DNA of 47,989 nucleotides from an uncultured Anaerobiospirillum sp. (GTDB lineage Bacteria > Pseudomonadota > Gammaproteobacteria > Enterobacterales > Succinivibrionaceae). This document shows positions 1 through 47,989 of the stretch, one piece after another. The DNA is taken from NCBI GenBank assembly GCA_944389785.1, contig CALXNP010000006.1, positions 1 to 47,989 of the forward strand, given 5' to 3'. Numbering within the stretch: the stretch's first letter is position 1; each line of letters starts with the position of its first letter. Under the pieces are notes generated by a model. The model was not told where the DNA came from. It saw nothing but the letters and a program-made list of their open reading frames with translations, and ran no database searches. The position numbers and the translations under genes are program-made.

Positions 1-141
1 AGCTTTGATATTATGTCAAAACTTATAGAAGCTATACATAAAAGTGATGCTATTAAAACTATACATATTGACTCAACTATAATTTATTTAAAATTTATTT
101 TTTGCCTCAAAATAACACAAAAGCTTAAGGTAAAAATTTAA
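1..141 (+). pseudogene. Decayed IS5-like transposase fragment
   Basis: The first reading frame is open from the window edge to a TAA at 139-141. Its translation contains FDIMSKLIEAIHKSD and then HIDSTIIYLK. IDST(I/V) following an alpha-helical stretch is the signature around the first catalytic Asp of IS5-family DDE transposases. After about base 90 the reading turns into low-complexity K/I/F codons, and the usual His/Gln-rich continuation is absent, so the copy is truncated or decayed. The fragment enters from outside the window and its 5' part cannot be judged. From 142 to 271 I see only AT-rich spacer, with an AAAAGCT/AGCTTTT inverted repeat near 172-200, and the presumed tsaD promoter. 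Confidence 0.4.
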
Positions 142-271
142 GATTAAGATTTAACTATTAGAGCTGATAAAAGCTGTTGGCTATAAGCTTAATAGCTTTT
201 AATAGTCACAAGATATTGATAAAATGTTAAACTTGTACTTTGTGATAAAAATACCTTAGAGATAAAAATAT

Positions 272-1318
272 ATGAAAGTTCTTGGAATTGAGAGCTCCTG
301 TGATGAAACAGGTGTGGCTATTTATGATAGTGATAAAGGCTTGGTAGCTCATGCTCTACATTCACAAATAGCTATGCATGCTCAATATGGTGGTGTAGTA
401 CCAGAGCTTGCTTCACGTGATCATATTAAAAGAATTATTCCTTTAATCAATCAAGCTTTGCAAGAGGCTAATACTAGTTTAGATGAGATAAATGCTATAG
501 CTTATACTAGTGGACCTGGTCTAATTGGAGCTTTGCTAGTAGGAGCTATGGAAGCTAGAGCTTTAGCTTATGCTTTGGGTATTAAGGCTATTGAAGTGCA
601 TCATATGGAGGGGCATTTATTGGCTCCTATGTTAGAGGATAATCCGCCTGCTTTTCCTTTTGTAGCTTTATTAGTATCAGGTGGACACACTATGCTAATT
701 AAAGTAGAAAAGATAGGCAGTTATGAAATTTTAGGCGAAAGTGTAGATGATGCAGCTGGTGAAGCTTTTGATAAAACAGCAAAGCTTTTAGGTCTGCCTT
801 ATCCTGGTGGTCCTCATCTTGAGAAATTAGCTCAGAATGGAGATAGTAAGGCTTATCATTTTCCTCGTCCTATGTTAGATAGGGATAATTGTGATTTTTC
901 TTTTGCAGGACTTAAAACTGCAGTCTTAAATGCTTTAAATAAATCAGATAAATCAGCGCAAACTCAAGCAAATATTGCAAGATGTTTTAGTGATGCTGTA
1001 GCTGACACTTTAAGTGCTAAATGTAATAAAGCTCTAAAACAATGTGGCTATAATAGATTAGTTGTAGCAGGTGGAGTTAGTGCTAATAGTGCAATACGTG
1101 AATCTTTAACTAATCTAATGCATAAAAGAGGTGGAGAAATTTTCTTTGCACGTAAGGAATTTTGTACTGATAATGGAGCCATGATAGCATTAGCAGGTAT
1201 GGTTCGTTATTTAAATGCTGAGTATGCCTCCTTAGAGGTAAATGTCCATCCTCGTTGGCCTTTATCTATGCTAAAAGCTATAGAGCAAGATAAAGTTAAG
1301 AATATATTATATAGATAA
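272..1318 (+). CDS. tsaD: tRNA N6-adenosine threonylcarbamoyltransferase TsaD
   Basis: TsaD transfers the threonylcarbamoyl group from threonylcarbamoyl-AMP to A37 of tRNAs that read ANN codons; it works with TsaB and TsaE in the cytoplasm. The 348 residues match the family length. The N-terminus ([16 protein letters not shown]) is the ASKHA-fold start of the Kae1/TsaD family. HHMEGH at residues 110-115 supplies the two metal-binding histidines (H111, H115). LLVSGGHT and the C-terminal VAGGVSANS and [10 protein letters not shown] segments are also typical. It opens the conserved tsaD-folB-uppP-cca block; folB follows after 4 bp, so the genes are probably cotranscribed. plsY, which lies near tsaD in E. 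coli, is absent here. Confidence 0.97.
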
Positions 1319-1322
1319 CTAT

Positions 1323-1679
1323 ATGGATAAAGTTTTTATTAAAAATATGGAAGTTGTGTGTATAGTTGGGATTTTAGATTTTGAGCGCACAACTAAACAA
1401 AGGCTTTTAGTCAATATAGAAGTTGATACAGATCTTAAAAAGTGCAGTCAAAGTGGTGATCTTACTGACAGTATTGATTATGCCCGTATGGCACATTTAG
1501 TAAGAGATTATATCATCAATAAACAAGCCTTTTTGCTAGAGAGTCTAGCTTATGAGTTATGTGATTTAATTTTGTCAACTTTTGCTCAAGCTCAAGCTGT
1601 CTTAGTTAATTTACAAAAGCCTGATATTCTTGATTTTTGTCAGGGTGTAGGTATAGAAGTTAAACAAAAGAGGGTTTAA
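1323..1679 (+). CDS. folB: Dihydroneopterin aldolase FolB
   Basis: FolB converts 7,8-dihydroneopterin to 6-hydroxymethyl-dihydropterin and glycolaldehyde in folate synthesis. The 118 residues are normal for this one-domain enzyme. The opening MDKVFIKNMEVVCIVGILDF and the YARMAHLV and LLESLAYEL segments match the family; the Glu in LLESLA is the conserved pterin-binding residue. The gene sits 4 bp after tsaD and 2 bp before folK, so two consecutive steps of the folate pathway are encoded side by side, which supports the assignment of both. Confidence 0.93.
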   Translation: MDKVFIKNMEVVCIVGILDFERTTKQRLLVNIEVDTDLKKCSQSGDLTDSIDYARMAHLVRDYIINKQAFLLESLAYELCDLILSTFAQAQAVLVNLQKPDILDFCQGVGIEVKQKRV

Positions 1680-1681
1680 TC

Positions 1682-2224
1682 ATGTTAAATCAGGTATATT
1701 TAGGTATTGGATCTAATTTAAATCGAGAAAATGCCATTTTATTTGCTAAAGCTCAATTAGAGAAAAATTTTGCTGAGGTAAAATTTTCTTCAGTATGGGA
1801 AAGTTGCGCTATACGTGTGGCAGAACCTAATTATTATAATATGGTTGCTAAGTTTGAAACAGATTTAAATCTAGATGATCTTTATACATTAGTAACTAAA
1901 ATAGAAAGACAAGCTGGTCGTGAGCTCATGTATTATAATGGTACTAATTTTGGCTTTAAACGTCGTTTAGATATTGATATTTTGATGTTTAATCAAGAAG
2001 TTACTACTGTGCCTTGTAAATTGCCTCGTCATGATATTGAGGATTATCCATTTGTTATATGTCCTCTTTTAGAGTTAGACGAAAATATTGTACATCCTGT
2101 AAGCGGCAAATTAATTAAAGATATTTTTGCAGTTATGTCACCTACTTTAACTGAAAAAAATATGGCAACAAAGGTTGATTTTGATTTTAGTAAACCATAT
2201 CCTGCTTGGACTGAGGTTGCTTAG
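1682..2224 (+). CDS. folK: HPPK, 6-hydroxymethyl-dihydropterin pyrophosphokinase FolK
   Basis: FolK transfers pyrophosphate from ATP to the product of FolB, preparing it for dihydropteroate synthase. The N-terminus YLGIGSNLNRENAI and the central RRLDIDILMFN (the HPPK signature with its two metal-binding Asp residues) are clear, as is LPRHDIEDYPFVICPLLEL near the C-terminus. At 180 residues it is slightly longer than the E. coli enzyme because of a C-terminal tail. It lies between folB (2 bp) and uppP (2 bp). In E. coli folK is next to pcnB, so its position here is a local rearrangement that groups folate genes. Confidence 0.94.
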   Translation: MLNQVYLGIGSNLNRENAILFAKAQLEKNFAEVKFSSVWESCAIRVAEPNYYNMVAKFETDLNLDDLYTLVTKIERQAGRELMYYNGTNFGFKRRLDIDILMFNQEVTTVPCKLPRHDIEDYPFVICPLLELDENIVHPVSGKLIKDIFAVMSPTLTEKNMATKVDFDFSKPYPAWTEVA

Positions 2225-2226
2225 TC

Positions 2227-3069
2227 ATGGAAGTTTCACATATTATTATTTTAGCTCTAATTCAGGGTATAACTGAGTTTTTGCCTGTTTCATCATCAGC
2301 ACATTTAATTATACCAAGTCAGGTTTTTAACTTTGAGGATCAAGGCCTTGCATTTGATGTAGCCGTTCATGTTGGTACTTTGCTAGCTGTAATTATTTAT
2401 TACTTATCTGATTTAGTAAAGATTTCAACCTATACCATTGAATCTGCAATTAAGTTTAAACAAACACCAGTAAGTCGTGTGGGATGGTATTTAATTATTG
2501 CTACAATACCAGCTGGTCTTTGTGGTTTATTTTTTAACCATTATGTGGAAACTCTAGGCAGATCATTAGAAGTTATTGCCTATGCTACTATCTTCTTTGG
2601 TTTATTATTAGGTTTAGCCTCTTATATCAATAGAAAATTATGTTGGCGTACCTTAATTAATATACAAGGAGCAAGAGCTGATTCTTTACGTCATTTAACT
2701 TTTACTCAAGCTTTATGTATAGGTCTAGCTCAATGTTTAGCTTTAATTCCTGGTACTTCACGTTCAGGTATTACTTTAACTGCTGGCTTGTTTTTAGGAT
2801 TAAGACCTGAAGCTGCGGCACGTTTTAGTTTTTTATTATCTATACCAATTATTTTAGCTTCTGGTTTATTTGAGTTATTTAAGCTTTATCAAAGTGGTGG
2901 TTTAGTTCAATCTAATTTAATTCCTATGTTAATGGGAGCTACTATTGCTTTTGTAACAGCTATTATTGTAATTCATTTATTTATGAAATATATCTCAAAG
3001 TCTGGTATGGCTATCTTTGTGATATATCGTCTAATTTTAGGCTGTGTATTACTTTATATTGCTTCTTAA
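2227..3069 (+). CDS. uppP: Undecaprenyl-diphosphate phosphatase UppP/BacA
   Basis: UppP dephosphorylates undecaprenyl diphosphate to recycle the lipid carrier used for peptidoglycan, O-antigen and other envelope polymers; it also confers bacitracin tolerance. The 280-residue protein is strongly hydrophobic with about eight membrane segments. Two signature stretches are present: QGITEFLPVSSSAHL near the N-terminus, with the catalytic-region Glu and Ser residues, and PGTSRSGIT in the second half, with the essential Arg. The start lies 2 bp after folK, and the gene ends at a shared terminator facing cca. Confidence 0.96.
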   Translation: MEVSHIIILALIQGITEFLPVSSSAHLIIPSQVFNFEDQGLAFDVAVHVGTLLAVIIYYLSDLVKISTYTIESAIKFKQTPVSRVGWYLIIATIPAGLCGLFFNHYVETLGRSLEVIAYATIFFGLLLGLASYINRKLCWRTLINIQGARADSLRHLTFTQALCIGLAQCLALIPGTSRSGITLTAGLFLGLRPEAAARFSFLLSIPIILASGLFELFKLYQSGGLVQSNLIPMLMGATIAFVTAIIVIHLFMKYISKSGMAIFVIYRLILGCVLLYIAS

Positions 3070-3073
3070 TTTT

Positions 3074-3103
3074 AATAAAAGAGGGTAAAATCCTCTTTTA
3101 TTA
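3074..3103. terminator. Bidirectional terminator between uppP and cca
   Basis: An 11-bp stem, AATAAAAGAGG (3074-3084) with CCTCTTTTATT (3092-3102), encloses a 7-nt loop. A/T tracts on both sides let it serve both convergent transcripts. The cca stop codon (3101-3103) overlaps the right arm. Confidence 0.8.
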
Positions 3104-4378
3104 TTTTAAGTCTATTGGTGGCATTTCATTATTGTAATTGTTAAGTTCAGTTTGTGGCATTTGCTCTATAAATGCTTGTACAAGTGCTACTCTCTTTTCT
3201 TTAATCTTTTCTTTAATTTCTAAACCTTTATAACCACAAGCTATAAACTCTTGAGCTTTAACTTGCATACATAATGAGTGCATAGCAAGAACATAATCAG
3301 AGCGTGGGAAAGGTCTAGCTTCAAAACCTTTTCTGCCTAAAAAGTCACATTTGCAACATAGAGCAAAGAGCTTAATATTTTGTGGTTTTCTAAAACTGTC
3401 TAAGCTTTCAAATAAATTGACTATACCTAAGGCACCATGATCATACAAATGATGCATTTCATTGTGATAAAGTATTACTATCTTAGCTGCAGCATAAAAG
3501 TCTTTAGGTACAGGCAGTCTTTGGCATAGCTGCTCCAGAGGTTTAACACCTAATTCATTATGTTTATGATGATGTGGCCAATTTTCCTTAGGTGTTAAAG
3601 CTTTGCCTAAATCATGACATAACATAGCAAAACGTGCTATAGGATCATTAGATTCTATAGCTACACGCTCAAGAGTCATTAAAGTATGTATGCCTGTATC
3701 AATTTCAGGATGCCATTTTGCAGGTCCTGGTATTCCAAAAAGAGCATCTACTTCAGGTAATACTTTAGCTAAAGCTCCAACTTCATGTAAAATACCAATA
3801 AAAACTTCAGGGTTTGGTCCTGATAATGCTTTATGTAATTCAATCCATACTCTAGCTGGAGTAAGATGAAGCAATTCTTCACCTAAGCTTATTTGTTTCA
3901 TTAAATCTTTAGTTTCTTTATCTATAGTAAAACCAAGATGAAAGAGCTTAGCTGCAAAACGTGCTACTCGCAGTACTCGAAGTGGGTCTTCTATAAAAGC
4001 TTCTGAAACATGACGTAGTATTTTATTTTTAAGATCATCTACACCATTATAATAATCAATAATATTTCCTTCATCATCTTTAGCTATAGCATTGATAGTT
4101 AAATCACGTCTCTTTAAATCTTCTTTTAGGCTGATATTAGGGTTAAAATCACAAACAAACTGTGTATAACCATGACCTGCTTTGCGTTCTGTTCTAGCTA
4201 AAGCATATTCACAATGTGTTTGTGGGTGTAAGAATACAGGAAAATCTTTGCCCACTTGCTGATAACCTAAATCTAACATTTGCTGTATGCTAGAACCTAC
4301 TACTACATAGTCTTTGTCTTTATAGGGCAGCCCTAGCAATTCGTCTCTAACAGCACCACCTACTAAATAAACTTTCAA
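3101..4378 (-). CDS. cca: CCA-adding tRNA nucleotidyltransferase with HD domain
   Basis: Cca adds or repairs the 3'-terminal CCA of tRNAs using CTP and ATP. The N-terminus carries the class II nucleotidyltransferase motifs: GGAVRDELLG, the DKD metal-binding pair at about residues 21-23, and RRDLTINAIA. EDPLRVLRVARFAAK is the neck region. The C-terminal half has an HD phosphohydrolase domain (CHDLGKALTP), as in gammaproteobacterial Cca, which has extra phosphatase and phosphodiesterase activities. Its 425 residues compare with 412 in E. coli. It is convergent with uppP. Further upstream, ygiM is on the same strand, but the gspA/gspB-like pair lies between them on the opposite strand. Confidence 0.96.
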   Translation of the reverse strand: MKVYLVGGAVRDELLGLPYKDKDYVVVGSSIQQMLDLGYQQVGKDFPVFLHPQTHCEYALARTERKAGHGYTQFVCDFNPNISLKEDLKRRDLTINAIAKDDEGNIIDYYNGVDDLKNKILRHVSEAFIEDPLRVLRVARFAAKLFHLGFTIDKETKDLMKQISLGEELLHLTPARVWIELHKALSGPNPEVFIGILHEVGALAKVLPEVDALFGIPGPAKWHPEIDTGIHTLMTLERVAIESNDPIARFAMLCHDLGKALTPKENWPHHHKHNELGVKPLEQLCQRLPVPKDFYAAAKIVILYHNEMHHLYDHGALGIVNLFESLDSFRKPQNIKLFALCCKCDFLGRKGFEARPFPRSDYVLAMHSLCMQVKAQEFIACGYKGLEIKEKIKEKRVALVQAFIEQMPQTELNNYNNEMPPIDLK

Positions 4379-4592
4379 AATTTCACCTCATGTATATGCT
4401 TGTATATATTAGCTTAATTTTTGCTTTTTGCACTAATGATGAATAAATTTTTTTAGCTAAACTATGTACTACTTTTTTAGATATTGTAAACTTAATACTT
4501 CTAATTTATTTTTAAGCCATTTAAAAGGTTAAAGTATATATGAAAATGAAATTTAAAGATTTTATAAATTAGAAGCTAGATTATTGCTTAAA

Positions 4593-4745
4593 GCTGATGT
4601 TAATGGTAGTCTTAACATCATTAGAAAAGAATAGAAAAGAATTAAAAAATGTTTTTGCAAAAGAACTAGTTGATAGCGACTGTGTTATAGCTATTACGGG
4701 TAAGCCATTTAACCGTATTAAAATATGACTCAAGGAGTAATTCAT
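4593..4745 (+). pseudogene. Fossil 3' end of an IS200/IS605-family tnpB gene with right-end hairpin
   Basis: This sits in the 410-bp gap between cca and gspA. Codons from 4593 read ADVNGSLNIIRKE and stop at 4632-4634. ADVNxxxNI is the C-terminal RuvC-III signature of TnpB/OrfB. One frameshift later the reading continues, in the frame of 4636, as KELKNVFAKELVDSDCV and then ITGKPFNRIKI, to a TGA at 4726-4728. It is followed by ACTC-AAG-GAGT (4728-4738) and AATTCAT, a shrunken form of the subterminal hairpin seen at 45605-45643. All of the N-terminal part is missing. The rest of the gap (4379-4592, 4746-4789) is AT-rich with no recognised feature and must hold the cca and gspA promoters. Confidence 0.6.
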
Positions 4746-4789
4746 AGTTTTTTTTCAAGAACTACCAACAAGTAAATTATTCACAAATT

Positions 4790-6433
4790 ATGTATCAGTC
4801 TTTTTTTGCATTAAGTGAGCTGCCTTTTGAAAGCTCTATTGACTCACGTTTTTATTATGTAGGTAGTGCTCAGCATGAGGCTTTAGAGTTATTACTTGAA
4901 TGTATGAGTACAAATGGATCAATATGTGTACTCTCAGGCAGTTCAGGTAGTGGTAAAACTACTTTAATTAGAATGCTTATGTGCTCTTTACCTGAAAGTA
5001 TGCGCATTATTGCTATTGATGATCCAAGATTAGATGCACAAATGCTGTTAGCTACAATTTTGCGTGCCTCAGGTGTATCAGCTGCTTCTTTTGAATCAAT
5101 TGCAGAGCTTACTTTAAAACTGCGTCAAATGCTTGAGCGTGCTAGTGCTCAAGGCCGTATTACTACAGTAATTTGCGATGAAGCTCAAGGTCTAAGTGAT
5201 GAGGTTTTAGAGCAAATTAGATTAATTAGTAATATTGAAGGCAAAGCTGGTAAGATGATTAATTTCTTATTGACAGGCCAAGAGGATTTAGTTGAGCATT
5301 TAAATAAAAGTGAACATAAAATGCTTTACAATCGTATTAAAGCCTTTGCCATCTTACCTCACTTTACCAAAGAAGAAGTACAAGCTTACGTAGCTTATCG
5401 CTTATCTAAGGCTAATTGTCATGAAATGATTTTTAGTAATAAGGCTATAGCTTTACTGACTAAAAATAGTAATGGCATACCACGTGTGATCAATTCAATT
5501 TGTGATAAGGCTATGTTTTTAGCTTTTAAACATAATAAAAAAAGGATTAGTGCTGCTTTAGTAAAAAAAGCTACCGCTTTGGTTTTTCATAAAAAAGTAG
5601 GCTTTTATAATATTGCTAAGCAAAATATTAAAAATTTTTTCAGTGCCATTTTTATAAAGAAATTAACCTTAGTTGTTTTAGCTTTAGGTTTATCAGCTTC
5701 AAGTTTTGCTGCAGCATTTTTTTATTTAAATAATTTTATCCCTCATCAATCTTTAAAAGATAGTATTTTAAGTGCTGATGAAGTTAAAAAAACTTATAGT
5801 GCTTTATTAAATGAAATATACAAAGGTACTAATAAGAAAAATATTGAAGAGGCTTTATTCTATCAAAGTATTTCAAATAGTGTTTTTGAAAATCAAAGCA
5901 TTGATACTTTAGTAAAACTCTATGGTTATAAAAGAGCAGATGGAGAGCTTAGTGATTGCCGCAGTATTAAAGCCTTAGATATGCAATGTACTATTTTACA
6001 AGGTGATATTAATAGTCTTAAAGAATTAAATAGAATAGCTTTAGTGTCTATGTCTGATGAAAATATGACACCATACTATGCTATTTTATTTAAACTTGAT
6101 GATAAAAAAGCTTCTTTAATTATAGATGAGCGTTTGTTTGAAATTAAAAAAGAGTATTTTGAGCATTTTTTCTTAAATGAATATATGATCATACATGAAG
6201 ATTTGCCAACTATTAATAAGCGTTATGTTTCACAAGAGCTTTTAAATTATTTAAAGCCTAGACTTAATGCTTATTTAGAACGTAAAAACTATAGTAAGGA
6301 AAAATTAAATAATCTATCAACCTTAGCTAAGCTTGATTTATATCTTGATGATAAGCATAAAGATAAATTAGAGCAAAGAGATTTATTAATTTTAGATGGA
6401 CTAATACAGCAGAGACAATTATATGAAAGATAA
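4790..6433 (+). CDS. gspA: GspA/ExeA-type AAA ATPase with periplasmic C-terminal domain
   Basis: The family drives insertion or assembly of the type II secretion secretin through peptidoglycan. Residues 1-270 form an ATPase domain with the family N-terminus (FFALSELPFESSIDSRFYY), Walker A GSSGSGKTT near residue 50, and Walker B VICDEAQ. A membrane helix lies at about 290-312. The periplasmic part has the C39-like pattern of ExeA: CRSIKALDMQC followed by GDINSLKELNRIALV. At 547 residues the length matches ExeA. The next gene overlaps it by 11 bp. No type II secretion gene is in the window, so the partner machinery is unknown. The pair interrupts the otherwise conserved cca-ygiM junction. Confidence 0.8.
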   Translation: MYQSFFALSELPFESSIDSRFYYVGSAQHEALELLLECMSTNGSICVLSGSSGSGKTTLIRMLMCSLPESMRIIAIDDPRLDAQMLLATILRASGVSAASFESIAELTLKLRQMLERASAQGRITTVICDEAQGLSDEVLEQIRLISNIEGKAGKMINFLLTGQEDLVEHLNKSEHKMLYNRIKAFAILPHFTKEEVQAYVAYRLSKANCHEMIFSNKAIALLTKNSNGIPRVINSICDKAMFLAFKHNKKRISAALVKKATALVFHKKVGFYNIAKQNIKNFFSAIFIKKLTLVVLALGLSASSFAAAFFYLNNFIPHQSLKDSILSADEVKKTYSALLNEIYKGTNKKNIEEALFYQSISNSVFENQSIDTLVKLYGYKRADGELSDCRSIKALDMQCTILQGDINSLKELNRIALVSMSDENMTPYYAILFKLDDKKASLIIDERLFEIKKEYFEHFFLNEYMIIHEDLPTINKRYVSQELLNYLKPRLNAYLERKNYSKEKLNNLSTLAKLDLYLDDKHKDKLEQRDLLILDGLIQQRQLYER

Positions 6434-6836
6434 AAATATAGAAATAGCTTTGAGCTATTTGCGCTTTAATGCCTCAAAAGCTTTTTTATACTTTCTTTTT
6501 ATATTTTTATTCTCATTGATAGGCTTTGTGCTATATGCTTATGCAGATAAGTATTTTGAATATAAAATGCAGCATACCTTTGAGACAAGTTTGATTTATG
6601 ATTTAAAAGATATTACTCAAAATATAGCATATGAACGTCATTTAGATGATTTTGAGCTTAAGCGTATACCTTTTAATTTAGAAGATTTAAAAGAATATAA
6701 AGTTAATAATAATCTTAAAGAAGATATTAATGTAGACTATGTTAAGGTTGAAGCACAAAAAAAATTAATCTTGGTAAATGTTTATGATATTAGATTTTTA
6801 GAAGCAGATGATCCTAGGCTTAAGACTCAAAACTAA
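6423..6836 (+). CDS. Small bitopic protein overlapping gspA, possible GspB
   Basis: This 137-residue protein has a short cytoplasmic N-terminus, one membrane helix (AFLYFLFIFLFSLIGFVLYAY, about residues 20-40) and a roughly 95-residue charged, probably periplasmic domain. Its start lies inside the last codons of gspA (11-bp overlap), indicating translational coupling. Topology and position match GspB/ExeB, the partner of GspA. I do not see a convincing GspB sequence signature in the C-terminal domain, so the name rests on context only. A strong hairpin terminator follows at 6871-6893. Confidence 0.65.
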   Translation: MKDKNIEIALSYLRFNASKAFLYFLFIFLFSLIGFVLYAYADKYFEYKMQHTFETSLIYDLKDITQNIAYERHLDDFELKRIPFNLEDLKEYKVNNNLKEDINVDYVKVEAQKKLILVNVYDIRFLEADDPRLKTQN

Positions 6837-6870
6837 TAATAGAAATATTAACTAAGATAAAAAATGAATA

Positions 6871-6893
6871 TTTAGGAGGCAAAGCCTCCTAAA
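6871..6893. terminator. Hairpin terminator between the gspB-like gene and ygiM
   Basis: A perfect 10-bp stem, TTTAGGAGGC with GCCTCCTAAA, and an AAA loop lie between two convergent genes, with T-rich sequence after it on each strand. It can end both transcripts. Confidence 0.8.
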
Positions 6894-6896
6894 GTT

Positions 6897-7595
6897 TTAA
6901 TAGTGATTGCGTGATTTTTTCTTATTTGAAGGACGAGGTATATAAATTAAGATAATACCAACAATAGCACCACTAAATGCGATAATAGCTCCTTGTAGCC
7001 ACCATCGCATCTGCATGTCTAGATCTTTTGTTTCTAATCTTGAAATATACTCACGTTTTTGTTCATCTAGTTTAGCAATAAGCTCATCTTTTTGAATTAT
7101 AGCATGTTTGTTTGCCTCAAGCTCTTTTAAGGCTTTTTCTAATTTAGCTTTAGTAGCTTTTAGCTCATTACTTAAATCTTTATTGTGATTAGCTAGTTTA
7201 TATTCAAGCTCTGCTATCTTATCGCTTAAAATAGTAATTTGCGAGTGACCTGAAGGAGTGTTTTGTACATATTTACTCTCAAGATAAAAGGTTTCACCAT
7301 CTTTATCTTGTAATTGCATATAATTGTTTACTGTTTGTAAATAGACAAATTTATCACCTACTGTTTTTGATCCAATAATTTTATATTGAGTTCCAGGACC
7401 ACGTCTAACCCATACTTCTACACTATCTGAAATATATACATCTTGTCCCGCTACAAATTCATTATTAGTGTTTTCAGTTAAAGCTGTTTTAGCTTCCATA
7501 TCTGTAGTTACAGTAAGATCTTCTTCTTGTGCTAGAGCATGCATTGAAGTTAATAAAGCAAGATATAACCAACATGCTTTACATAAAGCTTTCAT
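6897..7595 (-). CDS. ygiM: YgiM-type SH3-domain membrane protein
   Basis: This matches the TIGR04211/YgiM architecture: a signal peptide (MKALCKACWLYLALLTSMHALA), a bacterial SH3 domain (about residues 48-110, with VEVWVRRGPGTQYKIIG), a coiled coil (about 120-190), one C-terminal membrane helix (QGAIIAFSGAIVGIILIYI) and a basic tail. The start at 7595 is preferred over the longer frame from 7625 because it begins the signal peptide and has AAGGA upstream. The molecular role is not established; a cell-envelope function is likely. Its placement near cca and divergent from ygiF-glnE is the ancestral E. coli-like arrangement. Confidence 0.88.
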   Translation of the reverse strand: MKALCKACWLYLALLTSMHALAQEEDLTVTTDMEAKTALTENTNNEFVAGQDVYISDSVEVWVRRGPGTQYKIIGSKTVGDKFVYLQTVNNYMQLQDKDGETFYLESKYVQNTPSGHSQITILSDKIAELEYKLANHNKDLSNELKATKAKLEKALKELEANKHAIIQKDELIAKLDEQKREYISRLETKDLDMQMRWWLQGAIIAFSGAIVGIILIYIPRPSNKKKSRNHY

Positions 7596-7912
7596 AATTT
7601 TTCCTTGTATGAATGAATTACCCAATTGTAATTGGGATTTATATCTAAATAGTTTTAATTATACATTAGTACATTTTATGTATTAAGTTTAAAGAATTTA
7701 ACTTGATACAAAATCATATGCTATATTCTATAGGAATATTAATTAATAGCTAGAGTTCAAGGTTATTTTTATTGGTTTTATTTGAGCAAGTTAATATTAT
7801 TGTAGTTTTGCTCTAATAATGTGCTGTATTTTTAATTTTTTTATACTATATAAACTGTTACAATAGTTTATAAGGACTTTATTAAAGACAAACTATTTGG
7901 AGTCATTGAGTT

Positions 7913-8983
7913 ATGAATAATAAGGAAATTGAGCTTAAATATGGAGTAATTGGAGATATAGAAGATCTAGAAGCAAGTTGTAAGCAATTGGGTATTATCT
8001 CTAATTTGAAAGAAGATAAACTAGCAAATAGTTATTTTGATACTGTCGACAAAGATTTATATAAAGCTAAAGCTGGTCTTAGAATTAGAAAAGCCAATTC
8101 TTATTGTGAGCAAACTTTAAAAATTAAATCTTCAAATTTAGGTGGGTTACACATACGTCAAGAATATAATGTAGCTTTTAATCGACGTCAAAGTAAACCA
8201 AATCTCAATGCTTTTGATAAGAATATTTTTCCTAAAGATTTTGATATAGCCAAAATTAATAAAAATTTAGTTAAGCTTTGTGATATTAATTTTGTCAGAA
8301 AGAGTGTGAACTTAGAATTTGATAATTGTTTATTTGAGATTTGTTATGATAAAGGTTTAATTCAAGTAGAGGATAAACAATTAGCTATTAATGAGTTTGA
8401 AGTTGAACTTTTAGAGCATGATGATCAAAATATCAATATAGATAATCTATTTTACAAATTCTCAATCGCTTTAAATCAAGTTAATTTACCATTATCCCTA
8501 GAGCCATTTTCTAAAATGCATAAAGCTGCTCTATTGATGAATACTAAAGATAGTTTTGATTTACCGGTGCGTACTTCTAATATGCAAGGGCTTGATAATG
8601 GTATTGTTGATGCAATTATATGTTTTGAGCAGATGTTTGGGCTATTGATGTTTAGACAAGATCTAGCTAGTTTAATGTATTTTAATAGTGCTTGTGCATT
8701 GTTGCTTATGTACTTAAAAGAATATAAAAGCTTTATTGCATCTGCAAGATATGATACTAATGCTAATATTGCAGATAAAAGAGCGATTATTAAAAATATT
8801 TATGCAGCTTTAAAAGAGTTCTATGCTTATAGTCTGAAAAAAGAACAAAAGCTTAGAAAAAAAGATTATGAAACTAGCAAAGAAAAAGTTAAAGATTGTG
8901 TTATGAAGTTAAGACGCTTAATTTGTTCTTATCATCTTTATAATATTACTTTAAAAATGCGTTATGCCTTGAGTTTAAAATAG
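7913..8983 (+). CDS. ygiF: CYTH/CHAD-domain inorganic triphosphatase YgiF
   Basis: The N-terminus NNKEIELKYGV carries the ExExK motif of CYTH phosphohydrolases. Further basic and acidic strands follow (GLRIRKANSYCEQTLKIKS, INEFEVELLE), as expected of the triphosphate tunnel fold, up to about residue 200. E. coli YgiF hydrolyses inorganic triphosphate. The C-terminal 140 residues are helical and lysine-rich and look like a shortened CHAD domain; at 356 residues the protein is shorter than E. coli YgiF (433). glnE starts 1 bp after its stop, the same pairing as in E. coli. The 287-bp spacer upstream, shared with divergent ygiM, contains a TAAACT/AGTTTA inverted repeat near 7851-7870. Confidence 0.85.
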   Translation: MNNKEIELKYGVIGDIEDLEASCKQLGIISNLKEDKLANSYFDTVDKDLYKAKAGLRIRKANSYCEQTLKIKSSNLGGLHIRQEYNVAFNRRQSKPNLNAFDKNIFPKDFDIAKINKNLVKLCDINFVRKSVNLEFDNCLFEICYDKGLIQVEDKQLAINEFEVELLEHDDQNINIDNLFYKFSIALNQVNLPLSLEPFSKMHKAALLMNTKDSFDLPVRTSNMQGLDNGIVDAIICFEQMFGLLMFRQDLASLMYFNSACALLLMYLKEYKSFIASARYDTNANIADKRAIIKNIYAALKEFYAYSLKKEQKLRKKDYETSKEKVKDCVMKLRRLICSYHLYNITLKMRYALSLK

Positions 8984-8984
8984 T

Positions 8985-11912
8985 ATGGAAAATTTTGCAT
9001 ATGATATCTTCCCAGTGCCTTCAAAGTTAAGACCATTACCAGATGAGATTTTAAATGAGGGAAGAAAGTATTTAGAAAGGCTGGAACAAAGAGCAGATGA
9101 TGAAAGTAAAATTATCTTTCATTCACGTCCTGAGCTCTTATATGTATTATCTTTATCTGATTTTATTGCTAAAACCCTAATTCAATACCCAAAAGAATGT
9201 GCCAAACTTATAGCTCAAGGTGCTATAGATGATAGATATTTTTCAATAGATGCAAGTGACGTTATTAATGAAACTATAGTTGATGGTTTAAATGATAGTG
9301 AGTTAAAAAAACGCTTACGTATCTTACGCCGTACACGTATGGTTATTATAGCTTGGCGTGATTTAATTGGTTTGGCTGATATTGAAGAAGTTTTTGTTTC
9401 TTTATCTAATCTTGCAGAAGGTATAGTTATAGCTTGTATCAATGTTATACGCAATGGCTTAAAAAAAGTTTTTGGAGATGCTTTAGATAAAGATAATAAG
9501 CCTATGCCTCTATTAGTTTTGGGTATGGGCAAATTAGGTGGTGGTGAACTTAATTTTTCCTCAGATATCGATTTAATCATGTGTTATCCATATGATGGTA
9601 CTACTGTAGGAGGCTCAAGACAGATTTCTCATCAAGAGTTTTTTTCTAAATTAGTACAGCGTTTGGCTAATTTCTTATCTGATGTAACAGTTGATGGTTT
9701 TTGTTATCGCTTAGATTTGCGTTTACGTCCTTTTGGTGATGCTGGGGCTTTAGTTTCATCATTTGATGCTTTATCTAATTACTATGAAACACAAGGACGT
9801 ACTTGGGAGCGTTATGCTCTAGTTAAAGCAAAACTCTTAGGTTCATTTCATCAATGGCATCCTTATGGAGAGGAGTTAATTGAGCTGCTGCGTCCTTTTG
9901 TGTATAGACGCTATCTTGATTTTGGAGCTATTGAATCTTTGCGTAAATTAAAGCGCATGATTGAAGCTGAAGTACAAAGACGTAAACTTAATGATAATTT
10001 TAAATTAGGTAAAGGCGGTATTAGAGAAATTGAATTTATTGCTCAAGTTTTTGAGTTAATGCGTGGTGGCAGAATACCAGAACTTGCTGAGCGTTCTTTG
10101 CGTAAAACTTTAGTATATCTTGATAAGTTTATGTTATTGCCATCTGATGTATGTAAAAGATTAGATGCATACTATGTTTATTTACGCCGCCTTGAAAATA
10201 TTATTCAAGAATTTAGTGATGTACAAACTCAAAGTCTGCCTACGGATGAGAAAACTAGATTAAAACTAGCTTACTGCATGAATAGAGATAGCTATGAGCA
10301 GTTATATGATGAATTAAGTGACATTATGTCTAAGGTGCATGAAGAGTTCTGTAAAGTTATTAAAGATGATGTTGATCATAGTGATAAAACAGAAGATCAT
10401 AGTTTAATGTTGTGGGAGTCATCATTAACCGCAGAGGAGTTTATCGATAGCCTTGAGCCATTTATGCACAATAAAGATAAAAGTTTAGATTTAGCCAAAA
10501 GCATAGTGGCTTTACGTGAAGCTTTATCACGCTTACCAATAGGTCCTATAGGCTATCAAACACTTTTGCGTTTAATGCCAAAGCTAATTATCTTAGTAGC
10601 TAAATATGATGAACCTGATAAGCTTTTTAAACTTGTAGCAAATTTGATAGAAAGAATTTGTCTGCGTACTACATATCTTCAATTATTAATTGAAAATGAT
10701 ATGGCAAGAACTCGCTTAGTATCGCTTTTTTATGATAGTAAATTTGCTAGTGAATTAATCTGTGCTCATCCAATCTTATTAGATGAGCTTATTGCTCCTC
10801 GTTATTTTACTACTCCACCTAAGAGTGAGGAGTATTTTGCTTTATTAAGAGAGCAATTAATGCGAGTAAATCCTGATGACTTAGAAGAGCAGATGGAAGA
10901 GCTTAGATTATTTAAAAAAATCATGGTATTGCGTATTGCTATGTCAGATAGAGCTCAGTCATTACCTTTAATGAAGATTTCAGATTGTTTAAGTTTTTTA
11001 GCAGAAGCTATTATGCAAACAGTTTGTTATCTTGCTTGGGATCAAACGGCTAAAAAATTGGGTACACCTCCTAATTGCTCAAAGCAAGACCCTGGTTTTG
11101 CTATTATTGCTTATGGTAAATTAGGTGGTCTTGAGTTAGGCTATAAATCTGATTTAGATATGGTCTTTATTAAAAAAACAGAAGATCATAGTGATAGTGA
11201 AGAAGATGACAGTGATGAAAAACATGTCTCAGGAGCTATTTTCTATCCAAAATTAGTACAAAGAATGCTGCATTTATGTACTACTAGAATGGTTGGTGGC
11301 TGCTTATATGATCTTGATATGCGTTTGCGTCCTGATGGTGACAGCGGATTGTTAATTTCTGACACTAAAGGTTTTTATGAATATCAAGATAAAAGAGCTT
11401 GGACTTGGGAACATCAAGCTTTAGTTAGAGCAAGACCTATTTTTGGCTCAAAAGATGTTGTAGATGAATTTAATAAAATACGTGATACTATTTTACGTAA
11501 AAAAAGAGATGAAGAAAGTTTACGTAAAGATGTATTGTATATGCGTCAGAAGATGCGAAGGCATCTAGATAAATCATCACCATTACTTTTTGATTTAAAA
11601 GAAGGTGTTGGTGGCATGGTTGATATTGAATTTATTGCTCAATATCTAATTTTAAAAGAAGCTCCTAATCATAAAGATATGGTTTTATGGTCTGATAATG
11701 TTCGTATTTTTGATGAATGTGAGCGTCTTAAAATTTTAACTGTAGATGAGGTTAGAATTTTAAAAGAAGCTTATTTAGAGTTAAGAGGTCTATATCATCG
11801 TTTATCTTTAGCTGAGGTGCCTCGTTTAATCTCTATAGAAGATAAGCCTGTAATATGCAATGATGTTGTAGCAATTTGGAATAAGCTTTTAGTTAAGCTT
11901 CCTCAAGCTTAG
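8985..11912 (+). CDS. glnE: Bifunctional glutamine synthetase adenylyltransferase/adenylyl-removing enzyme GlnE
   Basis: GlnE adenylylates and deadenylylates glutamine synthetase in response to PII and glutamine, tuning nitrogen assimilation. Both nucleotidyltransferase domains are visible: GMGKLGGGELNFSSDIDLI near residue 178 (adenylyl removase) and AYGKLGGLELGYKSDLDMV near residue 707 (adenylyltransferase), each with the G-S-DxD pattern. Each is followed by the RLDLRLRPFG or LDMRLRPDG strand and by a GGIREIEFIAQ or GGMVDIEFIAQ helix. Its 975 residues compare with 946 in E. coli. It is cotranscribed with ygiF (1-bp gap). hldE, which follows glnE in E. coli, is replaced by the mobilisation triad. 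Confidence 0.97.
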   Translation: MENFAYDIFPVPSKLRPLPDEILNEGRKYLERLEQRADDESKIIFHSRPELLYVLSLSDFIAKTLIQYPKECAKLIAQGAIDDRYFSIDASDVINETIVDGLNDSELKKRLRILRRTRMVIIAWRDLIGLADIEEVFVSLSNLAEGIVIACINVIRNGLKKVFGDALDKDNKPMPLLVLGMGKLGGGELNFSSDIDLIMCYPYDGTTVGGSRQISHQEFFSKLVQRLANFLSDVTVDGFCYRLDLRLRPFGDAGALVSSFDALSNYYETQGRTWERYALVKAKLLGSFHQWHPYGEELIELLRPFVYRRYLDFGAIESLRKLKRMIEAEVQRRKLNDNFKLGKGGIREIEFIAQVFELMRGGRIPELAERSLRKTLVYLDKFMLLPSDVCKRLDAYYVYLRRLENIIQEFSDVQTQSLPTDEKTRLKLAYCMNRDSYEQLYDELSDIMSKVHEEFCKVIKDDVDHSDKTEDHSLMLWESSLTAEEFIDSLEPFMHNKDKSLDLAKSIVALREALSRLPIGPIGYQTLLRLMPKLIILVAKYDEPDKLFKLVANLIERICLRTTYLQLLIENDMARTRLVSLFYDSKFASELICAHPILLDELIAPRYFTTPPKSEEYFALLREQLMRVNPDDLEEQMEELRLFKKIMVLRIAMSDRAQSLPLMKISDCLSFLAEAIMQTVCYLAWDQTAKKLGTPPNCSKQDPGFAIIAYGKLGGLELGYKSDLDMVFIKKTEDHSDSEEDDSDEKHVSGAIFYPKLVQRMLHLCTTRMVGGCLYDLDMRLRPDGDSGLLISDTKGFYEYQDKRAWTWEHQALVRARPIFGSKDVVDEFNKIRDTILRKKRDEESLRKDVLYMRQKMRRHLDKSSPLLFDLKEGVGGMVDIEFIAQYLILKEAPNHKDMVLWSDNVRIFDECERLKILTVDEVRILKEAYLELRGLYHRLSLAEVPRLISIEDKPVICNDVVAIWNKLLVKLPQA

Positions 11913-12071
11913 CTAAAGGTTAAATTATTTAAGCTGTAAGTTTTAGTCTTGATATTTTAATTAAAAATCAATTAGTAAAGAGACTATAATCAATTTTAAT
12001 TAACAAACTGTAGCTTAAATTTACATTAAAACTAAACAATAGCCTATGCTTTAAATACATGGGTAATGTAT

Positions 12072-13577
12072 ATGAGCAAGTCTATGTTTAGTTTTAAAAA
12101 GAGTACCTTACAAAAAGCTTTAAAAAAATACCAAACAGACAAAATAGCAAGTTATGAGCAAATAGAAGATAGGGCAAATGATGAACTTGTAGCAGATGAT
12201 TTTTTAATCATCAATACTCAAGGTAATTACATTTTTGTCTATAAAAGTGCTGCAGAGTTATTACAACAGCATAAAACTTGTATTAATGAAATTATTTATC
12301 TATGTAATAGTGCCTGCAGAGTAGTTAATAAAGAATTAACCTGTAAAGTTTTAACTTTAATTAAAACTTTAGCACGAATGGTTAGTACAGTTCCTGCTTC
12401 TCAAGGCTGTCATGATGTTTATAATGCAGGTTTATTTAAACATAGCTTATTAGTATGTAAATTTGCTTTGCATGAGTATTTAAATAGTAGTTTATATCGC
12501 AGTAATACCCAAAATAATCTAGTTTATGCTTTAGTTATAGCAGCCTTAATACATGATTTAGGTAAGGTTTTTTGTGATTTTAAGCTCAAAGCTTATAAAC
12601 AAGAACGTTATTTTAATCCTTATATTGAAATACTTGATGATTTTTTACAGCAAAGTAAATGTAAATATTTTTGTCTTGATTTTACAATTACCAAAAATTT
12701 AGAGCATGATGATTTAATCTGCATGCTTATAGGCAGATTTTTACATGAAGCAAATTGTTTTGAGCTTTTAGATCAATTAGAAGAATTAATTGATTTAAAA
12801 GCTTATTTCTTTAAAGAAGGTGAGCTTTGGCAAATAGTTAAAAAAGCTGACGCTTATTGTGTAGCTCTACATAATAGTAAAGCTGTTAATCACCTTGAAG
12901 TGGCTCCTTTTTTAATGAATAAACTTAAAGTTTTTTTAAAAGAGCATGATAGTTTAGTCAATGTTACAGCTGGTTTAGCTTATAACACTAATTATGGTTG
13001 TATCATTCCTTATGATGGTGATTTAGTGTATATGCTGTGTCATTGGTATGGGGCAATGAGTATTGGTTCAAATATTGATCAAAGCAATGCAAGTTTTGGC
13101 AGTGTATTGTTATTTCTAAGAAAAAAAGGATATTTAACTTTCTTTGGGCGTAATCGAATTTATAGCTGGTATAAAATTACCATTAATGATGATGTTATCT
13201 TTGTTAAAGGTTTTATCCTAAAAGCTCTAAGTTTAAATAGTGCTACTGTAAATTGTATATTACTTGGTGATAAGCCTTCAGAGCTTATGCCTTTTTTTCA
13301 AGATAGGGAAAGTAAGACTATAGCAGGTCAAATAGTATTAAGCAATCAAGCTTTAGCTACAACTTACACAAAAGAGGCTATTGCAGGTGCTCAGTATATA
13401 AGTGGTCAAGCTAAAGGTCTTTATGAAGAATTAATACAAAGACGCAATAAACAAAGACTAAATGAGAAAAAAGCAGAGTTTAGAGATTTTAAATTTAAGG
13501 TTAATGCACAAAAACATAATACTATAGATATAGATACAGATGATTTTGATCTTGCTGTATTTGATGATTTATTTTAA
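12072..13577 (+). CDS. MobH-type (TraI_2) relaxase-like HD-domain protein
   Basis: MobH relaxases nick the transfer origin of SXT-like and genomic-island conjugative elements. Here VSTVPASQGCHDVYNAGLFKHSLLV (near residues 107-130) followed by ALVIAALIHDLGKVF (near 155) reproduces the TraI_2 layout PAS...HH...GGLL-HS...HDLGK, but the first His of the HH pair is Cys. A winged-helix-like C-terminal segment is present (LLFLRKKGYLTFFGRNRIYSWYKI). The start at 12072 is preferred over the ATG at 12066 because GGG at 12061-12063 then has a proper spacing of 8. The length is 501 residues. A coupling-protein gene follows after 8 bp. The upstream gap (11913-12071) shows only AT-rich spacer. Whether nicking activity remains is unknown. 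Confidence 0.72.
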   Translation: MSKSMFSFKKSTLQKALKKYQTDKIASYEQIEDRANDELVADDFLIINTQGNYIFVYKSAAELLQQHKTCINEIIYLCNSACRVVNKELTCKVLTLIKTLARMVSTVPASQGCHDVYNAGLFKHSLLVCKFALHEYLNSSLYRSNTQNNLVYALVIAALIHDLGKVFCDFKLKAYKQERYFNPYIEILDDFLQQSKCKYFCLDFTITKNLEHDDLICMLIGRFLHEANCFELLDQLEELIDLKAYFFKEGELWQIVKKADAYCVALHNSKAVNHLEVAPFLMNKLKVFLKEHDSLVNVTAGLAYNTNYGCIIPYDGDLVYMLCHWYGAMSIGSNIDQSNASFGSVLLFLRKKGYLTFFGRNRIYSWYKITINDDVIFVKGFILKALSLNSATVNCILLGDKPSELMPFFQDRESKTIAGQIVLSNQALATTYTKEAIAGAQYISGQAKGLYEELIQRRNKQRLNEKKAEFRDFKFKVNAQKHNTIDIDTDDFDLAVFDDLF

Positions 13578-13585
13578 GGTGATTT

Positions 13586-15643
13586 ATGCAAGATGGCATC
13601 AATATAGCAAAAGCAAAATATTTAAAAAAAAGCACAGTACTTGTTATGCTAGTATTAATGTTGGTTAATTTAAGCTGCATACAAGAACTATATTCATCTT
13701 TAATAGTAATTGCTATTTATATTTTAATTTTAAGTTTATTAAAAGATCAGATAATTTTAGTTCTTTTTCATAGAACAGTAGTTGAATTAGAAATAATTAA
13801 TTTAGATAAGCTTAATAAAATTTTAAAGTATACGGCAGTAACTTTAAGTAAAAAATATAAAAAAAACTTATCTAATTGTGATTTTGTTTATTTAGGTGAT
13901 GGTTTTTTATGGCAGGCAAGGCATGCTAGAGCCCTATATGACAAACTTAATATAGGTCTTAGTGTAGAAAATAGCTTTAGTGATCGTTTTGGTTCAAAAG
14001 ATATACATGCTATTGAATATTTAAATAATCAAAATTTAATTTGTTCAACTAAGGTATTAAATGGCCATTCTATAATTTTTGGTACTACAGGTACAGGTAA
14101 AACTTCATTTTTGATACTGCATATTATGCAAGCTATTTTAAGAAATGAAACTGTAATTGTAATTGATCCAAAAGGAGATCAAAATTTATGTAATATGATA
14201 CAGCGCTGCTCACTTAAAGCCTCCCGCCAAGATAGTTTTATTCATTTAGATGTATTAGATGATAAGGGTTTATTTAATCCTTTATCAAGTTATATTGATA
14301 CTTCAGAAATAGGTTCACGTATAGGACAATTACTTCCATCTGAGGGATCGGCTCAATCTTTTAAAGCATTTAGTGAAATGGCGGTTAGTGCTTGTGCTTC
14401 AATGCTTAATTTAATGCATAAGAAAATTACTTTATATAATTTACTTATGCATATTCAAGATCATGATTTATTTTTACAAACTGCTAATAATTATTTAAAA
14501 AATTATTTAAAAGAGTTAGATAATAAGGAGTTAAATCTTTACTACAATCGCATTTGTGGTGTCAGTGATCAAGATAATCAAGATTTGTCTGTACAAAGTG
14601 AGTTTAAAAATTTAGAACAAGATTTGCAAAGAGCTAAAAACTTTTTAGCTCAACGTAATGTTGATTTTAATGCTGATGCCTTTACTATTGATAATTTTAT
14701 AAAAGATAAAGATGATATACAAACTCAAGATGAGAAAAAGCCTAAAAGTGAGGATATAAGCTTAAAGAATAAAAGTACTGCAGTTAAATCTAAAACAAAT
14801 AAAACTACTAAAAAGTCAGCTAAAGCTAATATTCCATCTTTACATAATATCAAAAAGTTTTATCAATATGCTTTAGAAAAAGGTTATATTGAGCATAATG
14901 TTGATTTAAGTAATGTCTTAGCTGTAGCCTCTTTAGATAAAGGCTATTATCAAAAAGTTACAGCAGCTATAATTCCTTTATTACAATCTTTATGTTCCTC
15001 TAATTTAGTTAAAAGCCTTTCATCTAATCAACAAAGTCCTTCTTTTAATGATGTTATTTGTCAAAATAAAATAATTTATATAGCTTTACATTGTTTGCAG
15101 AATGCTACAGTAGGCGGTAATTTAGGTAAGTTATTAGTTTCTGATTTAGCTTCGTGTGCAGGTATTTTGTATGCTAATTCCATGCATTTACAAAGAGTAA
15201 ATATTTTTTTAGATGAGGCTTCAGAGCTAGTAAATGAAAGTTTAACACAATTATTAAATAAATCTCGTGGTGCTAATTTTGCTTTAACTATAGCTACACA
15301 GACCTTTGGTGATCTAGTTAAAAGAGCAGGTTCACATGAAAGTGCTATGCAAATTTTAGGTAATTGTAACAACTTGTATTCTTTACGCTGCAGTGATGTT
15401 CAAAGTGCAGAATATATTGCTAAACATTTAATTAGCACACAAAAAGCTAATTTATCATCAGCTTTAACTTATACTCAGCAACAGGGTAAAGTTAATAATA
15501 GTTTAACCCGTCAAATTAGCTTTAGTGATTGTCCTATATTTAGTCAAGACGCCATTAAACTTTTACCTAATTTTGAGTTTATTTGTAAGCTTGCTGATGG
15601 CAGTTTTTATAAAGGTATTATGCCTTTATTAATTGAGGATTAA
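13586..15643 (+). CDS. TraD-type conjugative coupling ATPase
   Basis: Type IV coupling proteins link the relaxosome to the secretion channel and pump DNA. Two hydrophobic helices lie at about residues 15-55. Walker A IIFGTTGTGKTSF is near residue 163, VIVIDPKGDQNL follows, Walker B NIFLDEASEL is near residue 538, and FALTIATQTFGDL is the motif of the TraD/VirD4 sensor region. A lysine- and serine-rich, probably disordered insert at about 330-415 separates the two halves. Its 685 residues compare with about 600 in SXT TraD. RBS AGGTG sits 5 bp before the start. The order relaxase, coupling protein, small membrane protein matches SXT/R391-type elements. Confidence 0.82.
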   Translation: MQDGINIAKAKYLKKSTVLVMLVLMLVNLSCIQELYSSLIVIAIYILILSLLKDQIILVLFHRTVVELEIINLDKLNKILKYTAVTLSKKYKKNLSNCDFVYLGDGFLWQARHARALYDKLNIGLSVENSFSDRFGSKDIHAIEYLNNQNLICSTKVLNGHSIIFGTTGTGKTSFLILHIMQAILRNETVIVIDPKGDQNLCNMIQRCSLKASRQDSFIHLDVLDDKGLFNPLSSYIDTSEIGSRIGQLLPSEGSAQSFKAFSEMAVSACASMLNLMHKKITLYNLLMHIQDHDLFLQTANNYLKNYLKELDNKELNLYYNRICGVSDQDNQDLSVQSEFKNLEQDLQRAKNFLAQRNVDFNADAFTIDNFIKDKDDIQTQDEKKPKSEDISLKNKSTAVKSKTNKTTKKSAKANIPSLHNIKKFYQYALEKGYIEHNVDLSNVLAVASLDKGYYQKVTAAIIPLLQSLCSSNLVKSLSSNQQSPSFNDVICQNKIIYIALHCLQNATVGGNLGKLLVSDLASCAGILYANSMHLQRVNIFLDEASELVNESLTQLLNKSRGANFALTIATQTFGDLVKRAGSHESAMQILGNCNNLYSLRCSDVQSAEYIAKHLISTQKANLSSALTYTQQQGKVNNSLTRQISFSDCPIFSQDAIKLLPNFEFICKLADGSFYKGIMPLLIED

Positions 15644-15663
15644 TTTTTTACTTTAGGTTTTTT

Positions 15664-16182
15664 ATGTTTTTATTAATTAAATTTATTGCATATTGTTTAT
15701 TATTTGTTTTAGTAGATATATTACTTGGTGCTAATTATAAGTTACATACTATGTTTGCTATAGAATATAGTTATTATGCTCAAGCTTCAGAATATACACA
15801 AGCCCTAGTACATTGGTATTTTAATCATATTATACAAAATGAGAATTTATCAAGACTTATTTATTTAACTCAGGTTTTAGGTATAGCAATATTTAGATTT
15901 ATTGGCAGTTTTTTATTGATGCCATATTTTTATATTACTACTATTATAAGTTTAAGTTTTGCCCTGCATTATGTAAAGCAAATACTTATAGCTAAACATT
16001 ATAACTTTACAGGTTTAATACAATTAATAACTTTGTTTATCCTAACTTTAAAGCTTGCTGCACCTTTAGTATTACTGCAAAAGCTTGGACATTATCAAAT
16101 TGTTAATAATCTATACCTTACTTTGTTATGTATAGCTATAAGTCTATTTATCACTTTAAATACCAATAATCAAAGTCTGTAA
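15664..16182 (+). CDS. Small integral membrane protein of the mobilisation triad (DUF4400-like)
   Basis: This 172-residue protein has four predicted membrane segments (about residues 3-20, 77-97, 117-140 and 150-165) and few charged residues. I recognise no enzymatic motif. In SXT/PFGI-type elements the coupling protein gene is followed by a DUF4400-type membrane protein of similar size and topology, so the position 20 bp after the traD-like gene is the main support. It is the last gene of the triad; the convergent lipoprotein gene ends 14 bp later with no clear terminator between them. Confidence 0.55.
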   Translation: MFLLIKFIAYCLLFVLVDILLGANYKLHTMFAIEYSYYAQASEYTQALVHWYFNHIIQNENLSRLIYLTQVLGIAIFRFIGSFLLMPYFYITTIISLSFALHYVKQILIAKHYNFTGLIQLITLFILTLKLAAPLVLLQKLGHYQIVNNLYLTLLCIAISLFITLNTNNQSL

Positions 16183-16196
16183 TTTAAAACAAGATA

Positions 16197-16643
16197 TTAA
16201 GGATAGGTTAGTATATTCTCAAATTGGCGTCGTTTTAAATCTTGCAGATACATTTGTTCTTTAGCATCATTGTTAAGTTTATCTTGAGCTTGTTTTAATA
16301 GCTGTTCTTTATTGTCCACTTTTATTTGATGATTAAGTGGACACTTATAGGCTCTGCCAGATAATGCTACACCTATATCATTAAAACCTAGCATAGCAGC
16401 ATAGGCATGAGTTTCAACTAGATGAGTTGCTCCAAGTTTTGCAGCTTGTAATTTAAGATCAAAGCGAGCAGATTGTATGGTGATACGTGCTGTAGAATCT
16501 ACATTATCAATAAACTCACAGCCTACTATTTCAATAGGTAAAGCAGTTTGTACTTTAGCTTGCAGAGCAATATCTTCAGAACTTGTGCAAGCATTAAGAG
16601 CAAAGCTAGCTGCTAGTATTGATGCGATATATCTTATTTTCAT
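16197..16643 (-). CDS. DUF4156-family lipoprotein
   Basis: The N-terminus MKIRYIASILAASFALNACTSS is a lipoprotein signal with a lipobox ending in Cys19. The mature part has the DUF4156 features: a conserved Cys after the start of the domain (VGCEFID), an alpha-helical stretch with LKLQAAKLGATHLVET, and a C-terminal GRAYKCP that may form a disulfide with the first Cys. Function is unknown. The start lies 12 bp after the stop of lpxL on the same strand, with AAGGA upstream, so the two genes probably form an envelope-related operon. Confidence 0.8.
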   Translation of the reverse strand: MKIRYIASILAASFALNACTSSEDIALQAKVQTALPIEIVGCEFIDNVDSTARITIQSARFDLKLQAAKLGATHLVETHAYAAMLGFNDIGVALSGRAYKCPLNHQIKVDNKEQLLKQAQDKLNNDAKEQMYLQDLKRRQFENILTYP

Positions 16644-16655
16644 AATAATATTTCC

Positions 16656-17693
16656 TTATGTTAATTTTGGATAACGATTTTCCTCTCCTTGAGGAGTTGT
16701 TTTAAAACGTCTATGCATCCATAAATATTGTTCAGGTGCAAGTTTAATCATATCTTCAATAACTTTATTGATACGTGCAGTATCTTGATATTCATCAGTA
16801 CCTGGAAAATCTTGCAAAGGATCTTGAATATGTAGTCTATAACCTTTGTCATCTCTTATGGTAAATGAAGGCTGTACTATAGTACCTTTGACTCTAGCTA
16901 AGTCTCTTGTTCCTGTAACTGTAGATGCTTTTTGTACTGCAAAAAATGGTACAAAAATAGAGGATCTTGTACCATAGTCTTGATCTGGTGCATACCAAAT
17001 AGGGTTACCTTGCATCAAAGCCTTGAGCATAGAGCGTACATCATTTCTATCAACTAGAGCTAAATTTGAGCGTAAGCGTCCTTTAACTTGAATGTATTCC
17101 CATACAGGATGATCAGAAGAACGATAAATGCCCACACCAGGTTTTACTAATAAAGCATAAGCCCTAGCCATAATTTCAAGATGAACAAAATGACAAGTTA
17201 AGACTAAAGTCCTTGTATTATTTTGAGCCAATTCTCTTGCTTTTTGTAATTCATTTTCATCTGCATGAATTAATTTTAAAAAACGCTTATCTGACCAAAA
17301 CCAAGCAATACCAGTTTCAAATAGAGCAATACCTGAGTTTTTAAAAATATCTTGTTTTAATTTTATTTTTTGCTCTGTACTTAAATTTGGAAAAGCAAGC
17401 TCAATATTACGCTCAAGTACATAGGCTCTGGTTTTCATAAAGCGTCCCATAAGTTTACCAATGAAAGCTCCTAAGCGTTTTAAGCATGAGTAAGGTAATA
17501 TGGTGACTAAGATATAGAGTAGGGCTATTGTTAAAAAGGTAGGGATATAATTTAAGCGTAACAGTTTCTTGCTAAAGACTGCTTCATATACTACACCTTT
17601 GCCCCAACCTGTTTGTCGTATAGTATTGCGATGCTGCTTTTGTCTTTTTTTAAAAGAGGTATGTAATTTAAGTTTTTCTTCTTTATTATCCAT
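16656..17693 (-). CDS. lpxL: Lipid A acyltransferase, LpxL/LpxP type
   Basis: The enzyme adds a secondary acyl chain to Kdo2-lipid IVA at the inner membrane. A membrane anchor is present at about residues 50-68 (TFLTIALLYILVTILPY). The catalytic H-x4-E lies in TCHFVHLEIM, and family blocks WYAPDQDYG, FVPFFAV and YLWMHRRFKTTPQGE are intact, ending in RYP. The 345 residues exceed E. coli LpxL (306) by a basic N-terminal extension. AAGGT sits just upstream of the start. LpxL, LpxM and LpxP share these motifs; WYAPDQDYG favours LpxL/LpxP. Confidence 0.9.
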   Translation of the reverse strand: MDNKEEKLKLHTSFKKRQKQHRNTIRQTGWGKGVVYEAVFSKKLLRLNYIPTFLTIALLYILVTILPYSCLKRLGAFIGKLMGRFMKTRAYVLERNIELAFPNLSTEQKIKLKQDIFKNSGIALFETGIAWFWSDKRFLKLIHADENELQKARELAQNNTRTLVLTCHFVHLEIMARAYALLVKPGVGIYRSSDHPVWEYIQVKGRLRSNLALVDRNDVRSMLKALMQGNPIWYAPDQDYGTRSSIFVPFFAVQKASTVTGTRDLARVKGTIVQPSFTIRDDKGYRLHIQDPLQDFPGTDEYQDTARINKVIEDMIKLAPEQYLWMHRRFKTTPQGEENRYPKLT

Positions 17694-17783
17694 GTCTTAC
17701 CTTAAAAATAAAATTGAGTTTTGCATCATTGTAACACTCAATATCACTATAGGCAAAACACAAATTGTAGCTTTATATCTTTA

Positions 17784-18779
17784 TTAATTAAGAGTTTTTA
17801 TAGAATTTCTAGCTACAAAACTTACTTCAAAATTTGATGGAAGATAGTGTTCATTTTTTGAGATAGATAAAGACAACATTAAAGCTTCATGAGCCATGCT
17901 TTCAACAGGATTAATAACAGTACTAAGTGGTGGGTTTAAAAATCTTGACATGTATAAATTATCAAAGCCTACAATAGAAATATCATTTGGTATATTAATA
18001 CCATGCTGTGTGAGTACTGAAATTATACTAACAGCTTGAGTATCATTGTAAGTAACTATAGCTGTAATTTTATTAACTATATCTAATAACTTTAAAGCCA
18101 CACGTTCGCCGCCTTCAAGCGAAGGCTCATCTTTAAATACAAATTCTTTATTTAATTTAATATTATTATCTTTTAAAGCTTGATTAAAGCCAGCTAATCG
18201 CTCTTTGGCATCTAAAATATTATGTGATGAACCAACATAGGCAATATTGTGATGACCATGCTTAATCAGTTCAAGTGTAGCTAAATAAGTACCATATTTA
18301 TTGTCTATATTAATACAGCGATGCTCATAACCTGTAACTTTACGATTAATTAAAACCATAGCAGGTACTAAATTTAAATAATGAGTAATTTCATGATCAC
18401 TCATAGCTAAAGCATGAACTATATAGGCACGACATTTGTAGGATAATAAATTTTCAATAGCTTGACGCTCTCTTTGTTTATCATGAAAACCTTGAGCAAT
18501 TAAAAGTTTAGCATTGAGATTATGGGCAGTTTTTTCAATAGCTTTTGCCATTGTGCCAAAATAAGGATCTGAAACATCAGAGACTACAGCACCTATAATT
18601 TCACTATTTTGATGTGCTAAAGCTCTAGCATTAGCATTTAAAACAAAGCCAAGCTCTTCTCTTGCTTGTAATACAGCATCTTTTGCTGTTTTACTTACTT
18701 TAGCAGAACCATTTAACACACGTGAAACAGTCGCAACAGAAACATTAGCAAGTTTTGCAACATCTTTAATTGTAGCCAT
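17784..18779 (-). CDS. galR: LacI-family repressor of the gal operon, GalR-like
   Basis: The N-terminal helix-turn-helix MATIKDVAKLANVSVATVSR is that of LacI-family regulators, with the hinge helix LNANARALA after it. The rest is a periplasmic-binding-protein-like sugar-sensing domain (IIGAVVSDVSDPYFGTMA, ISIVGFDNLYMSRFLNPPLSTV). The gene is divergent from galE-galT-galK. A LacI-type operator lies 15 bp before its own start and a perfect one overlaps the galE promoter, so it probably represses both and responds to galactose. Its 331 residues are slightly shorter than E. coli GalR (343). Confidence 0.87.
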   Translation of the reverse strand: MATIKDVAKLANVSVATVSRVLNGSAKVSKTAKDAVLQAREELGFVLNANARALAHQNSEIIGAVVSDVSDPYFGTMAKAIEKTAHNLNAKLLIAQGFHDKQRERQAIENLLSYKCRAYIVHALAMSDHEITHYLNLVPAMVLINRKVTGYEHRCINIDNKYGTYLATLELIKHGHHNIAYVGSSHNILDAKERLAGFNQALKDNNIKLNKEFVFKDEPSLEGGERVALKLLDIVNKITAIVTYNDTQAVSIISVLTQHGINIPNDISIVGFDNLYMSRFLNPPLSTVINPVESMAHEALMLSLSISKNEHYLPSNFEVSFVARNSIKTLN

Positions 18780-18793
18780 GAAAAAATCCCAAT

Positions 18794-18807
18794 TGTAATC
18801 GCTTACA
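18794..18807. promoter_or_regulatory. LacI-family operator before galR
   Basis: TGTAATCGCTTACA fits the TGTAAnCGnTTACA pattern of GalR/LacI-family sites. It lies 15 bp upstream of the galR start, which suggests autoregulation. Confidence 0.7.
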
Positions 18808-18913
18808 TATGAATTTTATTATATGAGTAATTATCAATTAGATGAAATTTTTTTATAAATAATGCCAAAAAATGTGATGTATCACTGATTTTAAAATATA
18901 AAAAATTTTTATA

Positions 18914-18942
18914 TTGTCTATTATTAAAATGCTGTATATAAT
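18914..18942 (+). promoter_or_regulatory. Sigma70 promoter of galETK
   Basis: A -35 TTGTCT (18914-18919) and a -10 TATAAT (18937-18942) are separated by 17 bp, the ideal spacing. The predicted start at about 18949 falls inside the operator at 18944-18963, so repressor binding would block initiation. Confidence 0.75.
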
Positions 18943-18943
18943 A

Positions 18944-18963
18944 TGATGTAAACGTTTACATCA
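18944..18963. promoter_or_regulatory. GalR operator overlapping the galE start site
   Basis: TGATGTAAACGTTTACATCA is a perfect 20-bp palindrome containing the core GTAAACGTTTAC, the strongest known GalR/GalS-type half-site pairing. It covers the predicted +1 of the gal operon and is 20 bp before the galE start codon. Confidence 0.88.
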
Positions 18964-18983
18964 ATTCTTAAAGTGAGGTAATT

Positions 18984-20003
18984 ATGGGTAAAATTTTAGT
19001 TACAGGTGGTGCTGGTTTCATCGGAAGTCACACTGTAGTTGAATTAATAGAAGCAGGTTTTGAGCCTGTGATCTTTGATAATTTTTGTAATTCAAAACCT
19101 CTTGTTTTATCTCGTTTAAAGGAAATTACCAAAACAGATATACCTTGTGTTGAGGGTGATATTAGAAATTCAAAAGATTTAGATGCTGTATTTGAGAAAT
19201 ACCAAATAGATGGTGTTATTCATTTTGCAGGTCTTAAGGCTGTAGGCGAATCTGTTAAATTACCACTTGCTTATTATGATAATAATGTTAATGGCAGCCG
19301 TGTATTATTAGATTGCATGCAAAGACACAAGTGCTATAACTTTATTTTCTCTTCTTCAGCTACTGTATACGGTGAGCCTGATACTGTACCAATTACAGAA
19401 AGCTCAGCTATTAAGAGAGCTAATAGCCCATATGGTCAAACTAAGATTGATGTTGAATATATGGCTCAAGAGTTAAGCAACTCAGATCCTAACTTCTCTG
19501 TAACCTTATTGCGTTACTTCAATCCTGTAGGTGCTCATAAATCAGGTTTAATAGGTGAAGATCCAAAGGGTATTCCAAATAATTTAATGCCATATTTAAC
19601 CCAAGTAGCTGTAGGTAAGCTTAAGATTTTAAGCATTTTTGGTAACGATTACCCAACTAAGGATGGTACTTGTATCCGTGACTATATTCACGTTATTGAT
19701 TTAGCTAAAGGCCACGTTGCTGCTATTAAGCATTGCATGAACAAGTCAGGTGTACATATCTACAATTTAGGTACTGGTATTGGTTATAGTGTACTTGATA
19801 TGGTTAATGCCTTTTCAAAGACTATTGGTTATGAATTACCACATCAATTTGCTCCAAGACGTGCAGGTGATGTAGTTCAATGTTATGCAGATCCAAGCCT
19901 AGCTAAGAAAGAATTAGGTTGGGAAGCTAAACTTACTTTAGAAGATATGACCAATGATTCTTATAATTGGCAAAAGAATAATCCAAATGGTTATGAGGAG
20001 TAA
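18984..20003 (+). CDS. galE: UDP-glucose 4-epimerase GalE
   Basis: GalE interconverts UDP-galactose and UDP-glucose with bound NAD. The N-terminal GGAGFIGSHTVVELI is the Rossmann dinucleotide-binding loop. FSSSATVYG provides the catalytic Ser region, and SPYGQTK has the Tyr-x3-Lys pair. RDYIHVIDLAKGH is the family C-terminal block. The 339 residues are normal. It is the first gene of galETK, with galT 6 bp later, under the promoter and operator at 18914-18963. Confidence 0.97.
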   Translation: MGKILVTGGAGFIGSHTVVELIEAGFEPVIFDNFCNSKPLVLSRLKEITKTDIPCVEGDIRNSKDLDAVFEKYQIDGVIHFAGLKAVGESVKLPLAYYDNNVNGSRVLLDCMQRHKCYNFIFSSSATVYGEPDTVPITESSAIKRANSPYGQTKIDVEYMAQELSNSDPNFSVTLLRYFNPVGAHKSGLIGEDPKGIPNNLMPYLTQVAVGKLKILSIFGNDYPTKDGTCIRDYIHVIDLAKGHVAAIKHCMNKSGVHIYNLGTGIGYSVLDMVNAFSKTIGYELPHQFAPRRAGDVVQCYADPSLAKKELGWEAKLTLEDMTNDSYNWQKNNPNGYEE

Positions 20004-20009
20004 TAAAAA

Positions 20010-21047
20010 ATGGCTTTTGATAGTAAAGAACATCCACACAGAAGATTTAATGCTTTAACTAATGAATGGATTTTAGTTTCTCCTCATAGAGCTAAAAGAC
20101 CTTGGAATGGCCAAGTAGAGAAACAAGCTAGCGATGAAAAGCCAAGCTATGATCCAAATTGTTATCTATGTCCTGGTAATACACGTGTTAATGGCGATAA
20201 AAACCCAGACTATGAGCACAATTTTGTATTTACCAATGACTTTGCTGCTTTGATGGAAGATACCCCATTAGATGGCGGTTTAAATGATGATCTTTTTAAA
20301 GAGCAGCCAGCTCGTGGTACTGCTAAGGTTATTTGTTTCTCTAAAGATCACTCAAAGACCATTGCATTAATGGATGAAGCTGATATTAAAGGTGTAATTA
20401 ATCTTTGGGGTAGTGAGCTTACTGAGCTTTCAAAAAAATATGTATATACACAATTATTTGAAAACCGTGGTGCTATCATGGGTTGCTCAAATCCTCACCC
20501 ACATGGACAAATTTGGGCATGTAATTTTATTCCTGAAGAAATTAATAAAGAATTAAATGCTCAAAAAGCTTATTATGCTAAGCATCAAAGACCTCTTTTA
20601 CTTGATTATGTAGAAAAAGAGTTAGAAAAGAAAGAGCGTATTGTTTATGACTCAAAATACTTTGTAGCTTTAGTTCCTTTCTGGGCATTTTGGCCTTTTG
20701 AAACTATGATTTTACCTAAGTTTGCAGTTAGCGCCATTAATTGTCTAAATGAAGAGCAAAAAGACGATTTAGCTCATGTTATGAAGGTATTAACTACTAA
20801 GTATGACAATTTGTTTGAATGCTCATTCCCATATTCAATGGGTTGGCATAATGCTCCTGCTGATGGACAAGATCATGTAGAGTGGCAAATGCATGCTCAT
20901 TATTATCCACCTCTTTTAAGATCAGCTACTGTTAAGAAGTTTGTTGCAGGTTTTGAGCTTTTAGCTGAAAAGCAAAGAGATTTAACAGCAGAACAAGCAG
21001 CTGTTCGTTTACGTGAATTATCAAATACCCACTACTTACATAAATAA
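20010..21047 (+). CDS. galT: Galactose-1-phosphate uridylyltransferase GalT
   Basis: GalT exchanges UMP between UDP-glucose and galactose-1-phosphate. The HRRFNALTNEWILVSPHR start, the CYLCPGN zinc-site segment and NPHPHGQIW with the catalytic His-Pro-His are all present. HNAPADGQDHVEWQMHAHYYPPLLRSATVKKF (read as shorter blocks) forms the C-terminal signature with the iron/zinc ligands. The 345 residues match E. coli GalT. It lies between galE (6 bp) and galK (9 bp) and uses the RBS upstream of each coupled start. Confidence 0.97.
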   Translation: MAFDSKEHPHRRFNALTNEWILVSPHRAKRPWNGQVEKQASDEKPSYDPNCYLCPGNTRVNGDKNPDYEHNFVFTNDFAALMEDTPLDGGLNDDLFKEQPARGTAKVICFSKDHSKTIALMDEADIKGVINLWGSELTELSKKYVYTQLFENRGAIMGCSNPHPHGQIWACNFIPEEINKELNAQKAYYAKHQRPLLLDYVEKELEKKERIVYDSKYFVALVPFWAFWPFETMILPKFAVSAINCLNEEQKDDLAHVMKVLTTKYDNLFECSFPYSMGWHNAPADGQDHVEWQMHAHYYPPLLRSATVKKFVAGFELLAEKQRDLTAEQAAVRLRELSNTHYLHK

Positions 21048-21056
21048 AGGTGAATT

Positions 21057-22211
21057 ATGACAGATGTAAAGCAAAAGGCTTTAGAGGCATTTGAAACAAA
21101 ATTTGGTGGCAAGGCTGAAATGTGCTCATATGCACCAGGTCGTGTGAATATTATTGGTGAACACACAGATTATAATGATGGCTTTGTTTTACCATGTGCT
21201 ATTAAGTTTGGTACTGCTATTGTAGCTAGAAAGAATAATACCAATAAGATACGTGTTGTAGCTGTAGATATTGATAATGATTATGATGAATTTGAAATTA
21301 CTACAGATATGAGCAAGCATGAGAGCAAGACTTGGTCTAACTATTTACGTGGTGTAACCATGTTAATAGCTAAAAAAGGTCATAAGTTTGAGGGTCTAGA
21401 TCTTGCCATTTGTGGTGATGTACCATTAGGTGCAGGTTTATCTTCATCTGCTTCATTAGAAGTTTCTTTTGGTAATTTAATTAATCAAGCTTATAACCTT
21501 GGTATTAGCTTGCAAGATATTGCTTTAATTGGTCAAGCTGCTGAAGCCTTTATTGGTTGTAAGTGTGGTATTATGGATCAAACCATTTCTGCCTGTGGTC
21601 AAGCTGATCATGCTTTATGTATTGATTGCAGAAGTTTAGAGCTTAAGCAAGTAAAACTTCCTCAAGATTTAGTAATTATGATCATCAATTCTAATGTAAA
21701 GCATGCTTTAGTTGGTGGTGAGTATAATGAAAGACGTGAGCAATGTGAAAAGGCTGCTAAGGTTTTAGGTGTTAAGGCTTTACGCGATGCAACTTTAGAG
21801 ATGTTAATTGAGAACAAGTCAAAACTTGATGAGCTCTCATTTAAACGTGCTCGCCATGTTATTACAGAAGATGAAAGAGTATTACTTGCAATTTCAGCTT
21901 TTGAAAAAGGTGATTTAGCTACCTTAGCTCAACTTATGTATGCATCTCATGTATCAATGCGCGATGATTTTGAAATTACTATTAAGGAAATTGATGCTTT
22001 AGTTGAAATTGTAAGATCTGCAATTGGCAAAGATGCTGCTGTTCGTATGACAGGTGGTGGTTTTGGCGGTAGTATTGTTGCTGTAGTTGAACCAGATATG
22101 GTTGATAAAGTAATTGCTGCTGTTAATGCTGAGTATGAAAAGGTTTCAGGTAAAAAAGCAACTATCTTTACTACTCATGCTACAAATGGTGCACAATTTG
22201 CCTTGTTATAA
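21057..22211 (+). CDS. galK: Galactokinase GalK
   Basis: GalK phosphorylates galactose with ATP, the entry step of the Leloir pathway. The galactokinase signature GRVNIIGEHTDYNDGFVLP binds the sugar. PLGAGLSSSASLEV is the GHMP-kinase ATP loop, CGIMDQ includes the catalytic Asp, and MTGGGFGGSIVAVV is the C-terminal GHMP motif. Its 384 residues compare with 382 in E. coli. It is the last gene of galETK and is followed by a strong terminator. No galactose mutarotase or transporter gene is adjacent. Confidence 0.97.
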   Translation: MTDVKQKALEAFETKFGGKAEMCSYAPGRVNIIGEHTDYNDGFVLPCAIKFGTAIVARKNNTNKIRVVAVDIDNDYDEFEITTDMSKHESKTWSNYLRGVTMLIAKKGHKFEGLDLAICGDVPLGAGLSSSASLEVSFGNLINQAYNLGISLQDIALIGQAAEAFIGCKCGIMDQTISACGQADHALCIDCRSLELKQVKLPQDLVIMIINSNVKHALVGGEYNERREQCEKAAKVLGVKALRDATLEMLIENKSKLDELSFKRARHVITEDERVLLAISAFEKGDLATLAQLMYASHVSMRDDFEITIKEIDALVEIVRSAIGKDAAVRMTGGGFGGSIVAVVEPDMVDKVIAAVNAEYEKVSGKKATIFTTHATNGAQFALL

Positions 22212-22233
22212 AATATAAATTTAAAGTTTTTTT

Positions 22234-22270
22234 AAAAAGTCTAACTTAAAATTAAGTTAGACTTTTTTTT
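22234..22270 (+). terminator. Rho-independent terminator of galETK
   Basis: A perfect 16-bp stem (22234-22249 with 22252-22267; core AGTCTAACTTAA) with a 2-nt loop runs into a T8 tract. It separates the gal operon from the flagellin array. Confidence 0.88.
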
Positions 22271-22351
22271 GGCATAAAATTTTCATATGAATTTGTACTT
22301 TTTAATCTTTAAGTATAAAAATAACTAAAGACTAATAAGAGAGAAAATATT

Positions 22352-23668
22352 ATGGCAATATATGTAAATACTAATGTTAGTAGTTTAAATGGTCAGCGTC
22401 GGCTTGCTAATGCTACTAACTCATTAAATACTACATATCAAAGGCTATCTTCAGGTTTACGCATTAATAGCGCAAAAGATGATGCGGCGGGTTTACAGAT
22501 TTCAAATCGCTTAACCTCACAAATTAATGGTCTAAACCAAGGCAATAGAAATGCTAATGATGGTATTGCTTTAGCCCAAACGGCAGAAGGTGCCATGGAA
22601 GAAATGACCTCTATGATTCAGCGTATACGTACATTAGCAATACAATCAGCTAATGGTACAAATACCCAAGCAGATAGAGACTCTTTGCAAAAAGAGGTAT
22701 TAGCATTAAATGATGAGCTTACTCGTATATCAGTAAAAACTACTTTTAATGGTGAGCAAATTTTAGCAGGTAAGGATTCTGGCTCAAGTTTACTTGATTC
22801 TAGAGGTCGTATAAATTTCCAAGTAGGTGCATACGCTTATGATACCTTATCTGTAGATTTATCAGATGGTTTTAGTGTTACTCAAATGAGTAAAACAGTT
22901 TTTAGTGATTGGAGTGAACCTATAGGTCTTGAGATTGTTGATAAAGCAAATGATCCTGAGTATCAGGGTATGAGTGATGATGAGATCATAGCTTTAGGTA
23001 AAATTGATATTACTTTTGCTCAAAGCATTGTAAAAGGTACTGTTGATGGTACTAATCCTGTAGGTTCTACAGGTGCCGATACAAATTCAGCTTTTGTTGA
23101 TAGTACAGGTGCAGCTTTGGCAGGAAATTTCTTTGATGCTCAACAAAATCCTGTAGGTAAAAGTGTCTATCTTGATAAGGCAGCTATTGATGAAGTATTG
23201 CTTTCTGCAAGTAAAGAAGGTGATGGTACACAAACTTCTGATAGTGCCCGTGTTTTGGTAAAAGCTTTATTTGGTTTAGAGGTTGAAGAGCAAGCTGGAG
23301 TTGATATCACTGAAACTGATGCTGCTGCTCTTACTACGGCTAAAGATAATCAAAAGTTTACTATAAGTGTAGATTCTTATGCTTCATCTCAAGCATCTAT
23401 TAGCTTTATGGATAAATTATTGATGGTAATTGATTCAAAGCGTGCAGATTTAGGTGCTGTTCAAAACAGAATGGAGTCTACTATACGTAATCAAGCAAGT
23501 ATTGCTGAAAATACAACAGATGCAAGATCACGTATTAGAGATACAGATTTTGCTGCAGAAACAGCAAATCTAAGTGCACAGACAATCTTACAACAATCAT
23601 CGCAGACTGTTCTGTCACAAGCAAATCAGAGACCACAGATTGCTTTATCTTTATTGAATGCAATGTAA
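22352..23668 (+). CDS. Flagellin 1 of a four-gene tandem array
   Basis: Flagellin polymerises into the helical filament after export by the flagellar type III system. The N-terminal D0/D1 region (about residues 1-175, with TYQRLSSGLRINSAKDDAAGLQIS) and the C-terminal D1/D0 region (about 345-438, ending QANQRPQIALSLLNAM) are classic; the middle (about 180-340) is variable. This copy is the most divergent: it starts MAIYVNTNVSSLNGQRRLANA and ends LLNAM, where the others end in LLGG. TAAGAGAGAAAA lies 5-16 bp before the start. A candidate sigma54 box at 22270-22285 (TGGCATAAAATTTTCA) has TC in place of the -12 GC, so its promoter is uncertain. The rest of the 22271-22351 spacer is AT-rich. Confidence 0.96.
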   Translation: MAIYVNTNVSSLNGQRRLANATNSLNTTYQRLSSGLRINSAKDDAAGLQISNRLTSQINGLNQGNRNANDGIALAQTAEGAMEEMTSMIQRIRTLAIQSANGTNTQADRDSLQKEVLALNDELTRISVKTTFNGEQILAGKDSGSSLLDSRGRINFQVGAYAYDTLSVDLSDGFSVTQMSKTVFSDWSEPIGLEIVDKANDPEYQGMSDDEIIALGKIDITFAQSIVKGTVDGTNPVGSTGADTNSAFVDSTGAALAGNFFDAQQNPVGKSVYLDKAAIDEVLLSASKEGDGTQTSDSARVLVKALFGLEVEEQAGVDITETDAAALTTAKDNQKFTISVDSYASSQASISFMDKLLMVIDSKRADLGAVQNRMESTIRNQASIAENTTDARSRIRDTDFAAETANLSAQTILQQSSQTVLSQANQRPQIALSLLNAM

Positions 23669-23676
23669 TGAGTTTT

Positions 23677-23696
23677 AAAACTAGGTATCTAGTTTT
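23677..23696 (+). terminator. Hairpin after flagellin 1, possible weak terminator
   Basis: AAAACTAG-GTAT-CTAGTTTT is a perfect 8-bp stem with a 4-nt loop, 9 bp after the stop codon, followed by a short T-rich stretch rather than a long T run. Termination may be partial, leaving read-through into flagellin 2, for which I see no convincing promoter of its own. Confidence 0.5.
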
Positions 23697-23776
23697 AATG
23701 TGTTTAACTTTAATTTGTTTTATCTATAGAAACTGTATGTAAACAGTAATATCTAGATAAATAAGAGAGAAATATT

Positions 23777-25120
23777 ATGGCACTATATGTAAATACTAAC
23801 GTTAGCAGCTTAAATGGTCAGCGCATGCTTACAAATGCTACTAACTCATTAAATACAACCTATCAAAGATTATCATCTGGCTTGCGTATTAACAGCGCAA
23901 AAGATGATGCTGCAGGACTTCAGATCTCTGATAGATTAACTTCTCAAATCAATGGTTTAAATCAAGGTAATAGAAATGCTAATGATGGTATTGCACTTGC
24001 TCAAACAGCAGAAGGTGCCATGGAAGAAATGACTAATATGTTACAGCGTATTAGAACATTGTCATTACAATCAGCTAATGGTACAAACACCCAAGCAGAT
24101 AGAGACTCATTACAAAAAGAAATTTTATCTTTATCTCAAGAACTTACTCGTGTATCAGTAAAAACTACTTTTAACGGTGAGCAAATTTTAGCAGGTAAAG
24201 ATTCAGGTTCTACCTTACTTGATTCAAAAGGCAATATGAACTTCCAAGTAGGTGCATATGCCTATGATACTTTAGCAGTTGATCTATCAGATGGCTTTAG
24301 CGTATCACAAATGACAAAAACTGCCCTTATGGACAATTGGGATGGAAATATAGAACTAGAAGTTGTAGATCCTGCAACTCAACCTGAATATGCTGACATG
24401 TCTATTGATGATCTTTTAGCAGAAGGTAAAATTACTCAAGAGTTTGCAGGAAAACTTGTTGCAGGTGGCAGTGATGCAAAATCTAGTACAGATGTTACTG
24501 CTAATGCTATAGATGCAACTTCGGCAGTGTTTCTTAAGACAGCTACAGGTAGTTATACAACTTCCACAGATCTTGCTACAGCTACAACAGATTTTCAGGT
24601 TAATGACAAACTTTATATAAACAAAACAAATGTTGGACAAATTTTACTAAGTGCTTCTGAAACTGATGATGGTGGTGATGTAGCTGCTTCAGCTCGTACA
24701 TTAGTAAAATCACTCTTTGGTCTTGAAGTTCATGCAGATCCAGCTAGATTATCTTCTGGTACAACTGCAGATACAACAGCAGAAGGACTCTTTAAAGATA
24801 TAGATAAGAACATTACCTTTATAGCAGATACCTATGCATCTTCACAAGGTTGCTTGAAGTTTGTTGATGAATACTTAATGGTAATTGATGCAAAGCGTGC
24901 AGATTTAGGTGCTATTCAAAACAGAATGGAGTCTACCATACGTAATCAATCAAGTATTGCTGAAAATACAACAGATGCAAGATCACGTATTAGAGATACA
25001 GACTTTGCTCAAGAAACAGCAAACTTAAGTGCACAGACAATCTTACAGCAATCATCACAAACTGTATTGTCACAAGCAAATCAAAGACCACAAATAGCTT
25101 TAGCTTTACTAGGTGGTTAA
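23777..25120 (+). CDS. Flagellin 2
   Basis: A filament subunit of 447 residues. The conserved ends match the neighbouring copies almost exactly (MALYVNTNVSSLNGQRMLTN at the start; TILQQSSQTVLSQANQRPQI before LALLGG at the end). The variable centre begins with a TALMDNWDGNIELEVVDP block shared with flagellin 4, then differs (serine/threonine- and alanine-rich, about 220-340). TAAGAGAGAAA precedes the start. The gap to flagellin 1 (23669-23776) contains a hairpin at 23677-23696 and an ACTGT/ACAGT inverted repeat but no good sigma54 or sigma28 box, so the gene may depend on read-through. Its 3' UTR carries the anti-leader element at 25133-25144. Confidence 0.96.
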   Translation: MALYVNTNVSSLNGQRMLTNATNSLNTTYQRLSSGLRINSAKDDAAGLQISDRLTSQINGLNQGNRNANDGIALAQTAEGAMEEMTNMLQRIRTLSLQSANGTNTQADRDSLQKEILSLSQELTRVSVKTTFNGEQILAGKDSGSTLLDSKGNMNFQVGAYAYDTLAVDLSDGFSVSQMTKTALMDNWDGNIELEVVDPATQPEYADMSIDDLLAEGKITQEFAGKLVAGGSDAKSSTDVTANAIDATSAVFLKTATGSYTTSTDLATATTDFQVNDKLYINKTNVGQILLSASETDDGGDVAASARTLVKSLFGLEVHADPARLSSGTTADTTAEGLFKDIDKNITFIADTYASSQGCLKFVDEYLMVIDAKRADLGAIQNRMESTIRNQSSIAENTTDARSRIRDTDFAQETANLSAQTILQQSSQTVLSQANQRPQIALALLGG

Positions 25121-25132
25121 TAAAATTTTAAG

Positions 25133-25144
25133 TTTTCTCTCTTA
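25133..25144 (+). promoter_or_regulatory. Anti-Shine-Dalgarno-like element in the flagellin 2 3' UTR
   Basis: TTTTCTCTCTTA is the exact reverse complement of TAAGAGAGAAAA, the ribosome-binding region of flagellin 1 (22336-22347). Eleven of its bases (TTTCTCTCTTA) are complementary to the leaders of flagellins 2, 3 and 4. It lies between the stop codon and the terminator at 25153-25182, the layout of a seed in a 3'-UTR-derived small RNA. The function is inferred. Confidence 0.5.
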
Positions 25145-25152
25145 AAATGCTT

Positions 25153-25182
25153 GGCCTAAGCTTTATGCTTAGGTCTTTTTTA
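25153..25182 (+). terminator. Terminator of flagellin 2
   Basis: GGCCTAAGC (25153-25161), loop TTTAT, GCTTAGGTC (25167-25175) and then a T run. The same hairpin is repeated after flagellin 3. It lies within a 48-bp block (25133-25180) that is identical to 26614-26661. Confidence 0.88.
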
Positions 25183-25197
25183 TTTTTATAATAAAAA

Positions 25198-25213
25198 AGG
25201 TATAGATTTTGCA
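25198..25213 (+). promoter_or_regulatory. Sigma54 promoter of flagellin 3
   Basis: AGGTATAGATTTTGCA fits the RpoN -24/-12 pattern (GG-N10-GC with TTGCA at -12). The GG is at 25199-25200 and the GC at 25211-25212, giving a 5' UTR of about 75 nt. The identical 16-mer precedes flagellin 4. Confidence 0.78.
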
Positions 25214-25299
25214 GTCATTAGTATGTAGAGTTTTAAGCTTGTGTATAAGGTAAAAATCTACTAAAACAATTATTTATTGATAAATAAGAGAGAAATATT

Positions 25300-26607
25300 A
25301 TGGCACTATATGTAAATACTAATGTTAGCAGCTTAAATGGCCAGCGTATGCTTACTAATGCTACTAACTCATTAAATACTACATATCAAAGATTATCATC
25401 TGGCTTGCGTATTAATAGCGCAAAAGATGATGCTGCAGGCTTGCAGATTTCAGATCGTTTAACCTCACAAATCAATGGTCTAAATCAAGGCAATAGAAAC
25501 GCAAATGATGGTATTGCCTTAGCCCAAACGGCAGAAGGTGCCATGGAAGAAATGACTAATATGCTACAACGTATTAGAACATTAGCTTTGCAGGCTACTA
25601 ATGGTACAAATACACAAGCTGATAGAGATTCTTTACAAAAAGAAGTTCAAGCTTTATCAGAAGAGCTTACTCGTATTTCTGTAAAGACTACATTTAATGG
25701 TGAGCAGATTTTAGCAGGTAAAAATTCAGGTTCTACCTTACTTGATTCAAAAGGCAATATGAACTTCCAAGTAGGTGCATATGCCTATGATACTTTAGCT
25801 GTAGATTTATCAGATGGCTTTAGTGTTACTCAAATGTCTGTATCTGTATATGATGATTGGTCAGAAAGAAGACAATTTGCTGTTGTTGCTGATGATGATC
25901 CAAGAATTGAAGGTATGACAGATGGTGATATTTTAACAGCAGGTTTTATTACAGAAACTATGGCTCAAAATTTAGTCAAGGGTAGTAGTGATCAAGAGGA
26001 TACTCTCACTAATCCTCCAGATAACTCTGTTTTTGAAAAAGAAAATGGAGACCCTGTAGTAATGGCTGATTTAACTGCTGCAACTACAGGAAATCCTGAT
26101 CCTGTAGTTTATATAAGTGGTGCAGGTGTACAAGAGCTTATGATTTCTGCTTCAGAGACTGATACAGATCCTGCTAATTCTGTTTGTAGTACAGCAAGAA
26201 CTTTCTTAAAAGAAATGTTTGGTATGCAAATTAAGCCTTTAGATCCTGCTGTAGGATCAGATCAAACTACTTCTATAGATCAAGTACAACCAGACATTAT
26301 TTTTGATGTTACAAGTTTCTCATCAGCTCAATCTACTTTAAAATTTGTTGATGAATACTTAATGGTAATTGATTCAAAGCGTGCAGATTTAGGTGCTATT
26401 CAAAACAGAATGGAGTCTACTATACGTAATCAATCAAGTATCGCCGAAAATACAACAGATGCAAGATCACGTATACGTGATACAGACTTTGCTTTAGAAA
26501 CAGCAAATTTAAGTGCCCAGACAATTTTGCAGCAATCATCACAAACTGTATTGTCTCAAGCAAATCAAAGACCACAAATAGCTTTGGCTTTATTAGGTGG
26601 TCAATAA
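25300..26607 (+). CDS. Flagellin 3
   Basis: A filament subunit of 435 residues with the conserved D0/D1 ends; it ends LALLGGQ. The variable centre is related to flagellin 1 at its start (VYDDWSERRQFAVV here, VFSDWSEPIGLEIV in flagellin 1) and then becomes acidic and proline-containing. One unusual feature is a cysteine in the centre (NSVCSTARTFL), while flagellins 2 and 4 have their cysteine in SSQGCLKFVDEYL. It has its own sigma54 box (25198-25213), the TAAGAGAGAAA leader (25285-25295) and a terminator at 26634-26662, so it can be an independent unit. Confidence 0.96.
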   Translation: MALYVNTNVSSLNGQRMLTNATNSLNTTYQRLSSGLRINSAKDDAAGLQISDRLTSQINGLNQGNRNANDGIALAQTAEGAMEEMTNMLQRIRTLALQATNGTNTQADRDSLQKEVQALSEELTRISVKTTFNGEQILAGKNSGSTLLDSKGNMNFQVGAYAYDTLAVDLSDGFSVTQMSVSVYDDWSERRQFAVVADDDPRIEGMTDGDILTAGFITETMAQNLVKGSSDQEDTLTNPPDNSVFEKENGDPVVMADLTAATTGNPDPVVYISGAGVQELMISASETDTDPANSVCSTARTFLKEMFGMQIKPLDPAVGSDQTTSIDQVQPDIIFDVTSFSSAQSTLKFVDEYLMVIDSKRADLGAIQNRMESTIRNQSSIAENTTDARSRIRDTDFALETANLSAQTILQQSSQTVLSQANQRPQIALALLGGQ

Positions 26608-26613
26608 TTTTAA

Positions 26614-26625
26614 TTTTCTCTCTTA
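26614..26625 (+). promoter_or_regulatory. Anti-Shine-Dalgarno-like element in the flagellin 3 3' UTR
   Basis: This is the second copy of TTTTCTCTCTTA, complementary to the flagellin ribosome-binding regions, placed 6 bp after the flagellin 3 stop codon and 8 bp before the terminator stem. It belongs to the 48-bp block (26614-26661) that is identical to the one after flagellin 2. Confidence 0.5.
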
Positions 26626-26633
26626 AAATGCTT

Positions 26634-26662
26634 GGCCTAAGCTTTATGCTTAGGTCTTTTTT
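26634..26662 (+). terminator. Terminator of flagellin 3
   Basis: GGCCTAAGC (26634-26642), loop TTTAT, GCTTAGGTC (26648-26656) and then T7. It is the same hairpin as at 25153-25182. Confidence 0.88.
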
Positions 26663-26730
26663 TGCTTAATATTTTATAGCTTATATCTGTTTTATCTAAA
26701 ATTTAGTCAAATTTTTTATACATAATAATT

Positions 26731-26746
26731 AGGTATAGATTTTGCA
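26731..26746 (+). promoter_or_regulatory. Sigma54 promoter of flagellin 4
   Basis: AGGTATAGATTTTGCA, identical to the box before flagellin 3, with GG-N10-GC spacing. It predicts a 5' UTR of about 145 nt, twice that of flagellin 3, and this UTR contains a 10-bp hairpin. Confidence 0.78.
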
Positions 26747-26769
26747 TTATTAATTAGCAGATATTTAGC

Positions 26770-26801
26770 ACTAAAGTTAAGATGTTTATTATAACTTTAG
26801 T
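26770..26801 (+). promoter_or_regulatory. Hairpin in the flagellin 4 leader
   Basis: ACTAAAGTTA (26770-26779) pairs perfectly with TAACTTTAGT (26792-26801) around a 12-nt loop. It lies near the predicted 5' end of the flagellin 4 mRNA and has no T run, so it is more likely a leader structure or operator than a terminator. The rest of the 296-bp gap is AT-rich spacer apart from the terminator and sigma54 box listed separately. Confidence 0.4.
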
Positions 26802-26903
26802 ATTAAATAGATTTTAATTGTAATGTATTTTTATCTTTATCAAGCTATATGAAGATTAAGGTTTTTAGCAGTAAAAACTATTGGATAATAAGAGAGAAAT
26901 ATT

Positions 26904-28211
26904 ATGGCACTATATGTAAATACTAACGTTAGTAGCTTAAATGGCCAGCGTATGCTTACTAATGCTACTAACTCATTAAATACTACATATCAAAGATTAT
27001 CATCTGGCTTGCGTATTAACAGTGCAAAAGATGATGCAGCAGGTTTACAGATTTCAGATCGTTTAACTTCACAAATCAATGGTCTAAATCAAGGCAATAG
27101 AAATGCCAATGATGGTATTGCTTTAGCCCAAACGGCAGAAGGTGCCATGGAAGAAATGACTAATATGTTACAACGTATTAGAACACTATCATTACAATCA
27201 GCTAATGGTACAAATACCCAAGCAGATAGAGACTCATTACAAAAAGAAATTTTATCTTTATCTCAAGAACTTACTCGTGTATCAGTAAAGACTACCTTTA
27301 ATGGTGAGCAAATTTTAGCAGGTAAAGATTCAGGTTCTACCTTACTTGATTCAAAAGGCAATATGAACTTCCAAGTAGGTGCATATGCATATGATACTTT
27401 AGCAGTTGATCTATCAGATGGCTTTAGTGTGTCACAAATGACAACAACTGCCCTTATGGACAATTGGGATGGAAATATTGCACTTGAAATTGTAGATCCT
27501 ACTGTAGCAAATTCACCATATGCAGGTATGAGTGATGAGGATCTTTTAGCAGAAGGTAAGATTTCTCAAACTTTAGCATTAAATATAATGAAAGGATCTT
27601 CAAATCAGCAAACAACAGGTACTATAAATACAGCAAATAATAATACTGCTTTTCTTAAAAATTTAAATAGTCCTGCTGAATATGCTATTGGAACTAGTGA
27701 CCTAAATGCAGGTGCTACAGTGTATATTAATAAAGAAAATGTAGGTGAAATTTTAATGAGTGCTACAGAAACAGATAGTAATGGTAACGCTGTAGCTTCA
27801 TCTGCAAGGACTTTAGTAAAATCACTCTTTGGTCTTGAGGTTCATGCTGATCCTAATTTAGCTACTAGTGTTACCTCTACAGTTGATAATATTGATAAAA
27901 ACATTAACTTTATAGCAGATACATATGCTTCCTCACAAGGTTGCTTGAAGTTTGTTGATGAATACTTAATGGTAATTGATGCAAAGCGTGCAGATTTAGG
28001 TGCTATTCAAAACAGAATGGAGTCTACCATACGTAATCAATCAAGTATTGCTGAAAATACAACAGATGCAAGATCACGTATTAGAGATACAGACTTTGCT
28101 CAAGAAACAGCAAACTTAAGTGCACAGACAATCTTACAGCAATCATCACAAACTGTATTGTCTCAAGCAAATCAAAGACCACAAATAGCTTTAGCCTTAC
28201 TAGGTGGTTAA
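26904..28211 (+). CDS. Flagellin 4
   Basis: A filament subunit of 435 residues. The first about 190 residues and the last about 110 are nearly the same as flagellin 2, including the TALMDNWDGNI block and the FIADTYASSQGCLKFVDEYL segment. The C-terminal 200 bp are almost identical at DNA level, which points to recent duplication or gene conversion. The middle (about 200-300) differs and is Asn/Thr-rich. It has its own sigma54 box, a long structured leader and a distinct terminator (28236-28266) that lacks the anti-leader element. Confidence 0.96.
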   Translation: MALYVNTNVSSLNGQRMLTNATNSLNTTYQRLSSGLRINSAKDDAAGLQISDRLTSQINGLNQGNRNANDGIALAQTAEGAMEEMTNMLQRIRTLSLQSANGTNTQADRDSLQKEILSLSQELTRVSVKTTFNGEQILAGKDSGSTLLDSKGNMNFQVGAYAYDTLAVDLSDGFSVSQMTTTALMDNWDGNIALEIVDPTVANSPYAGMSDEDLLAEGKISQTLALNIMKGSSNQQTTGTINTANNNTAFLKNLNSPAEYAIGTSDLNAGATVYINKENVGEILMSATETDSNGNAVASSARTLVKSLFGLEVHADPNLATSVTSTVDNIDKNINFIADTYASSQGCLKFVDEYLMVIDAKRADLGAIQNRMESTIRNQSSIAENTTDARSRIRDTDFAQETANLSAQTILQQSSQTVLSQANQRPQIALALLGG

Positions 28212-28235
28212 TAGTTTTTTGATCTTTATATTAGG

Positions 28236-28266
28236 AAGGGTAACTTTGTGTAAGTTACCCTTTTTT
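28236..28266 (+). terminator. Terminator of flagellin 4
   Basis: AAGGGTAACTT (28236-28246), loop TGTGT, AAGTTACCCTT (28252-28262), then T-rich sequence. It closes the flagellin array. Confidence 0.88.
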
Positions 28267-28380
28267 GTTTTTAAAGCAAAAATCTAAGCTAGTGACTGCT
28301 TTTTAATTAAGATAATTTGCCTTTATTCAGTCTTTTTTTGTACAATATTAATGTAGTTTAGATTAAATAGTAATGGTAAT

Positions 28381-29172
28381 ATGAGTAATTCAGACAAAAA
28401 AGCAGTACCTCTTTTTGATGAACTTGTAAAAAAGATAGAGGCATTATCTGGTATTAAATTTAATCAAGAAGAATTAACTAATTTTGATATAAGAAAAGAA
28501 AGGGCACGTGAAGCTAGACTTGCTCATATTGAAATTGAAAGAGAATATGAAAACTCAAGAAAAAAGGCTATAGAAGCTATCTATCGCTCTCACATGGTTG
28601 ATCCTAAGATTACCTTTGATAGTTTAATTGTAGATGATTATAATCAAGATGCTATAAATTGTGCTAAGTTATTTTGTTATGCACAAAAAGAAGATAATAA
28701 AGTTCCTCTTTTATTTATTCAAGGAGCTGAAGGTACTGGCAAAACAATGCTTTGTCATGCTATAGCTAATTATTGGTTGGAAAATCATAGCCATGATATT
28801 AGTTTAACAAGCCTTGATCAAATTCGTAAAACAAGATTTTTTTACACTAAAGATGAAAGTGAGCTTCGTGATGAGCGTGATGAGCAATGGGAAAAATACT
28901 TAAATAAAAAATTGATTATCTTAGATGGCTTTTTACAAAGTCGTGAGGGTATGACTGTTTTTGATCAAAAAATATTTTCAGAATTATTAAGAGAACGTCA
29001 TGCTAGATCTTTACCTATGGTAATTACTACACCAGTGATGTTTTCAAGTCTAACTACAGCTATGGGTGGCTATTGCTATGAGTCATTACTTGAGTATGAG
29101 GTTTTAGCTAAAAGTTTATTAGGTGCTTCGAGACGTAAACCTCTAATAGTAAATGGAGTAGCTATATCATGA
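28381..29172 (+). CDS. DnaC/IstB-like AAA+ ATPase
   Basis: Residues 1-75 form a charged helical region (many Arg/Glu), in the position where DnaC carries its DnaB-binding domain. An ATPase domain follows: LLFIQGAEGTGKTMLCHAIANYW (Walker A near residue 117), LIILDGF (Walker B near 177) and a sensor-like LPMVITTPVMFSS. The layout and spacing resemble DnaC/DnaI/IstB helicase loaders. Unlike DnaC (LDEIG), the Walker B Asp is followed by Gly instead of Glu. The stop overlaps the ruvX start (ATGA), so translation is coupled. A role as a replicative helicase loader is inference; another AAA+ adaptor function is possible. Confidence 0.65.
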   Translation: MSNSDKKAVPLFDELVKKIEALSGIKFNQEELTNFDIRKERAREARLAHIEIEREYENSRKKAIEAIYRSHMVDPKITFDSLIVDDYNQDAINCAKLFCYAQKEDNKVPLLFIQGAEGTGKTMLCHAIANYWLENHSHDISLTSLDQIRKTRFFYTKDESELRDERDEQWEKYLNKKLIILDGFLQSREGMTVFDQKIFSELLRERHARSLPMVITTPVMFSSLTTAMGGYCYESLLEYEVLAKSLLGASRRKPLIVNGVAIS

Positions 29173-29588
29173 GTTTTATTTTAGCTTTTGATTATGGTAC
29201 ACATAGTATAGGTGTAGCAGTTGGCAATACTATAACAAAAAGTGCAAATCCTCTTAAGGCTGTAAAAGCTAATTATGGTGAATATAATGTAGAGCATTTT
29301 GCACCTTTTTTTAAAGAATGGTGCCCTAGTGCTATTGTAGTTGGATATCCATTAAATATGGATGGAACTACACAAGAGTTGCTAGATTTGGCAACCAAAT
29401 TTGGTCATGATTTAGAGCAAAGATTTAAGGTAAAATTATATTTTCAAGATGAAAGATTAACAAGCACACAAGCCCGCGCTTATATTTTTGATAAAGGCGG
29501 GTATAAAGCTTTAAAAAAGGATAAAATAGACTGTGTATCTGCAGCTATTATTCTTGAAGCTTTTTTTGAGCAAGAGTTTGCTCAATAA
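29169..29588 (+). CDS. ruvX: RuvX/YqgF, pre-16S rRNA nuclease
   Basis: YqgF is the RNase H-fold nuclease that matures the 5' end of 16S rRNA; it was earlier called a putative Holliday junction resolvase. ILAFDYGTHSIGVAVGN supplies the first catalytic Asp and the glycine-rich strand. IVVGYPLNMDGT, FQDERLTSTQA and DCVSAAIILEAFF contain the remaining acidic residues. The 139 residues match E. coli YqgF (138). It starts within the stop codon of the DnaC-like gene. In E. coli it follows yqgE, which is absent here. Its last 41 bp overlap the 3' end of the convergent gene on the minus strand. Confidence 0.95.
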   Translation: MSFILAFDYGTHSIGVAVGNTITKSANPLKAVKANYGEYNVEHFAPFFKEWCPSAIVVGYPLNMDGTTQELLDLATKFGHDLEQRFKVKLYFQDERLTSTQARAYIFDKGGYKALKKDKIDCVSAAIILEAFFEQEFAQ

Positions 29589-29883
29589 TACTAAGTCTTT
29601 GATCAAGATTAGCCAAATAGGTGTTAATGCTTTTAAGCTCTTGCAGGCAAAGTTTAAGATAGTCTTCAGATGTAGTATTGTTATGTATTTGTTGACAATT
29701 GCTATTTTCTGCTTGTTTCATATCTGATTTGGTATTAGAGTTTTTATAGTTAGTTATAGCTTTAAATAAAATTGGTAAAGGTACATTTTCATCAAGATGA
29801 GCCTTTACACTAGCAACACTAATTGGCAGATTTGATTTTTCAAGCTTTAAAATAGCATTGTTTATAGAATTTTGATAGGTCAT
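29548..29883 (-). CDS. Small putative DNA-binding protein (KfrA N-terminal-like)
   Basis: This 111-residue protein has an N-terminal helical domain of about 45 residues in which ISVASVKAHLDENVPLPILFKAITNYK has the look of a KfrA_N-like helix-turn-helix (x-PS-V-L...G-xPxxxxxxI). A polar linker (Asn/Ser/Gln-rich) and a C-terminal coiled coil (LQELKSINTYLANLDQRLSIIEQTL) follow. It is divergent from yqcC with only 8 bp between the starts and overlaps the ruvX end by 41 bp. The coherent domain layout argues that it is real, but I do not know its function. Confidence 0.6.
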   Translation of the reverse strand: MTYQNSINNAILKLEKSNLPISVASVKAHLDENVPLPILFKAITNYKNSNTKSDMKQAENSNCQQIHNNTTSEDYLKLCLQELKSINTYLANLDQRLSIIEQTLAQKKLQE

Positions 29884-29891
29884 AGTAGTCC

Positions 29892-30215
29892 ATGCATAAT
29901 GTTGATGATATTTTAAGTATTTTAGAACAAATTGAAACAGAACTTAAGAGCTTAGATTTATATGGTGGTCCATTAAATAGACCAAATGAAGAAGCTTTCT
30001 TATCTCAAATGCCTTTTTGTTTAGATACTATGGACTTTCATCAATGGCTTGAATATGTTTTAATTGAGCGTTTACGCTTATTAATACAAAATAAGCAAGA
30101 GCTGCCTAAGAGTTTATTAGTGCATACAGCAGCACAGGAGTATTATCGTGGTTCTTGGCACACTTACAAAGATCTAATTGCATTATTGAGACAGTTAGAT
30201 GGCTTTTTTGCTTGA
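29892..30215 (+). CDS. yqcC: YqcC-family protein (DUF446)
   Basis: The 107 residues match the E. coli YqcC pattern: an N-terminal helix, then QMPFCLDTMDFHQWLEYVLIERL (compare FCMDTMEPLEWLQWVLIPRM), NKQELPKSL and a C-terminal LLRQLDGFFA. In enterobacteria it is next to truC, which modifies tRNA; truC is not here. The biochemical role is unknown. A sigma54 box for flhA begins 13 bp after the stop. Confidence 0.85.
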   Translation: MHNVDDILSILEQIETELKSLDLYGGPLNRPNEEAFLSQMPFCLDTMDFHQWLEYVLIERLRLLIQNKQELPKSLLVHTAAQEYYRGSWHTYKDLIALLRQLDGFFA

Positions 30216-30227
30216 TTTATAAGTTAA

Positions 30228-30243
30228 AGGCATTAAAATTGCA
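30228..30243 (+). promoter_or_regulatory. Sigma54 promoter of flhA
   Basis: AGGCATTAAAATTGCA is close to the RpoN consensus TGGCAC-N5-TTGCA, with GG at 30229-30230 and GC at 30241-30242. The start site would be near 30255, giving a leader of about 30 nt before the GTG of flhA. Confidence 0.8.
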
Positions 30244-30283
30244 TTTACATAGCGTTTAGAAATTTAAATTAAGGTTTTTTGAC

Positions 30284-32494
30284 GTGGCATTTTTTGCAAA
30301 TTTAAAAAATAAATTTCCAATATCTAAGGCTGTAAGCAAGGGTGTAAATAAAGCTAAAGCTAACCCTAAAGTAGCTAAGGGTCTATCAGTTGGTGGTGCA
30401 GCTTATAGAAAGGTTGCAATGATGAAATTGGGTACACCAATATTGGTGTTAGCCTGTTTGTCTATGATCACCTTGCCAATGCCACCACTACTTTTGGATA
30501 TGTTATTTTCTTTTAACATATCTTTATCAATGGTAGTGCTATTAGTAGCTATTTATGCTAAGCGTCCTTTAGATTTTGGATCTTTTCCAACAGTATTGCT
30601 GCTTACTACTATTTTACGTTTGGCTTTGAATGTGGCTTCTACCCGTGTTATTTTGTTACATGGTCAAGACGGTTCAGCTGCAGCAGGTAAAGTTATTGAA
30701 GCCTTTGGTAATGTGGTAATGGGTGGTAGTTATACCGTTGGTATTATCGTATTTACTATTTTGGTGATTATCAATTTCGTGGTAGTTACTAAAGGTGCAG
30801 GCCGTATTTCTGAAGTGTCAGCTCGTTTCACTTTAGATGCTATGCCTGGTAAGCAAATGGCTATTGATGCTGATTTAAATGCAGGTTTAATTAATCAAGA
30901 GCAAGCAAAGCAAAGACGTGCTGAGGTTACTAGAGAAGCAGACTTTTATGGTTCTATGGATGGTGCCTCAAAGTTTGTTAAAGGTGATGCTATTGCTGGT
31001 ATCTTAATTTTATTCATTAACTTAATTGGTGGTATCATAATTGGAACAGTACAGCATGATATGAGTTTTTCTCAATCTGCTACTGTATATACATTATTGT
31101 CAATAGGTGATGGTTTAGTTGCTCAGATACCTGCATTACTCTTATCTATTGCAGCAGCTATTATTGTAACTCGTCAAAATAATACCGAAAAAGAGATGAG
31201 CCAACAAGTTGTAGGTGAGCTTTTTGCAGAGCCTAAGACTATGTATATTGTGGCTTTGGTTTTATTTGTGATGGGTATAGTACCAGGTATGCCTGCATTA
31301 GCTTTTTTATCAATGGCTGCCTTATCAGCAGGTATTGGCTTTTTATTAAAGAAGAAGAAAGAATTAGATAAACAAAAGCAAGAAGCTTTAGCTGCTATGC
31401 CTGTAGAGCAGCCTCCTATAGAACAGCGTGAGCTGTCTTGGGATGACGTATCTGAAGTTGATGTAATTGGTCTTGAAGTAGGCTATAGATTAATCCCTAT
31501 GGTAGATAAGAATCAAGGCGGTGAGTTATTATCAAGAGTAAAAGGTGTAAGAAAGAAGCTTTCTCAAGAGTTGGGCTTTTTAATTCCGCCTGTACACATT
31601 AGAGATAATTTGGATTTAGGACCAAATTATTATCGTATTACTTTAATGGGTGTAACTTTTGGTGAGGCTGAGATTCAATTAGATAGAGATTTGGCTATTA
31701 ATCCAGGTCAAGTATTCGGTAAGATTAATGGTATTGATACTAAAGATCCTGCCTTTGGTCTTGATGCTGTTTGGATCTTAAAACAAGATAATGATAAGGC
31801 TTTAGGTCTTGGTTATACTGTAGTAGATAGTGCCACTGTTATTGCAACTCACTTATCACAAATTTTATCTAATAACTGTGCTTCTTTAATTGGTCAAGAA
31901 GAAGTTCAAAATATTTTGGATATTGTTGCTAGAACACAACCTAAGTTGGTTAATGGTTTAGTACCTGGTGTAGTAAACTTAGGTCTATTAACCATGATTT
32001 TGCAAAATCTTTTAAACGAAACTGTGCCAATTCGCGATATGCGTACAATCTTAGAAACTTTAGTAGAGTATGCTCCAAAGTCTCAAGATCCAGAGGTTTT
32101 AACTGCTGCTTGTCGTATTGGTTTACGTCGTTTAATTTTACAAGATATTGTAGGTGGTGATAATTTAATACCTGTTATAACCTTAGCTCCTGATCTAGAA
32201 AAAGTTTTACATAAATCACTTGAAACAGGTGGTGCCAATGGTATTGGTATAGAGCCAGGTCTTGCAGATAGAATGCAAAGATCACTATATGAAGCCACTC
32301 AAAATCAAGAGCTATCAGGTGAGCCTGCTATATTATTGACATCAGGTATTTTACGCTCAACTTTATCTCGTTTTGTTAAAAATACAATACCTGGTCTTAG
32401 AGTTTTGTCGTATCAAGAAATTCCTGATGATAAGCAAATTAAGATTGTCTATGTAGTTGGAAACAATGATACACAGCATCAAAAATTACATTAA
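30284..32494 (+). CDS. flhA: Flagellar export apparatus protein FlhA
   Basis: FlhA is the major export-gate component of the flagellar type III secretion system. The N-terminal half has about eight membrane helices with the FHIPEP signature region (LLLTTILRLALNVASTRVILLHG) and the conserved cytoplasmic loop AGRISEVSARFTLDAMPGKQMAIDADL. The C-terminal about 380 residues are the cytosolic substrate-docking domain. Its 736 residues are longer than usual (about 690-700), from a basic N-terminal extension and linker. The start codon is GTG with AAGG 10 bp upstream. It is preceded by its own sigma54 box; flhB, usually adjacent, is not in the window. Confidence 0.96.
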   Translation: MAFFANLKNKFPISKAVSKGVNKAKANPKVAKGLSVGGAAYRKVAMMKLGTPILVLACLSMITLPMPPLLLDMLFSFNISLSMVVLLVAIYAKRPLDFGSFPTVLLLTTILRLALNVASTRVILLHGQDGSAAAGKVIEAFGNVVMGGSYTVGIIVFTILVIINFVVVTKGAGRISEVSARFTLDAMPGKQMAIDADLNAGLINQEQAKQRRAEVTREADFYGSMDGASKFVKGDAIAGILILFINLIGGIIIGTVQHDMSFSQSATVYTLLSIGDGLVAQIPALLLSIAAAIIVTRQNNTEKEMSQQVVGELFAEPKTMYIVALVLFVMGIVPGMPALAFLSMAALSAGIGFLLKKKKELDKQKQEALAAMPVEQPPIEQRELSWDDVSEVDVIGLEVGYRLIPMVDKNQGGELLSRVKGVRKKLSQELGFLIPPVHIRDNLDLGPNYYRITLMGVTFGEAEIQLDRDLAINPGQVFGKINGIDTKDPAFGLDAVWILKQDNDKALGLGYTVVDSATVIATHLSQILSNNCASLIGQEEVQNILDIVARTQPKLVNGLVPGVVNLGLLTMILQNLLNETVPIRDMRTILETLVEYAPKSQDPEVLTAACRIGLRRLILQDIVGGDNLIPVITLAPDLEKVLHKSLETGGANGIGIEPGLADRMQRSLYEATQNQELSGEPAILLTSGILRSTLSRFVKNTIPGLRVLSYQEIPDDKQIKIVYVVGNNDTQHQKLH

Positions 32495-32513
32495 TATGTA
32501 AAATATTAAATTG

Positions 32514-32550
32514 ACTCATACTAGATTGTTTGATTTAGTATGAGTTTTTT
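32514..32550 (+). terminator. Terminator after flhA
   Basis: ACTCATACTA (32514-32523) pairs with TAGTATGAGT (32536-32545) and is followed by T6. It separates flhA from flhF, so flhF must be transcribed from within 32551-32818. Confidence 0.85.
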
Positions 32551-32743
32551 ATATAGTAAACACTTTTAATATAAAAATAAGTAGCTGTAATTTTCTAAAT
32601 TGGTGCAAAAATTTATCAAATTTTAAAATTAGATATCTTTTTGATAAGATATATCTATTTCTCGGTAAGATTGTAATTATTTTGTTTAAATTCACTTAGA
32701 TAAAAACTTAACACTTGTAACAGTTATGTAATTCATTATTTTG

Positions 32744-32760
32744 TCATAATGATATTATGA
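32744..32760. repeat. Inverted repeat upstream of flhF
   Basis: TCATAAT-GAT-ATTATGA is a perfect 7-bp dyad with a 3-bp centre, 58 bp before the flhF start. Its short spacing looks like an operator rather than an RNA hairpin. The remainder of the 324-bp flhA-flhF gap is very AT-rich with no recognisable sigma54 or sigma28 box. Confidence 0.4.
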
Positions 32761-32818
32761 TGTTAAAATACACAAAATATTAATAATAAATATAACAAAC
32801 TAAAATGGGAATTAGCAA

Positions 32819-34549
32819 ATGAAGTTAAAGCGCTTTGTAGCAAAGGATATGAAAATAGCTCTGTCAATGGTAAAAGATGAGCTAGGTCCTAATGCTATTA
32901 TTATGTCAAATAGGCGCGTCGACGCTGGTATTGAGATTGTAGCTGGTGTTGAAGAAATAGTTACAACTCTGCCTAATGCTGAAAAAACCAATACTTTACC
33001 AAATAATTTTGCACCTATTGCAGATAGGGTAGATAAGTCTCAAGATGAAGTAACATTATCTTCACAAAAGAAGTTAGATAATAGTTTAAATAAATTAAAA
33101 CACGCTTCTAATTTAGCTAAAGCTAGTGCTAATTATGATAATGGCAGTTATATTAATGGTAATTTAAGAGGACAATACGCTACTAATAATCATTTATCGT
33201 CCTTAGGTCCTGCCGTAAGTCCTAGAACCTCAGGTTTAAGTCCTGAACAAAAAGCTCAAGGTTTAGATGCTTTATCTTCACTATCACATAAATTAGGTTT
33301 AGATAGTAATGGGGCACATTTAAATAAATCACAAACTTTGGCTAAATCTTTAATAGACATTTTAGAAAGACAGCAAAAACAATCTCAATCACAATCTCAA
33401 GCACCAATAGCTGCACAGCCTAATGTTAATAATTCAAATAACCCAAGTAATATTGCAGCTAATAATATAAATAATCAACAAAATGCAGCTGATAATGTAG
33501 ATGAAGCTCCTGCTCCTATTTATCAAGATGAAGCTTTAAAAGGGCTTTTTGCTAAAACTGAACAAAAATTACAGCAGCAGACTATACAGCAAAATAGTAA
33601 TTCTGTTGCTAATACAAATGATGTTGCTCTTAATAATCAAACTATAGAGCAAGCTAGTGCTTTACTTGAAGTTAAAGATGAAGTTGCTGTAATTAGGCGC
33701 TTATTGCAATTTGAGTTAGCTGGATTTTTACAAGAAAGTAAATCTCGCCAAGAGCCTGTTAAAGCAATGGTTGATAAATTGTTATTATCAGCAGGTTTCT
33801 CACATAAAGTAGCTGAGCAATTAACAAAAAGTGTTAATCAAGATGCTTCTTTTAACTTTGCTTGGCGTGAGGTTGCTGATATTTTAGAAAAAAGTATCAC
33901 AGTAGGATCTGACGAAATTATAAAAGAAGGTGGTATTGTTACCTTAGTAGGGCCAGCTGGTGTTGGTAAAACTACTACACTTGCTAAGCTTGCAGCACGT
34001 TTTGTTATGAAATATGGAGCAGAACGTGTAGCTATCATTAGTTCTGATAATTATAGAATAGGTGCGGTAGAGCAGGTTAAAACTTATGGTCGTATCATGG
34101 GTTGTACTACTCTTGCGATTAAATCTATAAATGAATTACCAGAGCTTTTATATACTTTAAAAGATAAGAGTTTAATTTTAATAGACACTGCAGGTGTGGG
34201 ACTTAAAGATGAACGTTTTGAAACGCAGCTTGCACAATTAAAAATACATAGTGCTTTAAAGCTTAAACATTATTTAGTTATGACCTCAACTGCACAAAGG
34301 CGTGTACTACAACAAGTATATAATAATTTTAAGAGTGTAGGTTTAGCTGGTGTAATTTTAACAAAGATAGATGAAAGTCAATCATTAGGAGATGCTTTAT
34401 CTTTATGTGTAGAAGAAAATTTAAAGATTTCTTATATTACAGATGGACAAAGGGTACCTGAAGATTTGACGCTGCCAACAGCACGTAATCTTGCAATTAA
34501 AGCTTTATCTAGTGTAGAAGATGATGCTGTAGCTTCAGCTATATCTTGA
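32819..34549 (+). CDS. flhF: Flagellar SRP-like GTPase FlhF
   Basis: FlhF is the SRP-family GTPase that recruits early flagellar parts to the cell pole. The N-terminal B domain (MKLKRFVAKDMKIALSMVKD...LGPNAIIMSNR) is followed by a long Asn/Gln/Ser-rich linker (about residues 60-270). A C-terminal NG GTPase domain has G1 GPAGVGKTTTLAKLA near 378, DNYRIGAVEQVKTYG, G3 DTAGVG and G4 TKIDES. The 576 residues exceed Vibrio FlhF by about 70, all in the linker. It precedes flhG, its usual antagonist, but here the two are separated by 307 bp with a separate promoter. Confidence 0.96.
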   Translation: MKLKRFVAKDMKIALSMVKDELGPNAIIMSNRRVDAGIEIVAGVEEIVTTLPNAEKTNTLPNNFAPIADRVDKSQDEVTLSSQKKLDNSLNKLKHASNLAKASANYDNGSYINGNLRGQYATNNHLSSLGPAVSPRTSGLSPEQKAQGLDALSSLSHKLGLDSNGAHLNKSQTLAKSLIDILERQQKQSQSQSQAPIAAQPNVNNSNNPSNIAANNINNQQNAADNVDEAPAPIYQDEALKGLFAKTEQKLQQQTIQQNSNSVANTNDVALNNQTIEQASALLEVKDEVAVIRRLLQFELAGFLQESKSRQEPVKAMVDKLLLSAGFSHKVAEQLTKSVNQDASFNFAWREVADILEKSITVGSDEIIKEGGIVTLVGPAGVGKTTTLAKLAARFVMKYGAERVAIISSDNYRIGAVEQVKTYGRIMGCTTLAIKSINELPELLYTLKDKSLILIDTAGVGLKDERFETQLAQLKIHSALKLKHYLVMTSTAQRRVLQQVYNNFKSVGLAGVILTKIDESQSLGDALSLCVEENLKISYITDGQRVPEDLTLPTARNLAIKALSSVEDDAVASAIS

Positions 34550-34585
34550 TAGTAAAGCTTGTTAGGCTAGTATTATATAGGTGTG

Positions 34586-34601
34586 TGGCATATATATTGC
34601 T
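34586..34601 (+). promoter_or_regulatory. Sigma54 promoter of flhG-fliA
   Basis: TGGCATATATATTGCT is a near-perfect RpoN box (GG at 34587-34588, N10, GC at 34599-34600). The predicted start near 34612 leaves an unusually long 245-nt leader before flhG. Confidence 0.82.
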
Positions 34602-34644
34602 TGTTTTAAAAATGTAGCCTTTTGTGTCAAAAATATTACACAAA

Positions 34645-34807
34645 AGTACTAGAAAAAACAAGAACTTATAGATGTTCTTATAAAAGAATTTGTTAATAGC
34701 AACTGTGTGAATCAGTAGATGTAAATAGCTTGTTAGCTATATTAATAAAGAAAGATATGTGAAAGATGATTTTTATGAAAAACTTTCATAGAACTGGAGT
34801 TTGGCAC
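34645..34807 (+). pseudogene. Fossil 3' end of an IS200/IS605-family tnpB gene in the flhG leader
   Basis: One frame reads KKQELIDVLIKEFVNSNCVNQ before a TAG. This aligns with KELKNVFAKELVDSDCV of the tnpB fossil upstream of gspA (TAGCRACTGTGT is shared at DNA level at 34696 and 4674). After several stops it ends with ACTGGAGT (34793-34800) and TTGGCAC, comparable to the right-end hairpin and the TAGTTCAC-type terminus at 45605-45643. Decay is heavier than in the other two copies, and the RuvC signature is lost. It lies between the sigma54 box and flhG, so it would be transcribed in the flhG leader. Confidence 0.42.
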
Positions 34808-34856
34808 AGGTAATTTACAAAAACTGATAGTTAAAAATTAAGGGCAAGAAAAATAA

Positions 34857-35708
34857 ATGAATGCATCAAGTAAAAAGGTCAAGGTTATCACAGTTACTGG
34901 CGGTAAAGGTGGCGTGGGCAAGTCTAGCGTTTCATTAAATATAGCTGTAGCCTTGTGTATGCTTGGTAAAAAGGCTATGGTTTTTGATGCAGACTTAGGA
35001 CTTGCTAATATTGATGTTATGTTAGGTCTTAAGGTTTCTAAAAATTTAAGTAATGTATTAAAAGGCGAGTGTGAGCTTAAAGATATTATTCAAACAGGAC
35101 CTCACGGTGTGCGTATAGTGCCAGCATCTTCTGGTTTGAAAGAAATGGCAGAGCTGTCAGTTGCTGAACACTCAGGTTTAATTCGCTCTTTTTCTAGTTT
35201 AGATGAAGATATTGATTTTTTCATAGTAGATACAGCAGCTGGTATTTCTGATATGGTTTTATCGTTTTGTCGTGCTGCTCAAGATGTATTGATGGTTGTG
35301 TGCAATGAGGCAACTTCAGTTGCTGATGCTTATGCACAAATGAAGATTTTATCTAAAGATTATGGCATAAATCATTTTAAGATTTTAGCTAATCAAGTTC
35401 ACAGTGAAGAAGAGGGCAAGATAATGTTTGCTAAACTTTTAACTGTAACAAATAGATTTTTAGATGCAAGTATAGAATTAGTAGGCTGTATCCCTAGTGA
35501 TGCTAATATGAAATTAGCTTTACGTAAGAGATCATGTGTTGTTTCTTTATTCCCACGTAGTGCTGCGTCTATTGTTTTTACACAATTAGCTAAAAGCATG
35601 ATAAGATGGCCTGTGCCAAATACTGCGACAGGACATCTTGAGTTTTTTGTTGAAAATTTAATTAACTCAAATGGTACTAATGTAGAGCAAGAAGAACAAA
35701 ACGTGTAG
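34857..35708 (+). CDS. flhG: Flagellar number regulator FlhG/FleN (MinD-like ATPase)
   Basis: FlhG is a MinD/ParA-type ATPase that limits the number of polar flagella, by antagonising FlhF and the sigma54-dependent master activator. The deviant Walker A VTGGKGGVGKSSVSLN is at the N-terminus, followed by FDADLGLANIDVMLGLK and the Walker B FFIVDTAAGIS. The 283 residues are normal. It is followed 22 bp later by fliA, as in Vibrio and Pseudomonas. The RBS is weak (AAGGG about 12 nt before the ATG), which with the long leader suggests post-transcriptional control. Confidence 0.94.
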   Translation: MNASSKKVKVITVTGGKGGVGKSSVSLNIAVALCMLGKKAMVFDADLGLANIDVMLGLKVSKNLSNVLKGECELKDIIQTGPHGVRIVPASSGLKEMAELSVAEHSGLIRSFSSLDEDIDFFIVDTAAGISDMVLSFCRAAQDVLMVVCNEATSVADAYAQMKILSKDYGINHFKILANQVHSEEEGKIMFAKLLTVTNRFLDASIELVGCIPSDANMKLALRKRSCVVSLFPRSAASIVFTQLAKSMIRWPVPNTATGHLEFFVENLINSNGTNVEQEEQNV

Positions 35709-35730
35709 ATTTTATTAAGAAAGAACAAGC

Positions 35731-36471
35731 ATGGGAACAGCAAGAGGAGCAAAAGCATATCAATCTCAAATGAGAGATGATAGAGCAGAAAAAATAGAAA
35801 CCTATGCTCCATTAGTGAAAAGGATTGCACTACATTTGAAATCTAGGTTACCTCCTAGTGTAGAATTAGATGATCTAATTCAAAATGGTATGCTAGGATT
35901 ACTAGATGCAATAGCTCGTTATGATGAGTCACAAGGTGCTTCTTTTGTCACTTATGCAAGTTTAAGAATTAGAGGAGCAATGATAGATGACCTGCGTAGC
36001 CTAGAGTGGGCTCCACATAGTGTGTATAGTGCAGGCAGAAATATTGTTAATGCAACTCAGTTATTAACAAGCAAATTAGGTCGTGCTCCTAAAGACTCTG
36101 AATTAGCAGAACATCTTGATGTTACGCTAGATAATTTGCAAAAGCTCAAGGCAGAAGCTTCAGTAGCTCAAATTGTAAATGCAGAAGACTTAGGTGTTCC
36201 AGAAGATGTATATGCTGTTGATGGCGATAACTTCAATGAGAATCAGCCGCTAAACTCTTTATTTGGAGATAAGTTTAAAGAGTCTTTAGCTAAAGCTATT
36301 GAGGAGTTGCCTGAAAAAGAAAAGTTAATTTTATCTTTGTATTATACAGAGGAATTAAATTATAGAGAAATTGCTGCTATTTTAGATTTGTCTATAGGTA
36401 GAGTAAGTCAAATAGCATCTCAAGCTATTGATCATTTGAGACAAAAGCTTGCAGGGTGGATAGAACCTTAA
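35731..36471 (+). CDS. fliA: Flagellar sigma factor FliA (sigma28)
   Basis: FliA directs transcription of late flagellar and chemotaxis genes. Region 2 (YAPLVKRIALHLKSRLPPSVELDDLIQNGMLGLLDAI), region 3 (LGRAPKDSELAEHL) and region 4 with its helix-turn-helix (LNYREIAAILDLSIGRVSQIASQAIDHLR) are complete. The 246 residues are normal. The gene lies between flhG and cheY. I found no convincing sigma28 promoter in this window, so its targets may lie elsewhere or use a diverged consensus. Confidence 0.96.
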   Translation: MGTARGAKAYQSQMRDDRAEKIETYAPLVKRIALHLKSRLPPSVELDDLIQNGMLGLLDAIARYDESQGASFVTYASLRIRGAMIDDLRSLEWAPHSVYSAGRNIVNATQLLTSKLGRAPKDSELAEHLDVTLDNLQKLKAEASVAQIVNAEDLGVPEDVYAVDGDNFNENQPLNSLFGDKFKESLAKAIEELPEKEKLILSLYYTEELNYREIAAILDLSIGRVSQIASQAIDHLRQKLAGWIEP

Positions 36472-36548
36472 TAAAAATATATATTTTATTAAGTAATGTA
36501 CACTTGAATATTTTATAATGTGTCTATAATTTAATTGAATTTACTTGT

Positions 36549-36578
36549 GCTATTTTAAAAGATTTTTAGTAAAATAGC
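36549..36578 (+). terminator. Hairpin between fliA and cheY, possible terminator
   Basis: GCTATTTTA (36549-36557) pairs perfectly with TAAAATAGC (36570-36578) around a 12-nt loop and is followed by TTTAAT. It is AT-rich with a poor T run, so termination would be weak. It lies in the 212-bp gap in which the cheY promoter should also be. Confidence 0.4.
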
Positions 36579-36683
36579 TTTAATGTTGTATCTAGGTTAT
36601 ACTATAACTAGGTATATTGTGTTTGTGTTGAGCTGATGTTATTTAATATTAGCTTTTAAATATCCTGCGATAAGGAGCTCATC

Positions 36684-37073
36684 TTGGACAAGAATATCAA
36701 GATCTTAATTGTTGATGACTTTTCAACAATGCGTCGTATTATTAAAAATCTTTTACGCGATCTTGGCTATAACAACACATTTGAGGCAGATGATGGTTCA
36801 ACTGCATTGCCAATGCTGCTATCTGGTGATTATCAATTTGTTGTAACAGATTGGAATATGCCAATTATGCAAGGTATTGATTTGTTGAAGGAGATTCGTA
36901 AGAATCCAAAGCTTAAGTCATTGCCTGTATTAATGGTTACAGCAGAAGCAAAGCGCGAACAGATTATTGAAGCTGCTAAAGCTGGTGTGAATGGATATAT
37001 TGTTAAGCCATTTACAGCTGCTACTTTAAAAGAAAAGCTTGATAAGATTTTTGAGCGTGTTGATGGTGAATAA
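36684..37073 (+). CDS. cheY: Chemotaxis response regulator CheY
   Basis: Phospho-CheY binds the flagellar switch and alters rotation. The 129-residue receiver domain has the acidic pair D11/D12, the phospho-acceptor D56 (VVTDWNMP), T86 and K108 (IVKPF). The start is TTG at 36684 with AAGGAG 6 bp upstream; no ATG fits. It opens the cheYZAB-motCD-parC-parP run. The aromatic 'Tyr106' position is Tyr105 (GYIVKP). Confidence 0.96.
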
Positions 37074-37105
37074 TTAATAATAATTATAATGAATAGGAAC
37101 TTGAC

Positions 37106-37870
37106 ATGAGTGATGGTATTTCAAGCAAAGATTCTTTGATTACCCTTGAAGAAGCAAGAGAGCTTGTAGAGCTATTAGAAGTAGGCATGCAAGAAGAAGC
37201 TGATGCAAAGCTAATGTCTATTTATAGAGCATCAGAGCAAGATGTGTTTCTTGAGGTTGGAGCTTTAACTCGTGGATTGCATGATGCAATCAGGGATTTT
37301 GCGCACGATCCTAGATTAGAGGCCATTACGAATGTTGAGATGCCTGATGCTTCAGAGCGTTTACGCTATATTATTGAAATGACAGATAAGGCAGCTACTC
37401 GCACTTTAGATGCTGTTGATGCCTGTGCTCCAAAAGCTGATGAGCTGATTAAGTCTATTGAAAATCTGATGCCTATGTGGTCTAAGCTCATGCATGGTGA
37501 TATAGATAGATATGAGTTTGTGAAGCTATGTCATGACATAGATGACATGTTATTAATTACAAAAAAGAATGCAATGGAGTTGTCAAGTCAATTAACAGAA
37601 ATATTAATGGCACAAGATTATCAGGACTTAACAGGGCAAATGCTGCAAAAAGTTATTGGTCTAGTAGGTGAAGTTGAAGATAAATTAGTTTCTTTCTTGG
37701 TACGTGTTGCTCCTCTAACTAAGAAAATGGAAGAAGAGGGGGGTATCAGCGATCAACAAAGTGTGGATATTGAAGCTCAAGGTCCTGCTCTTAATAGACA
37801 GAAAGAAGCAAATATTGTTGCATCATCTCAAGATGAGGTTGATGATCTTCTTGCAAGTTTAGGCTTTTAA
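37106..37870 (+). CDS. cheZ: CheY phosphatase CheZ
   Basis: CheZ dephosphorylates CheY-P. The long helical hairpin carries the catalytic segment ILMAQDYQDLTGQMLQKVIGL (the conserved Asp and Gln). The C-terminal peptide SSQDEVDDLLASLGF is the CheY-binding amphipathic helix. The 254 residues compare with 214 in E. coli; the difference is in the N-terminus and the linker. It is 32 bp after cheY and 18 bp before cheA. Confidence 0.94.
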   Translation: MSDGISSKDSLITLEEARELVELLEVGMQEEADAKLMSIYRASEQDVFLEVGALTRGLHDAIRDFAHDPRLEAITNVEMPDASERLRYIIEMTDKAATRTLDAVDACAPKADELIKSIENLMPMWSKLMHGDIDRYEFVKLCHDIDDMLLITKKNAMELSSQLTEILMAQDYQDLTGQMLQKVIGLVGEVEDKLVSFLVRVAPLTKKMEEEGGISDQQSVDIEAQGPALNRQKEANIVASSQDEVDDLLASLGF

Positions 37871-37888
37871 CAATAAAGGAGTTTAAGA

Positions 37889-40072
37889 ATGGATGAGGAA
37901 ATTCTGCAGGACTTTCTGGTAGAAGCCGGCGAAATTATAGAAAAATTAGATGAGCAATTGGTTCAAATTGAAAAAGAACCAGATAATAAAGATTTATTAA
38001 ATGCTATTTTCAGAAGTTTCCATACTGTAAAAGGCGGTGCAGGCTTTTTAGAGCTTACAGAACTTGTTGATATTTGTCATGCTGCTGAAAATGTGTTCGA
38101 TATGCTAAGAAATGGCAATATCAGCATGAGCCCAGTTCTCATGGATGCTGTTTTGCAAGCATATGATGAAATTAGAACAATGTTTAATGCAGTGCAGAAT
38201 CGCGAGAGTTTAGTAGCTGCTCCTGCTGAACTAATTCAGATTTTGCATGATATTGCAGATGGTAAGGTTGGTGCAGAAGAAGAAAGTAGTGCACCTGCAC
38301 CTAGTAATACACAAGAGCAACCTAATGAGTTGGTTCAAGATATACAATCAATGGTTGCACCTGTAGAAGAAGCTCCTCAAGCAACTAAAAAAGATAATCA
38401 AAATCGCTCAATTGATGATATTACAGAGGATGAGTTTGAAGCTTTATTAGATCAGTTACATGGTAAAGGCAAGGCTCCTGGTTCTGAAAAAGATAAAGCT
38501 AGTGCAAGCGCTGCTAGTGCAGATACTAAAGCTGCAGGCAGTGATAATATCACAGAAGAAGAGTTTGAAGTTTTATTAGATCAATTACATGGTAAGGGTA
38601 AGGCTCCTGGTAAAGAAAATTCAGTTGCTGATGAGACAGATGCTGATTTTGATAAGATGCTGGCAGATGCCAATAGTAATGCAGCCTCAAAAGAATTAAA
38701 GATAGCTAGTGAAGATGAGTTTAAAAAAGCAAATGAAGCTATTGCTGCTGCTAAAGAACAAGCTGCTGCTAAGGCACAAGCTAGCACTGTAGCAAAGCCA
38801 TCTGCACCTGCTGCAGCACCTGCAACTCCTGCAGCTAAAACTAACGCTGCATCTAAAGCAACTACAACTCCTGCTGCATCTGAAGTTGAAACTACTGTAC
38901 GTGTAGATACTAAGGTACTAGACGATATCATGAATATGGTGGGTGAGCTAGTTTTAGTACGTAATCGTTTATTAAGTATTGCAGCTCATAGATCAGATCA
39001 AGAAATGAGTAAAGTTATTGCAAATCTTGATGTAGTTACAGGTGATCTTCAAGGTGCTGTAATGAAAACTCGTATGCAGCCTATCAAGAAAGTTTTTGGT
39101 CGTTTCCCTCGTGTGGTACGTGATTTAGCTCGCAAGTTAGGCAAAAAGATCGATTTACGTATGGAGGGTGAAGATACTGAGCTTGATAAGAACTTAGTAG
39201 ATGCACTTGCTGATCCTATGGTACACATGGTTAGAAATTGTTGTGACCATGGTATTGAATTGCCAGAAGAGAGAGTTAAAAAAGGTAAGCCAGAATTAGG
39301 TAGCGTAATTTTATCAGCAGTTCAGCAAGGTGATCATATCTTACTATCTATTAAAGATGATGGTGCAGGTATGGATCCTAATAAATTGCGTCAAGTTGCG
39401 GTTAGAAAGGGAGTGCTTGATGAGGAGGCTGCTGCTCGTATTTCAGATGAAGAGGCTCTAAACCTAATTTTTGCACCAGGTTTCTCAACTAATACTGTGG
39501 TTACTGATATTTCAGGCCGTGGTGTTGGTATGGACGTAGTAAAAACTAATATTTCAAAACTTAACGGTTCTGTAAGAGTTTTATCTAAGTTAGGTGAAGG
39601 TAGTACTATTGAAATTAAGGTGCCATTAACCTTAGCAATCTTACCTACATTAATGATTTCTATTTCAGATAGAACCTTTGCATTACCTCTAACTTCTGTA
39701 TCTGAAATTTTCTATCTATCCTTAGATGCAATGCGTAATGTTGATGGTTTAAATACTATTGTTATACGTGATAAGGCTGTACCTTTATTCTTCTTAAAGC
39801 AATGGTTTGAAAATAAAGGTATTGAAGAGTATCTAAAAGATGAAAAAGTACATATTGTACTAGTACAGGTAGCTGCTGATCAGTTAGTTGGTTTTGTAGT
39901 AGATGATCTTTTAGGTCAAGAAGAAGTTGTTATTAAGCCTCTTGATAATGCTTTAAGACATACACCTGGTATGGCAGGTGCAACAGTAACATCAGATGGT
40001 GGTATAGCTCTAATTTTAGATATACCTGGTTTAATTAGAACATATGCACATAAGAGTATAAATCGTTTTTAG
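37889..40072 (+). CDS. cheA: Chemotaxis histidine kinase CheA
   Basis: CheA phosphorylates CheY and CheB in response to receptors. Domain order: Hpt P1 (about 1-110) with phospho-acceptor H45 in FRSFHTVKGGAGF; a long acidic, alanine-rich linker holding two near-identical 20-residue repeats (TEDEFEALLDQLHGKGKAPG near 180, TEEEFEVLLDQLHGKGKAPG near 224) that may bind CheY/CheB; dimerisation P3 (about 335-400); ATPase P4 with HMVRNCCDHGIE, DDGAGMD and GRGVGMDVV; and a CheW-like P5 at the end. The 727 residues fit Pseudomonas-type CheA. It starts 18 bp after cheZ and ends 8 bp before cheB. Confidence 0.96.
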   Translation: MDEEILQDFLVEAGEIIEKLDEQLVQIEKEPDNKDLLNAIFRSFHTVKGGAGFLELTELVDICHAAENVFDMLRNGNISMSPVLMDAVLQAYDEIRTMFNAVQNRESLVAAPAELIQILHDIADGKVGAEEESSAPAPSNTQEQPNELVQDIQSMVAPVEEAPQATKKDNQNRSIDDITEDEFEALLDQLHGKGKAPGSEKDKASASAASADTKAAGSDNITEEEFEVLLDQLHGKGKAPGKENSVADETDADFDKMLADANSNAASKELKIASEDEFKKANEAIAAAKEQAAAKAQASTVAKPSAPAAAPATPAAKTNAASKATTTPAASEVETTVRVDTKVLDDIMNMVGELVLVRNRLLSIAAHRSDQEMSKVIANLDVVTGDLQGAVMKTRMQPIKKVFGRFPRVVRDLARKLGKKIDLRMEGEDTELDKNLVDALADPMVHMVRNCCDHGIELPEERVKKGKPELGSVILSAVQQGDHILLSIKDDGAGMDPNKLRQVAVRKGVLDEEAAARISDEEALNLIFAPGFSTNTVVTDISGRGVGMDVVKTNISKLNGSVRVLSKLGEGSTIEIKVPLTLAILPTLMISISDRTFALPLTSVSEIFYLSLDAMRNVDGLNTIVIRDKAVPLFFLKQWFENKGIEEYLKDEKVHIVLVQVAADQLVGFVVDDLLGQEEVVIKPLDNALRHTPGMAGATVTSDGGIALILDIPGLIRTYAHKSINRF

Positions 40073-40080
40073 GTTAAGCT

Positions 40081-41463
40081 ATGGCGATAAAGGTATTAAT
40101 AGTGGATGATTCAACCTTTTTTAGAAAAAGGTTGAATGAAATTATAAAAGGTGACTTAGACCTCGAGGTTGTTGGTGAGGCTAAGGATGGTAAAGAGGGT
40201 GTTGAGCTTACTAAGAAACTACGACCTGATGTTATTACTATGGACGTAGAAATGCCCGTTATGGATGGCATAACTGCAGTTAAGCAAATTATGCAAGAGT
40301 GCCCTACACCTATTTTAATGTTCTCATCATTAACTTATGAAGGAGCAAATTCAACATTTAAGGCTTTAGAAGCTGGTGCTGTTGATTTTATGCTCAAAAA
40401 TTTTGATGATATTGCACATAAAAGAGAAGATGCTTTTAGAGAACTAAGAAATAGTATTAAGGCTGTATCTCGCTCAAGAGTCACAAGAAAATCAGCTACA
40501 CCAACTAATAGTGCAGCTGTTTATAATGCTTCTAGCAGAACTACAACAACTACAACATCAAGTTTAAGATCAACTTCTTCTAGTTTTAGTAGTTCTCGTG
40601 GTCTTGATAGTGGTTTAAGAAATACAACAAGTTCTACAAGTGGTCGTTTTACTTCAACTACTAGAACAACAACTACAACAGCAAGTCCTCGTTCTAGTTT
40701 TGCTACAGGCTCAAGTGCAGTAAAATCTACATCAAGTTATAGTGGCTCAAGTGTAACTTCAAGTTCTGCTCAAAAAGCTTTAGATAGGATCAATGATTTA
40801 CTTGGTTCTGTAGATAGAGGTCGTCCTGCAGCTGCAATGAATTTTACTTTTGGCGATCATAAAAATGAAACTACAGTATACAGACGCTCAGGTAAGGTGC
40901 ATGATATTGTAGTAATAGGTAGTTCAACTGGTGGTCCTATTGCTTTACAAGGTGTTATTCCTAAGCTACCTCCATTAAAAGTGCCTTTAGTAGTAATTCA
41001 GCACATGCCTGCTGCTTTTACTACAACCTTTGCAGCTAGACTTAATAATATGTCTCAAAATAAGGTTGTAGAAATTCAAGACGGTGATGTTTTAGAACCA
41101 GGTACTTGTTATATTGCTCCTGGTGGTATGCAGCTTATCTTTGAAAAAGTAGGTGGTAAGACTAAAGCTAGAGTGATCAAAGGAGATAATAGATTAGTTT
41201 ATCATCCTTGTGTTGATGTTAGTTTTGCTTCTATTGCTCAAATTTATGGTGGTAGAGTTTTAGCTATTATTTTAACAGGTATGGGCTCTGATGGCTGTGA
41301 GGGCTGCCGTATGTTAAAACGTAATGGTGCTGTAATTTTTGCTCAAAATGAAGATACTTGTGTTGTATATGGCATGCCACAGGCCGTTGTGAATGCAGGT
41401 ATAGCAGACCAAATATTACCAATAGATCAAATCGCTTCTTGCATTACAGAAGAATTAAAATAA
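40081..41463 (+). CDS. cheB: Chemoreceptor methylesterase CheB
   Basis: CheB removes methyl groups from, and deamidates, chemoreceptors to reset adaptation. The receiver domain has D9/D10 and phospho-acceptor D55 (TMDVEMP). The C-terminal esterase has the catalytic Ser in VIGSSTGGPIAL, the His in VIQHMPAAFT and the Asp in ILTGMGSDG. The 460 residues are about 110 more than E. coli CheB. The excess is a Ser/Thr/Arg-rich low-complexity linker (about residues 138-235, with runs of Thr and Ser). The catalytic domains look intact. Confidence 0.95.
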   Translation: MAIKVLIVDDSTFFRKRLNEIIKGDLDLEVVGEAKDGKEGVELTKKLRPDVITMDVEMPVMDGITAVKQIMQECPTPILMFSSLTYEGANSTFKALEAGAVDFMLKNFDDIAHKREDAFRELRNSIKAVSRSRVTRKSATPTNSAAVYNASSRTTTTTTSSLRSTSSSFSSSRGLDSGLRNTTSSTSGRFTSTTRTTTTTASPRSSFATGSSAVKSTSSYSGSSVTSSSAQKALDRINDLLGSVDRGRPAAAMNFTFGDHKNETTVYRRSGKVHDIVVIGSSTGGPIALQGVIPKLPPLKVPLVVIQHMPAAFTTTFAARLNNMSQNKVVEIQDGDVLEPGTCYIAPGGMQLIFEKVGGKTKARVIKGDNRLVYHPCVDVSFASIAQIYGGRVLAIILTGMGSDGCEGCRMLKRNGAVIFAQNEDTCVVYGMPQAVVNAGIADQILPIDQIASCITEELK

Positions 41464-41475
41464 GGAGCTCAAAGT

Positions 41476-42219
41476 ATGAATTTACTTGGTGTGTTTTTAG
41501 GTATTGGCTGTATTATCCTTACCATGGTGCTTGAGGGTACTCACCCTACAGCTTTGATTAATTTGCCTGCGTTTATTATTGTAGTAGGTACAACAGTTTG
41601 CTGTACTTTAGTGCAATTTTCTATTTCTGATATTTTAGGTGCAGCAAAGTCTTTTTTGTGGATTATTGTACCTCCACGCTTAAATCTTGTATCACAAGCT
41701 GAGTTCTTGACAGGTATTTCAACTACAGCAAGACAACAAGGCTTATTAGCTTTAGAAAGTTCTATTGGTAGTGCTAATGATGAATACACCAGAACTGGTA
41801 TCTTAATGATAGTAGACGGTGTAGACAAGCAAACATTATCTTTATTATTAGAAAATGCTATTGATATTGAGCAAGCTAAACTTGAGGTAAATGCTAAATA
41901 CTTTGAGTCTTTAGGTGGTTATTCTCCTACTATGGGTATTATTGGTGCGGTGCTTGGTTTGATTCATGCTATGTCATTGCTAGATAAACCTGACTTACTT
42001 GGTCCTGCTATTGCTGTGGCTTTCGTGGCAACAATTTATGGTCTGGTTTTAGCAAACTTAATTGCTATTCCTGCTTCAAATAGAATTAGAGCTATTAACA
42101 GTCAAATGGCTATGTATAAATATATGACATTAGAAGCTTTAGTTTCAATTGCTGCAGGTGAGCATACAATGATGTTAAAGCGTCGTGTATCATTATTTAC
42201 AGGCAAGAGTCCTGAATAG
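41476..42219 (+). CDS. motC: Flagellar stator protein MotC (MotA family)
   Basis: MotA-family proteins form the ring of the proton-driven stator. The 247 residues have four membrane helices. The second half has the family signature GGYSPTMGIIGAVLGLIHAM and AIAVAFVATIYGLVLANLIAIP. The position after cheB and before motD is that of motC in Pseudomonas. RBS AAGGAG is 9 bp before the start. A second stator pair (MotAB) may be encoded elsewhere; the window cannot show that. Confidence 0.93.
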   Translation: MNLLGVFLGIGCIILTMVLEGTHPTALINLPAFIIVVGTTVCCTLVQFSISDILGAAKSFLWIIVPPRLNLVSQAEFLTGISTTARQQGLLALESSIGSANDEYTRTGILMIVDGVDKQTLSLLLENAIDIEQAKLEVNAKYFESLGGYSPTMGIIGAVLGLIHAMSLLDKPDLLGPAIAVAFVATIYGLVLANLIAIPASNRIRAINSQMAMYKYMTLEALVSIAAGEHTMMLKRRVSLFTGKSPE

Positions 42220-42242
42220 TAATAAAAAGGCAGGTATAGATT

Positions 42243-43397
42243 ATGAAAAAAGCTCCTAAAGGTCACGAAAACCTAGAACGCTGGCTTGTGTCATATTCTG
42301 ATTTTATGACCTTGATTTTTGCTGTGTTCGTTGTGCTATATTCATTTGCTATGACAAAGCAATCTGAGTCTACAGTTTTAGTAAGAGGTGTAGTACAAGC
42401 TTTTACTGAAATTGGTTTTATTCCATCTGTACCTGGCATTATTACTCTACCAGGTCCTATTGCTAAGGATTTAAATAGCCAATCATTTTCAGCTGCAAGT
42501 TCTGCAAGTGAGCAAGTAAACTCACCTGCTTCAGGTGCTGGTGGTGTAATGGACTTTGGTATTAATGCAAGTACTGACACTGTAGCTGAAATGGTAGAAA
42601 ACACTGATGATATCAACAGTGTTGAAGGCAATATGCTAGAAAGTGAGGTTGAAAACCCAACTCAAGGCAATCAAGTTAAAAATTATGATACTCAAGCCTA
42701 CAAAGATAATGCTGTAGGTGATGGTGGCAATAATCAAGGTCAAAATCCTGAAACTATAAATGATGGTGCTCAAGGTCCTGCCCAAGTAGATACAACAGGT
42801 GAGGGCATTCAAGGCAGTCCATTTGATAGTATTAAAAAGTCAATATCAGAAAGTATTACAGATACTGGCTTACAAAATGATATTGCTGTAGATGAAGATC
42901 CAAGATGGCTTACAATTCATGTTAACTCATCTTTGCTTTTTGCTCAGGGTTCATCATCTGTTTTAAGCAATGCTAAGCCTGTAATTGAGCAAATAGGTCG
43001 AGCTATTGCTAAAATTAACAATTATGTAAGAGTAAGAGGTTATACTGATAATCAATTTATTCCTAATGGTATTTATAAAAATACTTGGGACTTATCAGCA
43101 GCACGTGCTACTTCTGTGTTAGAGCTTTTAGTTAAAAATGGTGTTGATCCTACACGTTTGGCTATTGAGGGCTATGGTCAATACTCTCCATTTTACTCAA
43201 ATTCAACTAAGGCTGGTCAAGCTCAAAACAGACGTGTAGTGATTGCTATTTCTCGTTACGCAATTTCACCAAATCCTCTTGAAGTGGTTGAGGGTGATGG
43301 TACAGATGCTATCTTAACTCCAACTCAAATTAAAGCAGGTTCAAATGAGCTTGAGTTAAAGCGTAATGCTGATGGTAGTGTTGATTTTAATTTATAA
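42243..43397 (+). CDS. motD: Flagellar stator protein MotD (MotB family)
   Basis: The N-terminal plug and helix RWLVSYSDFMTLIFAVFVVLYSFAM contains the proton-carrying Asp (D20). A long Gly/Gln/Asn-rich acidic linker (about 75-205) follows. The C-terminal OmpA-like domain (about 215-350, with VRVRGYTDNQFIPNG, LSAARATSVLELL and IEGYGQYSP) anchors the stator to peptidoglycan. The 384 residues are longer than Pseudomonas MotD (296) because of the linker. It lies 23 bp after motC. Confidence 0.94.
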   Translation: MKKAPKGHENLERWLVSYSDFMTLIFAVFVVLYSFAMTKQSESTVLVRGVVQAFTEIGFIPSVPGIITLPGPIAKDLNSQSFSAASSASEQVNSPASGAGGVMDFGINASTDTVAEMVENTDDINSVEGNMLESEVENPTQGNQVKNYDTQAYKDNAVGDGGNNQGQNPETINDGAQGPAQVDTTGEGIQGSPFDSIKKSISESITDTGLQNDIAVDEDPRWLTIHVNSSLLFAQGSSSVLSNAKPVIEQIGRAIAKINNYVRVRGYTDNQFIPNGIYKNTWDLSAARATSVLELLVKNGVDPTRLAIEGYGQYSPFYSNSTKAGQAQNRRVVIAISRYAISPNPLEVVEGDGTDAILTPTQIKAGSNELELKRNADGSVDFNL

Positions 43398-43411
43398 AAA
43401 AGGGGTTTAGT

Positions 43412-44344
43412 TTGTTAGTTTGGTCTGTTGCTAGCCAAAAAGGAGGCGTAGGTAAAACAACTACTGTAGCCTCTTTAGCAGGCTGGATGCAAAAAGAGCA
43501 TTTGAGAGTATTAGTTATTGATACTGATCCACATGCATCACTTACAAGTTATTTGGGCTTTGAAGATGTTAATTTAGAGCATAATCTTTATGAACTATAT
43601 GCCACACCTAACTTAGATAGAGATTTTGTGTTAAATGCTATTACAAGAACTAACTTTCAGGGACTTGATCTAATAGCCTCCTCTATGACTTTAGCTACTA
43701 TTGATAGAAAACTATCAGGACGAGTAGGTGTGGGGCGTATTTTAGCTAATGCTTTAAAGCTTATTGAAGATTGTTATGATATTGTCATTATCGATTGTCC
43801 GCCTGTTTTAGGTGCTTTGATGGTGAATGCTTTATTTGCTTCAACTTTAGTATTAGTTCCAACACAAACTGAATTTTTAGCTTTAAAAGGTCTTGAGGGT
43901 ATGATACGTACTTTTAAGATTATGAATCAAGTAGATAATGATGAAGGTATTGATTATACTATCATACCTACAATGTTTGATAAGAGAACTAAAGCATCAG
44001 TTAAAAGTTTAGATATATTATATGAGAATTATCAAAATAGGGTATGGAAAAGCTGCATTCCTATAGATACCAAGTTTAGAGAGTCAAGTGCAAGGCGTGT
44101 ACCACTACCTATTATGGATGCTTTTTCACGTGGCTCATTAGCATATAGAGAGCTTTTTACTAAACTTATAGCATATGAATTAGATAAGCATCCACATTTA
44201 GTTACACCAGCAAGTGCTTCTATTTTATCTAATGATGATGAAGATGAGGTTGTGTCTGAAGATGTAAGCTTGAATAAAGCTGATATAGTAGCTAAGAGTG
44301 TTGCTGACATGGTCAGTTTAAATACAACAAAAGGAGCTGATTAA
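43412..44344 (+). CDS. parC: ParC, ParA-like ATPase for polar chemotaxis arrays
   Basis: This is the ParA-family ATPase of chemotaxis clusters that anchors signalling arrays at the flagellated pole; it is unrelated to topoisomerase ParC. The N-terminus LVWSVASQKGGVGKTTTVASLAG is typical, with the deviant Walker A; DTDPHASLTSYLG and IVIIDCPPVLGALMVNAL are further ParA motifs. The start is TTG at 43412, preceded by AGGGG at 6 bp. Its stop overlaps the start of parP by one base. The acidic tail (about 270-310) is not part of the ATPase fold. Confidence 0.9.
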   Translation: MLVWSVASQKGGVGKTTTVASLAGWMQKEHLRVLVIDTDPHASLTSYLGFEDVNLEHNLYELYATPNLDRDFVLNAITRTNFQGLDLIASSMTLATIDRKLSGRVGVGRILANALKLIEDCYDIVIIDCPPVLGALMVNALFASTLVLVPTQTEFLALKGLEGMIRTFKIMNQVDNDEGIDYTIIPTMFDKRTKASVKSLDILYENYQNRVWKSCIPIDTKFRESSARRVPLPIMDAFSRGSLAYRELFTKLIAYELDKHPHLVTPASASILSNDDEDEVVSEDVSLNKADIVAKSVADMVSLNTTKGAD

Positions 44345-45387
44345 TGTCACGTCGTCATCAAGATAGAGAAGAAGAGGATTTATTAGCTTATTTTAAGCAA
44401 ATGCTCTCAACTGATGAGTATTTGATTGATGATGAGCCACAACAACAAACAGTTAATACTGTAGCTAGTGTGTCTGCAACAGCTCAAGTGCAGACTCAAA
44501 CACAAGAACCTCAGATGGTTTATGCTCAAGTTGATAATATACCTAAGCAGGATAATTATGAATTACAACCTAAGTTGCAGACACAAAGTGAAGTTAAGGT
44601 TAAAGCTGAAATACCATATGCTAAGGGTAAGTCACTTGAGAGTTTATTACAGGCTATTGATACTGCAGAGGTTAAAGAAGAGCAGACTACTGTTACTAGT
44701 GTTGTAACTGAAGCTAAACCTCAATTATCTTTATTGCAAAAACAAGCTCAACTTGCAAGTGCTATAGCTCAAGCTGAGGCTAAGCCACAAAAAACACAAG
44801 CTGTGGTAGAGCAAAAGACTGAGCAAAAAGAGCAGGTTATTGTTAAGACAGAGCAAAAAGTTGAGGAAACACAAAGTTCTCAAGCTGTAGATAATTCACC
44901 TTTAGGGGAAAATTGGCAAAATATTGATCTTGGAGATTGTTTCCAAACTTTATTTTTTACTGTTCAAGGTGTTCGTTTTGCAGTACCTTTGATTTGGTTA
45001 GGTGGAATTTTCCAATATGATAAAAGCTCAAAGCTCTTTGGTAAGCCTGCTTGGTATATGGGTATGACAGATATTAGAGGTAATAAGATTAATATTGTAG
45101 ATACCTTTAGATTTGTAAAGCCAGATGTAGGTGAAAGTCCTGATAAATATGACTATATCATTAAATTAGGTCAAAGTAATTGGTCTTTAGGTTGTGATGT
45201 GTTAGAGGGTAATCGCACTTTAACTAAAGAGCAGGTTAAATGGAGAGTTAACGCAGGTAATAGACCATATTTAGCAGGTATTGTAAAAGATGATAAATGT
45301 GCTTTATTACATGTTGATGCTTTAATTGCTTTATTTAATCAAAAAAATCCTGATAATGAGGATAAAAACATACAAGCTAAAGAATAG
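44344..45387 (+). CDS. parP: ParP, CheW-like array-localising protein
   Basis: ParP links ParC to CheA and the chemoreceptor array. The first about 190 residues are a low-complexity Gln/Glu/Lys/Thr-rich region. The C-terminal about 130 residues are a CheW-like fold (FQTLFFTVQGVRFAVPLIWLGGIFQYD, YMGMTDIRGNKINIVDTFRFVKP). Its position after parC and before cheW matches Vibrio and Pseudomonas (PA1463-like). It overlaps parC by 1 bp, so the two are made together. Confidence 0.9.
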   Translation: MSRRHQDREEEDLLAYFKQMLSTDEYLIDDEPQQQTVNTVASVSATAQVQTQTQEPQMVYAQVDNIPKQDNYELQPKLQTQSEVKVKAEIPYAKGKSLESLLQAIDTAEVKEEQTTVTSVVTEAKPQLSLLQKQAQLASAIAQAEAKPQKTQAVVEQKTEQKEQVIVKTEQKVEETQSSQAVDNSPLGENWQNIDLGDCFQTLFFTVQGVRFAVPLIWLGGIFQYDKSSKLFGKPAWYMGMTDIRGNKINIVDTFRFVKPDVGESPDKYDYIIKLGQSNWSLGCDVLEGNRTLTKEQVKWRVNAGNRPYLAGIVKDDKCALLHVDALIALFNQKNPDNEDKNIQAKE

Positions 45388-45450
45388 ATAATTAGCTTAT
45401 TGATGTTTAATATAAAATAATGTTGATTTATCTTGATTTTATAGATATTC

Positions 45451-45643
45451 AACTGTAGCATAAGCATCATAGAAAAGAATTCGAAAAATATCCTTAAAGG
45501 GACTTTCGATGGCGGTTGTGTGTTCCAACCGATACGGATAAGTTATTTAACCGTATTAGAATTGGTTAAGATTAGCAAGGTGACTTGCTTTATTGCACCA
45601 AGAAACTCATCTCTAATTGGTAAATTAGTTATGAGTAGTTCAC
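45451..45643 (+). pseudogene. Fossil 3' end of an IS200/IS605-family tnpB gene with intact right-end hairpin
   Basis: This lies in the 477-bp parP-cheW gap. From 45451 the DNA aligns with the ADVNGSLNIIRKE-coding stretch upstream of gspA. The frame at 45471 reads RKEFEKYP and stops, then RDFRWRLCVPTDTDKLFNRI and RIG to a TAA at 45567-45569; the end matches GKPFNRIKI of that copy. After a 35-bp spacer comes a long hairpin (45605-45636) and AGTTCAC, the expected right end of an IS605-type element. The N-terminal parts are absent. The rest of the gap (45388-45450, 45644-45792) is AT-rich with nothing recognised. Confidence 0.55.
45605..45636 (+). repeat. Subterminal hairpin of a relic IS605-type right end
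   Basis: ACTCAT (45605-45610) pairs with ATGAGT (45631-45636), and nested CTAATT (45613-45618) with AATTAG (45623-45628) around loop GGTA. The following AGTTCAC is typical of IS200/IS605 right ends recognised by TnpA. The same position in TnpB elements also lies at the 3' end of the omega RNA. Confidence 0.55.
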
Positions 45644-45792
45644 TTGTAATTAAATAATTAATTTCTAGAAATTCAAGTTATATTTATAACTTGTGATCTA
45701 GTAAAGATATTCAATAATCTTGTCTAAAACTTAAATAATATATAAGTTAAAACAAGTATAATGTCCATATAAAACAAAAATAAGATTACTTT

Positions 45793-45821
45793 TAGTAAAA
45801 GTTTTAACAAAACTTTTACTA
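45793..45821 (+). promoter_or_regulatory. Perfect 13-bp stem-loop in the cheW leader
   Basis: TAGTAAAAGTTTT (45793-45805), loop AAC, AAAACTTTTACTA (45809-45821), 43 bp before the cheW start. It is followed by two copies of TAATAAACAG and a partial third (to about 45848), not by a T run. It could be a weak terminator of upstream read-through, an mRNA-stabilising leader structure or an operator. Confidence 0.45.
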
Positions 45822-45864
45822 TAATAAACAGTAATAAACAGTAATAAAGATTGAGGAAATTCTT

Positions 45865-46365
45865 ATGTCTGATGTTGAAAAGGCTTCAATTTATAACCCA
45901 GATAGTGATAATAATAATGAGCTTTTACGCTGGGTTACCTTTAATCTTGATAAGGAGATCTATGGTGTTAATGTAATGCAGGTACGTGAAGTTTTACGTT
46001 ACACTGACATTGCTCCTGTACCAGGTGCTCCTGCCTATGTATTAGGTATTATCAATCTACGTGGTAATGTAGTCACTGTTATTGATACAAGAATGCGTTT
46101 TGGTCTATCAACTGCTGCTATTACTGATAATTCTCGTATTATGATCATCGAATCAGATAAGCAACAAATTGGTATTTTAGTAGATTCTGTATCTGAAGTT
46201 GTAGATTTAAAGACATCTGATATTGATGATACACCAAATGTTGGTACTGAAGAAAGTGCTAAATTTATCTGTGGCGTATGTAATCGCAATGATGAGCTTT
46301 TAATCTTGATTGATTTAAACAAGCTCTTAACAGCAGAAGAATGGCAAGAAGTAGCCAATTTATAA
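45865..46365 (+). CDS. cheW: Chemotaxis adaptor CheW
   Basis: CheW couples chemoreceptors to CheA. The 166 residues form one CheW domain: WVTFNLDKEIYGVNVMQVREVLRY, VPGAPAYVLGIINLRGNVVTVIDTRMRFG, then IGILVDSVSEVVDL and the C-terminal NDELLILIDLNKLLTAEEW. All positions expected for a functional CheW are present. It is followed 9 bp later by the DUF2802 gene. It is separated from the rest of the chemotaxis run by the 477-bp fossil-bearing gap and so needs its own promoter. Confidence 0.96.
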   Translation: MSDVEKASIYNPDSDNNNELLRWVTFNLDKEIYGVNVMQVREVLRYTDIAPVPGAPAYVLGIINLRGNVVTVIDTRMRFGLSTAAITDNSRIMIIESDKQQIGILVDSVSEVVDLKTSDIDDTPNVGTEESAKFICGVCNRNDELLILIDLNKLLTAEEWQEVANL

Positions 46366-46374
46366 GAGACTAAA

Positions 46375-47013
46375 ATGCAATTTATAGCATCATTATCAGG
46401 TACAAACCTTATAATAGTAAGTGCTATTGTACTATTGTTTGTATTGGTTTTGATCTTAAGTTCATTTTTATTAAACTCAAGACGCATCATACGTCTTGAG
46501 TCAGAAAATGAAAGCTTACGTTTGGTTGTTGAAACTCAAGGTACTGCCTTAGATGAGCTTAAGTCTAATTTACAGACTTTAACTAGGCATTTTGCAAGTA
46601 GTGATAAAACTATACGCTTTTTAAATAAAAGTTCAGAAGAGCTTATAGATAAGCAGCAGCAAATAATGAAGGATATTGAATTATTATTTGCTAAACTTGA
46701 AGCTGATAAAAAGTCTATTTTGCAAAGTATACCCGAAAACCATTCTACTATGGATGCCACTTATTTGATTAAACAAGGTTTATCTGTAGATGAAGTGGTA
46801 GAAAAGACATCGATGCCACGTTATGAGGTAGAGATGCTTTATGCAGTACATGGTAAGAAAAAAGAAAGAAAACCATCAAGAATGCAGACAAAAGCTAGTG
46901 ATGAAGTGGTTATAGATGCTAGTGTGGTAAATAAAAAGCCACAAAATGGCAGGCCTATAGCTTCATTAAAAGCACGCAATGCCTATGGTATAGGTAGTCT
47001 TAAAAGAAGATAA
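46375..47013 (+). CDS. DUF2802 membrane protein of the chemotaxis cluster
   Basis: The 212 residues have one N-terminal membrane helix (LIIVSAIVLLFVLVLILSSFLL), a coiled coil (about residues 40-105) and the DUF2802 domain with DATYLIKQGLSVDEVVEKTSMPRYEVEMLYAVHG, which resembles a small helix-turn-helix. A basic, low-complexity tail follows. The family is found at this exact place, after cheW, in Pseudomonas (PA1465-like) and Vibrio polar-flagellar clusters. Its molecular role is not settled. Confidence 0.85.
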   Translation: MQFIASLSGTNLIIVSAIVLLFVLVLILSSFLLNSRRIIRLESENESLRLVVETQGTALDELKSNLQTLTRHFASSDKTIRFLNKSSEELIDKQQQIMKDIELLFAKLEADKKSILQSIPENHSTMDATYLIKQGLSVDEVVEKTSMPRYEVEMLYAVHGKKKERKPSRMQTKASDEVVIDASVVNKKPQNGRPIASLKARNAYGIGSLKRR

Positions 47014-47032
47014 ATTTTAAACTAAATATATA

Positions 47033-47060
47033 AAAAGGCAGATATAAAATTCTGCCTTTT
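47033..47060. terminator. Bidirectional terminator after the DUF2802 gene
   Basis: AAAAGGCAGA (47033-47042), an 8-nt loop and TCTGCCTTTT (47051-47060), with A and T tracts on the two sides. It lies between convergent genes. Confidence 0.85.
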
Positions 47061-47063
47061 TAG

Positions 47064-47946
47064 TTAAACAAATTCAATAATTACTATTTGTGATGGTACA
47101 AATAGACGCAATGGAATGCCCATCCACAACATAGTGCCGTTAGATACAATAAGTTTAGCTTTAGTTAATTGATATAGTCCAGAAACAAAACCATCATTGG
47201 CACTAGCAACAATTTGATCAAAACCTTTGATCATACCTCCATGAGTATGTCCAGACAGAATTAAATCAACTTTATTGCTTGAGTCTATAGCTCTAGCCTC
47301 AATTGGCTGATGTGAGAGCATAATAGTAGCATAATTGGTATCAATATTAGCTAAAGCCTGATTGATATTAACACCTTTAAAACCAAAACGAGGAGCATTT
47401 TTATCTGTAATTCCAGCTAAGTTAAATAAAGTATTGCCATTTTTATCTACAATTTTAGTGCTGCTATTGTATAACTCTTTAAAATGCTTGGTAAAAAACT
47501 TTTGCCACTGTGTATAGCCTGAATAAAACTCATGATTGCCAGGTACATAATATACACCATCATTTGCTTTTAAATTAAAAAGCTCTTTAGCATGTTCACC
47601 TCTTTGAGCTACACTGCCATCAACAATATCACCTGCAATTAAAATAAGATCAGCTTGTTGTTGATTAACCCTAGTTACAATTTGACGTGTAGTTTCAATA
47701 GAGCTTTGTTTAGATACATGAATATCAGCAAGTAGTGCAATTTTATAACCTTTTAGAGCATCTGTTTTATCTAATTTTATTTTGTAAGTAAATACTTCAG
47801 GTACAGTATAAGCATTTACAGTTCCGTATATAGAAAAAGCAAAAGCTAAGGTTAGTAAAATTAGCGCAGAGAATAAAGAATTTGTTTTAAATAATTGTAG
47901 AGATTGTTTTTTAAATCATGCCCAGGATCTTAAGAAATATTAACAT
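47064..47946 (-). pseudogene. Metallophosphoesterase gene with an apparent N-terminal frameshift
   Basis: The frame open from about 47914 down to 47064 encodes a membrane segment (SLFSALILLTLAFAFSIYG) and a complete calcineurin-like phosphoesterase with all metal motifs: LLADIHVS, IAGDIVDG, PGNHEFYSGY, MLSHQP and SGHTHGGM. This frame has no start codon before the internal MLSHQP at 47321. The only ribosome-binding site with ATG (47946; MLIFLKILGMI) runs in another frame and stops at 47913-47911. One base fewer in the TTTAAAAAA tract (minus strand, 47916-47908) would join the two into a 293-residue protein. This is either a real frameshift or a sequencing error. It resembles the YkuE/YaeI group; the substrate is unknown. 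Confidence 0.75.
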
Positions 47947-47989
47947 ATGAAAACCCTCTATTAAATGCTGTTATTACATGTGTTGTTTT

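Follow-up and report, generated by a model that had tools for sequence, protein, structure and literature searches.

In the Succinivibrionaceae, whose members live in gut and rumen, the 3′ untranslated regions (UTRs) of many flagellin mRNAs contain a short stretch complementary to flagellin ribosome-binding sites, which fits the start site of the same mRNA or of a sister mRNA. In many genera these tails form a conserved structured RNA that is restricted to the family and placed behind flagellin genes. Leader and tail have changed together in evolution, which suggests an RNA feedback brake on flagellin. We therefore consider it probable (roughly 75%) that the 3′ end of the flagellin mRNA acts as a negative-feedback element by pairing with the ribosome-binding site. 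That flagellin 3′ UTRs pair with flagellin ribosome-binding sites, as an initial annotation had proposed, is strongly supported by the covariation across the family.

The window, by which we mean the whole analysed stretch of 47,989 nucleotides, contains four flagellin genes in tandem. The features relevant here are the following:

22336..22347, + strand: target in the leader of flagellin 1, TAAGAGAGAAAA, 12-nt match to the seed
22352..23668, + strand: flagellin 1 coding sequence
23762..23772, + strand: target in the leader of flagellin 2, TAAGAGAGAAA, 11-nt match to the seed
23777..25120, + strand: flagellin 2 coding sequence
25125..25148, + strand: predicted weak A/U hairpin of 8 bp, whose loop UUUUCUCU presents part of the seed
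25127..25181, + strand: 3′-UTR RNA element of flagellin 2 (seed, spacer, terminator); covariance model R1, 26.7 bits, E = 1.4e-4
25133..25144, + strand: anti-Shine-Dalgarno seed TTTTCTCTCTTA in the flagellin 2 3′ UTR, complementary to all four flagellin leaders
25153..25181, + strand: intrinsic terminator of flagellin 2, stem 25153-25175 and U run
25285..25295, + strand: target in the leader of flagellin 3, TAAGAGAGAAA, 11-nt match to the seed
25300..26607, + strand: flagellin 3 coding sequence
26608..26662, + strand: 3′-UTR RNA element of flagellin 3, a duplicate of that of flagellin 2 (R1, 18.4 bits, E = 0.014), closed by the terminator of flagellin 3 (stem 26634-26656 and U run)
26614..26625, + strand: anti-Shine-Dalgarno seed TTTTCTCTCTTA in the flagellin 3 3′ UTR, complementary to all four flagellin leaders
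26889..26899, + strand: target in the leader of flagellin 4, TAAGAGAGAAA, 11-nt match to the seed; its own 3′ UTR lacks the seed
26904..28211, + strand: flagellin 4 coding sequence

The seed is the pyrimidine stretch inside TTTTCTCTCTTAAAATGCTTGGCCTAAGCTTTATGCTTAGGTCTTTTTT, the ending shared by flagellins 2 and 3. The initial annotation had placed seeds at 25133 and 26614 that match the ribosome-binding site of each of the four flagellins by 11-12 nt of complementarity, and had noted that flagellins 1 and 4 have no seed at their 3′ ends; the window sequence bears out both statements. Many other Succinivibrionaceae flagellins are likewise seedless. With at most one mismatch, the window holds six matches (expected 0.87 ± 0.98), a number that no shuffle reached. 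The two seed copies are not independent, however, because a single duplication of a 3′ end (88% identity over 69 nt) made both, and since duplicates cannot decide the matter we set aside chance within the window as a test. Against dinucleotide shuffles of their own 3′ UTRs, the three carriers in the genome showed modest matches (p = 0.003, 0.016 and 0.026). The weight of the case thus comes from comparative data and not from the window match alone.

Throughout the source genome (2.2 Mb), the 11-mer is counted ten times, in six flagellin leaders, three flagellin 3′ UTRs and one flgD leader, vs a single occurrence of the reversed pattern. As these occurrences are nearly all in flagellin genes, with one in flgD, the seed is linked to flagellar genes. 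Two of the three 3′ UTRs are in the window and the third belongs to a fifth flagellin gene on contig C44; the flagellin genes on C91, C84 and C112 are likewise without the seed. The leader of the C84 gene, ATTTTAAGAGAGAA (L034:110-130 in the source genome, G000), matches the seed over 14 nt, its own 3′ UTR being seedless. The flgD leader (L002:1353-1366; contig C2:14352-14365) carries a perfect 14-nt complement to the seed, TTTAAGAGAGAAAA; a sigma-54-like promoter lies upstream of it, and the genome has no other perfect site besides the seeds' own complements. We rejected flgD as a conserved trans target, as the site is confined to the source genome among readable flgD leaders and absent from those of relatives (start sites being readable in less than half of the loci).

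To compare leaders and tails across the window's near relatives, we collected 243 flagellin genes with leader and 3′ UTR from 32 Succinivibrionaceae genomes and scored, for each gene, the best ungapped antiparallel pairing of the leader, from −35 to −1, with the pre-terminator part of the 3′ UTR. Own pairs scored 17.99, vs 15.19 (sd 0.20) for permutation over all genes and 16.96 for permutation within genomes, neither reaching the own score in 10,000 trials. At the genome level, the scores were 18.48 for own and 15.89 for permuted pairs (0/20,000), and collapsing redundant leaders and tails, which left 148-154 genes, did not change the result. The initial annotation had named co-variation of seed and leader in related genomes as a check; both change together over these 243 genes and 32 genomes, the opposite of a seed that drifts while the leaders stay constant. 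This final statistic, with pre-terminator sequence and more genes, was picked after seeing first results; an earlier version, the ungapped score on the whole 3′ UTR, gave 674/5000 within genomes. RNAduplex energies were dropped as a statistic, being dominated by G+C content and not significant in the within-genome test. Taken singly, G023 and G014, which have the largest sets of flagellins, were also not significant in the within-genome test.

Strong pairs are centred on leader positions −16 to −8, which is the Shine-Dalgarno region. The gene-specific covariation within genomes is clearest in G005, G001, JALKIM and G015. Paralogues of G005 have different matched pairs (TGTTTTATAGTAGGA/TCTTACTATAAAACA, TAGTAGTAAAGGGTGATCA/TGATTAACCTTAACTACTA and TTTGGAGATAAAAAA/TTTTTTATCTTCAAG), with a score of 29.5 for own and 16.8 for paralogue tails, and two adjoining genes of G015 carry CTCAGGAGATAAA/TTTCTCTCCTGAG and TTGGGAGAAAAA/TTTTTCTCCCAG. 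Pairing in Anaerobiospirillum extends past the Shine-Dalgarno core, for example in GACCAGAGAAGAGAGAAA/TTTCTCTCTCTTATGGTC, and in G002 one pair, GCAGGAGAGAGAG/CTCTCTCTCCTGC, is perfect over 13 nt.

It could be argued that composition and descent suffice for such matches: tails rich in pyrimidines, leaders that resemble Shine-Dalgarno sites and 3′ ends copied by duplication would yield complementarity that has no function. A CU tract fits many Shine-Dalgarno sites because these are purine-rich, the window copies do stem from one duplication, and a small excess is also present in 114 non-flagellin genes from these genomes (14.35 vs 13.53, 15/5000; 168 flagellins with terminators, 18.40 vs 15.28). 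This excess, together with a weakly positive direct-repeat control in 154 non-redundant genes (58/5000), shows that base composition and array effects contribute. Yet in the same 154 genes the strong gene-specific signal is found only in the antiparallel-complement orientation (18.08 vs 17.01 within-genome permuted, 1/5000), the parallel control (15.64 vs 15.64) and the mirror control having no excess. The signal also survives in the 169 genes without CTCTC in their 3′ UTR, both over all genes (16.67 vs 14.33 permuted) and within genomes (16.67 vs 15.94, 5/10,000), and is therefore not merely that of a generic anti-Shine-Dalgarno tract. Further, flagellins outside the Succinivibrionaceae show no signal, neither in 56 genes (13.39 vs 13.41) nor in 67 genes with Marinomonas left out (13.67 vs 13.41), and the stems of the element have paired changes (see below). 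We thus regard an origin by composition and descent alone as improbable.

CTCTC before the terminator is found in 30% of Succinivibrionaceae flagellins, 8% of control genes and none of the 67 flagellins from outside the family. The flagellins of Marinomonas (L055, L057, L058, L061) are an exception outside the family, in that UCUCUCCUAG, located in a 3′-UTR hairpin before the terminator, matches the leader; this seed perhaps evolved independently.

Viewed formally, each flagellin gene lies between two inverted repeats, its leader and its seed, so that these might act in DNA, as inversion or recombination sites, rather than in RNA. We consider this very improbable, since the sequence varies from gene to gene and the repeats are placed between stop codon and terminator at one end and over the Shine-Dalgarno at the other, within a structured RNA. 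The ratio of G-U to A-C mismatches (77:50 against 956:805) leans toward RNA over DNA repeats, but the counts are not decisive.

The tail shares one layout in many genera, comprising UUUCUCUC(C/U)UGAGC, a small hairpin with GAGC/GCUC as its closing stem, the sequence UUGGCC and the terminator. The seed consensus, UUUCUCUCYUGAGC, is invariant in 20 sequences save for the C/U position. A covariance model (R1), built from nine sequences and excluding that of the window, found the element in 24 of 57 Succinivibrionaceae genomes. Nearly all matches are directly behind flagellin genes, whose leaders carry the complementary GCUYAGGAGA or UAGGAGAGAAA. Among 369 genomes of the class there was one weak match, which had no seed and was rejected. 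In an alignment of 32 distinct rows, fitted to the model, 96.7% of cells pair and there are 29 double-sided pair changes vs 5.9 in shuffles. Searches of four carrier loci against Rfam gave no family at gathering score for the element; at a relaxed threshold none passed for the window, where suhB/mmgR reached 22.6 bits, under its cut-off of 41. Two copies in the Anaerobiospirillum group have no flagellin upstream (L257:1501-1548, L261:1501-1578) and are possible free-standing sRNA genes; another, intact, lies behind a seemingly decayed flagellin gene (L247, G017 contig C31).

The element behind flagellin 2 is probably a diverged member of this family, in which the small hairpin is replaced. We read the window element as a probable homologue because R1, although built without the window, reaches both the window copies and the copy on C44 (30 bits); under stricter filters and at the threshold for whole genomes, R1 did not report the window element. 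Probably the small hairpin was lost and the leader became UAAGAGAGAAA. The initial annotation had described each seed as single-stranded and 8 bp before a hairpin. The distance holds for both copies, with 8 nt to the stems at 25153 and 26634, and the seed at 26614 is predicted to be single-stranded; at 25133, however, eight of the seed nucleotides are predicted to lie in a loop, on top of a weak A/U stem of 8 bp. Full-length folds, which are rough and unreliable for mRNAs of 1.4 kb, predict pairing of the Shine-Dalgarno with the 3′ UTR at about 0.90 for flagellin 2 and 0.87 for flagellin 3, vs 0.07 for flagellin 1 and 0.41 for flagellin 4. In folds of this kind, the mean was 0.33 over 68 Succinivibrionaceae genes and 0.12 over 45 genes outside the family (p = 1.2e-5).

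We propose that the pyrimidine-rich seed upstream of the terminator pairs with the extended Shine-Dalgarno region of the flagellin mRNA that carries it. Sister mRNAs with similar leaders, such as those of this window, would be paired in the same way. Pairing in the cell would block ribosome binding and probably invite RNase cleavage, so that flagellin output would fall as complete flagellin transcripts build up. The route could be within one mRNA, as in icaR, or by a processed, probably Hfq-bound sRNA from the 3′ UTR, as in OppZ and CarZ.

The processed form is a real possibility, although we would put it at somewhat below even odds. Processing by RNase E or at the terminator would free a stable sRNA of ∼55-65 nt, which with Hfq would repress matching flagellin mRNAs and perhaps flgD. 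Seed, small hairpin and U-tailed terminator resemble the build of an sRNA, the seed is near-invariant, and the leaders of seedless flagellins fit equally or better (12 nt in flagellin 1, 14 nt on C84), and the flgD leader has its 14-nt site. Copies apart from intact flagellin genes exist (L257, L261, L247) and hfq is encoded in the source genome, on contig C9. Yet a common sRNA would not need different gene-specific pairs among paralogues, and the flgD site is not kept in relatives. A second Hfq-like match lies on contig C70 of the source genome (3840-4019, 53.7 bits).

Folding of the completed mRNA onto its own Shine-Dalgarno, an icaR-like lock acting through RNase III or reduced initiation and provided once per paralogue, is conceivable but tentative. 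The gene-specific matching within genomes (0/10,000; best in G005, with G001, JALKIM and G015) leans toward such self-pairing, and the full-length folds do pair Shine-Dalgarno and 3′ UTR; overall, such a lock fits the data equally well as a released RNA. However, the folds themselves are unreliable at this length, the window seed fits seedless paralogues too, and coupling of transcription and translation would restrict folding back, a point discussed by the icaR authors (PMC3868564). Action in cis and in trans may both hold for the feedback element, as with OppZ, a released RNA acting on its own operon.

The initial annotation did not recognise such a feedback loop from the literature, which needs correction in view of FliX (PMC10578931), OppZ and CarZ (PMC7398697) and icaR (PMC3868564). 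FliX is an sRNA from the 3′ UTR of E. coli fliC that lowers fliC mRNA and flagellin, for which negative feedback was proposed; its pairing sites lie within coding sequences (fliC, S10 operon), and it is described as conserved in some Enterobacteriaceae only (PMC10578931). The element described here shares the origin in a flagellin 3′ UTR and, if it represses, the lowering of flagellin; compared by description, it differs in having the Shine-Dalgarno, with which it covaries, as partner in place of coding sequence. In Staphylococcus aureus icaR, a UCCCCUG motif in the 3′ UTR pairs with the Shine-Dalgarno region at the other end of the mRNA, an interaction that its authors call a singular example of 5′-3′ UTR pairing in bacteria (PMC3868564). 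The flagellin tails likewise have a 3′-UTR motif complementary to the Shine-Dalgarno of the same mRNA. Yet icaR is a single Gram-positive gene with a long 3′ UTR on which Hfq has no effect, whereas the flagellin element is short, precedes the terminator, is shared by many flagellin paralogues within a single family and covaries with the leader. OppZ and CarZ of Vibrio cholerae are autoregulatory 3′-UTR sRNAs (PMC7398697; review PMC9438474), which pair with their own transcript and inhibit its translation in a feedback loop. As in sRNAs of their kind, the element has the intrinsic terminator of the mRNA at its 3′ end, and its pairing with the translation initiation region of that mRNA is supported by complementarity and covariation; OppZ and CarZ, however, derive from operon mRNAs with proven RNase E processing, whereas the element belongs to single flagellin genes and is known from sequence.

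In a literature search with scant coverage of subscription journals, we found no description of the element in Succinivibrionaceae and no comparative case of bacterial 5′-3′ UTR pairing. FliX is a precedent for an RNA regulator from a flagellin 3′ UTR; the main novelty here is the comparative evidence. One gene family supplies many natural compensatory leader/tail pairs, so that end-to-end self-regulation of bacterial mRNAs becomes directly testable by swapping matched and mismatched ends. The pairs also offer a possible explanation of how one bacterium balances very many flagellin genes. More speculatively, and on balance doubtfully, each Succinivibrionaceae flagellin paralogue might have a private 5′-3′ UTR lock, which would evolve in step with the leader of that gene and set its dose separately, with no dedicated regulator. 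If so, a genome whose flagellin genes number from dozens to about a hundred would set each dose by RNA self-pairing. Flagellin genes are very numerous in G023, with about 100 flagellin matches, and in G019, with 41, in arrays genome-wide.
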